Below the pieces are notes generated by a model, which had not been told where the DNA came from, searched no databases, and saw only the letters and a list, made by a program, of their open reading frames with translations. A program made the translations under genes and the position numbers. Below, one piece after another: positions 1-63,708 of a stretch of 63,708 bases of DNA. The DNA comes from Akkermansia muciniphila (GTDB lineage Bacteria; Verrucomicrobiota; Verrucomicrobiia; Verrucomicrobiales; Akkermansiaceae), in NCBI GenBank assembly GCA_945860285.1, contig CAMAQB010000007.1, forward strand, positions 1 to 63,708. Reading direction: 5' to 3'. How positions within the stretch are numbered: the first letter of the stretch is position 1; the number at the start of each line of letters is the position of its first letter.

Positions 1-99
1 CCATAGCCTTCCTTCCCACGGTCGGTCACCCTCCCGCAGTTGGCTTCTGGTAGTGCTTTTCATCGCTAGCAGTTCCTTTTGTTCTTCGATGTTCATTCT
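1..99 (-). CDS. possible 5' end of an unidentified gene cut by the window edge
   Basis: An open frame begins with ATG at 97-99 on the minus strand and stays open to the window edge, giving 33 hydrophilic residues starting MNIEEQKELLAMKS. There is no clear Shine-Dalgarno sequence, and a GTG lies three codons further upstream. It points away from the topoisomerase gene. I do not recognise the product. The frame is too short to separate from chance, so this is only a candidate partial gene. Confidence 0.25.
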
Positions 100-160
100 A
101 TTCACAAGGGACTTGAACCCTTTTTAGTTTCAGTGCATGCTACGCACACGCAAGGCGTCC

Positions 161-255
161 CTCCTAACGCCTGACCCGCCTCCAGTTCCAGCCACCATGA
201 CCGTTATAACATCAACCCCGTGTTCCACCCTCGCCCCCGGTCAGGCGTAGGAGGA
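161..255. terminator. imperfect long inverted repeat downstream of the topoisomerase gene
   Basis: The arms 161-176 and 239-255 are near-perfect reverse complements (CTCCTAACGCCTGACC against GGTCAGGCGTAGGAG, one base missing). They are separated by about 62 nt. The structure sits just past the stop of the minus-strand topoisomerase gene at 267, so it could act as a 3' hairpin or be a small repeat. No clear U-run follows. Confidence 0.3.
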
Positions 256-266
256 CTCGACGTTAA

Positions 267-2249
267 TCACGCGCCGGCCTCGGGATCGAAGTCCTTCGGT
301 GCGCGGATGATTTTCTCGACGGCGTGTTTGGTGAGCAGGTTGCCACCGCTGGCGCGGCCTTTGACGGCTACTTCCGAAAATTGAAAGGGCCGGGTGACGT
401 TGCGGAGTCGCAGTTGTGGTTTGAGATGGACGATCAAGGTCTGCGCCGCGCTGTCTTTTTCTGTCTTGTGAACGGCGAAATACAAAATCCGCGTGCCTGC
501 CTTGCCCTTGGCGAGATCGTACACCTTGTCGCGGGTCACGCCGCCGATTTGAAACCGTTTGGCATACACCGCGCCTTCCTTGCCGTCGCGATAGATGATC
601 GAATAAAATAGCGGCTCGTCCTTGCGCAATACCGCCACGTGGATCGGCTTCTGCCCGATGAACACCTTGTCCGCGATTTTGACGACCTTCATTTTGGCAT
701 CCTGGGTCATCGCGATGACATCATCGATCGTCGAGCATTTTTCCACGGCTTCGTCCTTTTTGAGGCCGTAGCCAGCGAAGCCGTTTTTCCAGTCCACGTA
801 AAGCGTTTCTGTGGCCGCAACCACCTGTGCGCGATCCACCCGGTCAAATGTGGCAATCTCGGTGCGCCGCTCCCGACCTTCACCATATTTTTTCTTCAAA
901 TCCTCAAACCACTTGATGGTGTATTTGTTGAGCTGCTTGAAATTTTTCTGGGTGGTGTCGATGTCCTTTTCCAACCCACGGATTTCCTCGTCGGCTTTGA
1001 AGGCATCGAATTTGGAAATGCGCTTGATCTTGATTTCGGTGAGCCTGACGATGTCCTCTTCAGTAACTTCGCGTTTGAGCAACTTTTTGAAAGGCTGCAA
1101 TCCATCATCGATCGCCTTGATCACGGCCTCCCAGGTTTCGCACTCTTCGATGTCGCGATAGATGCGGTTTTCGATGAAGATTTTCTCCAGCGAGCTGAAG
1201 TGCCATTTCTCCGCCAGTTCCGCCAGTTTGATTTGCAATTCCATGCCCAGCAAATCCTTGGTGTGGGTGGTGTTGCGACGGAGAATTTCCGAGACCCCGA
1301 GAAACTGCGGCTTGCCATCGGCGATGACGCAGGCATTGGGTGAAATCGACAACTCGCAATCGGTGAACGCATAGAGGGCATCACGCGCGGTCTCGGGCTC
1401 GACACCGGCCGGCAGGTGCACGAGGATATCGCAGAACTCGGCCGTGTTGTCCTCGATCTTCTGGATCTTGATTTTTCCCTTGTCCGCCGCCGCGACGATG
1501 CTTTCCATCACCGCGCCGGTGGTGGTACCAAAGGGGATCTCGGTGATCCGCAACAGGCCTTTTTTTTCCGTGGAAATTCTCGCCCTCACGCGGATTCGCC
1601 CGCCGCGCAAGCCGTCGCGGTATTCGGCCACATCCATGATGCCCGCGGTGGGGAAATCCGGCACCAGAGTGAATGGTTCGTTGCGCAGGATCGCGATGGA
1701 GGCATCGATGAGTTCGATGAAATTGTGCGGCAGCACCTTGCAGGCAAGACCCACCGCAATTCCCTCCACACCCTGAGCGAGCAGGAGCGGAAACTTCACC
1801 GGCAGCGTCACGGGCTCCTTGTTGCGGCCATCGTAACTCGGTGTCCACTCGGTGGTCTTGGGATTGAACACCACCTCCAGGGCAAACTTGGTGAGCCGGG
1901 CCTCGATGTAGCGCGATGCCGCCGCGCTGTCGCCGGTAAGGATGTTCCCCCAGTTGCCCTGGGTGTCGATCAACAATTCTTTCTGCCCCAGTTGCACCAT
2001 CGCGTCGCCGATCGATGCGTCGCCATGAGGATGGTATTTCATGGTGTTGCCGACGATGTTGGCGACTTTGTTGTATCGACCGTCATCGAGTTCCTTGGTC
2101 GAATGCATGATCCGCCGCTGCACCGGCTTAAGCCCGTCGTTCAAATGCGGCACCGCGCGTTCGAGAATCACATAACTGGCATAATCGAGAAAGTAATCGG
2201 AATACATCGCCCCCAATGAGGAAGGATGATCGTCGGAATCGGTTGTCAT
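267..2249 (-). CDS. parC: DNA topoisomerase IV subunit A (type IIA, ParC/GyrA family)
   Basis: This is the breakage-reunion subunit of a type IIA topoisomerase, which decatenates and relaxes DNA in a heterotetramer with an ATPase B subunit. The 660-residue protein starts with the DYASYVILERAVP block (about 22-34) and KPVQRR (41-46), followed by HPHGD (73-77). The catalytic tyrosine is Tyr114 in SRYIEARL. The closest style is the short ParC-like subunit of Bacteroidetes and Verrucomicrobia, with a reduced C-terminal region rather than a full GyrA six-bladed propeller. The partner parE is not next to it: upstream is a divergent TPR gene. The ATG at 2249 directly precedes a recognisable N-terminus. 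Calling it topoisomerase IV rather than a second gyrase A is an inference from length and style. Confidence 0.9.
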   Translation of the reverse strand: MTTDSDDHPSSLGAMYSDYFLDYASYVILERAVPHLNDGLKPVQRRIMHSTKELDDGRYNKVANIVGNTMKYHPHGDASIGDAMVQLGQKELLIDTQGNWGNILTGDSAAASRYIEARLTKFALEVVFNPKTTEWTPSYDGRNKEPVTLPVKFPLLLAQGVEGIAVGLACKVLPHNFIELIDASIAILRNEPFTLVPDFPTAGIMDVAEYRDGLRGGRIRVRARISTEKKGLLRITEIPFGTTTGAVMESIVAAADKGKIKIQKIEDNTAEFCDILVHLPAGVEPETARDALYAFTDCELSISPNACVIADGKPQFLGVSEILRRNTTHTKDLLGMELQIKLAELAEKWHFSSLEKIFIENRIYRDIEECETWEAVIKAIDDGLQPFKKLLKREVTEEDIVRLTEIKIKRISKFDAFKADEEIRGLEKDIDTTQKNFKQLNKYTIKWFEDLKKKYGEGRERRTEIATFDRVDRAQVVAATETLYVDWKNGFAGYGLKKDEAVEKCSTIDDVIAMTQDAKMKVVKIADKVFIGQKPIHVAVLRKDEPLFYSIIYRDGKEGAVYAKRFQIGGVTRDKVYDLAKGKAGTRILYFAVHKTEKDSAAQTLIVHLKPQLRLRNVTRPFQFSEVAVKGRASGGNLLTKHAVEKIIRAPKDFDPEAGA

Positions 2250-2500
2250 CGCGGGAGATGATTAAGCATTCCAAATCAACTACGCAAGTCCTTTTGTACC
2301 AGGGCGGTTTTTCCGCGCGAACGAACCAGTGAACGCAGCCCTGATTTTTTCGTGATCGACGTGGCTCGATTTCATGATTACAACAATGGAACAATTCGAC
2401 GACGGCTCGGTAAACACGGGTTGTTACTGTTACGCGGAAAATGAATGCGAACTTGGACAAGAGGGCAGGAAAACAGTGCAACGGAGTCGTCCGGCATGCG

Positions 2501-3364
2501 ATGATCATTTGCATGGAACTGAATAGGGCATGGCCCTGCCTGATGATTGTGCTGGCATTGATGCAATCTGTGTCGGCTCACGGCGCCTATCACGATGTGG
2601 TGCGAAAAATCCGCGAACAGTTGAAACAGCAGCCCGACAATGCGGCACTGCATTTCAAACTCGCCCAGGCCCATGTCGGTCACGAGGAAGCATCCGCCTG
2701 CCTGGAGGAATTGAAGGTCGTCGAAAATCTGGCACCGGGTGCATACCCGACCGCCCCCCTGCGCGGCCTGGCTCTCTCCATCGCCGACAAAGACGAGGAA
2801 GCCAAAACAGAGCTGGACGGTTTTCTAACGAAAAATCCCCGGCATGGCGCCGCCCTAGCCACCCGCGGCAGGGTGCTGATGAAACTCAAGCGACCGGCCG
2901 AAGCGGTCGTCGACCTGCAAAATGCGGTGAAGTTCACATCGGCTCCCGAGGTCGAACTGATCCAGGACCTGAGCGATGTCTGCATGCAGGTGGGAAAACC
3001 GAAAATGGCGAGTCAGACAATCGACGAGGCGTTGAAAACATCGGGCGATTCCCCCGCCCTGTTGCAGATGGCCCTCGTGATCGAACGCGAAACGAAGAAC
3101 TGGGATGCCGCCTTGCGTCGCATCGAGGCCCTTCAGAAATTCGCACCTCGTCCGGAAACATGGATGGCCGAACGAGCGCTTTTGCTATCAACGGCAGGCC
3201 GCACTGAAGAATCGCGCGCGGCCTGGATTGCCCTGCGCGACCGGCTTCTCTCCCTGCCGAATCTTGAACGCGGATCGCCGCAGAATTCCGAACTTCTCAA
3301 ACAGGCCCGCAAGGCATTGGGCGAGACATTTCCCGAACCGGTGTCCATTGCTCCGAAACCATGA
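2501..3364 (+). CDS. secreted TPR-repeat protein
   Basis: This is a protein of about 287 residues with a hydrophobic signal sequence (MELNRAWPCLMIVLALMQ followed by SVSA) and then helical tetratricopeptide-like repeats across about 50-260 (for example DNAALHFKLAQAHVGH and PRHGAALATRGRVLMKLKRPAEA). TPRs are protein-protein scaffolds; the partner is unknown. An upstream in-frame ATG exists at 2441, but the signal peptide begins right after the ATGs at 2501 and 2513. Its stop overlaps the start of the metallophosphoesterase (ATGATG at 3361), so the two are probably co-translated. The C-terminus is proline-rich and unremarkable. Confidence 0.75.
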   Translation: MIICMELNRAWPCLMIVLALMQSVSAHGAYHDVVRKIREQLKQQPDNAALHFKLAQAHVGHEEASACLEELKVVENLAPGAYPTAPLRGLALSIADKDEEAKTELDGFLTKNPRHGAALATRGRVLMKLKRPAEAVVDLQNAVKFTSAPEVELIQDLSDVCMQVGKPKMASQTIDEALKTSGDSPALLQMALVIERETKNWDAALRRIEALQKFAPRPETWMAERALLLSTAGRTEESRAAWIALRDRLLSLPNLERGSPQNSELLKQARKALGETFPEPVSIAPKP

Positions 3365-4680
3365 TGCACCTGCTGAATCTTTCCCTGATGAACCCGACCC
3401 GAATATTCACCATTCTCGCGAAGCTCTCCTTGCCGATGGCGGCGCAGCTTTCACTTTCCGCTACCACGCCGACCATCGCACTGCATTCGCCCGCCAGCCT
3501 GGCATCGGTGACCGCGCCCGCCACCACTCTTCAGGTCTCCCTCGGTGATCCAAAAAACCAAGCGCTCACCGTGACGTTTTATGGTCGGATGAAACCCCCG
3601 GCGCCCGGCCCGGACTTCACCTTGGTGATTCTGCCCGACACCCAGTTTTATGCGGAGAACCTCAACAACCGCTTTCCTCAGTTTCTCTCGCAAACGAACT
3701 GGATCGTCAGTTCCAAGAACAGCTTGAACACCGTCTTTGTCGCCCACGTGGGTGACATGACACAAAACTACGACACCTTGGAGGACGAGTTCATTCGCTC
3801 CGACCAGGCAATGGACATCATCGAGAATCCGGCCACGACCCTTCTCACTCACGGCATCCCCTGGGGCGGCGCGCCGGGCAATCACGACATCGGCCCCGGT
3901 GGATCGACGAAATTCTGGAACCAGTATTTCGGCACCGCACGTTGGGCCGGTCGCAACTACTGGGGGGGCAACTACGGCTCGAACAACAATAACAACTATC
4001 AGCTCTTCAGCGCCAGTGGACTGGATTTTATCGTCGTCAATCTGATCTACAACGCCAACACCGACGGCAACCAAGCGGTGCTGGACTGGGCGGACGCGCT
4101 GTTGAAAGCTCATCCTGACCGCCGAGCCATCATCACCAGCCACTGGCTGATCAACACCAGCTTACCACCGGCCAACGCCGACTGGGGCGGTCATGGGCAG
4201 GCGGTTTACGACAACTTGAAGGACAACCCGAATCTTTTTCTGATGCTCTGCGGACACATCCATGGAGAAGGTCGAAGAGTCGATGTCTTCGAGGGCCGCA
4301 GCGTGCACACCGTGCTGCAGGATTACCAGAACCGCAGCGATGGCGAAGGCGGCGGCGGTTCCTGGCTGCGCTATTTCACGTTCTCCCCGGCAAACAACGA
4401 GATCCGCGCCAGAACTTTCCGCACCACCACCGGCGCTTACGAAACCGATGCCGACAGCGAATTCACCCTGCCGTACAACATGACATCACCCGCTGCCTGG
4501 GTCGAGCTGGGCACTGTGAACTCTCCCGGAGGCGCAGCCACGACGAAACTTGATTGGACGGGTCTGAAACCGGGAACCGACTACGAATGGTATGCCGCCG
4601 TCTCCGATGGTGCCAATCCCGTTAGCAGTGAGGCCCGGAGTTTCAGTGTCCCCCCCCCTGAGACGATTCAGCCGAGGTAA
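3361..4680 (+). CDS. secreted calcineurin-like metallophosphoesterase with C-terminal FN3-like segment
   Basis: This is a predicted extracytoplasmic phosphoesterase of 439 residues. A hydrophobic N-terminus (about 15-35) is followed by a beta-rich lead-in. The catalytic domain shows the ordered two-metal motifs PDTQ (Asp93), HVGD (131-132), GNHD (173-176), a SHW histidine and GHIHGEGR. The C-terminal 55 residues (about LDWTGLKPGTDYEWYAAVSD) look like a fibronectin type III strand set that stops early. It overlaps the TPR gene by four bases. A run of nine C residues (4650-4658) lies eleven codons before the stop. Dropping one C would join this frame to the esterase frame downstream, so the C-terminus should be treated with caution. 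The substrate is unknown. Confidence 0.85.
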   Translation: MMHLLNLSLMNPTRIFTILAKLSLPMAAQLSLSATTPTIALHSPASLASVTAPATTLQVSLGDPKNQALTVTFYGRMKPPAPGPDFTLVILPDTQFYAENLNNRFPQFLSQTNWIVSSKNSLNTVFVAHVGDMTQNYDTLEDEFIRSDQAMDIIENPATTLLTHGIPWGGAPGNHDIGPGGSTKFWNQYFGTARWAGRNYWGGNYGSNNNNNYQLFSASGLDFIVVNLIYNANTDGNQAVLDWADALLKAHPDRRAIITSHWLINTSLPPANADWGGHGQAVYDNLKDNPNLFLMLCGHIHGEGRRVDVFEGRSVHTVLQDYQNRSDGEGGGGSWLRYFTFSPANNEIRARTFRTTTGAYETDADSEFTLPYNMTSPAAWVELGTVNSPGGAATTKLDWTGLKPGTDYEWYAAVSDGANPVSSEARSFSVPPPETIQPR

Positions 4681-4807
4681 TCTTCGCTGCCGTCCAGTTT
4701 TCGGATTTCACAACGCCTGCCTCGGACCATCTAACAACCTGCAAACCACCAGTTCTCCGGAAAATGCTGGTCATTTCACCTCCTTTGCTGTCAGCTTGAG
4801 CCCGCCG

Positions 4808-5671
4808 ATGAAGAATCGATTCTGGATCCGGATCTTGTTGATGATCGCGCTGACGGGCTGGATGTCGGCGGCCGAGACGCTTGTTTATAAAAATGTCGAC
4901 GGTCGCGAACTGAAGTTGTCGATTGAGAAACCCGCGGCGTGGAAGGCCGGCGACCGGCATCCGGCGATCGTGTTCTTTTTTGGCGGCGGCTGGGTGGGCG
5001 GAAGCGCCACGCAGTTTCTCAAACAAAGCGAGTATCTCGCGCAGCGGGGCATGGTCGGCGTGCGCGTCGAATACCGAACGATCCCCAAGGGCGACAAAGG
5101 TCCACCTTCTGTTTGTTGTGCCGATGCCAAATCGGCGATGCGCTATGTGCGCGCCCATGCCGACGAATTGGGAATCGATCCCCAGCGCATAGCCGCAGCA
5201 GGTGGCTCGGCGGGAGGTCATCTGGCGGCCTTCACAACCATGGTTGACGGCCAGGATGCCCCTGACGATGACTTGAAGGTATCCTGCAAAGCCAATGCCC
5301 TGGTGCTGTTCAATCCGGTGTTCAACAACGGCCCAGGCCAGTATGGCAACGAACGCATGGGCGCGGATTTTTTGAAATTCTCGCCCGCCCACCATGTCAC
5401 CGCGCAAACGCCTCCCACCATCGTGTTTCTGGGCGACTCGGACAAACTGATCCCCGTTGACGTGCTGCGAAAATTCGCAGCCGGAATGAAAAAAGTCGGA
5501 GCCCGCTGCGAATCGCACATTTATGAGAAAAGCGGGCACGGATTTTTCAACAACGAGCCGCATTTTTCGGCAACGCTGTTTGAAACCGACACCTTCCTCG
5601 GTTCGCTGGGCTGGTTGCAGGGGCCGCCGACCCTGCCAAAGCCAAAGCTGAAAAAAATCGATGAATCATAG
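4808..5671 (+). CDS. secreted alpha/beta-hydrolase (BD-FAE/acetyl-xylan-esterase-like)
   Basis: This is an exported serine esterase of 287 residues. The ATG at 4808 starts a classical signal peptide (MKNRFWIRILLMIALTGWMSAA). The frame is open further upstream, but that part looks non-coding. The oxyanion-hole stretch FFFGGGWVGGS (57-67), the nucleophile Ser134 in GGSAGG, an acid in GDSDKLIP (209-216) and the histidine in SGHGFFN (His244) form a complete triad of the BD-FAE/lipase type. Such enzymes in polysaccharide-degrading bacteria remove acyl groups from carbohydrates, but the substrate here is not shown. It follows the phosphoesterase by 127 bp and precedes a PocR-AraC regulator in the same direction. 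Confidence 0.85.
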   Translation: MKNRFWIRILLMIALTGWMSAAETLVYKNVDGRELKLSIEKPAAWKAGDRHPAIVFFFGGGWVGGSATQFLKQSEYLAQRGMVGVRVEYRTIPKGDKGPPSVCCADAKSAMRYVRAHADELGIDPQRIAAAGGSAGGHLAAFTTMVDGQDAPDDDLKVSCKANALVLFNPVFNNGPGQYGNERMGADFLKFSPAHHVTAQTPPTIVFLGDSDKLIPVDVLRKFAAGMKKVGARCESHIYEKSGHGFFNNEPHFSATLFETDTFLGSLGWLQGPPTLPKPKLKKIDES

Positions 5672-5715
5672 TTCTTTGATTGAAAAGCCATGCCCGCTCC
5701 CCTAGAATTTGTTTC

Positions 5716-6657
5716 ATGCCCGCCAGGGAAACGTCACTTCACCCAAAAGAATCACATAAAATCTTTCAGAACTCGCTGTTTGAAAGATTGGCAAACTCCG
5801 AACGGTTCCTCGTCTATCAGGATGCCTTCCGCGCTGCCACCGGGCTGCCGCTGCGCCTCGTAGCCGCCGATACGGATCACTGGTGCCTTGACGATCAAAA
5901 CATCAACCGCAGTCCGTTCTGCGAGTTGCTCAACCTCTGCAAAAGCGCTTGCCACGCGTGCATCGATGTCAACACGCGGTTGATGAAGGATGCCACGGTG
6001 AACGGCCCCGCCACCTGTCATTGTTTTGCGGGGCTCTATGCATCCGCAGTGCCGATCAAACTCGGAGCTTCGACGATTGCCTATCTCAAAACCGGCCAGG
6101 TCTTTTCCCGCACCCCGGACGAAGACAGCTTCGAAAACGTGCTGGCGCTGCTCGGTCGAAAAACCATTCCCGCCAAGGATGTGGCCTTGCTCAAAACTGC
6201 CTATTTTGAGACGAGAACCATCGATCCAAAACGCTATCAAAGCATGATCACCCTGCTTTCCAGTTTCGCGGAGCAGCTTTCCGTCTACTGCGAACAACTG
6301 TCGATCATCGATCAGGGCTCCGAACCGGCGGCGATTGCCAAGGCGAAAAAATACATCCACAGCCATCTCGACCAGGCCCTGCCTCTCGGTGATGTCGCCC
6401 GCGTCGCCGGGCTCTCCGAATCCCATTTCTGCAGGCTGTTCAAGGAGAGCACCAATCTCACCCTCACCGACTACATCAACCGTTGCCGGATCGAATGGGC
6501 GAAGCGCGAGTTGCTCAATCCCGAAGTCCGCGTGTCCGAAATCGCCTATCAAATCGGCTACCAGTCGCTCTCGCAGTTCAACCGCTCCTTCGCGCGCATC
6601 ACCGGCTCCTCGCCGACAAATTTCCGCCGTCAACTGAACGATCCGGCGAATTCCTGA
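5716..6657 (+). CDS. PocR-domain AraC-family transcriptional regulator
   Basis: This is a 313-residue regulator. The N-terminal half is a PocR-type sensory domain, with its cysteine-rich signature FCELL...CKSACHACIDVN followed by TCHCFAGL. PocR domains bind small molecules, and some may coordinate metal through these cysteines. The C-terminal 100 residues hold the two AraC helix-turn-helices (GDVARVAGLSESHFCRLFKE and VSEIAYQIGYQSLSQFNRSF). A TTG at 5680 would add 12 residues, but ATG 5716 gives the better start. No strong ribosome site is visible. It probably controls neighbouring secreted-enzyme genes; the ligand is unknown. Confidence 0.85.
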   Translation: MPARETSLHPKESHKIFQNSLFERLANSERFLVYQDAFRAATGLPLRLVAADTDHWCLDDQNINRSPFCELLNLCKSACHACIDVNTRLMKDATVNGPATCHCFAGLYASAVPIKLGASTIAYLKTGQVFSRTPDEDSFENVLALLGRKTIPAKDVALLKTAYFETRTIDPKRYQSMITLLSSFAEQLSVYCEQLSIIDQGSEPAAIAKAKKYIHSHLDQALPLGDVARVAGLSESHFCRLFKESTNLTLTDYINRCRIEWAKRELLNPEVRVSEIAYQIGYQSLSQFNRSFARITGSSPTNFRRQLNDPANS

Positions 6658-6677
6658 AACAACAAATGCAGAACCCC

Positions 6678-7157
6678 ATGAAAACAATCGCCACCATTTT
6701 CACCCTGTGCGCCTGCCTTGGCTGGGCCAGGGAAGTGGAACTCAAGTCGATCGCTTTCACCGTCGTGGAAGACCAACGCATCTTTCAGCGCGCGGAGCAG
6801 GACAAGCGCTCCTGCGTCTGGACCGACACCGTGGCGGATGCGTCGAAATTGCTAGAGTCCTTTGGCATCGCGGACAAAAAAATTGAGATGAAGGAGGGCC
6901 AGTTACTGGCGGTCTTTCTCACCGAACCAATCCACGAGGATCTGACCGCGATTGTTTTCAACCGCAGCATGTCGGAAACCTTCGCCGATTTCGCCGACTC
7001 CGGATTGCGGGTGAAAATGAGCGCTCCTGCGGAAGGGAAAAAATACACCCATCTCACCGCGGTGGTTTTCACCCCCGTTCAGGCGGTGAAAACGATCGGG
7101 ATTCGCAGGATGGTGGAAGATGCCGTGTCAGAAAAGTTCAGCGCGGATCCGAAGTAA
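6678..7157 (+). CDS. hypothetical exported protein
   Basis: This is a protein of about 159 residues beginning with a short signal sequence (MKTIATIFTLCACLGWA) and then a mixed alpha/beta body with no cysteines after the signal region. I do not recognise a family. It starts 20 bp after the AraC regulator stops, in the same direction, and may be cotranscribed. An alternative ATG at 6666 adds four residues. It ends 23 bp before the convergent helicase gene. Confidence 0.6.
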   Translation: MKTIATIFTLCACLGWAREVELKSIAFTVVEDQRIFQRAEQDKRSCVWTDTVADASKLLESFGIADKKIEMKEGQLLAVFLTEPIHEDLTAIVFNRSMSETFADFADSGLRVKMSAPAEGKKYTHLTAVVFTPVQAVKTIGIRRMVEDAVSEKFSADPK

Positions 7158-7180
7158 GCGCCCTCGCCAAGGTCTGCTCG

Positions 7181-9205
7181 TTATTTTTTGTCGAGAAACA
7201 CCTCTTCCACAGGAGCATCGGGCAGGGCGTTGAGGAAATTTTTCCCATAGCGCTTGGTGAGGATCCGGTTGTCGAGAATGTGAATGAAGCCACGATCACC
7301 GGCGGTGCGGATCAGACGTCCCACTCCTTGTCTCATTTTCAGAATCGCCTCGGGCACGCTGTACTCCATGAAAGCATTGCCGCCTTCGGCCTCGATGGCT
7401 TCGATGCGCGATTGTGTCATGGGATGATCCGGCACCGCAAAGGGAAGTCGGGTCAGGATCACGTTCGACAACGCTTCGCCCGGCACGTCCACACCGGTCC
7501 AAAAACTATCGGTGCCAAAGAGAACGCTGTTGATGTCCTTGCGGAACTCCTCGATCATGCGATGCCGGGTCATTCCCCCGCCCTGCACCAGCAACTGCCA
7601 GCCTTTTTTGCGGAAAAACCCCTCGAGTTGCGTCGCCGCATCGCGCATCGCCCGATAACTTGTGAAGAGCACGAAGGCGCGACCCTGGCTCACTTCCACC
7701 GCCATCCGGATGGCGATGGCCAATGCCTTCGCATACCTGGGATCGGACGGCTCGGGCATGTCGCGGAAAATCTTCACCACCATCTGTTCGCGGTAGTTGA
7801 AGGGACTGCCAATCGTCATGCAGCGCGCTTCTTCGGCCCCAACCCGACCTTTGAACCATTGCAAGTTGGGGTCGCCAACGCCAAGGGTCGCGCTGGTCAT
7901 CACGCAGGTTTTCCCCGGCGCGAAAAGGAGGCGCCGCAAGGTCTCCGCCACCTTCACCGGCGCGGCGTGAAGGGAAAATTGCACTTCCTCGCGGCCACCG
8001 CGTTCGACCCAGTAAACATTCCCTTCCTCCTGTTGATCGAGGAAGACTTGCAGGGCGCCATGCAGCTCGCGGAGGCGGCGCGACGCGTCCTGCAACTCGG
8101 CTTTTGAAGCCTCCCCTTCCACGTCAGCCGCCAGCTCGTCGATCTCGTTCCACAAATCCCGCAAGGGACCGGCGAGAGAGTTGTCGACCAATCCCGGACG
8201 CCGGACCCGGAACTCCTTGGAGTATTGACCGAAGCGGACCGATTCGCCGATCGATTGAAAAAAGTTGTCGGCCTCGCCGAGCAGTCGTTCCACCGCGATC
8301 ATGGCGGATGCCTTGCGATAGCTTTTCAGCAATCCTTTTTTGGTGCGCGGATGATACAAGCGCATCAGGTCGAATTTCAATCCCGCCTGGCTGACCCGCA
8401 GGCCGAGCTGGGTTGCCGCCACGTGTTCGATGGTGTGCGCTTCATCGAGAACGACAAAATCGTTAGGAAACAGAAAGCCATTCATGGCACCGGCATCGCC
8501 CGCCGCGACATCATCCGCCGCGCCCAGCAGCGCGAAGAACAGGGTGTGGTTCACCACTACCATCTTCGCATCGGCCGCCGCCTTGCGCGCCTCCTGGAAA
8601 AAACAATTGCCGCGCGGTCCGCAATTGCGCGCCGTGCAGATGTGCGGATCGCTGCACACCTGCTGCCAAACTTTCGGCGAAGGCGTGAAGTCCATGCCGC
8701 TGAGGGTGCCGTCCCGCGTGGCTTCGGCCCAGCGGGCGATGGCCTTCAGCTCGTCGTCCTCCGAACTGGTGAACAAATCCGCGGTTTGCTCCATCGCCCG
8801 CCGCAATCGCACCGGGCAAAGGTAGTTGCCACGACCTTTCAAAAGAACTGCCGGAAAATCTTCGCGCAGCATTTTGCGCACGATGGGAATGTCCTTGCGA
8901 GTCAATTGCTCCTGCAAGTTGATCGTGTGCGTGGAGATTACCGCCTTGCGCCCGGTTTCGAGGGAATAGCGGGCGGCGGGCAGCAGATACGCCAGCGATT
9001 TCCCCACTCCCGTGCCCGCTTCCGCCAACAAGGCCGAACTGCCGACCAACGCTTCCGCCACCGCCACCGCCAGTTGCTGTTGTTGGGGACGATACTCGAA
9101 ATCCTTGGACTTCGACAGCAGCCCGCCGAGGGAAAATGCCGCGTGCATCTCCTCCGCCAGCCCCGGACCGGCCACCCCCTCGCTCACGGCAATCATGCTC
9201 GACAC
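7181..9205 (-). CDS. dinG: ATP-dependent DNA helicase, DinG/XPD-like with Fe-S cluster
   Basis: This is a superfamily 2 helicase of 674 residues. Walker A is AEAGTGVGKS (61-70). The four cysteines expected for the XPD/DinG 4Fe-4S domain are present (YLCPVRL, then VCSDPHICTARNCGPRGNC with its first, second and later cysteines). The DEAH box is LDEAHTIEH. The C-terminal lobe shows FVLFTSYRAM, SFWTGVDVPG and the arginine-finger motif QGVGRLIRT. Such enzymes unwind forked DNA, R-loops and G-quadruplexes during repair. It runs convergently to the exported protein gene. Length and motif order are normal for the YoaA/DinG group; which of the two it represents cannot be settled here. Confidence 0.9.
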   Translation of the reverse strand: MSSMIAVSEGVAGPGLAEEMHAAFSLGGLLSKSKDFEYRPQQQQLAVAVAEALVGSSALLAEAGTGVGKSLAYLLPAARYSLETGRKAVISTHTINLQEQLTRKDIPIVRKMLREDFPAVLLKGRGNYLCPVRLRRAMEQTADLFTSSEDDELKAIARWAEATRDGTLSGMDFTPSPKVWQQVCSDPHICTARNCGPRGNCFFQEARKAAADAKMVVVNHTLFFALLGAADDVAAGDAGAMNGFLFPNDFVVLDEAHTIEHVAATQLGLRVSQAGLKFDLMRLYHPRTKKGLLKSYRKASAMIAVERLLGEADNFFQSIGESVRFGQYSKEFRVRRPGLVDNSLAGPLRDLWNEIDELAADVEGEASKAELQDASRRLRELHGALQVFLDQQEEGNVYWVERGGREEVQFSLHAAPVKVAETLRRLLFAPGKTCVMTSATLGVGDPNLQWFKGRVGAEEARCMTIGSPFNYREQMVVKIFRDMPEPSDPRYAKALAIAIRMAVEVSQGRAFVLFTSYRAMRDAATQLEGFFRKKGWQLLVQGGGMTRHRMIEEFRKDINSVLFGTDSFWTGVDVPGEALSNVILTRLPFAVPDHPMTQSRIEAIEAEGGNAFMEYSVPEAILKMRQGVGRLIRTAGDRGFIHILDNRILTKRYGKNFLNALPDAPVEEVFLDKK

Positions 9206-9229
9206 CTCATGCTCGAATCCACTGCGGCA

Positions 9230-9661
9230 TCACAGGGTTCCGGCGGCCTGTGCCTGCAAAAACTGCACCCTTGCATCCGCTTCCTTGAGCGTGACAAATC
9301 CATCACCATTGGCATCCGCCGCATCAAACCGCTTCTTAAGCCCCCCTTTGGCTACTTGCACCTTGTAAAACTCGTCGTAGCTCACCGAACCATCTTTATT
9401 GCGATCATATTCGGCCATCTTGCGCTGGTCGAATCCAGGCTCGATGTCGCGCGCCTCTTGGAGACTGACGCGTCCATCCTGATTGTAATCGACGCTTTTG
9501 AAAATCCGCGGCAGTTCCGCTTTGTTCGCCTCTTCCAGCGTAAGTTTGCCATCGCCGTTGGTGTCCGCAGCATGAAATTTGCCACGATCCGCCTGCGTTT
9601 CCATGGTCTGGCAACCACACATGATCAACCATGCTGACATCACTCCGAGTTTCTTTTTCAT
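9230..9661 (-). CDS. EF-hand calcium-binding lipoprotein
   Basis: This is a 143-residue protein with four canonical EF-hand loops in tandem: DTNGDGKLTLEE, DYNQDGRVSLQE, DRNKDGSVSYDE and DANGDGFVTLKE. Every loop has the expected acidic residues at positions 1, 3, 5 and 12, so all four should bind calcium. The N-terminus MKKKLGVMSAWLIMCGC resembles a lipoprotein signal, although the lipobox is non-ideal. The open frame extends upstream to 9862, but the ATG at 9661 with a GGAAAA-type site upstream is the sensible start. It lies 24 bp downstream of the helicase start region on the same strand. Its role is unknown; periplasmic calcium buffering or sensing is an inference. Confidence 0.8.
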   Translation of the reverse strand: MKKKLGVMSAWLIMCGCQTMETQADRGKFHAADTNGDGKLTLEEANKAELPRIFKSVDYNQDGRVSLQEARDIEPGFDQRKMAEYDRNKDGSVSYDEFYKVQVAKGGLKKRFDAADANGDGFVTLKEADARVQFLQAQAAGTL

Positions 9662-9761
9662 AAAATTTTCCGAGACCAATGTATGATCCCGCTGCTTGTG
9701 CGGCAAGACCGAATGCGGCAGCAGGAAAAATAGCCACGTCATTTCAAAATCCGTCCCCAAG

Positions 9762-10739
9762 TCAGGTGCTTGGCTCGATGTCGCGAGGAGGCGACGGCGA
9801 CGGCGGAGTCGGCGGTGGAATGGCACCTGGTGGCTTTTTCGCCTTGGGAGTGACGTCGGCATAAATGCCCACCAGCGACATGCCGATCAAGCCGAGAAAT
9901 CCCGCGAACGCCGCCGTCATCGCCGTCGTCATGCTCACCACGAAGGGCGTGAAAAACAACAATCCGATCACCAGCCAGCTCGGTTTGACCTCATACGCAT
10001 GAATCACCAGTCGCAATCTCGAACGCGCCACGGTCAGTCCCAGGGTGATGTAGCAAAACGCCACTGCCAGGCCGTTGAGATTGAAAAAGACATGAAACAA
10101 TGCCGCGGGCATTTTTTGCGTCACCATCGCACAGAAGACCAGCGGCACAAAACCGGAAAAAACGAAGGAACCGAGAAAGAGCAGAAACAACCCCAGCCGC
10201 GCGCCGACATGGGTGAAAGACGATGCCCCGATCGCCCCGGCGCAGATCACTCCCGCGAGGGCCAGCACGGAAAGCGCGCACATCAGCTCCTGCAACATCT
10301 CCACGCCGCCAATGAAATAACGCACCACCACATAGGGCAGCAGCGATACCAGACTCAGCGCGCAGACCGACCAGAGGATGAAAAATTTCCCCTTCACCAC
10401 CGCCCAGCGGTCGAGCTGGGTCAATAGCAACAGCTCATGATTGCCCTCTTCAAGCTCCTGCCCCATCAGAATCAATCCTCCCAGCGGCATGATGATCCCA
10501 CACATCAGCCCCACCACATTCCAGAACGGCCCGGATTGCACCAACATCAACAAGTTCATGATCCCCGGAAACTCATTGCGCATCACCGCTCCGCGGGAAA
10601 ACTCCAGCGCCATCGCGGCAATCGCGAGAAAATGAATCCCGAGAAAGGGATAGATGAAACTGGCGCGACGCATGCCTTGTTGCAGCTCTTTGACGGTCAT
10701 CGGATGCATGCGATCCGGCAGTTCAAAATACGCGGCCAT
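9762..10739 (-). CDS. ABC-2-like multi-spanning permease (orphan)
   Basis: This is an integral membrane protein of about 325 residues with at least six hydrophobic segments and a proline-rich C-terminal tail. The N-terminal block HPMTVKELQQGMRRASF closely matches PPMLVKELRQGLRARTF in the ABC permease at 35029-36534, and both share a Q-E-x-E or E-I-K-S loop followed by LLLLTQL/MMVLTRL. It is therefore a paralogue of that transporter subunit. No ATPase gene is adjacent. The frame could start at 10772 instead. What it transports is not shown. Confidence 0.7.
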   Translation of the reverse strand: MAAYFELPDRMHPMTVKELQQGMRRASFIYPFLGIHFLAIAAMALEFSRGAVMRNEFPGIMNLLMLVQSGPFWNVVGLMCGIIMPLGGLILMGQELEEGNHELLLLTQLDRWAVVKGKFFILWSVCALSLVSLLPYVVVRYFIGGVEMLQELMCALSVLALAGVICAGAIGASSFTHVGARLGLFLLFLGSFVFSGFVPLVFCAMVTQKMPAALFHVFFNLNGLAVAFCYITLGLTVARSRLRLVIHAYEVKPSWLVIGLLFFTPFVVSMTTAMTAAFAGFLGLIGMSLVGIYADVTPKAKKPPGAIPPPTPPSPSPPRDIEPST

Positions 10740-11222
10740 TGTCGGACGCAGAGTAAACGATGCGCCATTCAAGGCAAGCTGCTTTTCTGAACACGGCGAT
10801 CAAGTTAGGGAAAAGCATCACCTTTGGATCGGTCGCATTTTCAACCACAAGCGGTTTCCGCTCACGGGAGGAGATATCCGCTCACGGGAGGAGATAGCGA
10901 AATTGACAACAAGCATATCATTCCGCGGATGCTACATGAATCTCCTGCTCGACAACATATGATTTCAAGCCTTTTCCTGCTCACTCAGCACGGCTCACCG
11001 ATCACTTCGAGTGCGTATATCAACCAGCGAATCCCAGTCCGCGAATCGCCCGTCTAGGGCACCTGATATCGCAATCGCGTGAGGCAAAGCCTTTTACGCG
11101 ACGCGACACACGATTCCTGAAAACTTCCTTGCTATCACGGCGTTTTTTGCTTTTTCTATCGATGTCACCCCCGCCTGATATCACCTTGCGGGTGCCTACT
11201 AATAAAATCTGTTGGCTCAAAA
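10740..11222. other. gene-free stretch with a 20-bp tandem duplication
   Basis: This is 483 bp between the orphan permease and the next plus-strand gene. No convincing open frame is seen on either strand. It contains one exact 20-bp tandem duplication (10857-10896) and otherwise nothing recognisable. Composition is more A+T rich than in flanking genes. Confidence 0.6.
10857..10896. repeat. two exact tandem copies of a 20-bp unit
   Basis: The unit TCCGCTCACGGGAGGAGATA occurs at 10857-10876 and again, base for base, at 10877-10896. It lies in the divergent intergenic region. Two identical adjacent copies may be a recent slippage duplication or a paired binding site. Confidence 0.9.
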
Positions 11223-11693
11223 ATGAATCCGCTTCCCAAAGCTCCTCTGGAGGAGACCACGCCATCAAGGCCTGAAGCATTTTTCGGGAAGATTCCGCTT
11301 CTTGGCTGGATGATTGCACATGCCATGCAGGACCAACGCTTCCATCCCATTGAGAACGCATACAAGCAGATCCTAACGTCACGGGGTCGCGACGAAGCGC
11401 TTGCGGAGTGGTCTCCAGACCAAAGATCAGATGCTGCGCGCATGATAACCCTCTTGGAGGAGGAGTTTGGTTGGAAGCCTCCTGCCTTCATTCCGACTGA
11501 TCCTTGTCTGGTCGCATTTTGGGCGCATGAAGACGGGCTTGATGATGTCGCGGCTATAAGGCGGATCGAGCATGAGTGGGGGATCGCGTTAAGTGATGAG
11601 GAGATTGCCAAGCTTCAAGACTACGAACTTCAGGCTTTCATTGCCCTAATCAAAAACAAAAGCCAACAAGCCGTGAGTGGCAACCGGCAATAA
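11223..11693 (+). CDS. hypothetical soluble protein, possibly acyl-carrier-like C-terminus
   Basis: This is a 156-residue, mostly helical, acidic cytoplasmic protein without a signal or membrane segment. The C-terminal part (DDVAAIRRIEHEWGIALSDEEIAKLQ) resembles in outline the last helices of acyl-carrier-fold or DUF1493-type proteins, but I cannot see the conserved serine of a carrier. I therefore do not assign a function. It sits alone between two gene-poor stretches and its codon use looks less G+C rich than the neighbours, which fits an accessory gene. The ATG at 11223 is the only good start. Confidence 0.6.
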   Translation: MNPLPKAPLEETTPSRPEAFFGKIPLLGWMIAHAMQDQRFHPIENAYKQILTSRGRDEALAEWSPDQRSDAARMITLLEEEFGWKPPAFIPTDPCLVAFWAHEDGLDDVAAIRRIEHEWGIALSDEEIAKLQDYELQAFIALIKNKSQQAVSGNRQ

Positions 11694-12103
11694 CGTCTCT
11701 AGTTGAATCGGAGCTTGATCTCGCTGGTGCCACCACTCTACGTACATTCCATCAATCATGGAGAAGTTTTTCCGCAGATTCAGGGACGGCCTCAGATTTA
11801 TATCCTTCTTCCTTCGTGATCACCTGTATCGTTGCGTTTTTTCTCCTTCTGTGAAATCTGAGAAATCTGTGGTCCATTCTGACAAATGCACGAGATGACT
11901 TCGGATTCAGCTTCGTTGATTTCTCCTGGATGAATCTCTGTGCATCCGACTGAAACTTTTGCTTCCCGGCATTTCGTTTCATCCCTCGCTTGATTGCCCT
12001 GTTTTTCTTCGGGCCACTTTTTCCTTGCATTGAGGAACCGCGAAGGATAGGCCTGCCTGTGGGTATCGACCCACAATTTCGCAATTGCCGGGCACAGAAA
12101 TTC
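11694..12103. other. gene-free stretch containing a degenerate AAATCTGTGG-type repeat
   Basis: This is 410 bp without a supported gene. The frame upstream of the pYEATS-like protein stays open through part of it but looks non-coding. At 11850-11873 there is a run of near-repeats (GTGAAATCTGAGAAATCTGTGG) of the same type as the inverted repeat at 31357-31434. Confidence 0.5.
11850..11873. repeat. degenerate AAATCTGTGG repeat block
   Basis: Two adjacent copies of a motif close to GAAATCTG(T/A)G appear here. The same word family forms the inverted repeat at 31357-31434. Such blocks are common between genes in many large environmental genomes. No partner arm of good quality is visible nearby. 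Confidence 0.45.
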
Positions 12104-12847
12104 ATGAGCACGAAGCCTCAAAAAATCGACAGCATCGACCGGGTTTCCATCGGACTTGCCGCCGCGACGGCATTGGCTGGTCTCGTGCGGGTGTTTTTCC
12201 TGCGACCGCTCAGCGAGGGACTGAACGACACCACACTCAAATTTTTCGCCGTCGCGGGAGCACTGTTGCTGCTGCGCAAGATCAAGTCGCTGTCCTTCGG
12301 CGATTACAAAGCGGAGTTTCAGGCGATCCAGGAAAAAGCGGATGAGGCGATCGAGGAGGCAAAAACCGCGACCAGCATGGCCCGCAATTTCGGTGCCTCC
12401 GCACCTGCCGATGACGCCACCGCACCGAAATCCCGCGGGCTGCCGGGGATTCTCGAAACAGCCGATCTGCAGAAATGGGAAGTCCTGCCGGGAACCGTGC
12501 ACGACGACCCCTGGAAAGGCCAATTCAAGGAATCCGCCGAAGCAAGACATCGACGCCTGCGTGCGGAAGTCAGCCCGTCGCTCGACGATGGTTGGTTTCG
12601 GGTGCACATCTGGGTCGAGTCCACGGACGCAGTCAACCACCCCTTGTCAGGTCGTGCGCGATTTTTTCTCCACAGCACCTTCCCTAACAGCAAAACGTTC
12701 GTGCCGGTCCTCGACGGTCGCGCGGAGTTGCGCCTGACAGCATGGGGAGCCTTCACCGTCGGCGTATTGTGCGACGAGGCAAAGACGAAATTGGAACTTG
12801 ATCTCGAACTGGACCCGAGCTTTCCCAAGCTCTTCCGCAACCGCTGA
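12104..12847 (+). CDS. membrane-anchored protein with C-terminal pYEATS-like domain
   Basis: This is a 247-residue protein. Two hydrophobic segments (about 14-33 and 46-59) are followed by a short helical, probably coiled-coil stretch (70-95), a low-complexity linker and a beta-rich domain (about 163-235). That domain shows a pattern I associate with the prokaryotic YEATS (pYEATS) domain: W-x-R-V-H-I-W-V-E, the core G-x-A-R-F-F-L-H-S-T-F, a D-G-x-A-x-L step and the late LTAWGAFTVGVLCD followed by LELDL. pYEATS domains were described by comparative genomics as sensor modules in predicted immune or stress systems. The start at 12104 is chosen because the upstream 38 residues look non-coding. 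It is alone on its strand, next to a convergent MFS gene. The assignment is by eye and needs a profile search. Confidence 0.55.
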   Translation: MSTKPQKIDSIDRVSIGLAAATALAGLVRVFFLRPLSEGLNDTTLKFFAVAGALLLLRKIKSLSFGDYKAEFQAIQEKADEAIEEAKTATSMARNFGASAPADDATAPKSRGLPGILETADLQKWEVLPGTVHDDPWKGQFKESAEARHRRLRAEVSPSLDDGWFRVHIWVESTDAVNHPLSGRARFFLHSTFPNSKTFVPVLDGRAELRLTAWGAFTVGVLCDEAKTKLELDLELDPSFPKLFRNR

Positions 12848-14071
12848 TCAGCGGGTTGTTTTTTCTCGAAACGTGCCGGCAAACCAGAACATGCACAAAA
12901 GGGTGAAGGCCATCAGGATCGACCAATACAATCCCCAGTTGTTGGATTTCTCGACGGTGTGCTGATGCAGGATTTTCAGCCCCCATGTTCCCAGCAAGGT
13001 TCCGATGCCGTTGGTTGTCAGTCCGAGCAATCCCTGCATCTGGCCGCGCATCGCCGGATCGACGCGTCGATCCATGAATATCTGTCCGATGATGAAAAAC
13101 AAGGTGTAGCAAATGCCGTGGATCGCAATGCCCGGCCACATCCATGCGACCTGTTGTTCATATCCGGCATAGGCGAAAAATCCAAAGCGCAGCACGCAAC
13201 AACCGAATCCCACCAGCAGCAGTTGTTTGATCTGGAATTTCACCATCAGCCAGCCGGTGATCGCCATCGCCAACACCTCGCTCCATTGCCCGAAACTCAT
13301 GGTAAAGGTGGCACGCGCGTCGTCGAGCGCCATCAAGTGCTCGGGCGTGTGCATGTAAAACGAGGCCACCGGCATCGACAACAAGGCGGAGGCAATCAAC
13401 AGCACGCGCAGGTCCTTTTCCCGCAACAGGCGGAAGGCATCAAAGCCCATCAGACTGCGCCACGAACGGGTCACACCGCGCGGCGGCGTGTGCGGCAGGA
13501 TGAAGATGAAAGCGGTCAGCAACAGTCGGAACGCCGCGCCCACGTAGCCTGCCAGTGGCGTGGCATCGGCGTGAAACACCAGACTGCACAGCACCCCGGC
13601 GAGGATCCAACCCAGCGTGCACCAGAGCCGGACCTTCGGAAATTGCTGCTCGGGCGATGGCAGATGGGTCAAGGCAACGGTGATCACCAGATTCCAGATC
13701 GGCGCGCCGATGACTGCGGTGAGGAAGAAAAAGCCGACAAAATACCATGGATGCAAATGATGCTGCAAACACCAGAAGGCCGCGACCATCGTCAGCGTGC
13801 CCGCAAGGCATAGCCATCCCGCCAGTTTCTGCGCGGCGACTTTCTGATCGGCGAGGGCACCGCTGAAAAGCGGCGTGATCATCGATGCAGTGGGGAAAAT
13901 CAGGAAGATCAACGCCACCCATTGATTGCCCCAGCCCGCTGCTTTGATGATGTTCGTCAATCCCGGCATCCAGAATCCGGGACCCATGCCGAGCACAAAA
14001 AACATCGCGCACAAGCGGAAATACACCCAGTCGTTCTTCTTTCGGCTGCTATCCCCTTGCTCTTCGCTCAC
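12848..14071 (-). CDS. MFS transporter, nucleoside:H+ symporter-like
   Basis: This is a 12-helix carrier of about 407 residues. It has the MFS loop 2-3 region FSGALADQKVAAQKLAGW and a later IFMDRRVDPAMRGQMQGLLGL segment, which is typical of the nucleoside:H+ symporter (NupG/XapB) group of the major facilitator superfamily. The frame is open to 14188, but the extra 39 residues are His/Arg-rich and look non-coding. A GTG at 14071 with AGAGAG just upstream is a better start. It converges on the pYEATS-like gene, leaving no spacer, and is divergent from nuoA. Substrate assignment is family-level only. Confidence 0.8.
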   Translation of the reverse strand: MSEEQGDSSRKKNDWVYFRLCAMFFVLGMGPGFWMPGLTNIIKAAGWGNQWVALIFLIFPTASMITPLFSGALADQKVAAQKLAGWLCLAGTLTMVAAFWCLQHHLHPWYFVGFFFLTAVIGAPIWNLVITVALTHLPSPEQQFPKVRLWCTLGWILAGVLCSLVFHADATPLAGYVGAAFRLLLTAFIFILPHTPPRGVTRSWRSLMGFDAFRLLREKDLRVLLIASALLSMPVASFYMHTPEHLMALDDARATFTMSFGQWSEVLAMAITGWLMVKFQIKQLLLVGFGCCVLRFGFFAYAGYEQQVAWMWPGIAIHGICYTLFFIIGQIFMDRRVDPAMRGQMQGLLGLTTNGIGTLLGTWGLKILHQHTVEKSNNWGLYWSILMAFTLLCMFWFAGTFREKTTR

Positions 14072-14262
14072 GCGGCTCTCTTGTGCCTGAAATCCCCGCT
14101 TGTGCCAATGGCAATCATGGAAAAATCTACGCGATCGTGCGATGCGGACTTCCACAACATCGACGCCGCCCACATTCGCCGTTGGCAATCCGCTGATGCG
14201 GCGGACATTTTCTTTGCTCTATGCTTGACGAGGCTACGCGGTTCCCGCAAATTCCCTGAGCC

Positions 14263-14634
14263 ATGCTCAACGATTATCTTCCCGTGCTGCTGCAGTTCAT
14301 CATCGCGATCGGTTTCGCCGTGGTGGTGTTGTCGCTCAGCGTGGTGTTCGGCAAATCGGCGCGCAGCAATGCAACAAAGGACAGCGCCTACGAATGCGGC
14401 ATGATCCCGATCGGCGATGGAGCCCCGCGCTTTTCGGTGAAGTTTTATTTGGTGGCCATGTTGTTCGTGATCTTCGACATCGAGGTGGTGTTCATGTATC
14501 CGTGGGCCGTGCAGTTTCGCGACATGTGCCAGGTTTCCACGGTGCCACTGCTGAGCATCGCCGGATTCGCGGGCATTCTGGCTCTTGCCTACGTTTATGC
14601 ACTGAAAAAGGGCGCGCTGAACTGGAAATCCTGA
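14263..14634 (+). CDS. nuoA: NADH-quinone oxidoreductase subunit A
   Basis: This is a three-helix membrane subunit of respiratory complex I (123 residues). The conserved matrix/cytoplasmic loop K-x-x-A-Y-E-C-G-M-I-P-I-G-D is present with the diagnostic YECG (43-46), followed by RFSVKFYLVAMLFVIFDIEVVFMYPW, which contains the conserved acidic pair in FDIEVVF. Length and topology are normal. It is unusual in standing alone: the next gene (2 bp later) encodes a Dabb protein, and no nuoB-N gene occurs anywhere in the window. The rest of complex I must therefore be encoded elsewhere, if it is present. Confidence 0.93.
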   Translation: MLNDYLPVLLQFIIAIGFAVVVLSLSVVFGKSARSNATKDSAYECGMIPIGDGAPRFSVKFYLVAMLFVIFDIEVVFMYPWAVQFRDMCQVSTVPLLSIAGFAGILALAYVYALKKGALNWKS

Positions 14635-14635
14635 C

Positions 14636-14953
14636 ATGATCCAACACGTCGCTTTTTTTCAACTGCAATCCCAGGTCGAGGCCCCGAAGTTGGAGGAAAT
14701 GGTGCGCACCACCCGCAGCCTGCTGCTGAAAATCCCCGAGGTTCTCGCGGTCAAGTCCGGTCGCAATGTCGATCCCGCTTCCCAATGGCCGTTTTTCATG
14801 GCGATCGAGGTCGAGTCGCTCGACAAGCTGCACGCAACCAAAGAAGAACCGATGTATCTGAAATTCCTCGAAACCGTGATCAAACCGAATACCTCGGGCT
14901 ATTTCATGATGGATTTCGAAATGGACCCGTCGAAGGATCTGAAATACTCCTGA
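14636..14953 (+). CDS. Dabb (stress-responsive alpha/beta barrel) domain protein
   Basis: This is a small dimeric ferredoxin-like-fold protein of 105 residues. It starts with MIQHVAFFQLQ, the typical first strand of the Dabb family, followed by a helix (KLEEMVRTTRSLLLKIPEV) and the later strands (FFMAIEVESLDKLHAT, GYFMMDFEMD). Members include small monooxygenases and proteins of unknown role, and no active-site assignment is possible here. It begins one base after the nuoA stop codon, so the two are very probably cotranscribed, though no functional link to complex I is known to me. Confidence 0.8.
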   Translation: MIQHVAFFQLQSQVEAPKLEEMVRTTRSLLLKIPEVLAVKSGRNVDPASQWPFFMAIEVESLDKLHATKEEPMYLKFLETVIKPNTSGYFMMDFEMDPSKDLKYS

Positions 14954-15016
14954 AGGAAATTGCGGCATTCCATGTTCTTCGATTGACAGCGAATGTCGGT
15001 CCGATAGCTTTGGCCC

Positions 15017-15385
15017 ATGTACGAATTGTCAGGCAAGCTCAAATGGATCGGAGAAACCCAGACCTTTGCCAGTGGCTTCATCAAACGCGAATTCGTTGTC
15101 ACCACCGCCCACGATAAATACCCCCAGGACATCAAGTTTGAGATCGTCAAAGACAAGTGCCCGCTACTCGATCCCTTGGAACTCAATCAGGATGTAACTG
15201 TCAGTTTCGACATCCGCGGCAACGAATACAACGGCAAGTACTACGTCAATCTCTCCTGTTGGAAAATCCTGCCAACCGGCGAACAGGCCCAACGCAGGGA
15301 AGGAAGATCCCCCTCCACGACGGCGGAACCCACGCCCGACGAACTGCGCAATGAATCGGACTTCGATGATGCCATCCCATTTTGA
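15017..15385 (+). CDS. DUF3127 protein with an SSB-like acidic C-terminal tail
   Basis: This is a 122-residue protein. The first 90 residues form an all-beta unit ([68 protein letters not shown]) recognisable as the DUF3127 family, which has an OB-fold-like strand pattern. A disordered linker then ends in the tail SDFDDAIPF. This tail is nearly the same as the C-terminal interaction peptide of bacterial single-stranded DNA-binding protein (DFDDDIPF), which recruits repair and replication proteins. A role in DNA metabolism is an inference. Its 3' end overlaps the start of the open frame for the ThuA gene. Confidence 0.8.
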
Positions 15386-15410
15386 TATTCAAACAAGCCA
15401 ATCCCACCCT

Positions 15411-16337
15411 ATGAACACACCATCCCGGCTCCTGTTGTCCCGCCTGTCGTTAACCTTATCGCTTTTGCCTCCCCTGCTCTTTTGTCTTTCCCCGATCGCC
15501 CGGGCCGAGGAAGCCAAAGGGAAAAAGAAAATCGTATTCATCGCCGGCAACCCCAGCCACGGCAAGGGCGAACACGAACACCGCGCCGGCTGCATGCTGC
15601 TGGCCGATCACCTGAACAAAAGCGGTCTGGCGGTCGAAACGGTGGTCGTCAACAATGGCTGGCCGAAAGAAGCGGCAGTGTTCGATAACGCGGCGGCGGT
15701 CATCATCTATGCCGACGGCGGAACGGGACACCCCGCGATCCCGCAACTTGCGAAGCTTCAGGAAATGGCCAAAAAAGGCATGGGCATCGGCTGCATTCAT
15801 TACGGCGTCGAAGTCCCGCAGGGCGAGCCGGGCAATACATTTCTCGATGCCATCGGCGGCTACTTCGAAATGAACTGGTCGGTCAATCCTCACTGGCAGG
15901 CGAATTTCACTCTGCCCAAACATGAGATCACGCAGGGCATCGCGGATTTCAAGATCAACGATGAATGGTACTACCACATGCGCTTTCGCAAGGACATGGA
16001 AGGCATCACGCCGATTCTAAGCGACCTGCCACCTGCCGAAACCCTGGGCCGCCCGGATGGATCGCATTCGGGCAACCCTGCGGTCCGTGCGGCGGTTCTC
16101 GAACGCAAGGAAAAGCAGCACGTGATGTGGGCCTTTGCGCGACCCGCCGCGCTGGGAGGCGGTAAGGGCTTCGGTTTCACAGGTGGCCATTTTCACAAAA
16201 ACTGGCAGGACGACAACCATCGTCGCGTGGTGCTGAATGCCATCGTCTGGATCGCCGGACTGCCCGTGCCCGCCGAGGGCGTGAATTCCGCAACGCCAAC
16301 GGACGACGAAATGAAAGCCAATCTCGACGCCAAGTGA
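15411..16337 (+). CDS. secreted ThuA-domain protein
   Basis: This is a 308-residue exported protein with a long signal peptide (MNTPSRLLLSRLSLTLSLLP then LLFCLSPIARA). The mature part is a class I glutamine amidotransferase-like (ThuA) fold: KIVFIAGNPSHGKGEHEHRAGC, VIIYADGGTGH, GIGCIHYGVE, HEITQGIADFKINDEWYYHMRF and FGFTGGHFHKNW. ThuA proteins belong to carbohydrate-utilisation loci and several are linked to trehalose or other sugar metabolism; the chemistry here is unknown. I chose the start at the signal peptide rather than 15351. The stop overlaps the next ATG (TGATG), indicating translational coupling with the DUF3817 gene. Confidence 0.85.
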   Translation: MNTPSRLLLSRLSLTLSLLPPLLFCLSPIARAEEAKGKKKIVFIAGNPSHGKGEHEHRAGCMLLADHLNKSGLAVETVVVNNGWPKEAAVFDNAAAVIIYADGGTGHPAIPQLAKLQEMAKKGMGIGCIHYGVEVPQGEPGNTFLDAIGGYFEMNWSVNPHWQANFTLPKHEITQGIADFKINDEWYYHMRFRKDMEGITPILSDLPPAETLGRPDGSHSGNPAVRAAVLERKEKQHVMWAFARPAALGGGKGFGFTGGHFHKNWQDDNHRRVVLNAIVWIAGLPVPAEGVNSATPTDDEMKANLDAK

Positions 16338-16672
16338 TGTTGCAAAACGCCCCGAATTTCCAGACCCAGGTCGGACGGGTTCGCATCGCGGGAATCATCG
16401 AAGGCATCTCGTTCCTGCTGCTGTTAGGCCTGGCGATGCCGATGAAATACTTCGCGGGACAGCCGCAATACGTAAGAGTGATCGGCATGGTCCACGGCCT
16501 TCTGTTCCTCGCTTTATGCCTCAGCCTCCTGCTCGCCCTGCTCAACGGAAAAATCAATTTCGGTCGCGCGGTGCAGGCATTCGTCGCCTCCTTGCTGCCC
16601 TTCGGCACCTTCGTGATCGACAAAAAACTCGCTCTCGATGAGCAACGCGAGCGGGAACAGGGTGCCGGGTAA
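16337..16672 (+). CDS. DUF3817 integral membrane protein
   Basis: This is a protein of 111 residues with three hydrophobic segments. The first part IAGIIEGISFLLLLGLAMPMKYFAG with VRVIGMVHGLLFLALC is the characteristic pattern of the DUF3817 family (IEG-S-LLL--AMP-KY...VHG). The C-terminus FGTFVIDKKLALDEQ is also typical. It shares one base with the ThuA stop codon and is probably translated by reinitiation. Its function is unknown. Confidence 0.8.
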   Translation: MLQNAPNFQTQVGRVRIAGIIEGISFLLLLGLAMPMKYFAGQPQYVRVIGMVHGLLFLALCLSLLLALLNGKINFGRAVQAFVASLLPFGTFVIDKKLALDEQREREQGAG

Positions 16673-16787
16673 TGTGGTGACCAAGGGTGGACCCATTTTT
16701 CCAACCGCATGGCCGAAACTCCGGCAGTGCGAATTTCCCTCATACCCACGCCACGCATGGATGCTTTGGCGCAACAAGTCCTTGAAG

Positions 16788-17057
16788 TCAGGATCGTTTC
16801 CACCAGTCGTCGTCCCGCTTCCATGGCTCGGACAGTTGCTGAGGGGATTTTCGATCCCGATTGCCTGCGACTGATTCCTGGGGCACTTCCAGCAACTCTT
16901 CCAGCAGCGCATCGACATGGCGGTCTCTGCGGGCCACGTGGCGTTTCATGCTCCAGACCAACAAGCCGATGACCGCAAAGCTGGAAAACATCACCAGCAT
17001 CATCGCCACGGCAAAAATGTCCGCAGCCAGTTCGGCAAGCCGCCATCCGGCACTCAT
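16788..17057 (-). CDS. small single-span membrane protein
   Basis: This is an 89-residue protein with one transmembrane helix (about 11-36, AADIFAVAMMLVMFSSFAVIGLLVW), then a basic stretch and a charged, helical tail ending in WKRDDDWWKRS. The ATG at 17057 is preceded by a good GAGGAGG ribosome site, which is uncommon in this window and supports it as real. I do not recognise the family. It faces the ThuA/DUF3817 pair convergently. Confidence 0.6.
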   Translation of the reverse strand: MSAGWRLAELAADIFAVAMMLVMFSSFAVIGLLVWSMKRHVARRDRHVDALLEELLEVPQESVAGNRDRKSPQQLSEPWKRDDDWWKRS

Positions 17058-17883
17058 GTGATGATCCTCCTCATCGGAATCATATATGGGGTCAGTCCTC
17101 GCATAATAACATGTTAGATTTTTGTTGGAAAATTTTCATTGCGATCACAATTGGTTCTGCGGTAAGCAGTCAACAGAGCACCTCTCGCATTTTCGCCATA
17201 GCTCTGGCATCTCTGGCTAAAATGTCCATTAGCGGGATGCCGATCTATGGTATCCTATGGTATCTTTGCTATCGCTTCGGTTTCGATATCGATGGCCTTG
17301 GTTTCCGCCGCCCGCGCTTGAAGCCAGTGCGCTGGTGTCAGCTTTCCTGATTGCTCGACAGATTGATCATAGTGTTATGTCGCTGAAATATCTATTCAAT
17401 TAAACCTGGAATCCGCAGATACAACGCTAAAATACGCTCAAATGCGGTTGATTTCGTCTTCAAACCATTGACGCAGCGTTACCAGCATGCAAATTACATT
17501 TTTGCCATGTTTTCACCCATTAGGTGAAACGAAAAACGAATCGTAATTCCTCTCTAGCCCATGTTCTACAAGGCTTTAAGAGAAATTCTGCAATTCCAAC
17601 TGCGAACTTTAGGATGAAGTCACCGGAGTATGCGACGGTGAAGATAATCAAGTGGTGAGCGTGTGGGGTCCATTCGATGTGCATTCACGGATCAGTCGCG
17701 GAAATCCGCGCCCGGCAGGATGCCGGACGTAGCCTGCGGGACGCAGGCGCTCCCCGTGAGACCGCGAGCGGCAGGATGCGGGACACGCAGGTTCTCCCCA
17801 GGGAGAATTTCCCTGCCCCCAAATCCTGAAATCCTGTCAAAAAACAGACGCAGGCGCTCCCCTCGGAGAAATTTCGTTGCTCA
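17058..17883. other. long gene-free, lower-GC stretch
   Basis: These 826 bp hold no convincing gene. The left two-thirds are clearly more A+T rich than the rest of the window and include an exact tandem pair CTATGGTATC (17245-17264) and a hairpin TTTCACC-CATTA-GGTGAAA near 17513-17531. The right third is a G+C-rich cluster of short hairpins. A frame at 17111-17350 looks like chance. The region resembles a scar of decayed or inserted DNA. Confidence 0.5.
17714..17870. repeat. cluster of G+C-rich hairpins with related units
   Basis: This stretch contains GGCA-GGA-TGCC (17714-17724), a perfect 7-bp stem GCCTGCG-GGA-CGCAGGC (17732-17748), a second related unit starting GCAGGATGCGGGACACGCAGG (from 17771) and a third GACGCAGGCGCTCCCC (from about 17848). 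It also holds TTCTCCC-CA-GGGAGAA (17792-17807). The shared words show it is a decayed repeat cluster of REP-like character. It lies just past the stop of the first sulfatase and may also end that transcript. Confidence 0.6.
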
Positions 17884-19260
17884 CTACTGCTTTCGACCCG
17901 GTTTTTTTTCAATGCCGGGCTGGGCGGCATTGGCACCGCTCGGCTCCCCTCCCCAAAGCGGTTTGACGAGGGTGGCATTCCACGCGTCCCATTTAGCCTG
18001 CATATCTTTGACTTTCTCCGGCTGTGCGGCGGCGAGATCATTCATTTCACCAATATCATTGGCGAGATTGTAGAGTTTTGCAGACGAAACACCCGCAGTA
18101 CCGAGATCAACGTGGTTGTCATAGCGCACCAATTTCCAGTCGCCCATGCGCAATGCCATTTGCTTGCCGAGGCGCCAGTAGAGTGCGTCGTGGGGAGCGC
18201 CGGTTTTTTCGCCAGTGAGAAATGGCAGAAGATTTACGCCATCGAGCTTACATTCAGGCTTTTGTTCCACCCCGGCAAGCGCGAGTGCCGTGCTGTGCAG
18301 GTCGAGCTGGATCACGGGCTGGTCATAAACCGCCGGTTTGATTTTGTCCTTCCACGAGACCACGAACGGCACGCGGATGCCTCCTTCCAGGGTGGTTCGT
18401 TTGGAACCGCGCAATGGCTCGTTGCGGCAGCCATTGATGGTGACCCCTTTCATCGTCGGTCCACCGTTGTCGCTGATGAAACAAACGAGCGTGTTTTTGT
18501 CCATGCCCGAGTCGCCGAGTTTTTTGCGGACCACGCCAATCGCTTCGTCCATGGCCAGCAGCATCGCGTCGTAGGTGCGACGTTGCCCATTGGTGATGTT
18601 GGCAAACTTGGCAAGCCGGTCCTCGGTGGCATGCATGGGGGTGTGCACGGCATTGAAGGCCAGGTAGAGAAACCAGGGATGCGCCGTGTGTTTTTCGATG
18701 AACGCCACGGCTTCGCGACCAAAAGCATCGGTAGTGTAATCCATCTCCTTGACCTCTTCGCTGCCACGCAGTACCTGGCCGGATGTGAAGTAACTGTGGC
18801 CACCGCTGAGGAAGCCGAAGAATTCATCGAAACCGCGCTTGGGCGGTGCCATCGCCGGCAACTCACCGAGGTGCCATTTGCCGATCAGGCCCGTCGCGTA
18901 TCCCGCCGTCTTCAAACGATCGGCCAGGGTGGCTTCGCCCAGTGGCAAGCCGTCGGCGGGCTCGGACGGATTGAATTCATGACCGAAGCGTTGTTGATAC
19001 CGCCCGGTTAGCAGACCGGCGCGGGTTGGCGAGCAATACGGACCGGAGACATAGCCGTTGGTGAAACGCACGCCCGAGGCGGCGAGTGCGTCGAGGTTCG
19101 GCGTGGGGACATCCTTGCAGCCGTGAAAGCCGACATCCGCATAACCCAGGTCGTCGGCGACGATGATCAGGATGTTCGGTTTGGCCGGACTTTCCGCTGC
19201 CTGACCGATCGAGATGAGGGCCAGAAAGACGGCATTAAAAATTGTTAGAATGATTTTCAT
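17884..19260 (-). CDS. secreted sulfatase (arylsulfatase family)
   Basis: This is an exported sulfatase of 458 residues. It has a signal peptide (MKIILTIFNAVFLALISIGQA), the metal-binding start PNILIIVADDLGYAD, and the formylglycine motif CSPTRAGLLTG with Cys76. The cysteine-type motif requires conversion to formylglycine by a maturase. Later core features are GKWHLGELP, HTPMHA, and FISDNGG. It is the last gene of a minus-strand set: giant beta-strand-repeat protein, sulfatase, then this one, with only two bases from the previous stop. The likely substrate is a sulfated polysaccharide, inferred from family and context. Confidence 0.92.
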   Translation of the reverse strand: MKIILTIFNAVFLALISIGQAAESPAKPNILIIVADDLGYADVGFHGCKDVPTPNLDALAASGVRFTNGYVSGPYCSPTRAGLLTGRYQQRFGHEFNPSEPADGLPLGEATLADRLKTAGYATGLIGKWHLGELPAMAPPKRGFDEFFGFLSGGHSYFTSGQVLRGSEEVKEMDYTTDAFGREAVAFIEKHTAHPWFLYLAFNAVHTPMHATEDRLAKFANITNGQRRTYDAMLLAMDEAIGVVRKKLGDSGMDKNTLVCFISDNGGPTMKGVTINGCRNEPLRGSKRTTLEGGIRVPFVVSWKDKIKPAVYDQPVIQLDLHSTALALAGVEQKPECKLDGVNLLPFLTGEKTGAPHDALYWRLGKQMALRMGDWKLVRYDNHVDLGTAGVSSAKLYNLANDIGEMNDLAAAQPEKVKDMQAKWDAWNATLVKPLWGGEPSGANAAQPGIEKKPGRKQ

Positions 19261-19262
19261 GG

Positions 19263-20738
19263 TTATTTGCCTTTGTGCAACTTGACTTCGACATCGTTTT
19301 TCTGAGGCGCTCCCGGCGTGCTTCTACCTTCTGCGATGATCTTTTCCATCTTCGCGGCCATTCGCGCCACTTCCGCCTGCTGCATACTTTGGAGGTTGTT
19401 CTGTTCGCCGATGTCCGCATTCATATCATACAATTGCTGCGGTGAGGAATCACTGCCATTCCCGCTCCAACCGCCCGAACCGGCACAGAAGATCATTTTG
19501 TGCTTTGCCTCGCGCAGTGCGAACATGCCCTTGATCGAATGATGCACGATCGACTCGCGGCTCGACTGACCCTTGCCCAACAAAAGCGGCAGGATGCTGA
19601 AGCTGTCCTCGCCCGCGTCGTCGGGAAGTTTCACGGCGAGGATTTCCGCACAGGTGGCCATCAAGTCGGTGAGGCAGACGAGCCGGCCACAACTGCTGCC
19701 GGGTTTCGTCACCCCGGGCCAGCGGGCGATGAAGGGAATGTGGTGTCCGCCTTCCCAAATGTCGGCTTTGTAGCCGCGGAACTCACCACTGGGAAAATGG
19801 CCTTTTTTCTCGAGTCCTTTCACATCCGCCGCAGGCGAGCAGCCATTGTCGCTGGTGAAAATCAACAACGTATTGCCGGCGATGCCTGCCGTTTCGAGCG
19901 CATCCATCACCTGCCCAAGCGCCCAGTCGGTCTGCATGACAAAATCACCGAAATTGCCGATCCCGCTTTTGCCCTGCCATTCTTTCGCGGGAACGATAGG
20001 CGTGTGCGGCGATGCCAGCGGCAGATAAAGGAAAAACGGCTTCTTTGCGGCGGCATTGCGGCCGATGTATTCCACCGCTTTGCGGGTCAGAGTCGGCAAC
20101 ACATCGACGGCTTCGAATCCCGGCGCGGCAGGCCCTTTGCGAATCCACTGCTTCACCGCCGTGGGCGCCTCGGTGTAGCGATTGTTTTCGATGAAAGCAA
20201 AAGGCGACATGTCGAGCGAGGCGCTGATGCCGAAAAAATGCCCGAAGCCGCGCGTGACGGGTCCGTCCTCGATCGTCCCGCCGGGATGTTGGGCGTCGGG
20301 AAGTTTCATGCCGAGGTGCCATTTGCCGATGCATGCGGTCTCGTAGCCCTGCTGTTTCAACAAGGCGGGAGTGGTCAAGCGCTCGCGGGCAATCAGCGGC
20401 GGACTATCGCCATCGAGCACGCCCGCTTGCAGTTTCGTGCGCCAGGCATAACGACCGGTGAGGATGCCGTAGCGCGTGGGAGTGCAAACAGACGACCCGC
20501 TGTGGGCCTCTGTGAAGATGATTCCCTGCGCGGCCAGCTTGTCGGCGTGGGGTGTGGCGATTTTCCCCTTGTCGGGATTCAAACAATGCACATCACCGTA
20601 TCCGAGATCATCGCAGAGAATGTAAACGATGTTCGGCTTGACGACCGATCCTGATTTTTCCTCCTGTGCGAAAACCCAACCGTTAGCCGCGAATAAAACC
20701 GCGCCAAACCATACAAGCATCGATTGATGAAGCTTCAT
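19263..20738 (-). CDS. secreted sulfatase (second paralogue)
   Basis: This is a 491-residue exported sulfatase with a signal peptide (MKLHQSMLVWFGAVLFAANG), the PNIVYILCDDLGYGDV metal site, and the formylglycine motif CTPTRYGILTG with Cys85. Other conserved blocks are CIGKWHLGM, SPHTPI, and FTSDNGC. It overlaps the beta-strand-repeat gene by four bases (20735-20738) and is followed two bases later by the other sulfatase, so all three form one translationally coupled unit. The two sulfatases are only distantly alike and probably cut different sulfate positions. That last point is an inference. Confidence 0.92.
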   Translation of the reverse strand: MKLHQSMLVWFGAVLFAANGWVFAQEEKSGSVVKPNIVYILCDDLGYGDVHCLNPDKGKIATPHADKLAAQGIIFTEAHSGSSVCTPTRYGILTGRYAWRTKLQAGVLDGDSPPLIARERLTTPALLKQQGYETACIGKWHLGMKLPDAQHPGGTIEDGPVTRGFGHFFGISASLDMSPFAFIENNRYTEAPTAVKQWIRKGPAAPGFEAVDVLPTLTRKAVEYIGRNAAAKKPFFLYLPLASPHTPIVPAKEWQGKSGIGNFGDFVMQTDWALGQVMDALETAGIAGNTLLIFTSDNGCSPAADVKGLEKKGHFPSGEFRGYKADIWEGGHHIPFIARWPGVTKPGSSCGRLVCLTDLMATCAEILAVKLPDDAGEDSFSILPLLLGKGQSSRESIVHHSIKGMFALREAKHKMIFCAGSGGWSGNGSDSSPQQLYDMNADIGEQNNLQSMQQAEVARMAAKMEKIIAEGRSTPGAPQKNDVEVKLHKGK

Positions 20739-23700
20739 GGCTTCGTCACCCTCGCACGAAGGTATCCCTTGTTCGTCAGGTTGTTGGAAGTGCCAAGACT
20801 GAAACTGCGGTATTCATAATCCGGCCAGGTGTCGGCAGGCAAACCGGTGATGACTGCGGTCGGCACGACATTCACCGTGGTTGGAAAACCGTTCAGGGTC
20901 ACGCTGCCGTCGATCGCATAGTTGATACCATCGATCAACGCCGATGTCGCAGGCGCACCGCTGGTAAACACGGCGGAATTGCGCACCGCGACGGTCAGGA
21001 TCAACTCCTTCAAACTGTCGCCATCAAAATTGCTGTCGGCAATCAGCATGTGCATTTTCCCGCGTTCGGTGCCGCTGCGCGGATTGCCATTGAAGGCGAA
21101 CTCGGCAATGTTGTCCATGCCGTCCTTGTCGGGGTCGGCGGAGGGAGAAGGATCGGTGGAGGAGCCCGACCCCTCAACGCCCGTGAGTCCCTGTGCCGTG
21201 GCCCACAGGCTGTAGGGGGAAACCACCGCACCGCCGTTCAGCGTCAGCACGCCCGTTGCTTCGGTGAAGACCCATGTGTTGGCACCCACCACCTTGGTCC
21301 AGACGTTGTTGACTTCGGTAAAATCGACAACGGTGAATAACGAGGTAAAGGTTTCCGTTAGAGTGGCGACATCGACCAGGCTCCACGAACCGGAGGCCAC
21401 ATTCACTGCGGAGGTGTCGATCGTAAAATCGCCGTTCAAAGTTGCGGTGCCGACCCCGGTGATGCGGTTGCTGCTTCCGTTGCTGACTGCGAAACTCAAA
21501 CGCGCGTTGTCAGCCAGATTGAGCGTGCCTGCATTCACCGTAGTGTTGCCGGTGTAGGTATTGATGCCGTTGAGGGTCAGCGTGCCGGCACCGGTTTTGG
21601 CGAAACCCGCGCCCGCAGCGCTCTGGCCGATTTTCGCGTTGATGGTCAGCGCACCGTCGCCGCCAATGTTGTTGTTGGTGCCGGTCAAGGTCAGCGAAGA
21701 GAGAACCGCCGTTGCCACCCGACCCGTGCCGGAGGAATGGGTCAGCGTGGGCAAGGATGTGTAACCACTGCCTGCGGCGGTCATTTTCACACTGGTGAGC
21801 GCACCGGATGCCACAGTCGTGGTGGCCGTCGCCCCTGAACCACCGCCGCCACCGAAGGTGATTGTGCCCGCCGTGCCGGTCGATCCGGTGCCGCCGTTGG
21901 TAAAGTTGATCTCGGCAATGCCATTGCCGAGGATCGCCGTGCCCGTGGGGACCAGCAGGCTGGCACCGTTGGTACTGCCATTGAGCGTGATCGCCTCATT
22001 CACGATTGCCGTGTTGGACAATTCCAAGGTCGCCGCCGCGCTGCTGCCGTTGAGAGTGGTCGGGCCACTTGCGTTGATCTTCACCGAACCTCCAAAGCCA
22101 AGCGAGTTGTTGACTGCCGCTTTCACGGTGCCCGCGCTGAACGTGCTGGCCCCGGTGAAAGTGTTGGACCCGTTGAGCAGCAGAATCCCCGCCCCCAGTT
22201 TGTTGATCCCGGTAGCGGTGCTGGGATCATCGGTGATGATCGAAGTGGCAGTGAGGGTCTTGGTGGCCGCCACGGTCAGCGTGCTGCCGCTGCGCTGGGA
22301 AACCGTCGGCGTGCCGAGAATCGATGAATTATCGGTGACGGAGATATTTCCCAAGTTGACAGTGGTGGCGGTGGAAAACGTCAGGGTGTTCGGTGCTGCC
22401 AGGGTCAAATTGCCCAACACCGCCGATCCAGTCACACCCAGACCCAAGGTGCTGTTGGTGCCATTGGCCGAAGTCGTCAATGTCACATCGGTCGTGGGAA
22501 TGTTCACCGGACTGAGCACCGAACCGCCGTGAAAATAGTTGGCACCGGGAATCGGCACGAAATTTGTCCCACCGGTGTCATCCCAGCGCACGTAAATCCC
22601 GTTGCCACCGCCGCCCTCGAAGATACGGACGACAATATCGTAGTCGCCAGCGGCCAGGGAGATTTGTCCTGAATTCACAGCCTGCATGCCGTGATTGCCA
22701 CCATTTTGGATATTTGCCGCGCTGTAGGCCAGAGTGGTGGCGGTTCCCTGATTGATCCACATCGCACTGCCGTCATCGCTTTCCACCTGGAAATTGTAAG
22801 GGTTGGTACCTGCCTTGGTCAGCCGGATTTTGCCGCGATACTCGACCGAGTAATTGTTCGCATAACCCGAACCGGCCGTTCCCAGTGAGGCCACCGGCAC
22901 GCCGCCATTGCCATCGGCGAAGTGCTCATGGTCAGATCCATCCAACTGAATCGCCTGGGTGGCGTATCCAAAACCGCCCGTGCCGGAAATGTGGGTGGGC
23001 GTGGTGCTGGTGTAAGGCGCTGCCTCAAGGGTTCCCGTCGGACCCGCCCAGGCCCGCACTTCCAGGCCTGCCGTTAGACCGCCGACGTAGCGCTGGATGG
23101 TGGTCGTGCCGCCGCGAAGTTGGACGTTTTCAATGCGGTTGACCAGGTTGCTGCCGTTGACTTTGAAGGGAGTCAAGGTTGAGCCCGTAAATACAATCGA
23201 GCCATCAGACAGCGTCTGGGTCAGAGCGCCGGTCACCGCCAATTCCTGACCGACGGGAACATTCATCACCGGAGTCGCACCGGGAACCGGCAGCGCGATG
23301 TTGGTGGCGGATGCCGCCGTACCCAAAACGTTGACGGTTCCGCTGGCCAGGGTGAGCGTGGTGGCGGTGCCGAGAATGCCGGTGAGATTGCAGGTGCCGC
23401 CGGTGACGTTGACGCTGCGGGAGACAGTGACGGCGTTTGCAATGTTCAGCGTGCCGCCATTGGGGACAGTGATCAGCCCCCCCGCGCTGGTCAGGGCACC
23501 ATTGACCTGCAAGGTGCCGTTGCTCACCAGTGTGGTGCCGGTGTAGGTGTTGGAGGCGTTCGACAGAACCATCGTGCCGGTTCCCAGTTTGGTCAGACTC
23601 CGCGACCCGGCGAGGCTGGTGGAATAGGTAAAGGTGCCTCCCGTGGCATTGGTCGTGTCAACACCCAACACCGCGGTGTTGCTCTGAAACGAGGCATTGG

Positions 23701-26700
23701 TCAGCAGCGTAGCGAGGTTGGCGGCGGAAAAATCCGAGGCGCCCCCGGCATTGATGAAAAGCGAGGCCCCACCTGAAACGACGACCTTGGCCAGTGATGT
23801 GTATCCTGGAAGCGCGCCCGGTTTGGTCGCATACAGCGTGCCCTGGCTGACCGTGGTGATGCCGGTGTAGGAATTGTTGCCGGTGAGAACCAATGTGCCG
23901 GCTCCGGCTTTGGTCAGGGCCCGCGCCGCTGCGGGAGTGCCGTTCTGTATGATCGCGCTGATTGTTAGATCATCGCTCGTCGCGGAGGTATCCTCCACGG
24001 TAAAAGTGCGGTCGCCGAGCAGGCTCAAGGCCCCGGCACCTGTTGCGGAAATCGTCGCACCGTTGGGATTGTTGGTCGCCAGACAATTGACATTGCCACC
24101 GAGCTTCAACTCTCCCGCTCCGATGACTACTGCCGCCGCGCTGCCGGCCGCACCGCCGCCCATCGTCAGGCTGGTGATCGACTGCACCGTGCCGCCCAAA
24201 TCCAGGGTGCCGCCGTAAATCGTCATCGGTCCCGCCGTGCCGAGCTTGCCTGCTCCCGACAACAACAAAGTCCCCGCATTCGCCTGGTCGGCAATGCCGA
24301 TCACCGTGCCACCGCTGTAGGTGTTCGCCGCCGTGAGTGTCAGGGTATTGTTGCCGAATTTCACCAGCTTGAGCGACTGCGAAAAAAGACCCGACGCGAC
24401 AAAGCTGCCGTTGGTGGTGTCGATCGAAAAAATCGAGTTCGTCGGAAATGTGCCGTTGGCCAGCAACGTGGTGATATCGGCGGTGGTGAACTCGCCCACA
24501 CCTCCCGCATTGACCGCCAGCGTGGCCCCATCGGCGACGGTGATCGCTCCGGGAAGCGACGCGACTTTTGCGACCTGCAGGGTTCCCGCGCTGACCGTGG
24601 TGCCGCCTGTGAAAGAATTGGTGCCCGAGAGCAGCAGAGTTCCCGTTCCGGTCTTGAAGATCGATCCGCCGACGCTGGAGAGATTGCTGGCTAGAATCAC
24701 GTTCTGCCCGTTGGTGTCAATGTTGATCGCCTGGCTGGCCGCATTGCTGAAACGCGCGGAGTAATCGGTCGTGTTCGAAGCTCCGAATTGCAAGGTGCCG
24801 CCACCGAAACTGATCGTACCGCTGCTGCCCAGCGCGCCGCTGCTGCCCAGCGCCAGTATTCCCTCGGTGAGATTGACACCACCGCCGAAGGTGTTGGCGC
24901 CACTGATCGTCACGATGTCAGACGTTGTCTTGGTGAGCACCCCGCCCGCGCCGCCCAGCTTGGCACTGACCGTGCCGCTTTGCAGGTCAAAAATGCTTCC
25001 ATTCAATACATTCGCACCCGTGCCGGTGATCTGCCCGCCATTTTTCAATGTGATCGTGCCGATTGTCTGGGTCGTTGTGCCGATGTTGAGGATCGAAGTC
25101 GCCCCATCCACAGTGATGCCCGCCGTCGGTCCGCCCAGGGTGCCGACACCCGAAACCGTCAAGGTTCCATCCTTGACGATGGTGGTGCCGGTGAAACTGT
25201 TGGCTCCTCCCAGAGTCAGGGTGCCGGTGCCGATCTTGCTGAGACTGCGCGCACCGGAGATGGCGGTGTTGTAGGTGAAACTACCGTTCGTTGAGGTATC
25301 AACCGCCAGCGTTGCGTTCGCGGCAAAGGTCGCATTGTTCAAAATGTGGGTGATTTCCGTCGTCGTGAACTCCCCCGTCCCGCCGGCATTGACCGCGAGA
25401 ATCGCCCCGCTGGCGATGCTGATTTTCCCTGGCGTGGTCTGCCCCGGCAGATCGAACCGGTTTTTCACAAGCAGGATTCCTTCGTTGACCAGCGTGCTGC
25501 CCGAGTATCCGGTGTAGGAAGAAACCGCGCCGCTGGAAAGGATCACGGTGTCGTCAAAGCCGAAATTCGTGTTGGTCTTGGTCAAGCTCCCCGTGCCCGC
25601 GAGTTTGCTGTTGATCGTTCCCATTTTCACATTGAAAGCGGTGTTCGCCGACAAAGTTCCCGCGCCATTGACCTGGCCGCCGTTGTACAAATTGAGCGTG
25701 CCCACCGTTTGATTGGCCGACATGCTGAAGATCGAGGTCAAGCCATCGACAGTCAGGTCGCTGCCCGCCGCACCGAGCGTTCCGGATCCGGTAAGGCTGA
25801 GTGTGCCATCGCTGATGAGCGTGCCGCCGGAGTAGGTATTGGCCCCCGTCAAGGTGGAAGTGCCCGATCCGACTTTCGTCAGGAACGCGCCGACACCGGC
25901 GAGTTTCACGCTGACAGTGCCGCTTTCCACTTCAAAGAAGGATGAAGCGGTGATTGTGCCTGTGCCGCTAACCGTCGAGCCACTGCGAAATGCGGCGGAA
26001 TACACGCTTTGGTTGGTTACGCCGATGTTGAGCGTTCCGGTGCCTTCGACAAGAAGGAGGGCGGATGCATTGCCCAATTTGCCCGACCCCGAGAGAGTCA
26101 GCGTGCCAGCGGAAACGGTAGTGGCATAACCATGATTGTTGGCACCGGTCAGGGTCAGTGTGCCCGAACCGCGTTTGGTCAGCTCGTTGGAAAAGCCCTG
26201 CAGCGCGGACGCGAAGGTGACATTTTGCCCGTTGGTGTCGATTCTGAAATTTTGTCCTTCATCGGCACTGATCCGCGCGGAGTAGTCGACGGTATTGCTC
26301 GCCGAGTATTGAAGGATTCCGCTATACAATCTGATCGATCCGGATGTGCCGATTGGCTGGGCGCTTGAGAGCAGCAGCGTTCCGGCATAGATGTCCGTGC
26401 CGCCCGAATAGGTATTGGTCCCCGCGAGCGCCAGCGTGCCTTCCCCGCTTTTGACAAGCGTGCCGGCACCATCGATCGCCCCGCTGAGTGTCAGGACCGT
26501 GCTGTTGGTGTCGATCTGGAATGTACCGGAGCCACCGGCAGCCATGGTGAATTTTTTCGTCGATGCGGCGGTGAGTCCTGTGTAGACCAAGGTGCCGATA
26601 AATCCGCCGGTTTTGCCGAGCGACACCGACAAGGCACTGTTGCCCAACGGTCCCGAGGCGCTGTTGTTGTTGACAGTCGCCACTTTAATGCTGCCATCCT

Positions 26701-27196
26701 CGACCGACAGTTGCCCGCTGAAGGAGTTCGTGCCTGTCAGCGTAAGCGATGCGGTGCCGTCCTTTTTGATTGTCACCCCTGGGCCACCAGCCAGTGTAGA
26801 ATTGATCGTAGCGCTGAAATTTGTCGTGATGGATGACGGCGTGGCGGTAAACGTCAGTGATTGTGAATTAAGAATGTAGCCATCGACATCATTGAACGTG
26901 ATGCCCCCCAACTGGTTGATTCCCGTGCCAAGAGTAACGGTGCCGGGTGTGAAGTTTGCGCTGCCGAAAAATGCCTTGTTTGTTGCGGCAAGGGCGAAGG
27001 CGACATTGGTATTGGCGGCCACTCCCGCTTGCACCCCGCTGTCCCAAACAGCACCGGCGGCTGTCCAGTTGCCGTTGCCGCCATTGCCGTTGTTGCCCGG
27101 GTCCCACGCGTAGTCGATGGCGTGTACAGGACCAAAGCTCACGAATAAACAGAGCAGCTCACGACGAAGTTTGAAAAAAAATGTCCGGGGTTTCAT
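20735..27196 (-). CDS. giant autotransporter-associated beta-strand repeat protein with PA14 domain
   Basis: This is a secreted protein of 2,153 residues. After a signal peptide (residues 1-27) come more than twenty repeats of the autotransporter-associated type (TLTLTGANTYSGGTxVxxGTL), arranged as a right-handed beta-helix. A PA14-like domain lies at about 1380-1560 (W-A-G, NYSVEYRGKIRL, FQVESDDGSAMWINQ, GNGIYVRWDD). Repeats resume, and a short C-terminal region carries DPDKDGMDNIAEFAFNGNP, a calcium-loop-like motif common in Verrucomicrobia. No outer-membrane beta-barrel and no PEP-CTERM sorting tail are seen; it ends YLRARVTKP. PA14 often binds carbohydrate. It leads an operon with two sulfatases, so polysaccharide capture is a reasonable inference. 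Confidence 0.9.
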   Translation of the reverse strand: MKPRTFFFKLRRELLCLFVSFGPVHAIDYAWDPGNNGNGGNGNWTAAGAVWDSGVQAGVAANTNVAFALAATNKAFFGSANFTPGTVTLGTGINQLGGITFNDVDGYILNSQSLTFTATPSSITTNFSATINSTLAGGPGVTIKKDGTASLTLTGTNSFSGQLSVEDGSIKVATVNNNSASGPLGNSALSVSLGKTGGFIGTLVYTGLTAASTKKFTMAAGGSGTFQIDTNSTVLTLSGAIDGAGTLVKSGEGTLALAGTNTYSGGTDIYAGTLLLSSAQPIGTSGSIRLYSGILQYSASNTVDYSARISADEGQNFRIDTNGQNVTFASALQGFSNELTKRGSGTLTLTGANNHGYATTVSAGTLTLSGSGKLGNASALLLVEGTGTLNIGVTNQSVYSAAFRSGSTVSGTGTITASSFFEVESGTVSVKLAGVGAFLTKVGSGTSTLTGANTYSGGTLISDGTLSLTGSGTLGAAGSDLTVDGLTSIFSMSANQTVGTLNLYNGGQVNGAGTLSANTAFNVKMGTINSKLAGTGSLTKTNTNFGFDDTVILSSGAVSSYTGYSGSTLVNEGILLVKNRFDLPGQTTPGKISIASGAILAVNAGGTGEFTTTEITHILNNATFAANATLAVDTSTNGSFTYNTAISGARSLSKIGTGTLTLGGANSFTGTTIVKDGTLTVSGVGTLGGPTAGITVDGATSILNIGTTTQTIGTITLKNGGQITGTGANVLNGSIFDLQSGTVSAKLGGAGGVLTKTTSDIVTISGANTFGGGVNLTEGILALGSSGALGSSGTISFGGGTLQFGASNTTDYSARFSNAASQAINIDTNGQNVILASNLSSVGGSIFKTGTGTLLLSGTNSFTGGTTVSAGTLQVAKVASLPGAITVADGATLAVNAGGVGEFTTADITTLLANGTFPTNSIFSIDTTNGSFVASGLFSQSLKLVKFGNNTLTLTAANTYSGGTVIGIADQANAGTLLLSGAGKLGTAGPMTIYGGTLDLGGTVQSITSLTMGGGAAGSAAAVVIGAGELKLGGNVNCLATNNPNGATISATGAGALSLLGDRTFTVEDTSATSDDLTISAIIQNGTPAAARALTKAGAGTLVLTGNNSYTGITTVSQGTLYATKPGALPGYTSLAKVVVSGGASLFINAGGASDFSAANLATLLTNASFQSNTAVLGVDTTNATGGTFTYSTSLAGSRSLTKLGTGTMVLSNASNTYTGTTLVSNGTLQVNGALTSAGGLITVPNGGTLNIANAVTVSRSVNVTGGTCNLTGILGTATTLTLASGTVNVLGTAASATNIALPVPGATPVMNVPVGQELAVTGALTQTLSDGSIVFTGSTLTPFKVNGSNLVNRIENVQLRGGTTTIQRYVGGLTAGLEVRAWAGPTGTLEAAPYTSTTPTHISGTGGFGYATQAIQLDGSDHEHFADGNGGVPVASLGTAGSGYANNYSVEYRGKIRLTKAGTNPYNFQVESDDGSAMWINQGTATTLAYSAANIQNGGNHGMQAVNSGQISLAAGDYDIVVRIFEGGGGNGIYVRWDDTGGTNFVPIPGANYFHGGSVLSPVNIPTTDVTLTTSANGTNSTLGLGVTGSAVLGNLTLAAPNTLTFSTATTVNLGNISVTDNSSILGTPTVSQRSGSTLTVAATKTLTATSIITDDPSTATGINKLGAGILLLNGSNTFTGASTFSAGTVKAAVNNSLGFGGSVKINASGPTTLNGSSAAATLELSNTAIVNEAITLNGSTNGASLLVPTGTAILGNGIAEINFTNGGTGSTGTAGTITFGGGGGSGATATTTVASGALTSVKMTAAGSGYTSLPTLTHSSGTGRVATAVLSSLTLTGTNNNIGGDGALTINAKIGQSAAGAGFAKTGAGTLTLNGINTYTGNTTVNAGTLNLADNARLSFAVSNGSSNRITGVGTATLNGDFTIDTSAVNVASGSWSLVDVATLTETFTSLFTVVDFTEVNNVWTKVVGANTWVFTEATGVLTLNGGAVVSPYSLWATAQGLTGVEGSGSSTDPSPSADPDKDGMDNIAEFAFNGNPRSGTERGKMHMLIADSNFDGDSLKELILTVAVRNSAVFTSGAPATSALIDGINYAIDGSVTLNGFPTTVNVVPTAVITGLPADTWPDYEYRSFSLGTSNNLTNKGYLRARVTKP

Positions 27197-27316
27197 AATG
27201 GTTTTTGTGAGAGGGAATGTGTTTACATTCGATGAAATCGTTCAAAAAGTCGAATCAAAAAAATGACATAATTTTGCGCCAGTCACCAAGGCAAAAAGCA
27301 TCATTGTATGATCGCC

Positions 27317-28141
27317 TCACCAGGGTTGATGGGACTGTTGCTCTTGTTTCGCCTTCTGCCATTCCGCTTCCATCTCTTCAAGGCTTGCCGCTTCCAACGA
27401 TAGCCCGCGTTGCTTGAGGGCTTTTTCCATCAGCGCGAAACGGCATTCGAATTTATCGTTGGCGGAGGCCATCAGCACCTCCGGGTCCAGATGTCGATAA
27501 CGCATCAAGTTGACCAAGCTGAACAATACATCGCCGAGTTCTTCATCGATTTTCGGATCATCGCCGCTCTCCCACTCGGCCTCCAGTTCGTCCAATTCCT
27601 CGCGAACCTTGGCAAGAACCCCGCGCGCATCCGGCCAGTCAAATCCGACTTTCGCGGCTTTCTTTTGCAATTTCGCAGCGCGCAACATCGCCGGCAGTCC
27701 CTTGCCGATGCCGTGAAGGTACGACGATTCCTGCGCGCCTTTTTCGCCGCGTTTGATCTCATCCCACTGAGCCAGCACTGCGGCGGTGGTTCCGGCAGCC
27801 GAGGTTCCAAACACATGCGGATGCCTGCGAACGAGTTTTTCCGAAATGCCGGCGGCAACATCATCGAAAGTGAACGCCTTGCTCTCCGCGGCCAGTTCAG
27901 AGTGAAAGACGACCTGCAACAACACATCACCCAGTTCCTCCCGCAGGTGCTCGATGTTGCCGGAGCGGATCGCATCGACGCATTCATGTGCTTCCTCAAT
28001 GAGATTGCTGATCAACGACTCGTGACTTTGCTCGGCATCCCACGGACAACCGCCGGGCGCGCGCAGTCGATGCATGATAGCCCGCAGCCTGTCGATTTGC
28101 AGGCGGGGATCGGCGCATTGGATCATCTCGGAATCGTCCAT
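27317..28141 (-). CDS. mazG: nucleoside triphosphate pyrophosphohydrolase MazG
   Basis: This is an all-alpha NTP pyrophosphohydrolase of 274 residues that hydrolyses (d)NTPs to NMP and pyrophosphate and cleans the nucleotide pool. It has two MazG units: the first with GGCPWD, EEAHE and EELGDVLLQV, the second with EELDELE and EELGDVLFSL. The acidic EExxE...ExxD ligands of Mg are present in both. The frame is open to 28258, but ATG 28141 matches the usual N-terminus (LRAIMHRLRAPGGCPWD soon after). A partial copy of the dispersed 154-bp element lies upstream in the same orientation. Confidence 0.92.
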   Translation of the reverse strand: MDDSEMIQCADPRLQIDRLRAIMHRLRAPGGCPWDAEQSHESLISNLIEEAHECVDAIRSGNIEHLREELGDVLLQVVFHSELAAESKAFTFDDVAAGISEKLVRRHPHVFGTSAAGTTAAVLAQWDEIKRGEKGAQESSYLHGIGKGLPAMLRAAKLQKKAAKVGFDWPDARGVLAKVREELDELEAEWESGDDPKIDEELGDVLFSLVNLMRYRHLDPEVLMASANDKFECRFALMEKALKQRGLSLEAASLEEMEAEWQKAKQEQQSHQPW

Positions 28142-28591
28142 GCGCGAGTTAAGATGGCGGAGATCGAAGATGCAAGCGAAACGAGCGGATGTGCCACGCC
28201 CTGGAAAAGCAGGCGCGCCATTCAGGAAAACTGATGAGAGCCGCACCAGGGGCTCCATTCCTTGATGCCGGCTGCGATTTCGTCATTGCTGGTGAAGTCC
28301 ATTGCAGCTAAGCTCACGACCACCTGCTTGACCATCTTTATGCTGTTGAAGCTTTCGCATTGTTTGCGAACGAGGATGCCGTGTGAAGAATGAACACGTC
28401 GAGATGATACCTCATCGTCCCCCGCCGGAACGCTCGAAGATCGCCCCAGCCCCTTTGATTATGACATGTCTCCCCGATTCCCTGCTTGCCCGCCTTCTCC
28501 ACCTGTGTCGTCATCATAAACAGCTCCGACAAAAAACTCCCGACGCTTTCTTGACCAGCGTCATGATCCGTGTAGTCTCGCCGCCCCGACC
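28142..28591. other. divergent intergenic region between mazG and ileS
   Basis: These 450 bp between divergent starts have no convincing gene. The 64-residue minus frame at 28338-28532 looks like chance. They contain the left part of the dispersed element (28360-28443, minus orientation) and presumably both promoters, although no sigma-70 boxes stand out. Confidence 0.6.
28360..28443 (-). repeat. partial third copy of the dispersed 154-bp element
   Basis: Read on the minus strand from 28443, this copy keeps the block GAGCGTTCCGG at offset 8, the TTCA step at offset 56 and TCGTTCGCAAACAA at offset 70. These are the same offsets as in the full copy at 38573-38726. The right half is not recognisable. 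It lies about 220 bp upstream of mazG in the same orientation. Confidence 0.65.
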
Positions 28592-31309
28592 ATGAGCGAG
28601 GCTTCGACCAACTACAAGGACAGCATCACACTGCCGCAGACGAATTTCGCCATGCGCGCGGATTTGGTAGACAACGAGCCGAAGCGTCTTGCCGGGTGGG
28701 AGGCGCAGGGATTGTATCAGAAAATCCTGCAACGCCGTCTGGATCAAAACGCGCCGACTTTCATTCTCCACGACGGTCCGCCCTTTGCCAATGGCGATGT
28801 GCACATGGGCACGGCGCTCAACAAAGTGCTCAAGGATCTTGTCGTGAAATCGAAAACCATGGCGGGTTTCGCGGTGCCCTTCGTTCCCGGATGGGACTGT
28901 CATGGTCTGCCGATCGAGTTCAAGGTGGTCAAAAAGGCAACCGGTCTGGAACCAGCGGAAATCCGCCGCCGCTGCAGCGAGTTCGCGCTGAAATTCATCG
29001 ACATCCAACGCGCGTCGTTCCGTCGGCTCGGCGTGTTCGGCGATTGGCAGAATCCTTACCTGACCATGGATCCGGCCTACGAAGCCGACATCCTGCGGGT
29101 CTTCGCCAAAATGGTCGAGGACGGTCGCATCTATCAAAGCCGCAAACCGGTGCAGTGGTCGTATGGCGCTCACACCGCGCTCGCCGAAGCCGAGGTGGAA
29201 TACATGGACAAGGAAAGTCCGGCGGTCTTCGTGAAATTCGCGCTCGACGACGACAGTGGTGCGGCGATGGTGATCTGGACAACCACCCCCTGGACCCTGC
29301 CCGCCAATCTCGGCATCGCGGTGCATCCCGAATTCACCTACGTGCGCGGCGAATTTCACAAGGGCGACCAGATCGAAACATTGATCATCGTTAAGGAATT
29401 GGTCGAAGCCTTTGCGGCAAAAACGGGATTTGTTCTGCATAAAGTGAGCGAAGAAATCAAAGGCCGCGAACTGGAAGGCAAGCAGGCACGCCATCCGCTG
29501 CTGCCACGGCTTTCCCGCGTGGTGCTGGCACAGTTCGTCACCACCGAAACCGGCAGCGGCGCGGTGCACATCGCCCCCGGTCACGGCGCGGACGACTACG
29601 CGGTCGGCATGCAATACAAGCTGGGACTGCTGTCCCCGGTGGACGACAACGGGCTGTTCACGGACGAAGCCGAAATGCCGGAACTGACGGGCAAACATGT
29701 CTTCGCCAGCAACGAACCGATCATTGCGATGCTGGAAGAACAAGGCGCTCTGCTCGGGCGGGAGGTCCATCGGCACAGCTACCCGCACTGCTGGCGCTCG
29801 AAAACACCGATCATTTTCCGTTCGGTCGAACAGTTTTTCATTTCGTTAGATGGAATACGCGGTCGAGCATTGGAAGCGATCGATGAAGTCACCTGGCTGC
29901 CCGCCTGGGGGCGCAACCGCATTTATGGCACTGTCGAGGCCCGCCCGGACTGGTGCATTTCCCGCCAGCGCACCTGGGGGGTCCCTGTGCCGGTGTTTTA
30001 CAAGGACGACGGCACGGTGATCCTCGACGCCGCTCTGGCGCGCCGTGTTGCCGACCTGGTCGAAAGCGACGGCACCAATGTGTGGTTTGAAAAATCCGAC
30101 GACGAACTCGCGCAGTTGTTAGACCTGCCCGCCGGGGTGAAAAAATGCCGCGACACACTCGACGTGTGGATCGACAGCGGATGTTCGCACGTCGCCGTGC
30201 TCGAACGCAATGCCCGGCTTCATCAACCGGCCGACCTCTATCTCGAAGCCACCGACCAGCACCGCGGCTGGTTCCAGAGTTCGCTGATGCTCAGCGTCGC
30301 CTTCCGCCAGGCCGCGCCGTATAAAGCCGTTCTGACCCATGGATTCGTGGTCGACAAGGACAAGAAGAAACTTTCCAAGTCTGAGGCCGAAAAGGCAGGC
30401 AAGCCGATTGATGCCGCGCATTATTACAACAAATACGGAGCCGACATCGTACGGCTCTGGGTGAGCAGCGTCGACTGGCAAAGCGAGGTTCCCTTTGGCG
30501 AGGAATTGTTCAAACAAGTCGCTGAGCCCTACCGTCGACTGCGCAACACCCTGCGGATTCTGTTAGGAAATCTTGAGGGCTTTGATCCCGTTCGCGATGC
30601 CGTCGTATCCGAGGAGTTGCCCTTGTTCGACCGCTGGATTCTGGAACGTCTGCACGAAGTGGTCGGAGAATGTCGCAATGCTTATGAAACATATGAATTC
30701 CGCAAGGTATTCAATGCGCTCAATCAATTCTGCACCGCCGATCTCAGTGCGATCTACATCGATGTCACCAAGGACCGGATGTACTGCGATGCGGCGGGCT
30801 CGTTGCGCCGCCGGGCGACGCAGACGGCGATGTATGAGCTGTTCAGCGCCATCGCCCGCCTTTTGGCACCGATCCTCGCCTTCACCGCCGACGAAGCCTG
30901 GGAGCATGCGACCTTTACCAGCGGAACGATTCACGAGCAGGACTTCCCCGCCCCCGATCCGCGTTTCGCCGTGGCCAGCGCCAGCAAGGTGATGGACCGG
31001 CTATTTGAAATCCGCTACGCCATCCAGACCGCCATCGAACCGCGCATCCAGGCCAAGGAGTTTTCGCGCAACAACGAAGCAGCCGTCGCACTCATCGTGC
31101 CCGCCAACGACCCTGCGCTCGCGGCGATGAACGACATCGAGGCCATGAAGGAAATTTTCATCCTCGCCGAACTCGACGTGAGCACAGGTGATGCTCTGAC
31201 CGCCACTGCCCGCAAAACGACGCTGCATCTTTGTCCGCGCTGCCGTCGCCACGAACCGACCTTGGACAACGGCCTCTGCCAGCGTTGTCACAATGTTGTA
31301 AATGGATAA
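28592..31309 (+). CDS. ileS: isoleucyl-tRNA synthetase
   Basis: This is a class I synthetase of 905 residues that charges tRNA-Ile. Motifs in order: the nucleotide-binding PPFANGDVHMGTALNKVLKD (63-82), the WDCHGLPIE block, the CP1 editing domain with TTPWTLPANLGIAVHPEF, GTGAVHxAPGHG-type editing residues (SGAVHIAPGHGADDY), the DVWIDSGCSH block, and KLSKS (593-597). The C-terminal zinc knuckle CPRCRRHEP...CQRCHN is intact. The HIGH-type motif reads HMGT, so the last His is replaced by Thr. Length is normal. It is followed by lspA, a linkage seen in many bacteria. Confidence 0.96.
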   Translation: MSEASTNYKDSITLPQTNFAMRADLVDNEPKRLAGWEAQGLYQKILQRRLDQNAPTFILHDGPPFANGDVHMGTALNKVLKDLVVKSKTMAGFAVPFVPGWDCHGLPIEFKVVKKATGLEPAEIRRRCSEFALKFIDIQRASFRRLGVFGDWQNPYLTMDPAYEADILRVFAKMVEDGRIYQSRKPVQWSYGAHTALAEAEVEYMDKESPAVFVKFALDDDSGAAMVIWTTTPWTLPANLGIAVHPEFTYVRGEFHKGDQIETLIIVKELVEAFAAKTGFVLHKVSEEIKGRELEGKQARHPLLPRLSRVVLAQFVTTETGSGAVHIAPGHGADDYAVGMQYKLGLLSPVDDNGLFTDEAEMPELTGKHVFASNEPIIAMLEEQGALLGREVHRHSYPHCWRSKTPIIFRSVEQFFISLDGIRGRALEAIDEVTWLPAWGRNRIYGTVEARPDWCISRQRTWGVPVPVFYKDDGTVILDAALARRVADLVESDGTNVWFEKSDDELAQLLDLPAGVKKCRDTLDVWIDSGCSHVAVLERNARLHQPADLYLEATDQHRGWFQSSLMLSVAFRQAAPYKAVLTHGFVVDKDKKKLSKSEAEKAGKPIDAAHYYNKYGADIVRLWVSSVDWQSEVPFGEELFKQVAEPYRRLRNTLRILLGNLEGFDPVRDAVVSEELPLFDRWILERLHEVVGECRNAYETYEFRKVFNALNQFCTADLSAIYIDVTKDRMYCDAAGSLRRRATQTAMYELFSAIARLLAPILAFTADEAWEHATFTSGTIHEQDFPAPDPRFAVASASKVMDRLFEIRYAIQTAIEPRIQAKEFSRNNEAAVALIVPANDPALAAMNDIEAMKEIFILAELDVSTGDALTATARKTTLHLCPRCRRHEPTLDNGLCQRCHNVVNG

Positions 31310-31356
31310 GTGCTCATACGAAAAATTTCACGCCCATCGTATGATCGAAATTTTTC

Positions 31357-31434
31357 AACCACAGATTACACAGATTGATGAAACACATGGCCATCTCTTC
31401 AAAAAATCCGTGAAATCTGTGAAATCCGTGGTTT
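31357..31434. repeat. intergenic inverted repeat of the CCACAGATT type
   Basis: Arm 31357-31376 (AACCACAGATTACACAGATT) pairs with 31414-31434, whose reverse complement is AAACCACGGATTTCACAGATT. The loop is about 37 nt. The second arm consists of three consecutive 9-bp words AAATC(C/T)GTG. A related degenerate block lies at 11850-11873. It sits between ileS and lspA and may attenuate read-through. Confidence 0.75.
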
Positions 31435-31482
31435 CTATTTCAGCCTGAAGCGAGACGACCAATTTACCAACGATTTCCGAAT

Positions 31483-32067
31483 ATGAATCTCAGCTTCCGC
31501 ACCTTGTTGTTAGGCATCACCCTGCCGCTCTTTCTGCTCGACCAGATCAGCAAATGGTGGATCGTTCTCACCTTTCCCGAACCGGGTTACGGGGTTCGCG
31601 ACATCGAGCTGACCTCCTGGTTCCACATCATCCGCGTTCACAACCAGGGCGTGGCATTCGGCATGGGCAACGGCACTGCGTGGGCGCCACTGGTGTTTTT
31701 TTTCGTGCCGCTGCTGGCGCTGGCCGGCATCCGCTATTGCTGGAAAAAGGGCGTGTTTCACAGCAAAGCATCGCGGATCGCCGTGAGCCTGCTGCTGGCG
31801 GGCATTTTCGGGAATTTCACCGACCGCCTGTTCCAGGGCTTCCAGCTTGCGGAATACGCTGGCGAGAGCTTCTGGAAACGGCTGTCCGAGGGCTACGTGG
31901 TCGACTTCATCAGCATCTGGCTCCCCGGATTTGCAAAAATCATGCCCAGCAGCCAGGGGTGGTGGCCGACCTTCAACGTCGCCGATTCATGCATCTGCAT
32001 CGCCGCCGGTCTGTTGTTTTTTTCGGGTTTAACCGAAGAAAAAAAGGTGTCATTCGCTGGGAAATGA
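31483..32067 (+). CDS. lspA: lipoprotein signal peptidase (signal peptidase II)
   Basis: This is an inner-membrane aspartyl protease of 194 residues that removes signal peptides from prolipoproteins. Family blocks are present: DQISKWW (20-26), VHNQGVAFG (52-60), and the catalytic aspartates Asp114 in GNFTDRL and Asp168 in FNVADSCI. Four hydrophobic spans are visible. At 194 residues it is a little longer than most because of a loop between the last two spans (AEYAGESFWKRLSEGY). Its substrates would include the EF-hand and cyclophilin lipoproteins in this window. It sits downstream of ileS, separated by the inverted repeat. Confidence 0.94.
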   Translation: MNLSFRTLLLGITLPLFLLDQISKWWIVLTFPEPGYGVRDIELTSWFHIIRVHNQGVAFGMGNGTAWAPLVFFFVPLLALAGIRYCWKKGVFHSKASRIAVSLLLAGIFGNFTDRLFQGFQLAEYAGESFWKRLSEGYVVDFISIWLPGFAKIMPSSQGWWPTFNVADSCICIAAGLLFFSGLTEEKKVSFAGK

Positions 32068-32161
32068 AAACGAAAATGCAGATATGCGGAGAAGAAATCG
32101 CGATAGCACTTGATCATTCCGATCCGGCGGATACGATGCCCACAACGATTTATAGACACTG

Positions 32162-33994
32162 ATGAGATACCCGCGCTTCCTGCTGATTTTCCTGATGTCA
32201 TTGCTGGCCTCGCTGCCGGGTCTCAGCCAGGAAACTTTTTTCCGCAACGTCTTTGAGCCGAAAGGAGGTTCGTATGTCGAAGTGATGGCGCTTTGCAGCA
32301 AACTGCCAAGCACCGGATATGCGCCGATCCGGGTCACCCTGGCCAATCGCACGCAGGTTCCCGCCTCGGTCAGCTTGAATTTCCGTTCGGAGTCGAGTGC
32401 CGCTTATTACAGGAGCGATGGCAAGCTCAGCATGAGTTCCTCGTTCTCCGTTTCCGCCGCTGCGGGCACGGTGAGCACGGTGGACTTGATGGTTCCGGTG
32501 GCATCCTGTGTCAAGTCAGGCGGTTCCTACGGCGGATCATCCGGCCAGCAGTCGCTCGAACTCACCATGTTCGGAGTAAGCAGCGGCTCATACACCCAAT
32601 CGAGCAACATCGAGGACGATTTTCCCAACATCCTCATGTCCGAACCGCTCTACACACCTTACGCCTCCGCCCTCGACGCGGAAACGGCCAAAGCAAGCGG
32701 TTCGTCACACGGTTATTCGGGAGGTTCCCCTTCCTTCGCCGGAAAATTCACCCCTACGAAAATGGCCGAAGACTGGCGGGCCTACAGCGGTTATGACCGG
32801 ATCATCATGACCGACGACGACTGGCTGGCAATGACACCCGGTGCGCGGGCCGCAGTGTTGCGGTGGAACCGCCTTGGCGGCGAACTGCAACTCATCGCGT
32901 TCAATCCGGGCAGCACGCCGAACACGCTCGGAATTTCCTTCGACAGCAACAATGGCGACATCGGCGTGCGCGGCATGGGCCATGTGGAAATCGAAAAATA
33001 CACGCCTCCAACGATTGACGTCCCGGCCATGGTTTCGAAAGTCAGCAGTCCGCGCACCGGCGTACCCGCTGTGTTTCAAAGCGCGTATTTGAAAAACGAC
33101 TACCCCGGGTCCTGGGGTTTGCAAAATTCTATGGGAACGAAGACCTTCCATTTCATCCTCTTCATCCTGATCATGATCGCCTACGGGGTGCTTGTCGCGC
33201 CGGTGAATCTGTTCGTGTTCGCCAAATCCGGCATGCGGCACAAGCTGTTCACCACCACTCCGATCATCGCCATCGGTGCCAGCATCGCAATGGTCGGACT
33301 GATTTTCCTGCAGGACGGTCTGGGCGGCAAAGGCGTCCGCGCGCAGTTGATGGAAGTCAGTTCGGAGGACGGCGACAACAATGCCTACATCTATCAGGAA
33401 CAGGTGTCGCGCTCGGGCGTGTTGATCGGCAACCGCTTTCACATGAACGATGCCTGCGTGATCACTCCGCTGCCTTTGGCTCAATCGCAGTGGACACGCC
33501 TGAACCTCGACAGCAAAACCGATCAGAACTATACGATCAATGCCGACGACAAGGGCATGCAGGTCACCGGCGACTGGTTTCAGTCGCGCTCCGAACAGGC
33601 ACAGTTGCTCCGCGCGATTCTGCCATCGCGGGCGCGGATCGAAGAATTGCCCGCCGGCGAGTCCCCCGCCCTGTTGTCTTATTTCGAATACGAAATTGAC
33701 ATCCTCTTCATCCGCGGCACGGGAGGAAAATTCTGGAAAGCGGAACACGTTGCCTCGGGAAAAAATTTCCTGTGCACCGAGACGACAGCCAGCGACTACG
33801 AATCATTTGTGGACAGCCGGGCCAGTTTGCTGGGCAATGCCAACAAGGAGCGCTTGAAGGCCCTCAGCAGACGCGAGAACCATTTTGTTGCCGTCAGCAA
33901 GTCCGCGCCGATGATGGAGACCTTCACGAGCATCCGCTGGAAAGACAACACCAGCATCATCACCGGCGACATCCGCAAGGCCGAAAAACCCTGA
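32162..33994 (+). CDS. membrane-anchored accessory protein of an ABC export module
   Basis: This is a protein of 610 residues with a signal peptide (MRYPRFLLIFLMSLLASLPG), a large serine/glycine-rich beta-sandwich-like extracytoplasmic part, a segment YDRIIMTDDDWLAMTPGARAAVLRWNRLGGELQLIA that resembles a glutamine-amidotransferase-like (DUF4350-type) fold, two transmembrane helices (about 327-345 and 361-378) and a C-terminal domain. I do not recognise an exact family. Sixteen bases separate it from the ABC ATPase gene, which overlaps the permease gene, so the three form a module. The layout resembles Gld/DUF4350 transporter gene sets in Bacteroidetes, but that comparison is an inference. Confidence 0.65.
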   Translation: MRYPRFLLIFLMSLLASLPGLSQETFFRNVFEPKGGSYVEVMALCSKLPSTGYAPIRVTLANRTQVPASVSLNFRSESSAAYYRSDGKLSMSSSFSVSAAAGTVSTVDLMVPVASCVKSGGSYGGSSGQQSLELTMFGVSSGSYTQSSNIEDDFPNILMSEPLYTPYASALDAETAKASGSSHGYSGGSPSFAGKFTPTKMAEDWRAYSGYDRIIMTDDDWLAMTPGARAAVLRWNRLGGELQLIAFNPGSTPNTLGISFDSNNGDIGVRGMGHVEIEKYTPPTIDVPAMVSKVSSPRTGVPAVFQSAYLKNDYPGSWGLQNSMGTKTFHFILFILIMIAYGVLVAPVNLFVFAKSGMRHKLFTTTPIIAIGASIAMVGLIFLQDGLGGKGVRAQLMEVSSEDGDNNAYIYQEQVSRSGVLIGNRFHMNDACVITPLPLAQSQWTRLNLDSKTDQNYTINADDKGMQVTGDWFQSRSEQAQLLRAILPSRARIEELPAGESPALLSYFEYEIDILFIRGTGGKFWKAEHVASGKNFLCTETTASDYESFVDSRASLLGNANKERLKALSRRENHFVAVSKSAPMMETFTSIRWKDNTSIITGDIRKAEKP

Positions 33995-34009
33995 GTTCAC
34001 CGATCCTGC

Positions 34010-35032
34010 ATGAGCAACGTCGCCATTTCCGTTCACAATCTCTACCGCTACTTCGGTCCGCTCAAGGCCGTGAATGGTGTCACGTTTGAAATTCCCCACG
34101 GCTCGGTCTGCGGGTTTGTCGGAGCCAACGGCGCGGGCAAAACCACGACGATGCGCATCCTCGCATCGCTGGACTACCCGACTCTCGGCACGGCGGAAAT
34201 CTGCGGCTTCAATGTCGTCAGCCACCCCGAGGAGGTGCGCCGTTTGATCGGCTGGATGCCGGATCACTTTGGCAACTACGAGCACATGACCGTGGTCGAA
34301 TATCTCGACTTCTACGCGCGAGCGCTCGGATACAAGGGCAAGGAGCGGCGCACGCGCGTGCAGGAGGTCATGGAGTTCACCGACCTCGTGCCACTGGCGG
34401 AAAGATTTTCCAACAAGTTGTCAAAAGGCAACACCCAGCGCCTCGGGCTCGGGCGGGCGCTGTTGCAGGACCCGCAGATCCTGATCATGGATGAACCGGC
34501 CGCCGGTCTCGATCCGAAAGCGCGGGTGGAATTGAAAAGCCTGATCCGGGTTCTCGCCAATGAGGGGAAAACCATTTTCATCTCCTCACACATTCTATCG
34601 GAACTCGGCGAGATGTGCGATTCTCTGCTGTTCATCAACAGCGGGCGCATCGTTCATCACGGCGACTCCGAAAGCCTGCTGATGCAAACCGATGTCGCCG
34701 GTGGCCTGCTCTACGACGTGCAACTGGCCGGTGATCCCGAGGCGCTCTCGACCTGGTGTTTGCTGCATCCCAAGGTCGAATTCATGGAGTCGCGCAAATA
34801 CGGCGGCCGCATCCGCATTGATTCCACCGAAGTGGCGGAGGCCGCGGAAATCCTGCAACGCATGGTCAAGGACGGCATGAAAATCTGCGAGTTCCATCGC
34901 GAGGAACGCAATCTTGAGGACGCCTTCATCGACATGTTGGGTAAAATCGAACGCGGCGACATCGCGGGAGCCACACCGCCGCCGATGCCGGAAACCAAGG
35001 CATTCAACCCGCCAAGCAATCCATCCGAATGA
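34010..35032 (+). CDS. ABC transporter ATP-binding protein
   Basis: This is a 340-residue ATPase of the ABC-2 type export class. It has Walker A GANGAGKTT (38-46), a signature that reads LSKGNTQRLGLGRAL instead of LSGGQ, Walker B ILIMDEPAAGLDP (Asp161, Glu162) and the switch motif ISSHILSE. A C-terminal extension (about 225-340) without nucleotide motifs follows, as in NatA/GldA-like proteins, and ends in a proline-rich tail. The stop overlaps the permease start by four bases (35029-35032). It should power the permease at 35029. The cargo is unknown. Confidence 0.9.
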   Translation: MSNVAISVHNLYRYFGPLKAVNGVTFEIPHGSVCGFVGANGAGKTTTMRILASLDYPTLGTAEICGFNVVSHPEEVRRLIGWMPDHFGNYEHMTVVEYLDFYARALGYKGKERRTRVQEVMEFTDLVPLAERFSNKLSKGNTQRLGLGRALLQDPQILIMDEPAAGLDPKARVELKSLIRVLANEGKTIFISSHILSELGEMCDSLLFINSGRIVHHGDSESLLMQTDVAGGLLYDVQLAGDPEALSTWCLLHPKVEFMESRKYGGRIRIDSTEVAEAAEILQRMVKDGMKICEFHREERNLEDAFIDMLGKIERGDIAGATPPPMPETKAFNPPSNPSE

Positions 35033-36534
35033 GCACCGAAGCACAAGCGCCCGCCGTGGCTCCTCCGCAACCTATCAAACCCGCGACCGCCGGGCTGGAT
35101 GATTTTTCCGACCGTCTGCCACCGATGCTGGTGAAGGAACTGCGGCAGGGGCTGCGGGCGCGGACCTTTGTCGCGGTGTTCCTCGCTCTGCAACTCTTCC
35201 TCGGCCTGGTGATGCTGCTGGCGACGACCGCCAGCGGTCTCGATGGCGCGGGACTGGTGGTGTCGCGAATCATCTTTTTGTTTTTCTCCCTCGCGGTGCT
35301 GGTCGTGCAGCCGCTGCGCGGCATGAACGCGCTCTATGGCGAGATCAAAAGCAGCACGATCGACATGATGGTTTTGACCCGACTCAGCGCGCGGCGGATC
35401 GTCACCGGCAAATGGGCGGCTGTCGTCGGCCAAACCCTGCTGCTGTTCATCTCGATCGTCCCCTATCTGATCCTGCGCTACTTCTTCGGCGGCATGAACC
35501 TCTTTGCGGAAATGCTGGCACTGTTTTCGCTCTTCGTGCTTTCGAGCTGCCTCACCGCGTTCAACGTGGGATTTTCCGCCAACAAGGCAATCCTGGTGCG
35601 TGGATTTTTTCCCATCGGTGTCGCGGTGCTCATGGCCAACGTGTGTCTGGGCATCGGCTTCTCCGGCTTCGGTGAATTCCTGGAGTTTTTCCTGTTCTCC
35701 AACGCCAAAGTGACCGCCATTTACCTCGGAAGCATGATCGGCCTCGTGTACCTGGCATGGACGGCTCTGGGCCTTGGCGTCTCAGCCATCGCGCCCGCTG
35801 CGGAAAATCACAGCAGCTTGAGTCGACTGATTACCCTGGGCGTGATGGCGCTTGTCGGTGCGGTTCTTTATTTTGCCGATGCGGATTGGATGATCGTTCC
35901 ATTTGCGATTGGAGCCGTCGCGCTTCCGGGCATTGTTCTCGGTCTAACAGAAGAAAATTTCCTGATGCCACGCATCACCCTGCCTTTCATCAAGGCCGGC
36001 ATCTTCGGCAAAGCAGCGGGACGTTTTCTCTATCCCTGCTGGTCGTCCGGGGTGTTTTTTGCCGCTGCGCTGATCGTGCTTGTTTTCGGCCTCGCCTTGC
36101 TCGCCGTGGACTCGAAGAGCTTTTCAGGCAGAAACGAGGAGTTTCTTGGAGTGATCGGATCCCTGTTGGGTTGCCTGATGTTCCCCGCGGTTTTTCTCGC
36201 CCTATTTCAAAAGCGGATCAGCAACCGACTGGGCATTTATGTCGCCATCCTCGTTGGTATGTTTGCTGTGATGGGTGCGGTTTATGCGGTCTCAGAGAGC
36301 ACCAACACCGAAGGCGCGATGTGGATTTTCTGCTGGTTGCCGCCGGTGCAGTTGGTGATGGCCATGGATTACTCCTACCGCAACGATTTTCTGCTGGTGA
36401 TTTTCGTATTCGACGCTCTCTATTTGCTGTTCTTGACCATCCATGCCGTGACAAAAATGCGTGTCGTGCATGACGCGGAAAATTCGGCGCGGGACACCTA
36501 TCTCACGCCTCAGGAAAAAGTGACGGTCGAGTGA
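35029..36534 (+). CDS. ABC-2 type permease
   Basis: This is an integral membrane protein of 501 residues with about twelve hydrophobic stretches. The N-terminal cytoplasmic block LPPMLVKELRQGLRARTF and the following EIKSSTIDMMVLTRL are shared with the orphan permease at 9762-10739, so the two are paralogues; this one is longer by a second membrane half. It is translationally coupled to the ATPase gene. The module is probably an exporter or membrane-remodelling transporter. No substrate-binding protein is encoded nearby, which fits export rather than import. Confidence 0.85.
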   Translation: MSTEAQAPAVAPPQPIKPATAGLDDFSDRLPPMLVKELRQGLRARTFVAVFLALQLFLGLVMLLATTASGLDGAGLVVSRIIFLFFSLAVLVVQPLRGMNALYGEIKSSTIDMMVLTRLSARRIVTGKWAAVVGQTLLLFISIVPYLILRYFFGGMNLFAEMLALFSLFVLSSCLTAFNVGFSANKAILVRGFFPIGVAVLMANVCLGIGFSGFGEFLEFFLFSNAKVTAIYLGSMIGLVYLAWTALGLGVSAIAPAAENHSSLSRLITLGVMALVGAVLYFADADWMIVPFAIGAVALPGIVLGLTEENFLMPRITLPFIKAGIFGKAAGRFLYPCWSSGVFFAAALIVLVFGLALLAVDSKSFSGRNEEFLGVIGSLLGCLMFPAVFLALFQKRISNRLGIYVAILVGMFAVMGAVYAVSESTNTEGAMWIFCWLPPVQLVMAMDYSYRNDFLLVIFVFDALYLLFLTIHAVTKMRVVHDAENSARDTYLTPQEKVTVE

Positions 36535-36544
36535 TGCTCTCCAG

Positions 36545-37090
36545 TCAGGGCGCGTCGATCCGTGCGATTACCGGAATGAGCCCTGATTTCCAGTCATCGG
36601 GAGGAGAATCGAGTTTCACCCAACTGCGACAGCCTCCATATCGCGCTTCATAGGGAAAAACCCAAGGAGCGGCGAGTGCGAAAACCTTTACTTTGGCAAC
36701 ATGAATGCTGCCGCTGTTCATTCCCCTGCCCTGCCAGTCGAAACGATCGCGCACGGTTTGCTCGCCGTAAATATGTTGCGATTCGAGACGTTTCACTTCC
36801 GCCCAATCGGTCAGGGTGCTCGCCCATTCGGCTTCGATGTAATGGGTGATTTTTATGTCATCGCCCGGCTGCCATTCCGGCAAAGCTTCTCCGGACTCCG
36901 GCCCTTTGAGTTGTTCCGGACTGGCGTGAAAGCGGGTGGGAAACAGAAAGAATTTCTCATGGGCGAAGGAAAATCCATCGCGCCCCTCGTGGATGCCGCC
37001 TTTGCGGAGGATGACCGACTGCCGACCATCCGCAAGGGCGGCACAGACCGGCTGCCATTCCTTGAACGCCATAGATTGATCCATGCCCAT
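36545..37090 (-). CDS. DUF1802 family protein
   Basis: This is a 181-residue cytoplasmic protein. The N-terminal pattern AFKEWQPVCAALADGRQSVILRKGGIHEG...FSFAHEKFFLFPTRFH is diagnostic of DUF1802, a family found mainly in cyanobacteria, planctomycetes and Verrucomicrobia. The C-terminal half is beta-rich (HVAKVKVFALAAPWVFP). The function is unknown. It is convergent with the ABC permease gene, only 10 bp apart. The start may be at 37090 or the next Met at 37084. Confidence 0.8.
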   Translation of the reverse strand: MGMDQSMAFKEWQPVCAALADGRQSVILRKGGIHEGRDGFSFAHEKFFLFPTRFHASPEQLKGPESGEALPEWQPGDDIKITHYIEAEWASTLTDWAEVKRLESQHIYGEQTVRDRFDWQGRGMNSGSIHVAKVKVFALAAPWVFPYEARYGGCRSWVKLDSPPDDWKSGLIPVIARIDAP

Positions 37091-37208
37091 GATTATGCCG
37101 AAACCTCAGCTGCATGCAATCGCCATTGCAGCGGGATTGCCGTGGAGCCCTCCTCAGTGCACAAAAAACTTCCCCCTTTGTCGCAAATGTCCTACATTCG
37201 CCCGACAC

Positions 37209-38564
37209 ATGTGGAAAGGCCGTTTTACACAAGATACTTCTAGCCTGGTTCAACAGTTCGGGGAATCGGTTTCCTACGACTGGCGTTTGTACCCGCACGA
37301 CATCGCGGGTTCGATCGCCCATGCCCGGGCCCAGCAACAGGCGGGATTTCTCTCGGCGGAGGAATTTTCAGCAATCGAAGGCGGTCTGCTCGATATTCGC
37401 AAGGACATCGAGGACGGTCGCTTCGAATTCAAAACGTCGCTGGAGGATATCCACATGAATATCGAGTCCGAGCTGACGCGTCGCATCGGTCCTGCGGGTG
37501 CGAAGCTGCACACCGCGCGCTCCCGCAACGACCAGGTGGCGACCGACACGCGGCTGTATTGCCGTTCGCAAATCGACTCTCTCACCATCGCGCTGCGCAA
37601 ACTGCAACTCGCGCTGGTCGACCGCGCCGAGGTCTATGCGGCGGCGGTCATGCCCGGATACACACATTTGCAGCGCGGTCAACCGGTGACCGCCGGACAT
37701 CATTTTCTCGCCTATGTGGAAATGCTCGATCGCGATGTCTCGCGGCTTGCCGATGCCCGCAAACGTCTGAACATTTCACCACTCGGATCAGGCGCCCTGG
37801 CGGGGTCGACGATCAATCTCGACCGCGCCGCCATCGCGGACGAACTGGGTTTCGATGGCGTCAGCACCAACTCGATGGATGCCATCGCGGATCGCGACTA
37901 CATTGCCGAGGTGCTCTTCGCCCTCGCGCTCTGTGGCGTGCATCTCTCGCGGCTCAGCGAGGATCTCATTCTTTGGTGCAGCGCGGAGTTCGCCTTTGCC
38001 TCGCTGGCCGATGCCCACACGACGGGTTCGTCGCTAATGCCGCAGAAAAAAAATCCGGATGTCTGCGAACTGACCCGCGGCAAAACGGGCCGATTGCTCG
38101 GCAACCTGGTCGCGCTGCTCACCGCCGTCAAGGGACTGCCGCTGACCTACAATCGCGATTTGCAGGAAGACAAGGAGCCTTTGTTTGATTCGATCGACAC
38201 CATGCATCTGGCCCTCGCCGTCAACACCGAAATGATTTTGGCTCTGACCTTGCGCGAGGACCGTTGTGCCGCCGCCGCTGCGGATCCGATGCTGCTGGCC
38301 ACCGATCTCGCCGATCAACTTGTCAAAAACGGCGTACCGTTTCGCCAGGCCCACGAACTGGTGGGCAAAGCGGTGGCTGTGGCAATTGCCGGGAACATCC
38401 CCCTGGACAAAGTTGATCTCGGCAAAATCAGCGAGCACTTTGGCAACAACACGGCGGAGATTTTCCAGATCGAACGAGCGCTGGCAAGCCGCACCAATCC
38501 CGGTTGCCCTAATCCCTTGCTCGTGCGCGAGCAAGTGGCGCGATGGAAATCTGTCTTGTCGTAA
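37209..38564 (+). CDS. argH: argininosuccinate lyase
   Basis: This enzyme catalyses the last step of arginine synthesis, argininosuccinate to arginine plus fumarate, as a cytoplasmic homotetramer. The 451 residues begin MWKGRFTQDTSSLVQQFGESV, the usual ArgH start. The frame is open to 37083, but the extra N-terminus is not family-like. Landmarks are HTARSRNDQVATD, YTHLQRGQPVT and the fumarase-superfamily signature GSSLMPQKKNPD (273-284) containing the catalytic serine. Length is normal. No other arginine gene is adjacent. The dispersed 154-bp element begins just after its stop. Confidence 0.96.
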   Translation: MWKGRFTQDTSSLVQQFGESVSYDWRLYPHDIAGSIAHARAQQQAGFLSAEEFSAIEGGLLDIRKDIEDGRFEFKTSLEDIHMNIESELTRRIGPAGAKLHTARSRNDQVATDTRLYCRSQIDSLTIALRKLQLALVDRAEVYAAAVMPGYTHLQRGQPVTAGHHFLAYVEMLDRDVSRLADARKRLNISPLGSGALAGSTINLDRAAIADELGFDGVSTNSMDAIADRDYIAEVLFALALCGVHLSRLSEDLILWCSAEFAFASLADAHTTGSSLMPQKKNPDVCELTRGKTGRLLGNLVALLTAVKGLPLTYNRDLQEDKEPLFDSIDTMHLALAVNTEMILALTLREDRCAAAAADPMLLATDLADQLVKNGVPFRQAHELVGKAVAVAIAGNIPLDKVDLGKISEHFGNNTAEIFQIERALASRTNPGCPNPLLVREQVARWKSVLS

Positions 38565-38572
38565 GGCAGGAA

Positions 38573-38726
38573 GGCTCTCCGAGCGTTCCGGTGGCGGGCG
38601 GTCGCTTCACGACTTAACGCAACCAACCTTCACCCCACGCTTTCGTTCGCAAACAAAGCCGGTGAGTCAGGAAGGATCATCGTGAGCAAACCATCCTGCC
38701 CCAGCGGAACTTTCGGAGAAAGTTCC
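38573..38726 (+). repeat. full copy A of a dispersed 154-bp element with terminal inverted repeats
   Basis: The left end (CTCTCCGAGCGTTCCGGTGG) and the reverse complement of the right end (TTTCTCCGAAAGTTCCGCTGG) are imperfect inverted copies. The right end also folds on itself as GGAACTTTC-GGA-GAAAGTTCC. The inner block GGTGAGTCAGGAAGGAT (from 38661) is identical in copy B at the same offset. It ends 70 bp before the cyclophilin start. Candidate explanations are a MITE/REP-like element or a structured leader RNA. Confidence 0.8.
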
Positions 38727-38795
38727 CTCTCATCTCAGGAATTTTTCTCATCTCTTGCTTGCAAGCTTCTCGTGTCCGCGTTACAAATTCGCACG

Positions 38796-39473
38796 ATGAA
38801 ACGTCACTTCGCCACACTGGTATTTTCCGCCCTCGCCTTGCTTGCCTGCACCGGCAAGGAAACCAAAAAGGAAGAGCCGAAAGCAAACGCCCCCGAAACG
38901 AAGACCGCCACAGCGGTCGCCAACCGGGTCAAAATCAAAACCAACAAGGGCGACATCGTGCTGGAACTCAATGCCGATAAAGCACCGATCACCGTGGCCA
39001 ATTTTCTCGAATACGTGAACAAAAAACATTATGACGGCACCGTGTTTCACCGCGTAATTGGAAATTTCATGATTCAAGGCGGCGGATTTGCTGCGGAAGG
39101 AACCGGGCTTGTTGAAAAAGCCACCGGCAAGGGCATCAAAAACGAAGCTTCAAATGGACTGAAAAACGACATCGGCACGGTGGCGATGGCGCGCACGAAC
39201 GATCCGAACAGCGCGACGGCTCAATTTTTCATCAACGTCGCCGCCAACAACAATCTCAATGCCCCGAGTTTCGACGGTCATGGTTATGCCGTTTTCGGCA
39301 AGGTTGTCGAGGGCATGGAGGTGGTGAACGCCATCAAGGCGGTGCCAACGGGCAATCGGCCGCTGACCATGATCAATCCCGCTACGGGACAGAAAATCAC
39401 CCAACCGAGCCCGGATGTTCCCAACGACAATGTGGTGATCGAATCGATCACGGTGCTCAGAGACAAAAAATGA
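38796..39473 (+). CDS. cyclophilin-type peptidyl-prolyl isomerase lipoprotein
   Basis: This 225-residue protein has a lipoprotein signal (MKRHFATLVFSALALLACTG, lipobox LLAC with Cys18), a charged linker and a full cyclophilin domain: KIKTNKGDIVLELNADKAPITVANF, FHRVIGNFMIQGGGF (catalytic Arg), ATAQFFINVAANNNLN and YAVFGKVVEGMEVV. It should catalyse proline isomerisation of exported proteins in the periplasm. The frame is open from 38682, but the lipobox fixes the start at 38796. The leader region contains repeat copy A. LspA encoded in this window would mature it. Confidence 0.9.
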   Translation: MKRHFATLVFSALALLACTGKETKKEEPKANAPETKTATAVANRVKIKTNKGDIVLELNADKAPITVANFLEYVNKKHYDGTVFHRVIGNFMIQGGGFAAEGTGLVEKATGKGIKNEASNGLKNDIGTVAMARTNDPNSATAQFFINVAANNNLNAPSFDGHGYAVFGKVVEGMEVVNAIKAVPTGNRPLTMINPATGQKITQPSPDVPNDNVVIESITVLRDKK

Positions 39474-39601
39474 AAGGTTTGCTGCGGCCGAAATCACATT
39501 TTCCGCACTGATATACGCACAAAACGCCGAGCATTCGGCATTGCCAACCAGCGCCCTTGTGTCACTGTGGGGCGAATTCCTGTCACTTCCATCCGCGATT
39601 C

Positions 39602-40723
39602 ATGAATGCAGAAACAGTCCCTTCGATGATTCCCACCGAGCACACCGATCCGATCAACGCGCAGATCCTTGCGGTGTCCGAGGACCTGATTGCCGGTTTC
39701 CAGGCTCATCCCTTCGAAGTCATTGCTGAAAAGTCGGGCGTTCCGTTCGACACGGTCATCGAACGCATCAAAGCGATGTTGCAAGCCGGAGTGATCCGTC
39801 GCGTCCGCCAGACCCTGCTCTCCACCAAACTCGCCCACGGCGCGCTGGTCGCGTGGAAGCTTCCGGAGGAACATCTGAATGCCGCTTTTGATTTCATGTC
39901 GAAGGAGGATCCCTTTTCCGGACACGTGGTCATTCGTTCGACCGACACCGAAGTTTCGGGCTCGGGCTACCGTCTGTGGACCACCCTGAAAGTGCCGGTC
40001 GGCCAGTCGCTCGCCGCTCACGCCGATGTGCTGAAGCGCATTGTCAAAGCCGACGAATACCTGCTGATGCCCGCCAACGGGGTTTTTGCCTTGGGTGTGG
40101 GTCACGTGCGACGCAAGTCCCTGGAACCGGGAGAAAAAGCGGATGAACCGGCGGTCATGATGACCACGGCGGCCGTGAACCTGGATCAGGAGCAATGGGA
40201 CGTGCTGCTCGCCTTGAAGGAAGAGTTGACGCCGGATGAAATCGGCCCACATCCCTGGGATCGCCGCGCGGAGATCGCCGGAGTTTCCTTGGAACGCTTT
40301 TGCGAGGTCGCCGAGGAGTTGAACCGCAAGAGTGTCATCGGACGATTCTCCACCTTTCTCGAACACGTCAAACCATCGGCCACCGGTGAGAGGGTCACCC
40401 GATTCAATGGCCTTTTCCACTGGGCCGTGCCGAAAGGTCGGGAGATCGAGGCCGGCGGAGAGGTCGGACGACATTTTTGCATGACCCACTGCTACTGGCG
40501 CGAAGGTGGTGCGCAGTTTGGCAACGTCAACATCATGGGCGTGGTTCACGGCACCGAAAAAGACCGCGTGCTGGAGCACAAAGCAGCCATCGATGCGCAT
40601 CTTGCCTCGGTGGGCATCCCGCTGAGCTACACCAACGTTTTCTGGGGCGGACGATCAGAGATCAAACCCTCGGAAATCTCACCGGTCGTCTATCAACAAT
40701 GGCACGCCGCCCATTCGGCGTGA
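39602..40723 (+). CDS. two-unit AhbA/AhbB-like (Lrp/AsnC-related) protein, possible siroheme decarboxylase
   Basis: This is a 373-residue protein made of two similar halves. Each begins with a winged-helix-like segment followed by a ferredoxin-like unit: FEVIAEKSGVPFDTVIERIKAMLQAGVIRRV with ALVAWKLPEE, and DRRAEIAGVSLERFCEVAEELNRKSVIGRF with GLFHWAVPKG. The second half carries MTHCYWREG...NVNIMGVVHG, the SHCY/MIHG-type pattern of siroheme decarboxylases AhbA and AhbB. Those enzymes convert siroheme to didecarboxysiroheme in the alternative heme pathway, normally as two separate small subunits. A plain transcription regulator is the alternative. No other heme gene is adjacent. Confidence 0.6.
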   Translation: MNAETVPSMIPTEHTDPINAQILAVSEDLIAGFQAHPFEVIAEKSGVPFDTVIERIKAMLQAGVIRRVRQTLLSTKLAHGALVAWKLPEEHLNAAFDFMSKEDPFSGHVVIRSTDTEVSGSGYRLWTTLKVPVGQSLAAHADVLKRIVKADEYLLMPANGVFALGVGHVRRKSLEPGEKADEPAVMMTTAAVNLDQEQWDVLLALKEELTPDEIGPHPWDRRAEIAGVSLERFCEVAEELNRKSVIGRFSTFLEHVKPSATGERVTRFNGLFHWAVPKGREIEAGGEVGRHFCMTHCYWREGGAQFGNVNIMGVVHGTEKDRVLEHKAAIDAHLASVGIPLSYTNVFWGGRSEIKPSEISPVVYQQWHAAHSA

Positions 40724-40792
40724 TTGTCCGAATGAGGAACGTCGCATTTTCCGCTTTCCTATTCGCTCTTTCCACGCTACGCAGAACGCGAC

Positions 40793-41752
40793 ATGAGCCA
40801 GAATCAACTTGATCAATTGAAAAATTTCACCGTCGTGGTCGCTGACACCGGGGATTTCGAATCGATGAAATCCTATCAACCCCAGGACGCGACCACCAAT
40901 CCCTCGCTGATCCTGCAGGCGGCGGAGAAGGCGGAATACCGGCCAATCGTGGAAAAAGCCGTGGCAGAATTCGCGAACTCCGAGCTGACCGGCGAAGCAA
41001 AACTTGCGGCCATTCTCGACCGCATCCTGATCCTGTTCGGCCTGGAAATTCTTCACATCGTGCCCGGCCGGGTTTCCACCGAAGTCGACGCCCGCTTGTC
41101 CTTCGACACGGCGGCAACCGTCGCCAAAGCGCGCGAGCTCATCGCCGCCTATGAAAAGGAAGGCTTCAGTCGCGAGCGCATCCTGATCAAAATCGCCTCG
41201 ACCTGGGAAGGCATCAAGGCGGCCGAGATGTTGGAAAAAGAAGGCATCCGCTGCAACCTGACTCTGTTGTTCTCCTTCGCCCAGGCGGTTGCCTGTGCCG
41301 AGGCCGGGGTGCAGTTGATCTCGCCTTTTGTCGGTCGCATTCTCGACTGGCATAAGGCCAACACCGGCAAGGACTACCTGGGCGACGAGGACCCCGGTGT
41401 GATCTCGGTCAAGGCCATCTACAACTACTATAAAAAACACGGCTACAAAACCGAAGTGATGGGCGCGTCATTTCGCAACATCGGCGAGATCCAGGCTCTC
41501 GCGGGCTGCGACCTGCTCACCATCAGTCCATCCCTGCTGCAACAATTGCAGGCGTCCAGCGAACCACTGGCGCGCCGGCTCGACCCCGCGGAAGCCGCGC
41601 TAGCAGGTGCCGAAAAAATCACCTTGAACGAAAGCGCCTTCCGTTTTCTCTACAACGAAGATGCCATGGCCGTGGAAAAAACCGCCGACGGAATCCGCAA
41701 GTTTTCCGCCGACATCGTCAAGCTCGAGAAACTCGTGGCTTCGATGATGTAA
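40793..41752 (+). CDS. tal: transaldolase
   Basis: This enzyme of the non-oxidative pentose phosphate pathway transfers dihydroxyacetone between sugar phosphates. The 319 residues match the classical TalB subfamily: TTNPSLI near the start, the Schiff-base Lys133 in [30 protein letters not shown], and [13 protein letters not shown]. Length and lysine position agree with the E. coli enzyme. It follows the AhbA/B-like gene by 69 bp in the same direction. A short hairpin with a T-run follows its stop. Confidence 0.96.
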
Positions 41753-41753
41753 G

Positions 41754-41780
41754 GCGGTTTGCGTTCCGCAGTTTTTATTT
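41754..41780 (+). terminator. weak rho-independent terminator after tal
   Basis: GCGG (41754-41757) pairs with CCGC (41766-41769) across an 8-nt loop and is followed by AGTTTTTATTT. The stem is short, so this is a weak candidate, but the T-run and its position directly behind the tal stop codon support it. Confidence 0.4.
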
Positions 41781-42109
41781 CCCGTCTGACAGCACATGGA
41801 TCGTGTTCGTGGATGGGACGGAGAAGAACTGGCATTTCGCGACGCTATTGATCGCCAATGCCCGGCTCGGACGCGCCATGCTCTCTTCGGTGGTTGCGCT
41901 AATGGAATTCTGGCCTTGCTGCCCATGCAATTGTTTTCCTGTCCGTGGAAATCCTGCACGGGACTCCCCTGCCCCGGCTTCGGCATGATCCGCACTGTCA
42001 GGCGATATAGGCCTGTCGTTGAAGGAAAATATCCTGAGCCCGGTGACTCTGCTGTTTTTTCCTGGTCGCCGTCGGAGTCTCGCCGCTAGGACAAAAGCGC
42101 GGGGGTGGG
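41781..42109. other. gene-free stretch between tal and the rhodanese gene
   Basis: About 330 bp between convergent genes. Open frames on the plus strand (such as 41796-42089) have no family-like features and clash with each other. I see no repeat or structured element in it. Confidence 0.5.
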
Positions 42110-42586
42110 TTACGGTTTGCTATCGACCAGCCCAGCCTGCTGCAATGCTTTCCAACCGCCATGAAGCGCCTTGACATCCGGAACCAATTGAAAATCGCGG
42201 ATGCGTTTGGCAATTTCCAAACTGGTGCCGCAGCCGATGTCGCTGCAATAGACGACCACCTTTTTTCCTTCGGACAAACGAGGGAATGCCTGCTCCAACA
42301 GTTTGTCGAAACTTTCCCCATCAGCTGTAGTGACCAACAACGATCCCTTCAATCCGTCCTTTTCCCAATCGACACGACGTCGGGCATCGATCCAAACCAC
42401 GTCATTGTTCCAATCTTTCAGAACCGTCTCCAGGCAGACCTCGCCTGGTTTGAGGGATGCAGGCCCGCAGGGAACCGTGCGGTCAGGGGTGCCCTTCATC
42501 AACCAGGTAAGCAGGGTCGCGGCGACAACTAGTCCCGCAATCACGAGCAGTTGACTCAAGGTCCGCGTGGGCAGTCGGAGGCTCAT
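42110..42586 (-). CDS. membrane-anchored rhodanese-like protein
   Basis: This is a 158-residue protein with one N-terminal transmembrane helix (about 10-28) and a rhodanese-like domain: VVWIDARRRVDWEKDGLKGSL, then the active-site loop VVVYCSDIGCGTS with a cysteine in the expected place, and ALHGGWKALQQAG. Rhodaneses move sulfane sulfur or act as persulfide sensors. It is the last gene of the ECF sigma operon, overlapping the DUF1573 gene by four bases. DUF1573 plus rhodanese next to an ECF sigma factor suggests an envelope thiol or sulfur response, as an inference. Confidence 0.8.
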   Translation of the reverse strand: MSLRLPTRTLSQLLVIAGLVVAATLLTWLMKGTPDRTVPCGPASLKPGEVCLETVLKDWNNDVVWIDARRRVDWEKDGLKGSLLVTTADGESFDKLLEQAFPRLSEGKKVVVYCSDIGCGTSLEIAKRIRDFQLVPDVKALHGGWKALQQAGLVDSKP

Positions 42587-43335
42587 GGTGGCACCGGCAG
42601 ATTTGCAGGCTCCGCCTTGCCCGGCGGCGCAGGAGGTTGTGGCGGGAGAGCAGGGGCGGAAAGCGGTGCGTTGCGCACCACGGCAAAAGCCATCTGGCGT
42701 TTTTGTTTCTCGACCTTGCAATCCGTTTCGATGTGCAACACACCGAGTCCGGGCGAGATACCGTCATTGGAAACTGGCGTGACCACAAGATCGTATTCCG
42801 CGCCCTCGGTTATCGTTTTCAATTCCGTTTGAAACGACGAATTGGTCATCGAAACACGGGTGATCTTGATCGGCTCGGTGTGGTTCATCTTGATCTTGAT
42901 CGTCTTGGGCTCCAGCGGATCGCGAAGATTCCACTCCAGGGTTTTCGGCTCCATCGAGACAAGCACCGGAATGAACACCGTCACCACCAGGTTGAAGCTG
43001 GGTTCTGCCTCCTTGTCGCCCATCATCGAGACCAGCACGTTTTTGTCAACCTGCCCGCTGAAGTTCTCCATCTTGAACGTCGCGCGCAACACTCCTTTTT
43101 CGCCGGGTGCGTATTTCAGCTTGCCGCCGTTGTTGATCTCAACGGAAATGCACGAGCAAGTAGTCTTGGCCTCTTTGATCACCGCATCGGTACTGCCCTT
43201 GTTTTCAAATTCAAAATCGCAGAAAACCTGATCCGCATCAGGAGCCGCATGAATCTCCTTTTTCAACGAGTCGAAAACAAGCTGGCCATGTGCGGCAAGC
43301 GGGAGGAATCCGAGTAGCAGGAGGAATCGATTCAT
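42583..43335 (-). CDS. secreted DUF1573 protein
   Basis: This is a 250-residue exported protein with a signal peptide (MNRFLLLLGFLPLAAHG). The N-terminal Ig/ASH-like beta-sandwich contains CDFEFENKGSTDAVIKEAKTTCSC, the hallmark of DUF1573 (a CSC pair after the T-T-C step). The second half is another beta-sandwich (SMEPKTLEWNLRDPLEPKTIKI) and the tail is proline-rich. The function is unknown, but the family is common in Bacteroidetes and Verrucomicrobia surface systems. It overlaps both neighbours by four bases, so it is translated in a coupled chain. Confidence 0.85.
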   Translation of the reverse strand: MNRFLLLLGFLPLAAHGQLVFDSLKKEIHAAPDADQVFCDFEFENKGSTDAVIKEAKTTCSCISVEINNGGKLKYAPGEKGVLRATFKMENFSGQVDKNVLVSMMGDKEAEPSFNLVVTVFIPVLVSMEPKTLEWNLRDPLEPKTIKIKMNHTEPIKITRVSMTNSSFQTELKTITEGAEYDLVVTPVSNDGISPGLGVLHIETDCKVEKQKRQMAFAVVRNAPLSAPALPPQPPAPPGKAEPANLPVPP

Positions 43336-43853
43336 GGGGACGTATTAAACACCGGGGTTTTGAAGGGTGCAAGTGAAATGATCAGGATCAACTTGCCGTT
43401 GCGCCATTCGGGGCCGAGCACGAACAACGGGGCGCCGGCCGATAGCGCGGCACCGGACTTCAAGACCTTCTTTTTGGAGAGCCAGAGTTCGACGTCCAGA
43501 CGGGTCACCTCCTTGGATGGCCGCGCCTGCGCCTCAAAACGCACGAGGATTTCATCGGAGGGCGACAACGGCTGCGCCCAGTTCTCATAACTTCGATACA
43601 AGGGCTTGTCGTCAACACCGAGTTGGGTGTAATGGGCGAACTTGAGGTGCTCATCCTTGGAAAGCCGTTCGCTCATCTTCTGATCCAGCTTCTTGAATTT
43701 CGCGACCGCTCCCGTTGCAGCCTCGTTACTGGCATGGACGACGGTGACGGTCACCGTGCCTAAAATGTCCTTGCCTCGTTCGGCATGAACGGGCAGCGAC
43801 AGCCAGGGGCAAAGCAGGAGCATCAGCAAGCGGCGTTTTGACATGGGCATCAC
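43332..43853 (-). CDS. hypothetical secreted protein
   Basis: This is a 173-residue protein with a signal peptide (MSKRRLLMLLLCPWLSLPVHA) and a beta-rich mature part (ILGTVTVTVVHAS, EILVRFEAQARPS, VTRLDVELWLSKKKV). No family is recognised. It sits in the middle of the sigma-factor operon: 12 bp after the anti-sigma gene stop and overlapping the DUF1573 gene. Operon position suggests an envelope role. Confidence 0.7.
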   Translation of the reverse strand: MMPMSKRRLLMLLLCPWLSLPVHAERGKDILGTVTVTVVHASNEAATGAVAKFKKLDQKMSERLSKDEHLKFAHYTQLGVDDKPLYRSYENWAQPLSPSDEILVRFEAQARPSKEVTRLDVELWLSKKKVLKSGAALSAGAPLFVLGPEWRNGKLILIISLAPFKTPVFNTSP

Positions 43854-43865
43854 AAAATCAGGGGT

Positions 43866-44444
43866 TCAGGGTGCGACGATGGCATCCGCGTTCTTCTTGT
43901 TTCCGATGCCGGCATCAGGATGGTTGTCATCCGGTGCGGGCGGCTGAGGAACTTCAAAGGAATCGGGCAGCGCGGAAACACCATTGAGCACGATCACGGA
44001 ACCTTCCGCCGGGCTGGATTGGAAATACTCCGCTTTCACGCCGAGTTCGGGCGTGTAGATCACCATGGAATAAATCCGGGTCGATTTTTTTGTAAACTGC
44101 ATGCCGCCAAGAAAGCACAGCGCCATGGCGGAGAGCGCCGTCACGGGCATCCACAACCTCGGCCACCAGCGGGCAGTGGCGGTCTTCGCAGGGACATCTG
44201 CGGAGACATCAGACTGCTGTTGGATCGCACGCATCAGTTTTGACTGGAAAAAATCCGGATACGGTGGCTCGAGCCCGGATGCGATCACCGTCGGCAAAGA
44301 CGCCTTCCATGACCGTATCGCGTCCCGCTTGGCCAACCATTCCGGCTGCGATGCGCACCACGCGTCAACCATTGGTTGCTCGGTCGAGGTCAACTCGTCT
44401 TCCAGCCAAAGAAACAACGATTGATTATCGGGACTCGTATTCAT
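43866..44444 (-). CDS. single-span membrane anti-sigma factor
   Basis: This is a 192-residue protein with a cytoplasmic helical N-terminus (NQSLFLWLEDELTSTEQPMVDAWC), one transmembrane helix (about 97-115, MPVTALSAMALCFLGGMQF) and a periplasmic tail rich in proline and aspartate. Size, topology and the 20-base overlap with the ECF sigma gene identify it as the likely anti-sigma factor. It lacks the His/Cys zinc motif of the ZAS class (no HxxxCxxC). The signal sensed is unknown. Confidence 0.75.
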   Translation of the reverse strand: MNTSPDNQSLFLWLEDELTSTEQPMVDAWCASQPEWLAKRDAIRSWKASLPTVIASGLEPPYPDFFQSKLMRAIQQQSDVSADVPAKTATARWWPRLWMPVTALSAMALCFLGGMQFTKKSTRIYSMVIYTPELGVKAEYFQSSPAEGSVIVLNGVSALPDSFEVPQPPAPDDNHPDAGIGNKKNADAIVAP

Positions 44445-45090
44445 CTTTCAGTAATGTTTGCAGTTTCTGCCGGGCATAAAACAATCGGCTCATCACCGTG
44501 CCGATCGTGCACCCCGTCACATCGGCGATCTCCTTGTAGGACAAGCCCTGGACATCCTTTAATATCACGATTTGTCGGTGTTCGGGAGAAATTTTCTCGA
44601 AAGCGGCCTCGATTTTCTTTTTCAGCTCGGACATTTCCATCCGTTGATCGGGGCTGTCACCGACGTGTGGAATCGCGATGGCGGAAGGATCGATCCGAGC
44701 GGCTTGCAACACCTCGTCGTTCAGTTCCCCCACATGTTCATGTTTCCTGCGCCGGTTCCAGTCGTAGACCACATTGTGGGAAATGCGATACAGCCAGGTG
44801 GTGAATTTGGCCTTTGCCTCGAAGGACGGAAGGGCGTTCCACGCCTTGATGAAAACCTCTTGGGACAAATCCCAAGCGTCGGCATCGTTGTGTGTCATGT
44901 TCCTGATCATGGCGAAGATCCTATTGCGGTGGCGCAGCACCAGAGTGTCATAAGCCTGCATGTCACCCGACTGCGCACGGACAACCAAGGCATCATCCCC
45001 CAGCTCCGGGGAACCCGAAGCCCCGGACGGAGGGTCAAAATTCTGAGCCCCCAGCACTATGTGAGACGCAAAGCATGGGAATATATTCAT
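44425..45090 (-). CDS. ECF-family RNA polymerase sigma factor
   Basis: This is a 221-residue sigma-70 family factor. Region 2 spans AYDTLVLRHRNRIFAMIRNMTHNDADAWDLSQEVFIKAWNALPSFEAKAKFTTWLYRISHN, and region 4 is ISPEHRQIVILKDVQGLSYKEIADVTGCTIGTVMSRLFYARQKL with its helix-turn-helix. The N-terminal 30 residues (MNIFPCFASHIVLGAQ...) are not typical and the true start may be further in. It heads an operon of five overlapping genes and probably activates it. A divergent gene for a pseudokinase lies 200 bp away across a shared promoter region. Confidence 0.88.
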   Translation of the reverse strand: MNIFPCFASHIVLGAQNFDPPSGASGSPELGDDALVVRAQSGDMQAYDTLVLRHRNRIFAMIRNMTHNDADAWDLSQEVFIKAWNALPSFEAKAKFTTWLYRISHNVVYDWNRRRKHEHVGELNDEVLQAARIDPSAIAIPHVGDSPDQRMEMSELKKKIEAAFEKISPEHRQIVILKDVQGLSYKEIADVTGCTIGTVMSRLFYARQKLQTLLKDEYESR

Positions 45091-45290
45091 TCAATTATCA
45101 GCAACGGCGGGACTGCCGGCTTTTCTCGCGGCGCACGCCAGCGTACCAACACCCTGAAATGCTGGCAATGCCATAATTTCATCGGGAGTAACGAAATGAG
45201 CCCCCCACGGGCGGAACGCCAACCGACGAAGATCGCGGCATTTTGCTCTTTCAGGCCAAGCACATTTGCATCATCATCCTCAGCAACGCC

Positions 45291-46778
45291 ATGTCATTTC
45301 TGCCGCCCAGTGATTACACGCTCACAAAACTTCTCGGTGAGAACAAGGACACGAACATTTGGCTGGCTGAGCAGGTTTCCGTTCGCCGCAATGTCGTTCT
45401 CGTTCAGTTGCGCGACCCCGAATCAGCCCAGCGCGATGATTTCATCGCTGCCGTGAGGGCCAAAGCGGCGGTGGACCATCCTTTGATCGCTTCGGTGTAT
45501 GAAGCGATCAACGATGCCAGGCTTTGCTTTTTTTCACGCGAGTGGTTGCCAGGGGAGAATCTGGCGGAAAAAATCGAGCGCCGATGCACGCTGAAACCCG
45601 CCGTGATGGCACATATTCTCAAGCGCATTGCCGAGGCGAACATGTATCTCGAGGACCGCGGCATCGCCACGGAGCCACTGCATGCTTGCGACATTTATCT
45701 CAACGAGCAAAACGTCCTGCGATTGGAAAATCTGGTGACTTCAGGAACCCGTTCACAAAAATCCTCGGAAAAAGACATCGAGGAACTTGGTAAAATGCTT
45801 CCAGCGCTGGTGGAAAGTGGAGTAACAGGCACAACCAGGATCCTGACCCTTTTGCACTGGATGTCCGGCGCAGACCCGGAACATGTCATGCACTGGAGAG
45901 AAATCCGGCAGTATGCGGATCACATCGATCAACAACTGGCCACCCCGGTCGTGACCATGAACTCCTCCACCAGGCCAAAACCAGGCGTTGTCAAACCGCC
46001 CGACCCTCGGTTCAAGTATGTCATCGGCGCGGCGGTTCTGCTGGCCGGAGTCGCCGCGATGGCGATCGCCAACAAAACCATGCAGCGAAAAACAAAAGCC
46101 GTGTCCGTTGTCTCGACCGAACCCATACTTGTCAAGGTGGGAACCCACCCTGGACCTGACGGCATCGATGTTCCGTTGCGCCAATTCTGGCTATCCCCTC
46201 ATGAAGTAACCATCGGGGAATACCAACAATTTCTGAAAGCACTGGCACTGCTTCCCGCCGATCAACGCACGGTCTACGACCATGAAGACCAGACTGCTTC
46301 AAAAAAATCACACGCTCCCGAGCAGTGGGATGAGATCACCGCAGCCACTGAAGCACGGCAATTGTGGAAGAGCAGAAAAATGAGCCCTGACTGCCCGGTC
46401 AGCGGGGTGGACTGGTGGGATGCCTACGCATACTGCGAGTGGAAGCGCGGCCGCCTGCCGACCCAGGAGGAATGGCATGCCGCGATGCGCCTTCAAACCG
46501 AGAACCCCCGTGTCCTGAAACCAGGCGTCTGGGGAGATGTGCAATCACTTGACTGCAACAAAGCCGGCTTCTTCGGCATGGCAGGGGGCGTGTCCGAATG
46601 GACCAGAAAACCCGCAGGCAACCCATCCAATCCACTCGGCGCGCGTGAATGGGTTCTCATTGGCGCTTCGTATGCCCGACCTGAAAATGGCGCACTTGCC
46701 AGGGAGTGGACGATGAATCGCGATTTGAAACGGGAGGATCTCGGCTTTCGCATCGCTTACGATCATCTCAGCGAGTGA
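45291..46778 (+). CDS. pseudokinase - transmembrane - FGE-like fusion
   Basis: This is a 495-residue protein. The first 230 residues follow the outline of a bacterial Ser/Thr kinase (YTLTKLLGENKDTNIWLAEQ as the P-loop strand, DHPLIASVYEA, EWLPGENLAEKI), but the glycine loop is broken, the VAIK lysine is missing (VVLVQL), HRDxxxxN is replaced by EPLHACDIYLN, and no DFG is seen. This points to an inactive kinase. A transmembrane helix (about 244-262) leads to a formylglycine-generating-enzyme-like (SUMF1) domain (HEVTIGEYQQFLKAL, CPVSGVDWWDAYAYCEWKRGRLPTQEEWHAAM, GFRIAY). That domain has no cysteine in the final catalytic region, so it is probably a ligand-binding version. Start chosen at ATG 45291. 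It is divergent from the ECF sigma operon. Confidence 0.75.
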   Translation: MSFLPPSDYTLTKLLGENKDTNIWLAEQVSVRRNVVLVQLRDPESAQRDDFIAAVRAKAAVDHPLIASVYEAINDARLCFFSREWLPGENLAEKIERRCTLKPAVMAHILKRIAEANMYLEDRGIATEPLHACDIYLNEQNVLRLENLVTSGTRSQKSSEKDIEELGKMLPALVESGVTGTTRILTLLHWMSGADPEHVMHWREIRQYADHIDQQLATPVVTMNSSTRPKPGVVKPPDPRFKYVIGAAVLLAGVAAMAIANKTMQRKTKAVSVVSTEPILVKVGTHPGPDGIDVPLRQFWLSPHEVTIGEYQQFLKALALLPADQRTVYDHEDQTASKKSHAPEQWDEITAATEARQLWKSRKMSPDCPVSGVDWWDAYAYCEWKRGRLPTQEEWHAAMRLQTENPRVLKPGVWGDVQSLDCNKAGFFGMAGGVSEWTRKPAGNPSNPLGAREWVLIGASYARPENGALAREWTMNRDLKREDLGFRIAYDHLSE

Positions 46779-46832
46779 TCCGTGGCGTTACTGCTTTTCG
46801 CATGATGGCACACGCATCACCCGTCAACAAGA

Positions 46833-46854
46833 CAGCCCTGGAAAACCAGGGCTG
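46833..46854. terminator. perfect 9-bp hairpin between convergent genes
   Basis: CAGCCCTGG (46833-46841), loop AAAA, CCAGGGCTG (46846-46854). It lies 55 bp after the pseudokinase-FGE stop and 35 bp after the HU stop on the other strand, so it can serve both. Only a weak T-rich tract follows on either side. Confidence 0.7.
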
Positions 46855-46888
46855 CATTGTATTCGGCTAGAGGGTTTGCAAGTGACAA

Positions 46889-47164
46889 TTACAAGGCAGA
46901 TTTCAAGCTGCTTGAAACTTTGAACCCGACCGATTTGGATGCCGCGATTTTCATCGATTCACCAGTTTTGGGGTTGCGACCCATACGGGCGGCACGTTTC
47001 TTTACAGAGAACGTTCCAAATCCAATGAGTTGCACTTTTTTTGTTTTCTTGATTCCCGACGCGATGGCATCAAGAACATTGTTAACGGCATCTTCGGCGG
47101 ACCGCTTGGTCGCGTCTTTGCCCATAGCTTTTTGAACGGTATCAATGAGTTCGGCTTTATTCAT
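46889..47164 (-). CDS. hup: HU family DNA-binding protein
   Basis: This is a small nucleoid protein of 91 residues that bends DNA as a dimer. It has the standard order: helical dimerisation part (MNKAELIDTVQKAMGKDATKRSAEDAVNNVLDAI), the strand VQLIGFGTFSVKKRAARMGRNP with the DNA-binding arm containing the invariant RNPKTG (Pro in the intercalating position), and a C-terminal helix. Length and motif are fully normal. It is followed by a bidirectional hairpin. Upstream is a 260-bp region without genes that presumably holds its promoter. Confidence 0.95.
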   Translation of the reverse strand: MNKAELIDTVQKAMGKDATKRSAEDAVNNVLDAIASGIKKTKKVQLIGFGTFSVKKRAARMGRNPKTGESMKIAASKSVGFKVSSSLKSAL

Positions 47165-47426
47165 GGCGCGACAGCATTGTCGAATCCCCCTTGAATTGAC
47201 AAGAGAAAATCGTTTTTTGAGAGTTTTTTTTTAAACGAGCGAAGGAGAATAGCTTCTTGACAATGCCAATTTTTTCCTTTCTGCAACAGGCTCGCAGACT
47301 CCCGCGCTGATGATTCAGATAGATTCGCATCCGTCGGATCGGAAGAAAGAACGCGCTGCGAAGTGATCCAACCCGGTGCGGCGGATCTCTGAAATACTAA
47401 TTTCATAGTAACAAATGCACATGCCT

Positions 47427-48407
47427 TCATGGTGCGTTTGACGCGAAATGCAGGCGGCAAAAATCCAGTCGCTCCCTGGCAGACTCACCGGGTCTTTCAT
47501 TCCTGCGTGCAAGCGCCGCCTCAAGACGCGGTTGCAAGCCAATGCCACAGGCCATTTGAATCGCCAGACCGGGGCGGGCGTTCACTTCGATCATCAACGG
47601 CCCCCTTGTTTCATCGAGCATCAAATCCACGCCAAGGTAACCCATCCCGGTCATGTCATAACAAGTCCCCGCGATTTCGAGGATCTTGTCCCATTCCGGA
47701 ACCTGCAAACCTGCAAGCGGTGCGTCCAGGTCGGGGTGCCGGAAGATAATTTTCCCCCGATGGACGGCTCGGGTCGTCACACCGGTCGCAAGATCGATCC
47801 CTACACCCAGCGCGCCCTGATGGAGGTTGGCCCGACCATCCGATTCACTCGTCGCGGCACGCAGCATTGCCAGAACAGGGTAGCCATGCAGCAAAACAAT
47901 GCGGATGTCGGGTGCTCCTTGAAAGCTGATGCCTCGGAATGCCTGCGCGGTGGTGACACGATATTCCACCATGGCGCAATCGCGGTTGCCGCCCAGACTG
48001 TGGAGACCGGCGAGAATGTTGGATGCGTGATTGCGCAGATCTTCCCCGCACAGACGTGCGCCGCTCGGTTTCACAAAAAAGCCCAGATCACAATGATCGA
48101 CCACCAGAACTCCCCGTCCGCCGCTGCCGCGCGCTGGTTTGATCACAAATGAATCATGGCCTGAAAGATTTTCGACAAGAGTGCGCACTTCGTGAGGGCT
48201 TTCCATGATCAAAAAACTTTCCGGCACTGCCAATCCGTTTGCCTTTGCAAGCTCTTTGGTCAGGATTTTATCATCGACCCGTTGATAATACCTGCGTGGA
48301 TTGTTGGGCGACAAGTATCGCGCGTTGCGCATGTTGATGCCGAGAACTCCCATGCTGCGAAGCTCCCGCGGCGTGAGCATCAGGGAATGCCACCACTTTG
48401 CCTTCAT
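47427..48407 (-). CDS. alpha-L-glutamate ligase-like ATP-grasp protein (RimK-related)
   Basis: This is a 326-residue ATP-grasp enzyme. Motifs include DDKILTKELAKANGLAVPES, FVIKPARGSGGRGVLVV (nucleotide lysine and glycine loop), AMVEYRV, APDIRIVLLHGYPVLAMLRAAT, LGVDLMLDE and MIEVNARPG (Mg-binding Glu/Asn). This is the RimK-related group that forms amide bonds between a carboxylate and an amino acid. It is the last gene of a three-gene set with the inactive transglutaminase-7TM protein (one base away) and a retropepsin-like protease, a conserved set predicted to make and cut a peptide-like tag. The actual substrate is unknown. Confidence 0.85.
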   Translation of the reverse strand: MKAKWWHSLMLTPRELRSMGVLGINMRNARYLSPNNPRRYYQRVDDKILTKELAKANGLAVPESFLIMESPHEVRTLVENLSGHDSFVIKPARGSGGRGVLVVDHCDLGFFVKPSGARLCGEDLRNHASNILAGLHSLGGNRDCAMVEYRVTTAQAFRGISFQGAPDIRIVLLHGYPVLAMLRAATSESDGRANLHQGALGVGIDLATGVTTRAVHRGKIIFRHPDLDAPLAGLQVPEWDKILEIAGTCYDMTGMGYLGVDLMLDETRGPLMIEVNARPGLAIQMACGIGLQPRLEAALARRNERPGESARERLDFCRLHFASNAP

Positions 48408-48408
48408 T

Positions 48409-49953
48409 TCAGATTTGGGTGAAATTGCGGAAACGATGGAGTTCGCTCAAACGATACCCGGAATAGCGACCGATCATAAGGATCGCAGCCAAAACGATCA
48501 GCAACAGCTCGGGAAAATATTGCGCAGAATACTGGATTTGCGGAACCCTCATTACCAGGTAGGCGACCACCGCGACAAACACCGATCCCGCCACCTGCAT
48601 GAGGGCGCTGCGTTTGCCTTCCTCCTCCCAAATCAACGACATGCGTTCGATCGTCCACGCAATGATGATCATCGGAAACAAAGTGACTTTGAGAACCCCG
48701 TGAATGCCCAGGCGCCAACTCAGCAGACTCATCACCACCATCAGCAGTGTGACGATCACCACACAGGCCGCCACGCGGGGCACGACCAGCAAATTCATGC
48801 TGGAAAGAAAAAAACGGAAATACAATCCCGCCGCAACGATGATCGAGAACATTGCGATGCCCGAACCCAGAGGCATCTCGAGAAATGCAAGGGCCAGCAA
48901 AACCGGCATGAATGTTCCCAACGTGGGCAAGCCCACGATGTTCCGCAGAATCACCACAACAAACGCTCCGAGCGGAATCAGCACCACATAGCGGAACACC
49001 GCCTGCTCGGATACGGGAAGTCCGAGGATCGTCGAGGCGAACAGCGGCGAATCCCTCAGCTCCTGCATCTGCTTCAGGGAAATCATGTCTTTCACCACGG
49101 TGAAGATCACCTTCGATTTGTCGCCACCCTGCACTTCCAGCAGCGCACCGCCACCCCGTTTCCAAACACAGATGTTGTCGCTCCGCAAACTCACATTCGG
49201 CTGGGCGGGATTTTTCACCTTCCATGTCCTGCCGTCGCAATACTCGATCAAGGGAATCGCTTCCTGCGGCTCCCGAACATCAAGTTTGACCCCGTGGGCA
49301 AGGCGCGCCGGAATGCCGGCCATTTCGAGCAGATCGATCCCCATGACAACAAGGAGATCCTCTGCCCTGCTGTGTTCGACTTTCTCATAATGGCGTCGCA
49401 GCAGCAAATTCTCTTGAGCGGTGCTTTCCGCGGAAAGCTGCAACAAAAGGTGGGTGAAAAAAGTATCGGCATCCGACGATGCGGCCCGCGAGCGGGCGAT
49501 GATCCCTCGTGCGGCTTTCTCGACGGAGCCACTGAGTCCCGGCGGGCTCGCCACAGGGACCGGACCCAGCGACTCGATGCCGCTGCCGCCTGTCCTGAAA
49601 CGCTCGGGGAATCGCACACGGAAATAGAGAGAATGCGAGCCTTCGGCAGGTTGCTGTGCCGACCAAACCGCCTTCACGCCTGGAACAGTGGTGTCCAGCA
49701 CATAGCCGAAACCAAGCGATCCAGCTTCCTGGCCGATGTTTTCATCCCTCGCAGCGGGAGGGAGTGACAATTTCACGGTGACCGGCTGCGGCAGGGAAGT
49801 CAAAAGTGATACCTTCGCTTCAATCAGCCAGGAAGTGGATTTTTGTCCCACCAGCAAAGGCACGCCAAGCTTCAGGTGTTTGTAGAGAGCTATGCCCGAA
49901 CCGGCGAGACAGAGAGTCACGACAGTGATAACCAAGCGCAGCTTAGGGGACAT
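48409..49953 (-). CDS. inactive transglutaminase fused to 7 transmembrane helices
   Basis: This is a 514-residue membrane protein. One N-terminal transmembrane helix, a periplasmic domain of about 290 residues with a transglutaminase-like outline (LLRRHYEKVEHSRAEDLLVVMGIDLLEMAGIPARLAHGVKLD, then LIEYCDGRTWKVKNP) but without an obvious Cys-His-Asp triad, and a C-terminal bundle of about seven helices. The combination is known from families that travel with RimK-like ligases and retropepsin-like proteases. It probably presents or senses the substrate of the neighbouring ligase at the membrane. The stop is one base before the ligase start. Confidence 0.8.
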   Translation of the reverse strand: MSPKLRLVITVVTLCLAGSGIALYKHLKLGVPLLVGQKSTSWLIEAKVSLLTSLPQPVTVKLSLPPAARDENIGQEAGSLGFGYVLDTTVPGVKAVWSAQQPAEGSHSLYFRVRFPERFRTGGSGIESLGPVPVASPPGLSGSVEKAARGIIARSRAASSDADTFFTHLLLQLSAESTAQENLLLRRHYEKVEHSRAEDLLVVMGIDLLEMAGIPARLAHGVKLDVREPQEAIPLIEYCDGRTWKVKNPAQPNVSLRSDNICVWKRGGGALLEVQGGDKSKVIFTVVKDMISLKQMQELRDSPLFASTILGLPVSEQAVFRYVVLIPLGAFVVVILRNIVGLPTLGTFMPVLLALAFLEMPLGSGIAMFSIIVAAGLYFRFFLSSMNLLVVPRVAACVVIVTLLMVVMSLLSWRLGIHGVLKVTLFPMIIIAWTIERMSLIWEEEGKRSALMQVAGSVFVAVVAYLVMRVPQIQYSAQYFPELLLIVLAAILMIGRYSGYRLSELHRFRNFTQI

Positions 49954-49962
49954 TCAATTGCC

Positions 49963-50670
49963 TTAACGAAAGATTTTATCGTCAGCCAGAAAGGTTCTTG
50001 CCGGATCAACCCAGCCGAGGATTCTGAGCGCAGACCGCCCCAGAAGAACAGGGCAGAGCATGTTTTTGCGATCGTTCAAGGTAAATTCCGCTCTGACGCT
50101 GCGTTCTCCAATGAGAAAATTCAAACGCACCACGCTGCGTCGTTCCGTGAGGCCACCGGGTTCCTTGATCTCGGCCGTTCGCGCCAAGAGAGCCTCCATG
50201 ACGTGGCGTTTGCCCCCCACCACTCCCGGCGCGGTAATGACAAACCTCACCCATTTCTGGCCATCGCGCTCAAACAGTTTTTCCTCCTCCGCGTGAAGGG
50301 AGCTCGTGAGGGCTCCGGTATCCAGTTTCGCAGCCATTTCATCGGGAATGTCGGCGATTTTCACCTTTTCCAACCATCCGAAGATCTGCAGGGGGTCGGA
50401 ACTGACTGGTCGGTCCGAATTCGCCGTCTGCTTCGCTTCTCTATTTTCCGTAAACAGTTCCTCGTCCGCCACCGGACCACCTTGATGAGCGTCAACCGGA
50501 TTGCTTGCAAGCACAATGGCCTGCGGAGGTTGCGCCGCAGCCGTAACGGATTCTCGCGGACCAGTTTGGCCGGACGGAACCACATTCTCATCGGCGGCTG
50601 AGACCGGGGCCGTGGCTACCACGGCAAAAAGAAAGCCTCTAACCCAACATGTCAATTCAGGTGACGTCAT
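49963..50670 (-). CDS. secreted retropepsin-like aspartic protease
   Basis: This is a 235-residue exported protein. After a signal peptide (VRGFLFAVVATAPVSAA) and a low-complexity linker comes a single retropepsin-like domain with the catalytic DTGA (Asp117), the strand VRFVITAPG, RRSVVRLNFLIGERSVRAEFTLNDR and the late MLCPVLLGRSAL, as in the family once called 'ATP-dependent zinc protease'. Such enzymes act as dimers. It starts the three-gene set with the transglutaminase-7TM protein (9 bp gap) and the ATP-grasp ligase, and may remove what the ligase adds. That last point is an inference from conserved gene order. Confidence 0.8.
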   Translation of the reverse strand: MTSPELTCWVRGFLFAVVATAPVSAADENVVPSGQTGPRESVTAAAQPPQAIVLASNPVDAHQGGPVADEELFTENREAKQTANSDRPVSSDPLQIFGWLEKVKIADIPDEMAAKLDTGALTSSLHAEEEKLFERDGQKWVRFVITAPGVVGGKRHVMEALLARTAEIKEPGGLTERRSVVRLNFLIGERSVRAEFTLNDRKNMLCPVLLGRSALRILGWVDPARTFLADDKIFR

Positions 50671-50745
50671 GATGCAAAAGAACTACCTATGTCATTCTAG
50701 GAATAACACAACGCAAAAGTCGGATTTTCGACAAGCTCCGATTGC

Positions 50746-51531
50746 TTACCGCGAAGCAACTGGCGTTTTGGGTCCGTTCGCTTTCAAAGAAGCATCGGAC
50801 TGGGCTTTGGCCCATGTGGCGTATTCGGCAGCCTCGATCACTTCCATCGTGCCTACCATGTTGCCATGCCCCTCCCCGCAGAGCTGCGCGCAAACGACGG
50901 ATGTTTCCAACGTTTTGATAGGAGTGAACCACATCGGGATTTCCGAACCCGGAATTGCGTCCTGCTGGATTCTCATCGGCACGATGCAAAAATTATGAAT
51001 CACGTCCTTGCTACAAATATTGAGGATGGCAGGAACCTTTTTGGGCAGCTTGAGGATCGGGCTGGTGAAGTCGTCCATGCCATTCGGGTCGCTGCGATCA
51101 ATGCCCAGTTCATTGGTGCCGGAAATCAGAAATGGATCGATGCGTCCGAATTTTCCGTCAGCACCTGGATAATGGTAGGTCCAACCGAACTGCCAGCCGA
51201 CCACGCGAACGCGAACATGCTCTTCTTGAACGACCTGCTTGAAGGTGTCCGTGCGCTCTCTCCACAACGGCAGCGCGAAACCCGACAGCAACACTGCCTC
51301 GACGATGATCACCGCGATTTCGATGTGCGAAGTGACGTGGTTGGTCACCCCGTGATAGTCGGCCTTGCGGTTGGCCCCCTTGCGGAAACGAACCAGAGTC
51401 ACGACCAAATACAACGACCAGCCAACAAACAAAGCGATCATGAACCAGTGAACGACATCGATCAAATGGTCCACCTGGGGACCGTGGGCGGAAAAACATT
51501 CGGGAATACCGAGAAACTTGGATGGCGACAT
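50746..51531 (-). CDS. coxB: cytochrome c oxidase subunit II
   Basis: This subunit accepts electrons from cytochrome c through a CuA centre. The 261 residues hold two N-terminal transmembrane helices (about 26-48 and 70-90), the aromatic strand VVGWQFGWTYHYPG (111-123), and the CuA site formed by His179 (DVIHNF) and CAQLCGEGHGNM with Cys214, Cys218, His222 and Met225. There is no fused cytochrome c domain, so this is not a caa3-style subunit II. It is the last gene of the oxidase operon. It is unusual that subunit II follows, rather than precedes, subunit I. Confidence 0.95.
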   Translation of the reverse strand: MSPSKFLGIPECFSAHGPQVDHLIDVVHWFMIALFVGWSLYLVVTLVRFRKGANRKADYHGVTNHVTSHIEIAVIIVEAVLLSGFALPLWRERTDTFKQVVQEEHVRVRVVGWQFGWTYHYPGADGKFGRIDPFLISGTNELGIDRSDPNGMDDFTSPILKLPKKVPAILNICSKDVIHNFCIVPMRIQQDAIPGSEIPMWFTPIKTLETSVVCAQLCGEGHGNMVGTMEVIEAAEYATWAKAQSDASLKANGPKTPVASR

Positions 51532-51542
51532 AAGGAATATGG

Positions 51543-51770
51543 TTAAAAGGACTGGTTCTGGTGGGACAATGAATGTTCGGCAAGCAGGCTTAGTTCCTCC
51601 TCACGGGAACATTTTTTCGCCCTGATGGCGAGACGCACCATGAAGAATGCGACGAGCCCCACCATCGCGAGGATCACGATCAAGAGGAAAAAGATCGACC
51701 AGCCCACGGCATCGGAGCCGCCCAGGGCACTGTTGTTCTGACAGGTTACACAGGCAAACATCGTCATCAT
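51543..51770 (-). CDS. small membrane protein with CxxC, in the oxidase operon
   Basis: This protein of about 75 residues starts MMTMFACVTCQNNSALGG, then has a transmembrane helix (VGWSIFFLLIVILAMVGLVAFFMV) and a charged tail. The CVTC pair sits in front of the helix and could bind copper or form a disulfide. The open frame is longer upstream, but the ATG at 51770 follows immediately after the stop of the previous gene. No family is recognised. Operon context suggests a role in oxidase assembly or stability. Confidence 0.65.
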   Translation of the reverse strand: MMTMFACVTCQNNSALGGSDAVGWSIFFLLIVILAMVGLVAFFMVRLAIRAKKCSREEELSLLAEHSLSHQNQSF

Positions 51771-51771
51771 A

Positions 51772-51972
51772 TTACAGGTAGATTTTCGAGGCTTTTTTCC
51801 AGAAATACACTCCATATAGCGGTGAAAGGAACAATCCGGCGACACCACACCAACCGACGAAGGGAACAAATGCGGATCGTTCCTCGGCAAAACCGAACGC
51901 CCAAGCCGCGAAAAACGCGCTCAACAGAAACGTGAAGGTTACAAACACGATGTGGAATGATTTAAGAGACAT
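51772..51972 (-). CDS. small two-span membrane protein in the oxidase operon
   Basis: This is a 66-residue protein with two hydrophobic segments (FHIVFVTFTFLLSAFFAAWAFGF and FVPFVGWCGVAGLFLSPLYGVYFW) and a short lysine-rich tail. It lies 18 bp after the subunit IV stop. I do not recognise a family. Small helical subunits of this size are common in heme-copper oxidase operons. Confidence 0.65.
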   Translation of the reverse strand: MSLKSFHIVFVTFTFLLSAFFAAWAFGFAEERSAFVPFVGWCGVAGLFLSPLYGVYFWKKASKIYL

Positions 51973-51990
51973 AGCGGAATGGAATCAAAA

Positions 51991-52338
51991 TTATTCGGGC
52001 AGGCCGAGATTGAACCCTTGGAAGTGAATCGGATCACTCTTGGCAAACATGAACAGGAAAATCATGAACGCGAAGAACACAAGGGCTCCGAAGAAAATCC
52101 AATAGATCGCCTTCTTCTCATGATTCAAGTGCATGAAAACGTAAGCCACCAGCGTTGACTTGAAGGTGGCGATCGACAGCCCGAGCATCATGTCCCATTT
52201 GTCGAAGCCATGGTCGCCGACATCCAAGGCCGGAATCACCGCAACCGCGACGGTCACGCCAGTGAAAATGAAGAGAATCAGACCGATCGCGACGTAGATC
52301 TTGGCGGTTTTTTTGATGTGTTCTATGGAGTCAGCCAT
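51991..52338 (-). CDS. cytochrome c oxidase subunit IV (prokaryotic type)
   Basis: This is a 115-residue protein with three transmembrane helices (KIYVAIGLILFIFTGVTVAVAV, MMLGLSIATFKSTLVAYVFMHL, AIYWIFFGALVFFAFMIFLFMFA). The ATFKSTLVAYVFMHL segment is the signature of the bacterial COX4/CyoD-like group found with caa3-type oxidases. It lies between the subunit III and two small membrane protein genes, all in the same direction. Its role is structural, stabilising the CuB site region, as known for the family. Confidence 0.85.
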   Translation of the reverse strand: MADSIEHIKKTAKIYVAIGLILFIFTGVTVAVAVIPALDVGDHGFDKWDMMLGLSIATFKSTLVAYVFMHLNHEKKAIYWIFFGALVFFAFMIFLFMFAKSDPIHFQGFNLGLPE

Positions 52339-52372
52339 GGTGATAAAAAGAATGTCGTTGCGGGAAATCGGG

Positions 52373-53956
52373 TTACATCAAATACAAAATCGGGAACAGG
52401 AAGATCCAGACCAGGTCGACGAAGTGCCAGAACAGTCCGCCTACTTCCACACGGTTGGCGAGCCATTCGGGATTACTGAGATACATTTTCCTACCCCGGA
52501 AGAGATAATAACCGAGCACAGCCGCACCGCCGACCACGTGCAGACCGTGAAGGAAGGTCATGGTGAAATAGATTGCATAATAAGTGTTCCAAGCCGGGGT
52601 GAATTTTCCGCTCAGGAAAACCAGCTCGCGCGGAACGTGCAGGTGGGGAAATGTATGATGCTCGGCGCGGGATTTGTAATCAGGTCCTTTGAACTCCTCG
52701 AGCATATTGAACTTCTGTTCGCCCTTGCCGACACCCTCTGCTTTTGCAACAAAGTCCTTCCAGCCGATGCGGTAGCGTTCGGTGAGCGTCGGAACCCGAT
52801 TTGCCTTGCCATGCTCATCGACGCCGTATTTGTCGAGCAGCTCTTTCTCCAGTGCGACCATTTGCTCCTTGTTCCATTCCCAAGCCTCTTTCGCTTCCTC
52901 GCTGTGCTTGATCAGCCAGGTGTTCTCAATCGCAACCTCCGGATCAACGCCTTTTTTTTCCGCCTGCATGACCACATGACGGAAGTCGATGGCATCAAGG
53001 TTGTGAAATGCGACCGGGCTCTCCTCTAGAGCGCCGTCGATCACCGTGTCGTCGCGCAACCGCGACTGCGTCGCCCCCTCCTTGATGTCGCGATGTTTGA
53101 ACCACAGCAGCGCGGGAGGATCCAGCAGAAAGCTGATGCTCGAGGCCTCGGGCTTCAATTGTGATGCGATGCTTGCGGGATCCACATTGACAGCGGAGGC
53201 GATCTGCCAGCCTTTTTTGCCGGCGTTTTCCGCTTTGTCTTTTGCCGTCTTCCACTCGGCGCGAAGGGCATCCGTCCGGACTTCCGCATTGTTTGCACGG
53301 GCATCCAAGTGAATTTTCTGGATTTTCCGCAGAAGAGCCAGCGTCAGTTCCGAGCCTTTGGTTACCGTGTCACCATCCAGTTTCAAATCCTCCGCCAGCA
53401 CCACCTTCGATTTAGCATCCGCCGCCTGGCGAATTACCTCTTCGACCCAGGGTTTGTGGTAGCGCACGGTGCTGAAACTCACTTTCTCCGCCTTCACCAA
53501 AATCACATCGGCCTCCACCTTTTCGCCCTTTTTGTCCTTTGCGTGTTCCGATTTGTCAAGGTGACCCTCGAGGATGGTATAGTCACTCAGCCGCACGGCT
53601 TGGTGATGCCATTTGACATTGTATTCCAATGCCTTCAAGCCCATGAAAATGGCGGCACACATCACGGTCAGCGACATGCAGATCTGGAACATCCGCCATT
53701 TGCGCAATTTAAGGCCGACCCAGGCGAAGACCACTGTCACCGACGAAAAGATCAGCACGAAGGTATTGATCAAACCGGGCATCACCGGCAGGGCGCGCTC
53801 GGGCCATGGATAGTCGGCTCCGAGGCGAAGGTAAATGTAGGAAGAAAAGAATCCGCCGAAAAGCATCACCTCCGATGCCAGGAACAGCCAGATGGCGATT
53901 TTGGAATTCACCATTCCAGTGTCCTTGCGAGGCGTGTAAATATAAGGAATTTCCAT
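52373..53956 (-). CDS. coxC: cytochrome c oxidase subunit III with a large soluble insertion
   Basis: This 527-residue protein is about twice the usual length. The N-terminal three helices are normal (SKIAIWLFLASEVMLFGGFFSSYIYLR, FVLIFSSVTVVFAWVGLKLR, FQICMSLTVMCAAIFMGLKALEYN) and the last two resume at about residue 454 (YYAIYFTMTFLHGLHVVGGAAV, GGLFWHFVDLVWIFLFPILYLM), including the conserved HGLHV and WHFVD. Between about 120 and 453 lies a charged, mainly helical, lysine- and alanine-rich stretch with no membrane segment. The reading frame is continuous and in phase on both sides, so this is an insertion rather than an assembly join. The insert's function is unknown. Start chosen at ATG 53956 (MEIPYIYTPRKDTG). 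Confidence 0.9.
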   Translation of the reverse strand: MEIPYIYTPRKDTGMVNSKIAIWLFLASEVMLFGGFFSSYIYLRLGADYPWPERALPVMPGLINTFVLIFSSVTVVFAWVGLKLRKWRMFQICMSLTVMCAAIFMGLKALEYNVKWHHQAVRLSDYTILEGHLDKSEHAKDKKGEKVEADVILVKAEKVSFSTVRYHKPWVEEVIRQAADAKSKVVLAEDLKLDGDTVTKGSELTLALLRKIQKIHLDARANNAEVRTDALRAEWKTAKDKAENAGKKGWQIASAVNVDPASIASQLKPEASSISFLLDPPALLWFKHRDIKEGATQSRLRDDTVIDGALEESPVAFHNLDAIDFRHVVMQAEKKGVDPEVAIENTWLIKHSEEAKEAWEWNKEQMVALEKELLDKYGVDEHGKANRVPTLTERYRIGWKDFVAKAEGVGKGEQKFNMLEEFKGPDYKSRAEHHTFPHLHVPRELVFLSGKFTPAWNTYYAIYFTMTFLHGLHVVGGAAVLGYYLFRGRKMYLSNPEWLANRVEVGGLFWHFVDLVWIFLFPILYLM

Positions 53957-53996
53957 AGCAGCTTGAGAGAGATGATTGGCTCGGGCGATGTCCTGA

Positions 53997-55889
53997 TTAG
54001 TGGTGCACAGCGGGTACGGGAGCATCGGCAGCACCCGTCAGGATGGCGGGTTTTTCCCACTGCGGAGTGTAATCCTCTTCGGCACCCGGCTGACTGTATT
54101 CGTAAGGGCCGCGATAGACCGCCACATCAAAAGTGAAATTGCCGTGACCCGGAGGAGTCGGGGTCGACCACTCCAGAGTGGTTGCATGCCACGGGTTGTC
54201 GCTCTCGACTTTTTTGCCGCGGAAGTAGCTGAAAATGATGTTCACGATGAAAGGTAGCTGGAACGCAGCCATGATCCATGCCGAGGTGGACATCAGAATG
54301 TTGAGGTCGATGTGTTCGGCAACGGTTTTTCCAAAAACGTTGGCCGAATCGGCGGCCTTGGCGAGATAGGCATCTCCGCCATTATACCAGCGGCGGTGGA
54401 AGCCGGCCATGCCCTGCGTAAGCATCGGGAAAAACAATGTGTTCATCAGGATCAACGTGGGCCAGAAGTGCAGATGGTTCAAAAACTTGCTGGTGTAGCG
54501 CCCGGTGATCTTGGGATACCAGTGATGGACACCGCCGAAAAGGCCGAACAGAATTCCCGGCGCAACGACGTAGTGGAAATGGCCGATGACGTAATAAGTG
54601 TCATGCAAATGCAAGTCGACAAGGTTAAAAGCCAACGGCAGGCCGGTCAGACCGCCGATGCCGAACATCGGAATGAAAGCGCAGGCCCAGATCATCGGCG
54701 GGGTGAAACGGATTGAACCTCCCCAGAGCGAAATCATCAATGCTGTCAGCAGAATGACCGAAGGAATGGAAATCAGCACGGTGGTGATTTGGAACCAGGT
54801 GGAAATATTGGGTCCCATGCCGGTGAGATACATGTGGTGCGCCCAGACCACGAAGGACAGGACACCGAGCACGATCACGCCGTATACCATCGACTTGTAT
54901 CCCCACATGGGCCGACGGGTGTTGGCGGGAATGATTTCCGCCACGCAGGCAATTGCGGGAAGTAACAACACGTAAACTTCGGGGTGGCCGAGGAACCAGA
55001 ACAAATGCTGGAACAAGAGCGGGCTGCCGCCGCCAGAAAGCTCAACCAATCCCTCGGACTTGGTGAAAAGACCGGAAGGCATGAAGAAAGATGAGTGGAA
55101 AACGCGGTCGACCAATTGCATGATGCCGGCGGCCTCCAGCGGCGGGAACGCCAGCAACAGCAGGAATCCTGTCACCAGCATGGCCCATACGAAAAAGGGC
55201 AGGCGCATCCAGGTCATGCCGCGGGCACGGAGGTTGATGATCGTGGTAAGGAAGTTGACCGAACCGAGAAGCGACGAGGTGATCAACATCACCAGTCCAA
55301 TCAGCCAAAGCGACTGACCCGCCAGCCATTGATTGACGATCTGGCCATCGGCGAATCCGGCGAGCGGCGAATAGTTCGTCCATCCCGACTTGGCCGATCC
55401 CGATTCCAGGAAAAAGGATCCGATCATGATCAGCCCGCCCACAAGATACGTATAATAAGAAATCATGTTCAGTTTCGGAAAGGCCATGTCAACGGCGCCG
55501 ATCTGCAGCGGGGTCACGTAGTTTCCAAAAGCCCCGAATCCGAGGGGCACCACGCCGAGGAAAACCATGATGGTTCCGTGCATGGCTCCGAACATGTTAT
55601 AGGTATCACCCGTCACTTTGCCATCCTGCAGCCAGCGAGCCTTCCAGACATCGGTGAAAATCCAACTCATCCATCCCGGCAGCGGCTCGTGCGGATAGGC
55701 AATCGACCAGCGCATCACCATCATCAGGTAAAACCCGAACAACAGAAACAGCATGGCTGTGATCCCGTATTGAATACCGATCACCTTGTGGTCGGTCGAA
55801 AACACATACTTCTGCCAAAAGCCCGGTTCGTGGTGGTGTCCATGATCCTCATGATGGCCGTGATCTGCTGTGGCTGCTTGTGCGCTCAT
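53997..55889 (-). CDS. ctaD: cytochrome c oxidase subunit I
   Basis: This catalytic subunit of a heme-copper oxidase reduces oxygen to water and pumps protons. The 630 residues carry a histidine-rich N-terminus (HGHHEDHGHHH), twelve or more helices, the heme-a ligand in FGAMHGTIMV, the CuB/Tyr motif HPEVYVLLLPA, WAHHMYLTGM with the CuB histidine pair, and HDTYYVIGHFHYV with the heme ligands. Extra C-terminal helices and the tail (about 540-630) are like A-family caa3 enzymes. It is the first gene of the operon. A perfect TGTGA-N6-TCACA site lies about 160 bp upstream. Confidence 0.96.
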   Translation of the reverse strand: MSAQAATADHGHHEDHGHHHEPGFWQKYVFSTDHKVIGIQYGITAMLFLLFGFYLMMVMRWSIAYPHEPLPGWMSWIFTDVWKARWLQDGKVTGDTYNMFGAMHGTIMVFLGVVPLGFGAFGNYVTPLQIGAVDMAFPKLNMISYYTYLVGGLIMIGSFFLESGSAKSGWTNYSPLAGFADGQIVNQWLAGQSLWLIGLVMLITSSLLGSVNFLTTIINLRARGMTWMRLPFFVWAMLVTGFLLLLAFPPLEAAGIMQLVDRVFHSSFFMPSGLFTKSEGLVELSGGGSPLLFQHLFWFLGHPEVYVLLLPAIACVAEIIPANTRRPMWGYKSMVYGVIVLGVLSFVVWAHHMYLTGMGPNISTWFQITTVLISIPSVILLTALMISLWGGSIRFTPPMIWACAFIPMFGIGGLTGLPLAFNLVDLHLHDTYYVIGHFHYVVAPGILFGLFGGVHHWYPKITGRYTSKFLNHLHFWPTLILMNTLFFPMLTQGMAGFHRRWYNGGDAYLAKAADSANVFGKTVAEHIDLNILMSTSAWIMAAFQLPFIVNIIFSYFRGKKVESDNPWHATTLEWSTPTPPGHGNFTFDVAVYRGPYEYSQPGAEEDYTPQWEKPAILTGAADAPVPAVHH

Positions 55890-56048
55890 GTGTCTTTATT
55901 TTGTTAGGAAATGCTTAATAAGCCTTGTTTTTGAAGGAAATCAGCCATTTCATGCATGAAAAATCCCGCTCAAAACCAGGAGAATGTCCGACGCAAGGTG
56001 CACCTCGCGCAAGGGCTTGTAAAGTAAAAGATGCGTTTTGCAGCAACT

Positions 56049-56066
56049 TTGTGAAATTTTTCACAA
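56049..56066 (-). promoter_or_regulatory. perfect TGTGA-N6-TCACA palindrome upstream of the oxidase operon
   Basis: TTGTGAAA (56049-56056), TT, TTTCACAA (56059-56066). Read as TGTGA-AATTTT-TCACA it fits the classical binding consensus of the CRP/FNR superfamily. It lies 160-177 bp upstream of the subunit I start and 23 bp past the HNH stop, so it could be an operator or simply the terminator hairpin of the HNH gene. No CRP-like regulator is encoded in the window. Confidence 0.5.
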
Positions 56067-56088
56067 GCTTTCCCCCTGCCATGCTGGC

Positions 56089-56697
56089 CTAGCCCGCCGC
56101 GCCGACTTGATCGCGCGATTGCGGCATGAAATCGGCCCAGGCCAGTTCCTGGTTTTTTTCGCGAATACCGAAATCCGGCTTCCATCGCGGTGCCACCGGT
56201 TTGTTGCGCGGGTGCATGTTTGCCTCGTGAGGCAGTTTGTTGCCCTTGCGGGTGTTGCATTTGACGCAGGAGGTGACGATGTTCTCCCAACTGGTCTTGC
56301 CGCCTTTGTCGCGCGGGATCACGTGGTCGAGATTCAACTCCCCTTCCGTGAACGATTGGAAGCAATACTGACAGGTGTGTTGGTCTCGCCAGAAAACGTT
56401 GCGACGCGAAAAGGTCACTTCCTTGCTGGGGATTTTATCGTAAAGCGAGAGCACGACGATTTTGGGAATGCGCAGTGCGATCTTCACGGAGTGGATCATC
56501 TGCGGCTGTGGTGCCCGAACCGAATAGTTCAACCACGACTCGAAATCATGGGTCTCGAATTTTTCCTCGCCGTCTTCCTGAACCACCCGCGCATGGCCAA
56601 TGCTCAGCAGGTGAACAGCCCGGCGCGCCGTGCATGTCTGCACCGGCTGCCAGTTGCGGTTCAACACCAAAACGGCTTTGCTCAACACTTCTTCCAT
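56089..56697 (-). CDS. HNH endonuclease family protein
   Basis: This is a 202-residue protein. The N-terminal half (KAVLVLNRNWQPVQTCTARRAVHLLSIGHARVV) is the common lead domain of stand-alone chromosomal HNH proteins. The nuclease core has CQYC, the beta-beta-alpha-metal motif LNLDHVIPRDKGGKTSWENIVTSCVKCN and the zinc pair CVKC. All metal and catalytic residues (His of LDHV, Asn in ENIV) are present. This group is widespread, has no restriction partner here, and may act in DNA repair or RNA processing. The start is set at ATG 56697, not at the TTG six codons upstream. Copy B of the dispersed element lies 78 bp upstream. Confidence 0.88.
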   Translation of the reverse strand: MEEVLSKAVLVLNRNWQPVQTCTARRAVHLLSIGHARVVQEDGEEKFETHDFESWLNYSVRAPQPQMIHSVKIALRIPKIVVLSLYDKIPSKEVTFSRRNVFWRDQHTCQYCFQSFTEGELNLDHVIPRDKGGKTSWENIVTSCVKCNTRKGNKLPHEANMHPRNKPVAPRWKPDFGIREKNQELAWADFMPQSRDQVGAAG

Positions 56698-56774
56698 CGG
56701 CAACAGATAAACCAATACCTCATTATTGCCCCGACGACAAGAACGAAAGCGCGAATGCTGCCTTTCAGGCTGGC

Positions 56775-56928
56775 AACTTTCTCCGAAAGTTCCGGTGGGG
56801 GCAGCTTGCTTTCGTTCTCGACAATCCTTCCTGACTCACCCGCTTTCTTCGTGGATGTGACCGTGAGGTGAATGTAGTATACGCTATGGATATAATTATC
56901 CGCCCCCCACCGGAACGCTCGGAGAGGC
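56775..56928 (-). repeat. full copy B of the dispersed 154-bp element
   Basis: Read on the minus strand from 56928, it opens with CTCTCCGAGCGTTCCGGTGG, carries the TTCA step at offset 56 and GGTGAGTCAGGAAGGAT at offset 88, and closes with CGGAACTTTCGGAGAAAGTT. These offsets equal those in copy A (38573-38726), within two bases at the right end. The middle third is divergent between copies. It lies between the helical gene at 56948 and the HNH gene, oriented toward the HNH gene. Confidence 0.8.
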
Positions 56929-56947
56929 TTCCCTGCCTTTTGATGCC

Positions 56948-57655
56948 TCAGCCTCGCCCCGGGGCCGGGGCGGAGTCTTCGTTTTGGCGGGTGGGGTCTT
57001 CCAGTAAGGATTGGGTGAAGTAGTCCACCGCGCGCTCGGGGTGGCCGAGGTGGTGGGAGGCGATGGCAAGAATGTTGCGGCCGAGCTGGAGTTCCAGGAC
57101 GCTGCGGGCGGCGGCGAGTTCGGCGCGGGCTTGGGCGAGGTCGCCTTTGGCTTCCACTTGGCCGTCGCGGGCGCTGGAGTAGTTGGCTTTCAGGGCGGTG
57201 AATTCCGTCAGCAGTTCGGGGCCGAGCGCGGCTTTGTGCTTGTCGGCGGCGGTGATGAGGCGATCGAGAATGCCGGTGATTTGGCCGTGGCGGGCTTGGC
57301 CGATTTCCACCAATCCCTGCGGGAAAAACTCGGTGTAGGCGGCGCTGCCGTTGGTGAGTTTGTCGCGGATGCGGGCCTCGCGCTGGCGGACGGTGCTGCG
57401 GATGAGTTGCCGCGCCTCGATCTTGCTGATGGTGCCGCCGGCTTGGGTGGCTTGAAGGATGGTGCGGGCGGAGAGTTTCGCATCGAAGGCCTCGAAAGCC
57501 GCCTCGGTGGGCGCGGCAAGGGCGGCGATGACGGCGGGCGGGCTGACCAGCGTCGCAAGCTTGCCGCGATGATCTTCCGCGAACTGGCGGAGTTCCTCTG
57601 CACTGATTTGGCGATTGGACAGGTGGTTTTCAAACAGTCGGTCAATAGCAATCAT
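56948..57655 (-). CDS. hypothetical helical cytoplasmic protein preceded by a repeat array
   Basis: This is a 235-residue, almost entirely helical, alanine-rich protein with coiled-coil character (TALKANYSSARDGQVEAKGDLAQARAELAAARSVLELQ) and no signal or membrane segment. I do not recognise a family. The frame is open upstream through the 42-bp repeat array to a GTG at 57958. That extension would add a 14-residue repeat (consensus xVPVTKLSPxxTAQ), but the array is also open in other frames, so I place the start at ATG 57655 (MIAIDRLFENH). The C-terminus ends in a proline/glycine tail. The phased array 77 bp upstream probably controls it. Confidence 0.6.
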   Translation of the reverse strand: MIAIDRLFENHLSNRQISAEELRQFAEDHRGKLATLVSPPAVIAALAAPTEAAFEAFDAKLSARTILQATQAGGTISKIEARQLIRSTVRQREARIRDKLTNGSAAYTEFFPQGLVEIGQARHGQITGILDRLITAADKHKAALGPELLTEFTALKANYSSARDGQVEAKGDLAQARAELAAARSVLELQLGRNILAIASHHLGHPERAVDYFTQSLLEDPTRQNEDSAPAPGRG

Positions 57656-58147
57656 GATGGGAATTTCTGGCCAACACGCCGCGGCCTGACAAGCGAAAAT
57701 GTGGGAAAGCTGCCATCGCCCGGCGGAAAGCGGTGAGAATTTTTTCACCGATAATAATTGCGCAGTTCGGGCAGGTGAAAGTTTTGTCACTGGAACATCT
57801 TGCGCTATACGGACAGGTGAAAGTTTTTTCACTGGAACATATTGCGCCGTGAGGGCTGGTGAAAGTTTTGTCACCAGCACAAATCGCGCTAAGAGGGGTG
57901 TTGAGGGTTTTGTCACCGGCACAAATCGCGCTGAGAGGGGTGGTGAAAGTTTTGTCACCGTCTCCCGCAGCCCGGGATGGGCAGAAGTTTATCTTCCCAG
58001 CGACACCCACCCACCACTCCCTTGCTATTCGGCGAACACCCCGGCCAGTTGCCCGTGGAGATTTGCAATCGGTTGATCCATATGCAATCCGCGCTTGCTC
58101 ATGCCGTCGAGTATTAGATTGTTAGCGCGGCGGGCGTGACACCTTGA
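57656..58147. other. intergenic region holding the 42-bp array
   Basis: These 492 bp lie between purine nucleoside phosphorylase and the helical protein gene (both minus strand). The left half is the tandem array; the right part (57984-58147) has no repeat or gene that I can support. Confidence 0.6.
57732..57983 (-). repeat. six tandem 42-bp units, each with a GGTGA-N8-TCACC palindrome
   Basis: Units begin at 57732, 57774, 57816, 57858, 57900 and 57942, exactly 42 bp apart with no spacers. Each starts with a version of GGTGAAAGTTTTGTCACC, an inverted repeat GGTGA/TCACC around 8 bp; the last unit keeps only this part. A second conserved word is ATTGCGC/ATCGCGC, while the rest of the unit varies. 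42 bp equals four turns of B-DNA, which places all palindromes on the same face. Confidence 0.92.
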
Positions 58148-58882
58148 TCAACCCAGCGCGGTTTCCAACAACTTCACCATCACCGCAGCGGCAGCCTTTC
58201 CGGTCGATAGCACGTCTTGGTGCGACAAATGGCTCTCGTTCATGCCAGCCGCCCAGTTGGTGAGGCAGGAAAAGCCCAGCACTTCCATTCCCAGCGCCCG
58301 GGACTGGATGGCTTCGAGAACCGTGCTCATGCCGACGGCATCCGCGCCGATGGTCCGCAGCATGCGGATTTCCGCGGGTGTTTCGTATTGCGGACCCCGC
58401 AAGCCGGCATACACACCTTCATGCAACGGCAGGCCGAGTTGTCCCGCGTGGCGGGCCATTTGTTCCCGCCACGGTTTTGAGTAAATGGCGCTCATATCGA
58501 TGAAATCAGGCGCACCCTCCAACGGCGAAGTGCCGGTGAGGTTCAGTTGATCGGCAAGCATCATCCATTCACCCGGAGGAAAATTCTCGTTCAAGGTGCC
58601 CGCCGCGTTGGTGAGAATGACCCGCTTGACACCCTGCGCGGCCATCCAGCGGATTCCCGCCGTCACGGCTTTGGCGTGGTGACCTTCATACAAATGCACC
58701 CGTCCCTGCATCACCAGAATCGGATTGCCGACAAAGTTTGCGAACAAAAACCGCCCGGCGTGGCCACTGACGTTCGAAACCGGAAGACCCGCTTCGGCAA
58801 ATCCAATCGCACGATCAATGTGCAGATGGTCGGCTAACACACCCAAACCCGATCCCAGAACAATGGCCGTTTCCGCATTCAT
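58148..58882 (-). CDS. purine nucleoside phosphorylase
   Basis: This trimeric-type PNP of about 244 residues splits purine nucleosides with phosphate into base and ribose 1-phosphate. The start MNAETAIVLGSGLGVLAD gives the phosphate loop GSGLG. Further motifs are GHAGRFLFA, MQGRVHLYEGH (with the family's R-x-H-x-Y-E-G), LTNAAGTLNENF (base-binding Asn), GPQYETPAEIRML (Glu) and SCLTNWAAGMNE. It is shorter than many family members (about 270-290). The ATG at 58882 is used; the frame is open to 58939. It follows the MFS-acyltransferase gene by ten bases on the same strand. Confidence 0.9.
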   Translation of the reverse strand: MNAETAIVLGSGLGVLADHLHIDRAIGFAEAGLPVSNVSGHAGRFLFANFVGNPILVMQGRVHLYEGHHAKAVTAGIRWMAAQGVKRVILTNAAGTLNENFPPGEWMMLADQLNLTGTSPLEGAPDFIDMSAIYSKPWREQMARHAGQLGLPLHEGVYAGLRGPQYETPAEIRMLRTIGADAVGMSTVLEAIQSRALGMEVLGFSCLTNWAAGMNESHLSHQDVLSTGKAAAAVMVKLLETALG

Positions 58883-58892
58883 TGGATCAGGA

Positions 58893-61343
58893 TCATGACT
58901 GCTGCAGCGGCGTTGGCAAGAAGACAAAACCCTGGGCATCGATGGTGGTTCCCGGCGGAAGCAACAATCCGGTTTCCATCAACGCCGGACCATGCAGGCA
59001 GATCCGCCCGTCCTCACCCGGTTCGGTCGCAAAACCCGGCAGCAGGCGACCGACAGAACCCGGCTTGCAACCATACTGTGTTTCGCTGGTCTCGTTCGAA
59101 CGAGGCGGGTCGGGCATCGACATGGCAATCACAATCCCGCTCACGGCATAACACGGGCAACGACGAATTTTCAACGGCCAATCGATCGACGCGGAATCAA
59201 AATCATAAAAATACCCATCGCTCGCGGTATCCGCTGATTCGAGCAACAACCTGCGGGTGGCCTCCCCGCCCACCCTGATTGCGGAGGAAAGCACCGCATC
59301 CTTGTTCGTTAGAACTTCACAGCCAAACAACCCAGCGAAACCGATCCGCAGCGAGCCGAGATCCTTGTTCAGCGGATCACCGTCCCACATCGCAAAAGTC
59401 GCGCCGCGTTGCAACGCATTCACATGCCCCAACTGAAATCCATTCACCCAGAATGGTGCATCCGGCTTCCGCATCAACCCGGATTTTTCCACCCGCGCGG
59501 CGAGCGCCGACGCACTGGCCCGATGAAGCGCGTTTTCAAGCACCGCGATGCTGGCCTCGCGTGCGGGAATCGATGGATGAATCGCGATGGTCAAAGGGAA
59601 TGGCAAGGCACGCGGCAACTTGCGAAAGAACTTGTTGCGCTCGAAGGAAAAAATCGATCCCCAGGCTCCGTCCATCCACATCGGCACGATCGGCGCCCCC
59701 GCCTTGCGCGCCATCAGTTCGAAACCGCGTTTCACCTCCTGGAGACAGCCGGTTCGCGTGAGTTCCCCTTCGGCAAACAAGCACACCACATCGCCGTTTT
59801 CCAACGAGTCACTGACCGCGCGAACCGCCTCTTTCGCTTTGGTGGCGGAAATCGGCACGGTATTGAAAACCCGCGCGCCCCAGCCGACCAGGAAAGTATG
59901 CATGAATCCTTCGTACATCACGAATCGCACCGGACGATGGCAGGCGGCCGAGATCAAAAAGCAATCCGCCCAGGTCACATGGTTTGGCAGCAACAAGACA
60001 CCACCGGTCTCGGGAATGTTCTGCGCGTCGACAATCCGAATGCGGTAAATCATTCGCACAACCGGCAGAATCATCACCCGCAGCAATTCGGCCAGCCATT
60101 TTCTCACCGCCAGCAAAGCGATGATCGTGGTCAGCACAGCGAGAATCAAGAACTGCTCCTGCACGCGCAGCCCGGATTTCATCATTGTGTACTGGATCAG
60201 CACCGCGCTAATGCCGCCCACGTTGTTGAAGAAATTCGACACCGAGATCACCGTGCCGCGTTTCTCGGCAGGCGGATGGTCCTGCACAAACGTATTCACC
60301 GGCACCAGGAAGATGGCAGCCCCGGCTCCGGACAAGGCAAGGAAATGGGGAAAAAACCCGCTGCCCGGATGGATCTGACTCAGCACGTACAAGCCGCTGC
60401 TCATCAAAACCAAGCCGATCGGTGCCAGCGACCACTCGATCCCGCGTTTGCTCAACAAGCCGGAAAAAATGCTACCCGAGGCGATGCCCAAACTGGCGAA
60501 AAACATCAATTTTGAAATCGCTGATCCCACTTCATGCGGATGCAGGGCTCTGGAAATCTCGATCACCACCAGATTCACAAAGCCCGCGAAGGCCCAGAAG
60601 AATGCCGTGCCCAACGCGGCGAACCGCAATTCGCGATCCTTCCACACCACCGCCGAATCAATGATGTGGCGGAACATCAGGCCTCTGCGGAACGGCACGT
60701 CGCCTTGCGCACGGGTGCGCCGCATCATCTGCGCGAGCAGGGCACCGACAAGCGCGACTCCGGCAACCCACCACAGGGAATGAAGGGCGGCATCCCAGCC
60801 GTTCATCGATTTGGAATTGGCATCGAACCACACACCGCCGGCGATCTGACCGGCGAGGATTGCCAGAATCACCGTGCCCTCGACCACCCCGTTGGCAAAG
60901 GCCAGACGACGCGAGCCGACCAATTCCTTGACCACGCCGAGCTTGGCAGGACTGAGCATCGCACACTGCAGCGAGTAGAGAAAAAAACAGAACATAGCGA
61001 GCACCAGCGAGTGCAACATGATCGCCGCGCAGAGCATGAGCACCACCGCCCACTGCGCCCATGCGGCGGCTTTGATCACCACGCTTTTCGGAAAGCGGTC
61101 GGCAATCCAGCCTGCGGTGGGAGAAAGCACCAGATAGGGCAATACCAGCAACAGGCTGAGCACGTATTCCGTCGATTTCGCCAGCGCACCGCCCTGATTT
61201 TGCAAACTCAGCGATATCCCCAATGGAATGAGGAGAAATTTGATAACGCTGACCGTGAAGGAATTCTGCACCTGCATGCCGATCAACGCCCAAAATGAGC
61301 CCCAGGCCGGTTGTTTTTCTCCCCGATCAATCTCTCCGGTCAT
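58893..61343 (-). CDS. MFS transporter fused to 1-acylglycerol-phosphate acyltransferase, with remnant acyl-ACP ligase domain
   Basis: This is an 816-residue fusion. Residues 1 to about 410 form a 12-helix LplT-like MFS carrier. About 425-640 is a PlsC-type acyltransferase with NHVTWAD (His near 450) and EGELTRTG (about 524-531, in place of EGTRSR). The C-terminal 170 residues resemble pieces of an acyl-ACP synthetase: KPGSVGRLLPG, GRICLHGPALMETGLLLPPGT and DAQGFVFLPT. The ATP-binding loop and adenylation core are missing. Complete relatives (LplT-Aas fusions, more than 1,100 residues) flip and re-acylate lysophospholipids. Here only flipping and acyl transfer seem possible. It is divergent from the sugar kinase-MurQ gene. 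Confidence 0.85.
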   Translation of the reverse strand: MTGEIDRGEKQPAWGSFWALIGMQVQNSFTVSVIKFLLIPLGISLSLQNQGGALAKSTEYVLSLLLVLPYLVLSPTAGWIADRFPKSVVIKAAAWAQWAVVLMLCAAIMLHSLVLAMFCFFLYSLQCAMLSPAKLGVVKELVGSRRLAFANGVVEGTVILAILAGQIAGGVWFDANSKSMNGWDAALHSLWWVAGVALVGALLAQMMRRTRAQGDVPFRRGLMFRHIIDSAVVWKDRELRFAALGTAFFWAFAGFVNLVVIEISRALHPHEVGSAISKLMFFASLGIASGSIFSGLLSKRGIEWSLAPIGLVLMSSGLYVLSQIHPGSGFFPHFLALSGAGAAIFLVPVNTFVQDHPPAEKRGTVISVSNFFNNVGGISAVLIQYTMMKSGLRVQEQFLILAVLTTIIALLAVRKWLAELLRVMILPVVRMIYRIRIVDAQNIPETGGVLLLPNHVTWADCFLISAACHRPVRFVMYEGFMHTFLVGWGARVFNTVPISATKAKEAVRAVSDSLENGDVVCLFAEGELTRTGCLQEVKRGFELMARKAGAPIVPMWMDGAWGSIFSFERNKFFRKLPRALPFPLTIAIHPSIPAREASIAVLENALHRASASALAARVEKSGLMRKPDAPFWVNGFQLGHVNALQRGATFAMWDGDPLNKDLGSLRIGFAGLFGCEVLTNKDAVLSSAIRVGGEATRRLLLESADTASDGYFYDFDSASIDWPLKIRRCPCYAVSGIVIAMSMPDPPRSNETSETQYGCKPGSVGRLLPGFATEPGEDGRICLHGPALMETGLLLPPGTTIDAQGFVFLPTPLQQS

Positions 61344-61475
61344 GTGCGGCGAAACTAATCAGTAATCGCACCAATGCACAAGCCCGCATCCGGCACGATT
61401 GCGAATATTGCAAGCACAGACATTTTACGTCATTGCCCGGTTGCGTCGGTGGAGTCGATGTTTTACGATCACCCC

Positions 61476-63206
61476 ATGAGCCAAACTTCCACACGCATTC
61501 TGGGCATCGAGGGCGGTGGCACGAAAACCGACTGGGTTTATGCGGAAGAGGGCCATATTCTTCAGCAGGGAAAATTCGGCACGGGCAACATGCGCTTGAT
61601 CGATGACAAAACCCTGCTCGATTATTTTCAGCAGATGCCCGCTGTGGTCGATGCCGTGGGTGTCTATCTCGCCGGATGCATTACGGCGGCGGACCGGGCG
61701 CGACTGCAGGGGCTGGTGTCGCAGATTTGGCCCCGTGCCAGGATCAGTCTCGGCAGCGATCGCGAGTCGGGGTACGAAACGGTCCTCGGCAACGGCGACG
61801 GCATCATCACCATCGCCGGAACGGGTTCGTCGGTGATGGGCAAACGCGCGGGTCGAACCGAATATGCCAGCGGCTGGGGACATTTGTTAGGCGATGCGGG
61901 CAGTGGCTACGACATGGGCATCAATGCCCTGCGCCGGGTTTTGTATGACTTCGACATGCGCAAGGAGGTGCCGCCGGTTGCTCACGAATTCCTGCGCGCA
62001 TTGCAACTCAACACCTTGCGCGACCTGGTGAGCTGGGTGGCCAATGCCGATAAAAAAAACGTCGCCGCCCTGGCGCGGGTGGTTTTGAAGGCGGCAACTG
62101 CTGGCGATGCCGAGATGATGGACATTGTGGATCGCTGCACCAGTCAGGTGGCTGATTACACGGCTGCGGTGGCGCGACGTCTCGAACTGGAAAATCCACG
62201 GATCGGACTTGTCGGCGGGATGTTTCGATCCACGCTGTATCGTGCGGAGTTTGAAAAACACATGCTGCGTTACGGTTGTCACGCCACTTACGTCACCAAC
62301 AGCGACAATGGTGCTGTCGGTGCCGCCCGACTCGCCGCGCGTGCGATTTCCGCCATCGAACCTGTCGTGCATACACCGGCGGATGTCGATCTAACCGATG
62401 TGCGGGAAGCATTGACCGAGCAGACCAATCCCCGATCAGTCCGACTGCATGAAATGAACGCCGGAGAAATCGTGGACTTGTTCATCGATGAGGAGCGTTT
62501 TGTGGAAACGGCACTGCGCGAGCATGCATCGGCCATCGCCGCTGGCGTGCAACTGATTGCCCGGTCGCTGAAAGAGGGCGGTCGCTTGTTTTACGCAGGG
62601 GCAGGCACCAGCGGCAGGCTGGGGATTTTGGATGCCAGTGAAATTCCGCCGACCTTCGGCGCGCCGCCGTCCCTGGTGCAAGGAATCATGGCTGGCGGAG
62701 TCGCGGCAATCCACGGCGCTTCCGAAGCGGCTGAAGACGATGCCGGCGCGGGTGAGCAAACCGCCGTCCAACGCGGCATCCGCAGCGGTGATGTGGTCTG
62801 CGGCATAGCCGCCAGCGGTCGCACGCCCTTCGTGCTCGGTCTGTTGGAGAAATCGCGCGAGTTGGGAGCGCACACGATTTTTCTCACCTGCAATCCTTCG
62901 CGCCCCAAAACGTCTCCGCGCTGGGATGTGGAGATCGACCTGGCCACGGGACCGGAAATCATCACCGGCTCCACGCGTCTGAAGGCGGGAACCGCGACGA
63001 AAGTCGCTCTCAACATCCTCAGCAGCGGGGCGATGATTCTGTTAGGCAAGGTTCAGGGGAATTTCATGATCGACGTCCACGCCGGCAATGCCAAACTCCG
63101 CGACCGTGCGATCCGCATCGTCTGCGCGCTGCGGCAATGCTCCGCCGCCGAAGCCCGGGAAATGCTCGAATCACACCAATGGAACGTCCGCCAATGCCTT
63201 GTTTGA
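61476..63206 (+). CDS. murQ: BadF/NagK-type sugar kinase fused to N-acetylmuramic acid 6-phosphate etherase
   Basis: This is a 576-residue fusion. The N-terminal 300 residues are a BadF/BadG-type sugar kinase with GIEGGGTKTDW, TIAGTGSSVMG and GWGHLLGDAGSGYDMG. The C-terminal 260 residues are MurQ with the SIS domain: AGTSGRLGILDASEIPPTFG (from residue 376), MAGGVAAIHGASEAAEDD, GIAASGRTPFVLG and STRLKAGTATKVALNILS. MurQ cleaves the lactyl ether of MurNAc 6-phosphate to GlcNAc 6-phosphate and lactate, and the kinase would supply the phosphorylated sugar. The fusion therefore joins two consecutive steps of peptidoglycan sugar recycling. The start at 61476 matches the kinase N-terminus. Confidence 0.9.
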   Translation: MSQTSTRILGIEGGGTKTDWVYAEEGHILQQGKFGTGNMRLIDDKTLLDYFQQMPAVVDAVGVYLAGCITAADRARLQGLVSQIWPRARISLGSDRESGYETVLGNGDGIITIAGTGSSVMGKRAGRTEYASGWGHLLGDAGSGYDMGINALRRVLYDFDMRKEVPPVAHEFLRALQLNTLRDLVSWVANADKKNVAALARVVLKAATAGDAEMMDIVDRCTSQVADYTAAVARRLELENPRIGLVGGMFRSTLYRAEFEKHMLRYGCHATYVTNSDNGAVGAARLAARAISAIEPVVHTPADVDLTDVREALTEQTNPRSVRLHEMNAGEIVDLFIDEERFVETALREHASAIAAGVQLIARSLKEGGRLFYAGAGTSGRLGILDASEIPPTFGAPPSLVQGIMAGGVAAIHGASEAAEDDAGAGEQTAVQRGIRSGDVVCGIAASGRTPFVLGLLEKSRELGAHTIFLTCNPSRPKTSPRWDVEIDLATGPEIITGSTRLKAGTATKVALNILSSGAMILLGKVQGNFMIDVHAGNAKLRDRAIRIVCALRQCSAAEAREMLESHQWNVRQCLV

Positions 63207-63210
63207 TTTT

Positions 63211-63477
63211 GTGAAACTCCACGTCCACGTCAATCCGAACGTCAAACAAAACACCATCGTCGGCTGGGAACCGCATCCGCTCCACGGTCGATTACTGCGA
63301 TTGCGCATCGCCGCGCCGCCGCGCGAGGGAAAAGCGAACGAAGCCATCATCGCCCTGCTCGCCAAGGAACTCGGCGTTTCCAAGTTCTTGGTGTCGCTGG
63401 AAAAAGGAAGCGGTTCACGGGAAAAAACCCTCCACATTCCGGATCACTGCGTCTTCCCTGAATCATGGAATCAATGA
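63211..63477 (+). CDS. DUF167 (YggU-like) protein
   Basis: This is a small alpha/beta protein of about 88 residues: KLHVHVNPNVKQNTIVGW, then LLRLRIAAPPREGKANEAIIALLAKELGVSKFLVSLEKGSGSREKTLHI. The APPREGKANEA block is the signature of the DUF167/YggU family, whose role is unknown. No ATG is available in the right place; GTG 63211 is the most family-like start and TTG 63199 (overlapping the murQ stop) is an alternative. It follows the kinase-MurQ gene directly. Confidence 0.85.
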   Translation: MKLHVHVNPNVKQNTIVGWEPHPLHGRLLRLRIAAPPREGKANEAIIALLAKELGVSKFLVSLEKGSGSREKTLHIPDHCVFPESWNQ

Positions 63478-63708
63478 CCGTCGCGAGAAACGCACAAGCC
63501 AGTGTCGTTGTGATGCCTGCCGTTAGGGAAGGCCCCTCTCATGACTCACAAAACAAGCAATCGCGAGTTCCAAAAGCAAACGCAACGGTGAGAGAGAGGC
63601 CTCCGACAAAAGTTTTAAAATTTTCAAAAGAGAAAGGGTTGTTACGCCCCTTCCCTTTTGATGGGTAAGATGTTACCGGTTGTCTCCTCGTCCAAAATTC
63701 AACAGCCA
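63478..63708. other. right-end stretch without a supported gene
   Basis: These 231 bp after the DUF167 stop contain an A+T-rich near-palindrome (AAAAGTTTTAAAATTTTC at about 63608) and no convincing frame. The frame open at 63465-63668 has no family-like features. Confidence 0.4.

Follow-up and report, generated by a model that had tools for sequence, protein, structure and literature searches.

Short palindromic or tandemly repeated sites close to bacterial genes are known from several systems. Plasmid iterons and partition sites consist of phased repeats in whole helical turns, and multi-site cooperative operators present phased dyads beside a gene. REP, BIME and REPIN elements, together with RAYT, comprise short palindromic units that are intergenic, dispersed and patchy in their distribution, and GTAG or CGTC tags at one end of REP elements are described in an excerpt of PMC3733652. 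The type III toxin-antitoxin systems ToxIN, CptIN and TenpIN employ tandem repeats of locus-specific sequence directly upstream of one small gene, and an excerpt of PMC8860590 lists among the criteria for this type that a promoter precedes the array and a terminator follows it.

The Akkermansia muciniphila locus described here shares features with each of these systems and differs from each. As in iterons and partition sites, its repeats are phased in whole turns, but no recurrent Rep or Par family is found nearby and the adjacent helical protein has no plasmid or phage match. As in cooperative operators, phased dyads lie beside a gene, but the sites differ widely between homologues while the spacing is kept, and no known regulator is found. 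The units are as short, palindromic, intergenic, dispersed and patchy as those of the REP group, with Y1 transposases beside a few arrays, but their tandem spacing is fixed at 41-42 bp, the usual neighbor is an ORFan gene for a helical protein and most loci are without a detected Y1. Like the type III systems, the locus has tandem repeats of its own sequence directly upstream of one small gene, whereas the orientation of such arrays flips, no terminator between array and gene was found in the window, the protein is mainly helical and solo arrays occur. No description of such arrays was found by title or abstract in open-licence PMC papers, a collection that omits most subscription journals.

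In the window, that is, the whole stretch of 63,708 nucleotides that was analysed, the array is flanked by a purine nucleoside phosphorylase gene (58148-58939, minus strand) and by the gene for a 235-aa helical protein (56948-57655, minus strand), and lies upstream of the latter, 76 bp from its start codon. The features are as follows, the minus strand of the array being the sense of the downstream gene:

57732..57959, minus: tandem array of six 42-bp units, from the repeat search and core matches
57942..57959, minus: dyad A of unit 1, GGTGACAAAACTTTCACC
57900..57917, minus: dyad A of unit 2, degenerate
57858..57875, minus: dyad A of unit 3
57816..57833, minus: dyad A of unit 4
57774..57791, minus: dyad A of unit 5
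57732..57749, minus: dyad A of unit 6, nearest the gene
57918..57941, no strand: first 24-bp spacer and site of dyad B, whose axis lies 21 bp from that of dyad A; this dyad is weak here and clear in several related arrays
57687..57692, minus: promoter-like TTGTCA, on weak evidence and not reported by the consensus scan
56948..57655, minus: ORFan helical gene, 235 aa, from homologue alignment, with no family match above cut-off

The exact 42-bp steps of the six units, reported in an earlier note on this DNA, are confirmed by the core starts (57732, 57774, 57816, 57858, 57900 and 57942) and by TRF, which returns a period of 42 at the array; at up to three mismatches the core is matched six times in the window, against a mean of 0.08 in 100 shuffles. 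The last core stops at 57959, short of the array end at 57983 given in that note. Column agreement is 0.92 in the core and 0.71 in the spacer, which makes the earlier wording, a core far better conserved than the rest, fair and not extreme; the core at 57900 is degenerate and begins GTTGAGGG. In related arrays a second dyad is found inside the 24-bp spacer, 21 bp from the first, and it is weak in the window array. Several reading frames are indeed open through the array, with minus-strand ORFs of 336 and 122 aa and plus-strand ORFs of 125 and 88 aa. The 336-aa ORF is an over-extension, because the homologues align from a start at 57655, most likely the start of the helical gene. The array had been placed in front of an uncharacterised helical gene; this gene is there and the array belongs with it, but it lies on the minus strand with its likely start at that position. 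An Rfam scan of 52000-63708 yielded one chance match only. Elsewhere in the window, there is a perfect two-copy 20-bp tandem repeat at 10857-10896 and an HNH protein at 56089-56715, for which the best NCBIfam match, far below cut-off, is IscB.

The 235-aa protein has nothing above the curated cut-off in Pfam or NCBIfam, its TPR matches being weak and below cut-off; PHROGs and PDB sequences give nothing convincing, and plasmid and phage collections contain zero matches. The predicted structure is mainly helical and of moderate quality (pLDDT 74, pTM 0.54). A Foldseek search with this model retrieved no match at E<=0.001 (best 0.39), and a VIA re-check of the matches reached a best Z of 8.8, within the range of the tool for common helical arrangements. 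Profile searches identified the family in four of 10 genomes of the genus and in 30 of 386 genomes of the order (63 matches), and in phylum-wide samples it was detected in 2/288 and 2/387 genomes, the same two in both cases and both of this order. A peptide-pattern search of genome contigs returned only three loci, because the usable patterns are narrow. The dN/dS values of 0.09-0.35 across nine homologue pairs indicate that the protein is under purifying selection. In one clade (L157, L158, L162-L165, L171 and others), the in-frame N-terminal leader MARxxFAFFDSGVRFDSPDA is found about 75 bp before the aligned start, so the true start in that clade lies upstream; the leader motif filter was passed by 14 copies, two of them atypical. 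Long serine-rich C-terminal tails are present in homologues L146, L147, L148, L152, L154, L173 and L178. Other tandem repeats occur downstream of helical genes, of 69 bp (L098 near 1063) and 27 bp (L092 near 2555).

The analysis of gene-array linkage employed 51 homologues from the 63 order-wide profile matches; the 12 that were dropped comprise ten fragments without a start, a copy at a contig end (G471:C46) and a copy that has a start but whose sequence was not taken in (G405:C9). Two of the 51 have less than 160 bp upstream, which leaves 49 with usable upstream DNA. An array was called clear if the best upstream tandem segment scored at least 30 and faint at 12.5 or more, both scores having been set after seeing the data. 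Most members of the family have a tandem array directly upstream: the array is clear in 34 of the 49 homologues, faint in 4 and absent in 11, which mostly bears out the expectation that orthologues carry one. The periods of the clear arrays are 42 (19 arrays), 41 (12), 82 (2) and 83 (1), and those of the faint ones 84, 83, 42 and 41. At scores of at least 45, 30 and 12.5, arrays are found in 29, 34 and 38 of the 49 homologues, all in the 41/42/82-84 class. Control stretches from the same loci reach these scores in 4/381 cases (one of period 42), 9/381 (two of period 42, both arrays of neighboring gene copies) and 52/381 (five in the 41/42/82-84 class), and by a separate repeat statistic 11/408 controls reach 0.6 or more, the two of period 42 again being arrays of neighboring copies. 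Among the 43 homologues that match the profile from the start, the array is clear in 33 and faint in 4; of the 11 without an array, five do not match from the start, and one has an internal stop. Since the homologues are related, the occurrences of arrays are not independent events. Among the matches listed, nucleotide similarity between distant copies ends near the gene start, and the array sequences of distant copies differ widely. The phosphorylase gene and an acyltransferase gene are neighbors in 10/10 genomes of the genus, and only in the genome of the window does the helical gene lie within ~1.5 kb of this pair.

Although the sequence of the array turns over, its period remains 41-42 bp. 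Each of the 34 clear arrays has a uniform local lag, either 41 or 42, with two exceptions, a single 42 in G264:C22 and a mixture of 42 and 41 in G405:C103, and no drift of unit length beyond 41-42 is seen between relatives, a point on which the earlier note had made its reading depend. In a tree of 32 proteins, the three period labels require at least five changes and the well-supported branches force four changes for the 42 label; the gene tree implies at least about four conversions between the 41 and 42 forms. Both lengths are close to four turns of B-DNA. The number of units varies even between near relatives, in which the array measures 262 bp (G377) or 312 bp (G471), about 6.4 and 7.6 units. 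These patterns suggest that the spacing itself matters. Intrinsic A-tract curvature was considered and rejected, the mean AA/TT power at the 10.5-bp harmonic being 0.93, a value without a shuffle control that falls below the other four harmonics.

A unit search model built from the window array and three siblings detected additional arrays or isolated units on other contigs of that genome (C105, C117, C123, C39, C14, C110, C102 and C6); it also has matches in two of the nine other genomes of the genus and one weak single match elsewhere among 38 genomes. In most units of the 18 array loci there is an 18-bp dyad whose center, AAAA[CT]T, is nearly constant and whose arms vary between arrays (GGTGA/TCACC, TTCGG/CCGAA, TTG/CAA, TCC/GGA), and most also contain a second dyad centered 21 bp from the first. 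Some spacers contain CGTC. Among the 30 column pairs with the largest complementarity excess in 89 units, 8 fall on the two dyad axes, including the highest. When the two-dyad structure is placed on 77 of the 89 units, 68.3% of the cells are paired and 181 cells carry a double change, compared with 93 in shuffles, while the 15 pairs changed on both sides are no excess over the shuffled 14.0. The covariation score is 0.334 against 0.07-0.15 for slid structures, a control that flatters the two-dyad structure because the structure was read from the same sequences. In near relatives, each unit is composed of a pair of dyads, spaced 21 bp, with arms that covary. In a set of 33 gene-linked arrays, the consensus units exceed dinucleotide shuffles in dyad symmetry, with individual significance in 10 (p<=0.05) and none in 23; the combined p is ~5e-11 if the 33 arrays are taken as independent, which they are not. 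The window array alone gives p=0.076.

Mismatches within the dyads are nearly balanced, with 102 G.T and 95 A.C, but the overall test is not strong because the two dyads differ (48 G.T and 15 A.C in dyad A, 54 G.T and 80 A.C in dyad B). Folding is barely better than that of shuffled sequences (mean z -1.0 and -0.8, in a set that includes at least one mis-placed array). The orientation of the array relative to the gene in G557:C16 is opposite to that in G557:C34, the core being common to both, and the L090 array is opposite in orientation to that of the window; in G471 a single array contains the asymmetric core in two orientations, GCCAAAACGGC and the reverse complement GCCGTTTTGGC. The mismatch balance, the weak folding and the orientation flips together favor a site read as double-stranded DNA, and the data as a whole are less well explained by RNA, by protein coding or by a neutral minisatellite than by double-stranded sites on one face of the helix. 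The ten closest homologues have in common a CTTG[TC] motif 34-39 bp before the start, which may perhaps represent the -35 element of a leaderless promoter and would in that case place the array upstream of transcription. This promoter reading is weak because the consensus scan did not report the motif; it gave instead one minus-strand site, inside the array. No terminator was found between array and gene on the minus strand of the window (57500-58300).

Arrays also occur apart from the gene, which, together with the wide differences in array sequence and the 41-bp form, extends the earlier note. At 12 of the 18 array loci the contig has no helical match, some of them being near contig ends, and some arrays sit after a gene or between converging genes, so a promoter role is not the whole story. 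A second array model, which sees only arrays like those of the genus of the window, detected arrays or units in 7/386 genomes; the gene is present in 4/7 of these and in 26/379 genomes in which this model found none (Fisher p 0.0009, the two 386-genome samples being taken as identical), and in the three genomes with a match but no detected gene, two have a single match. Downstream of pyrG, 42-bp repeats are found in two of 10 genomes of the genus and are absent in eight: about two units in G000, and in G008 a near-perfect array of other units at a contig end. Several arrays are found within ~500 bp of a contig end (G000:C102; G005:C6; G008:C324, C302, C160, C288 and C148), so short-read assemblies are probably broken by arrays, and their number under-counted. 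Of 166 flanking ORFs, 146 were scanned, the other 20, from the window, L083 and L089, being excluded. Among the best 25 of 99 Pfam families by count, none occurs in more than two of the 146, a result that does not support the iteron-like or partition-like function once proposed. Defense families are scattered among these ORFs, and the PADLOC tally contains one possible Cas3-like match. An integron-like or defense-operon role was rejected: type I restriction genes do accompany two solo arrays (L079, and L080 with the array ~85 bp upstream of hsdR), but the neighbors share no family. A CRISPR array was rejected too, the 24-bp stretches being alike within an array and not unrelated spacers.

Several other explanations have to be weighed against this evidence. 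The array could be made of REP- or REPIN-like mobile repeats, with palindromes that form single-strand hairpins for mobilization by an IS200-type (Y1) transposase or a RAYT, and with the gene as a passenger; the gene-less loci and the patchy presence of arrays in close relatives agree with it, as do the Y1 transposases that accompany some arrays. An IS200-like Y1 transposase adjoins the arrays of L083 (7322-7774) and L089 (6607-7059), others are near those of L160 and L075 (the latter copy broken, with a stop), and a longer Y1-type ORF (L100:326-1738, Pfam Y1_Tnp), which we take to be RAYT-like, adjoins a 5'-truncated helical gene in divergent orientation. However, two Y1 queries match at only 5/62 loci, more distant divergent Y1 genes possibly being missed, no Y1 is among the families in at least two of the 146 flanking ORFs, and Y1 is therefore not needed for the gene-array pair; a short match in L159 falls on a part of the over-long query that runs antisense to the helical gene and was not counted as a transposase. 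An overall wobble bias is absent, the folding scores are low and a fixed tandem spacing of 41-42 bp is not known as a feature of REP elements, which leaves this explanation unlikely. The composite locus of L083 and L089, with a Y1 transposase, two helical genes and one array, is conserved between two genomes.

A neutral minisatellite carried along by a mobile ORFan gene would account for the different array lengths of close relatives, the fast sequence turnover and the arrays without a gene, but we consider it improbable: all 34 clear arrays have periods of 41, 42, 82 or 83, whereas tandem repeats reaching that score elsewhere in these loci have periods of 15, 18, 24, 27 and 71 bp, and the arms of the dyads covary. 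Still less probable is a type III-like toxin-antitoxin pair, with a repetitive antitoxin RNA transcribed from the array and the helical protein as toxin. The tandem repeats immediately upstream of a single small gene, varying in sequence by locus at roughly constant length, recall such systems, but the orientation of the array is not fixed, the promoter-like motif lies between array and gene, where no terminator was detected in the window, the modelled protein consists mainly of helices and lacks a family match, and gene-less arrays are common. Coding for a protein repeat of 14 residues (42 = 3 x 14), as the open frames of the window array might indicate, is scarcely credible, since the 41-bp period (12 of 34 arrays, and two more at 82) breaks the frame, the in-frame unit sequences differ between arrays and the orientation flips; the earlier note likewise held that coding does not explain the conservation.

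The best mechanism, which we put at somewhat less than an even chance, is a phased platform for a dimeric DNA-binding protein. In this model, the ORFan gene has a phased array of DNA sites tied to it. A dimeric protein would bind the array in its double-stranded form, cooperatively and always on the same helix face at intervals of two turns, and the bound array would set the expression of the gene or mark the locus; units would spread within the array by unequal exchange, and sites out of helical phase would get lost. The 11 of 49 homologues without an array, the lack of a recurrent neighbor family and the dyad symmetry of the window array (p=0.076) speak against this platform, as do the 23 individually non-significant arrays, the lack of excess in pairs changed on both sides, the arrays apart from the gene and the AA/TT harmonic, which is not raised. 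The helical protein may or may not be the binder; it has no DNA-binding family match and many copies are acidic, which does not favor the idea, put forward in the earlier note, that the gene may encode it.

The original observation is real and its extent larger than first noted, with an array tethered to a gene and conserved in spacing, not in sequence. More tentatively, the pair may constitute a new two-part element, composed of an ORFan gene and its own satellite and co-inherited across several families of one order, in which selection would act on the four-turn spacing and on the dyads and leave the base sequence free to change; on this view every array would carry an address of its own that a co-evolving partner reads, and a solo array would be such an address at another genomic position. 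Sequence is what normally reveals conserved non-coding DNA, and here the spacing outlives the sequence. These arrays would provide a natural case of selection on helical phase, and an ORFan family that lacks known domains would come closer to a functional assignment.
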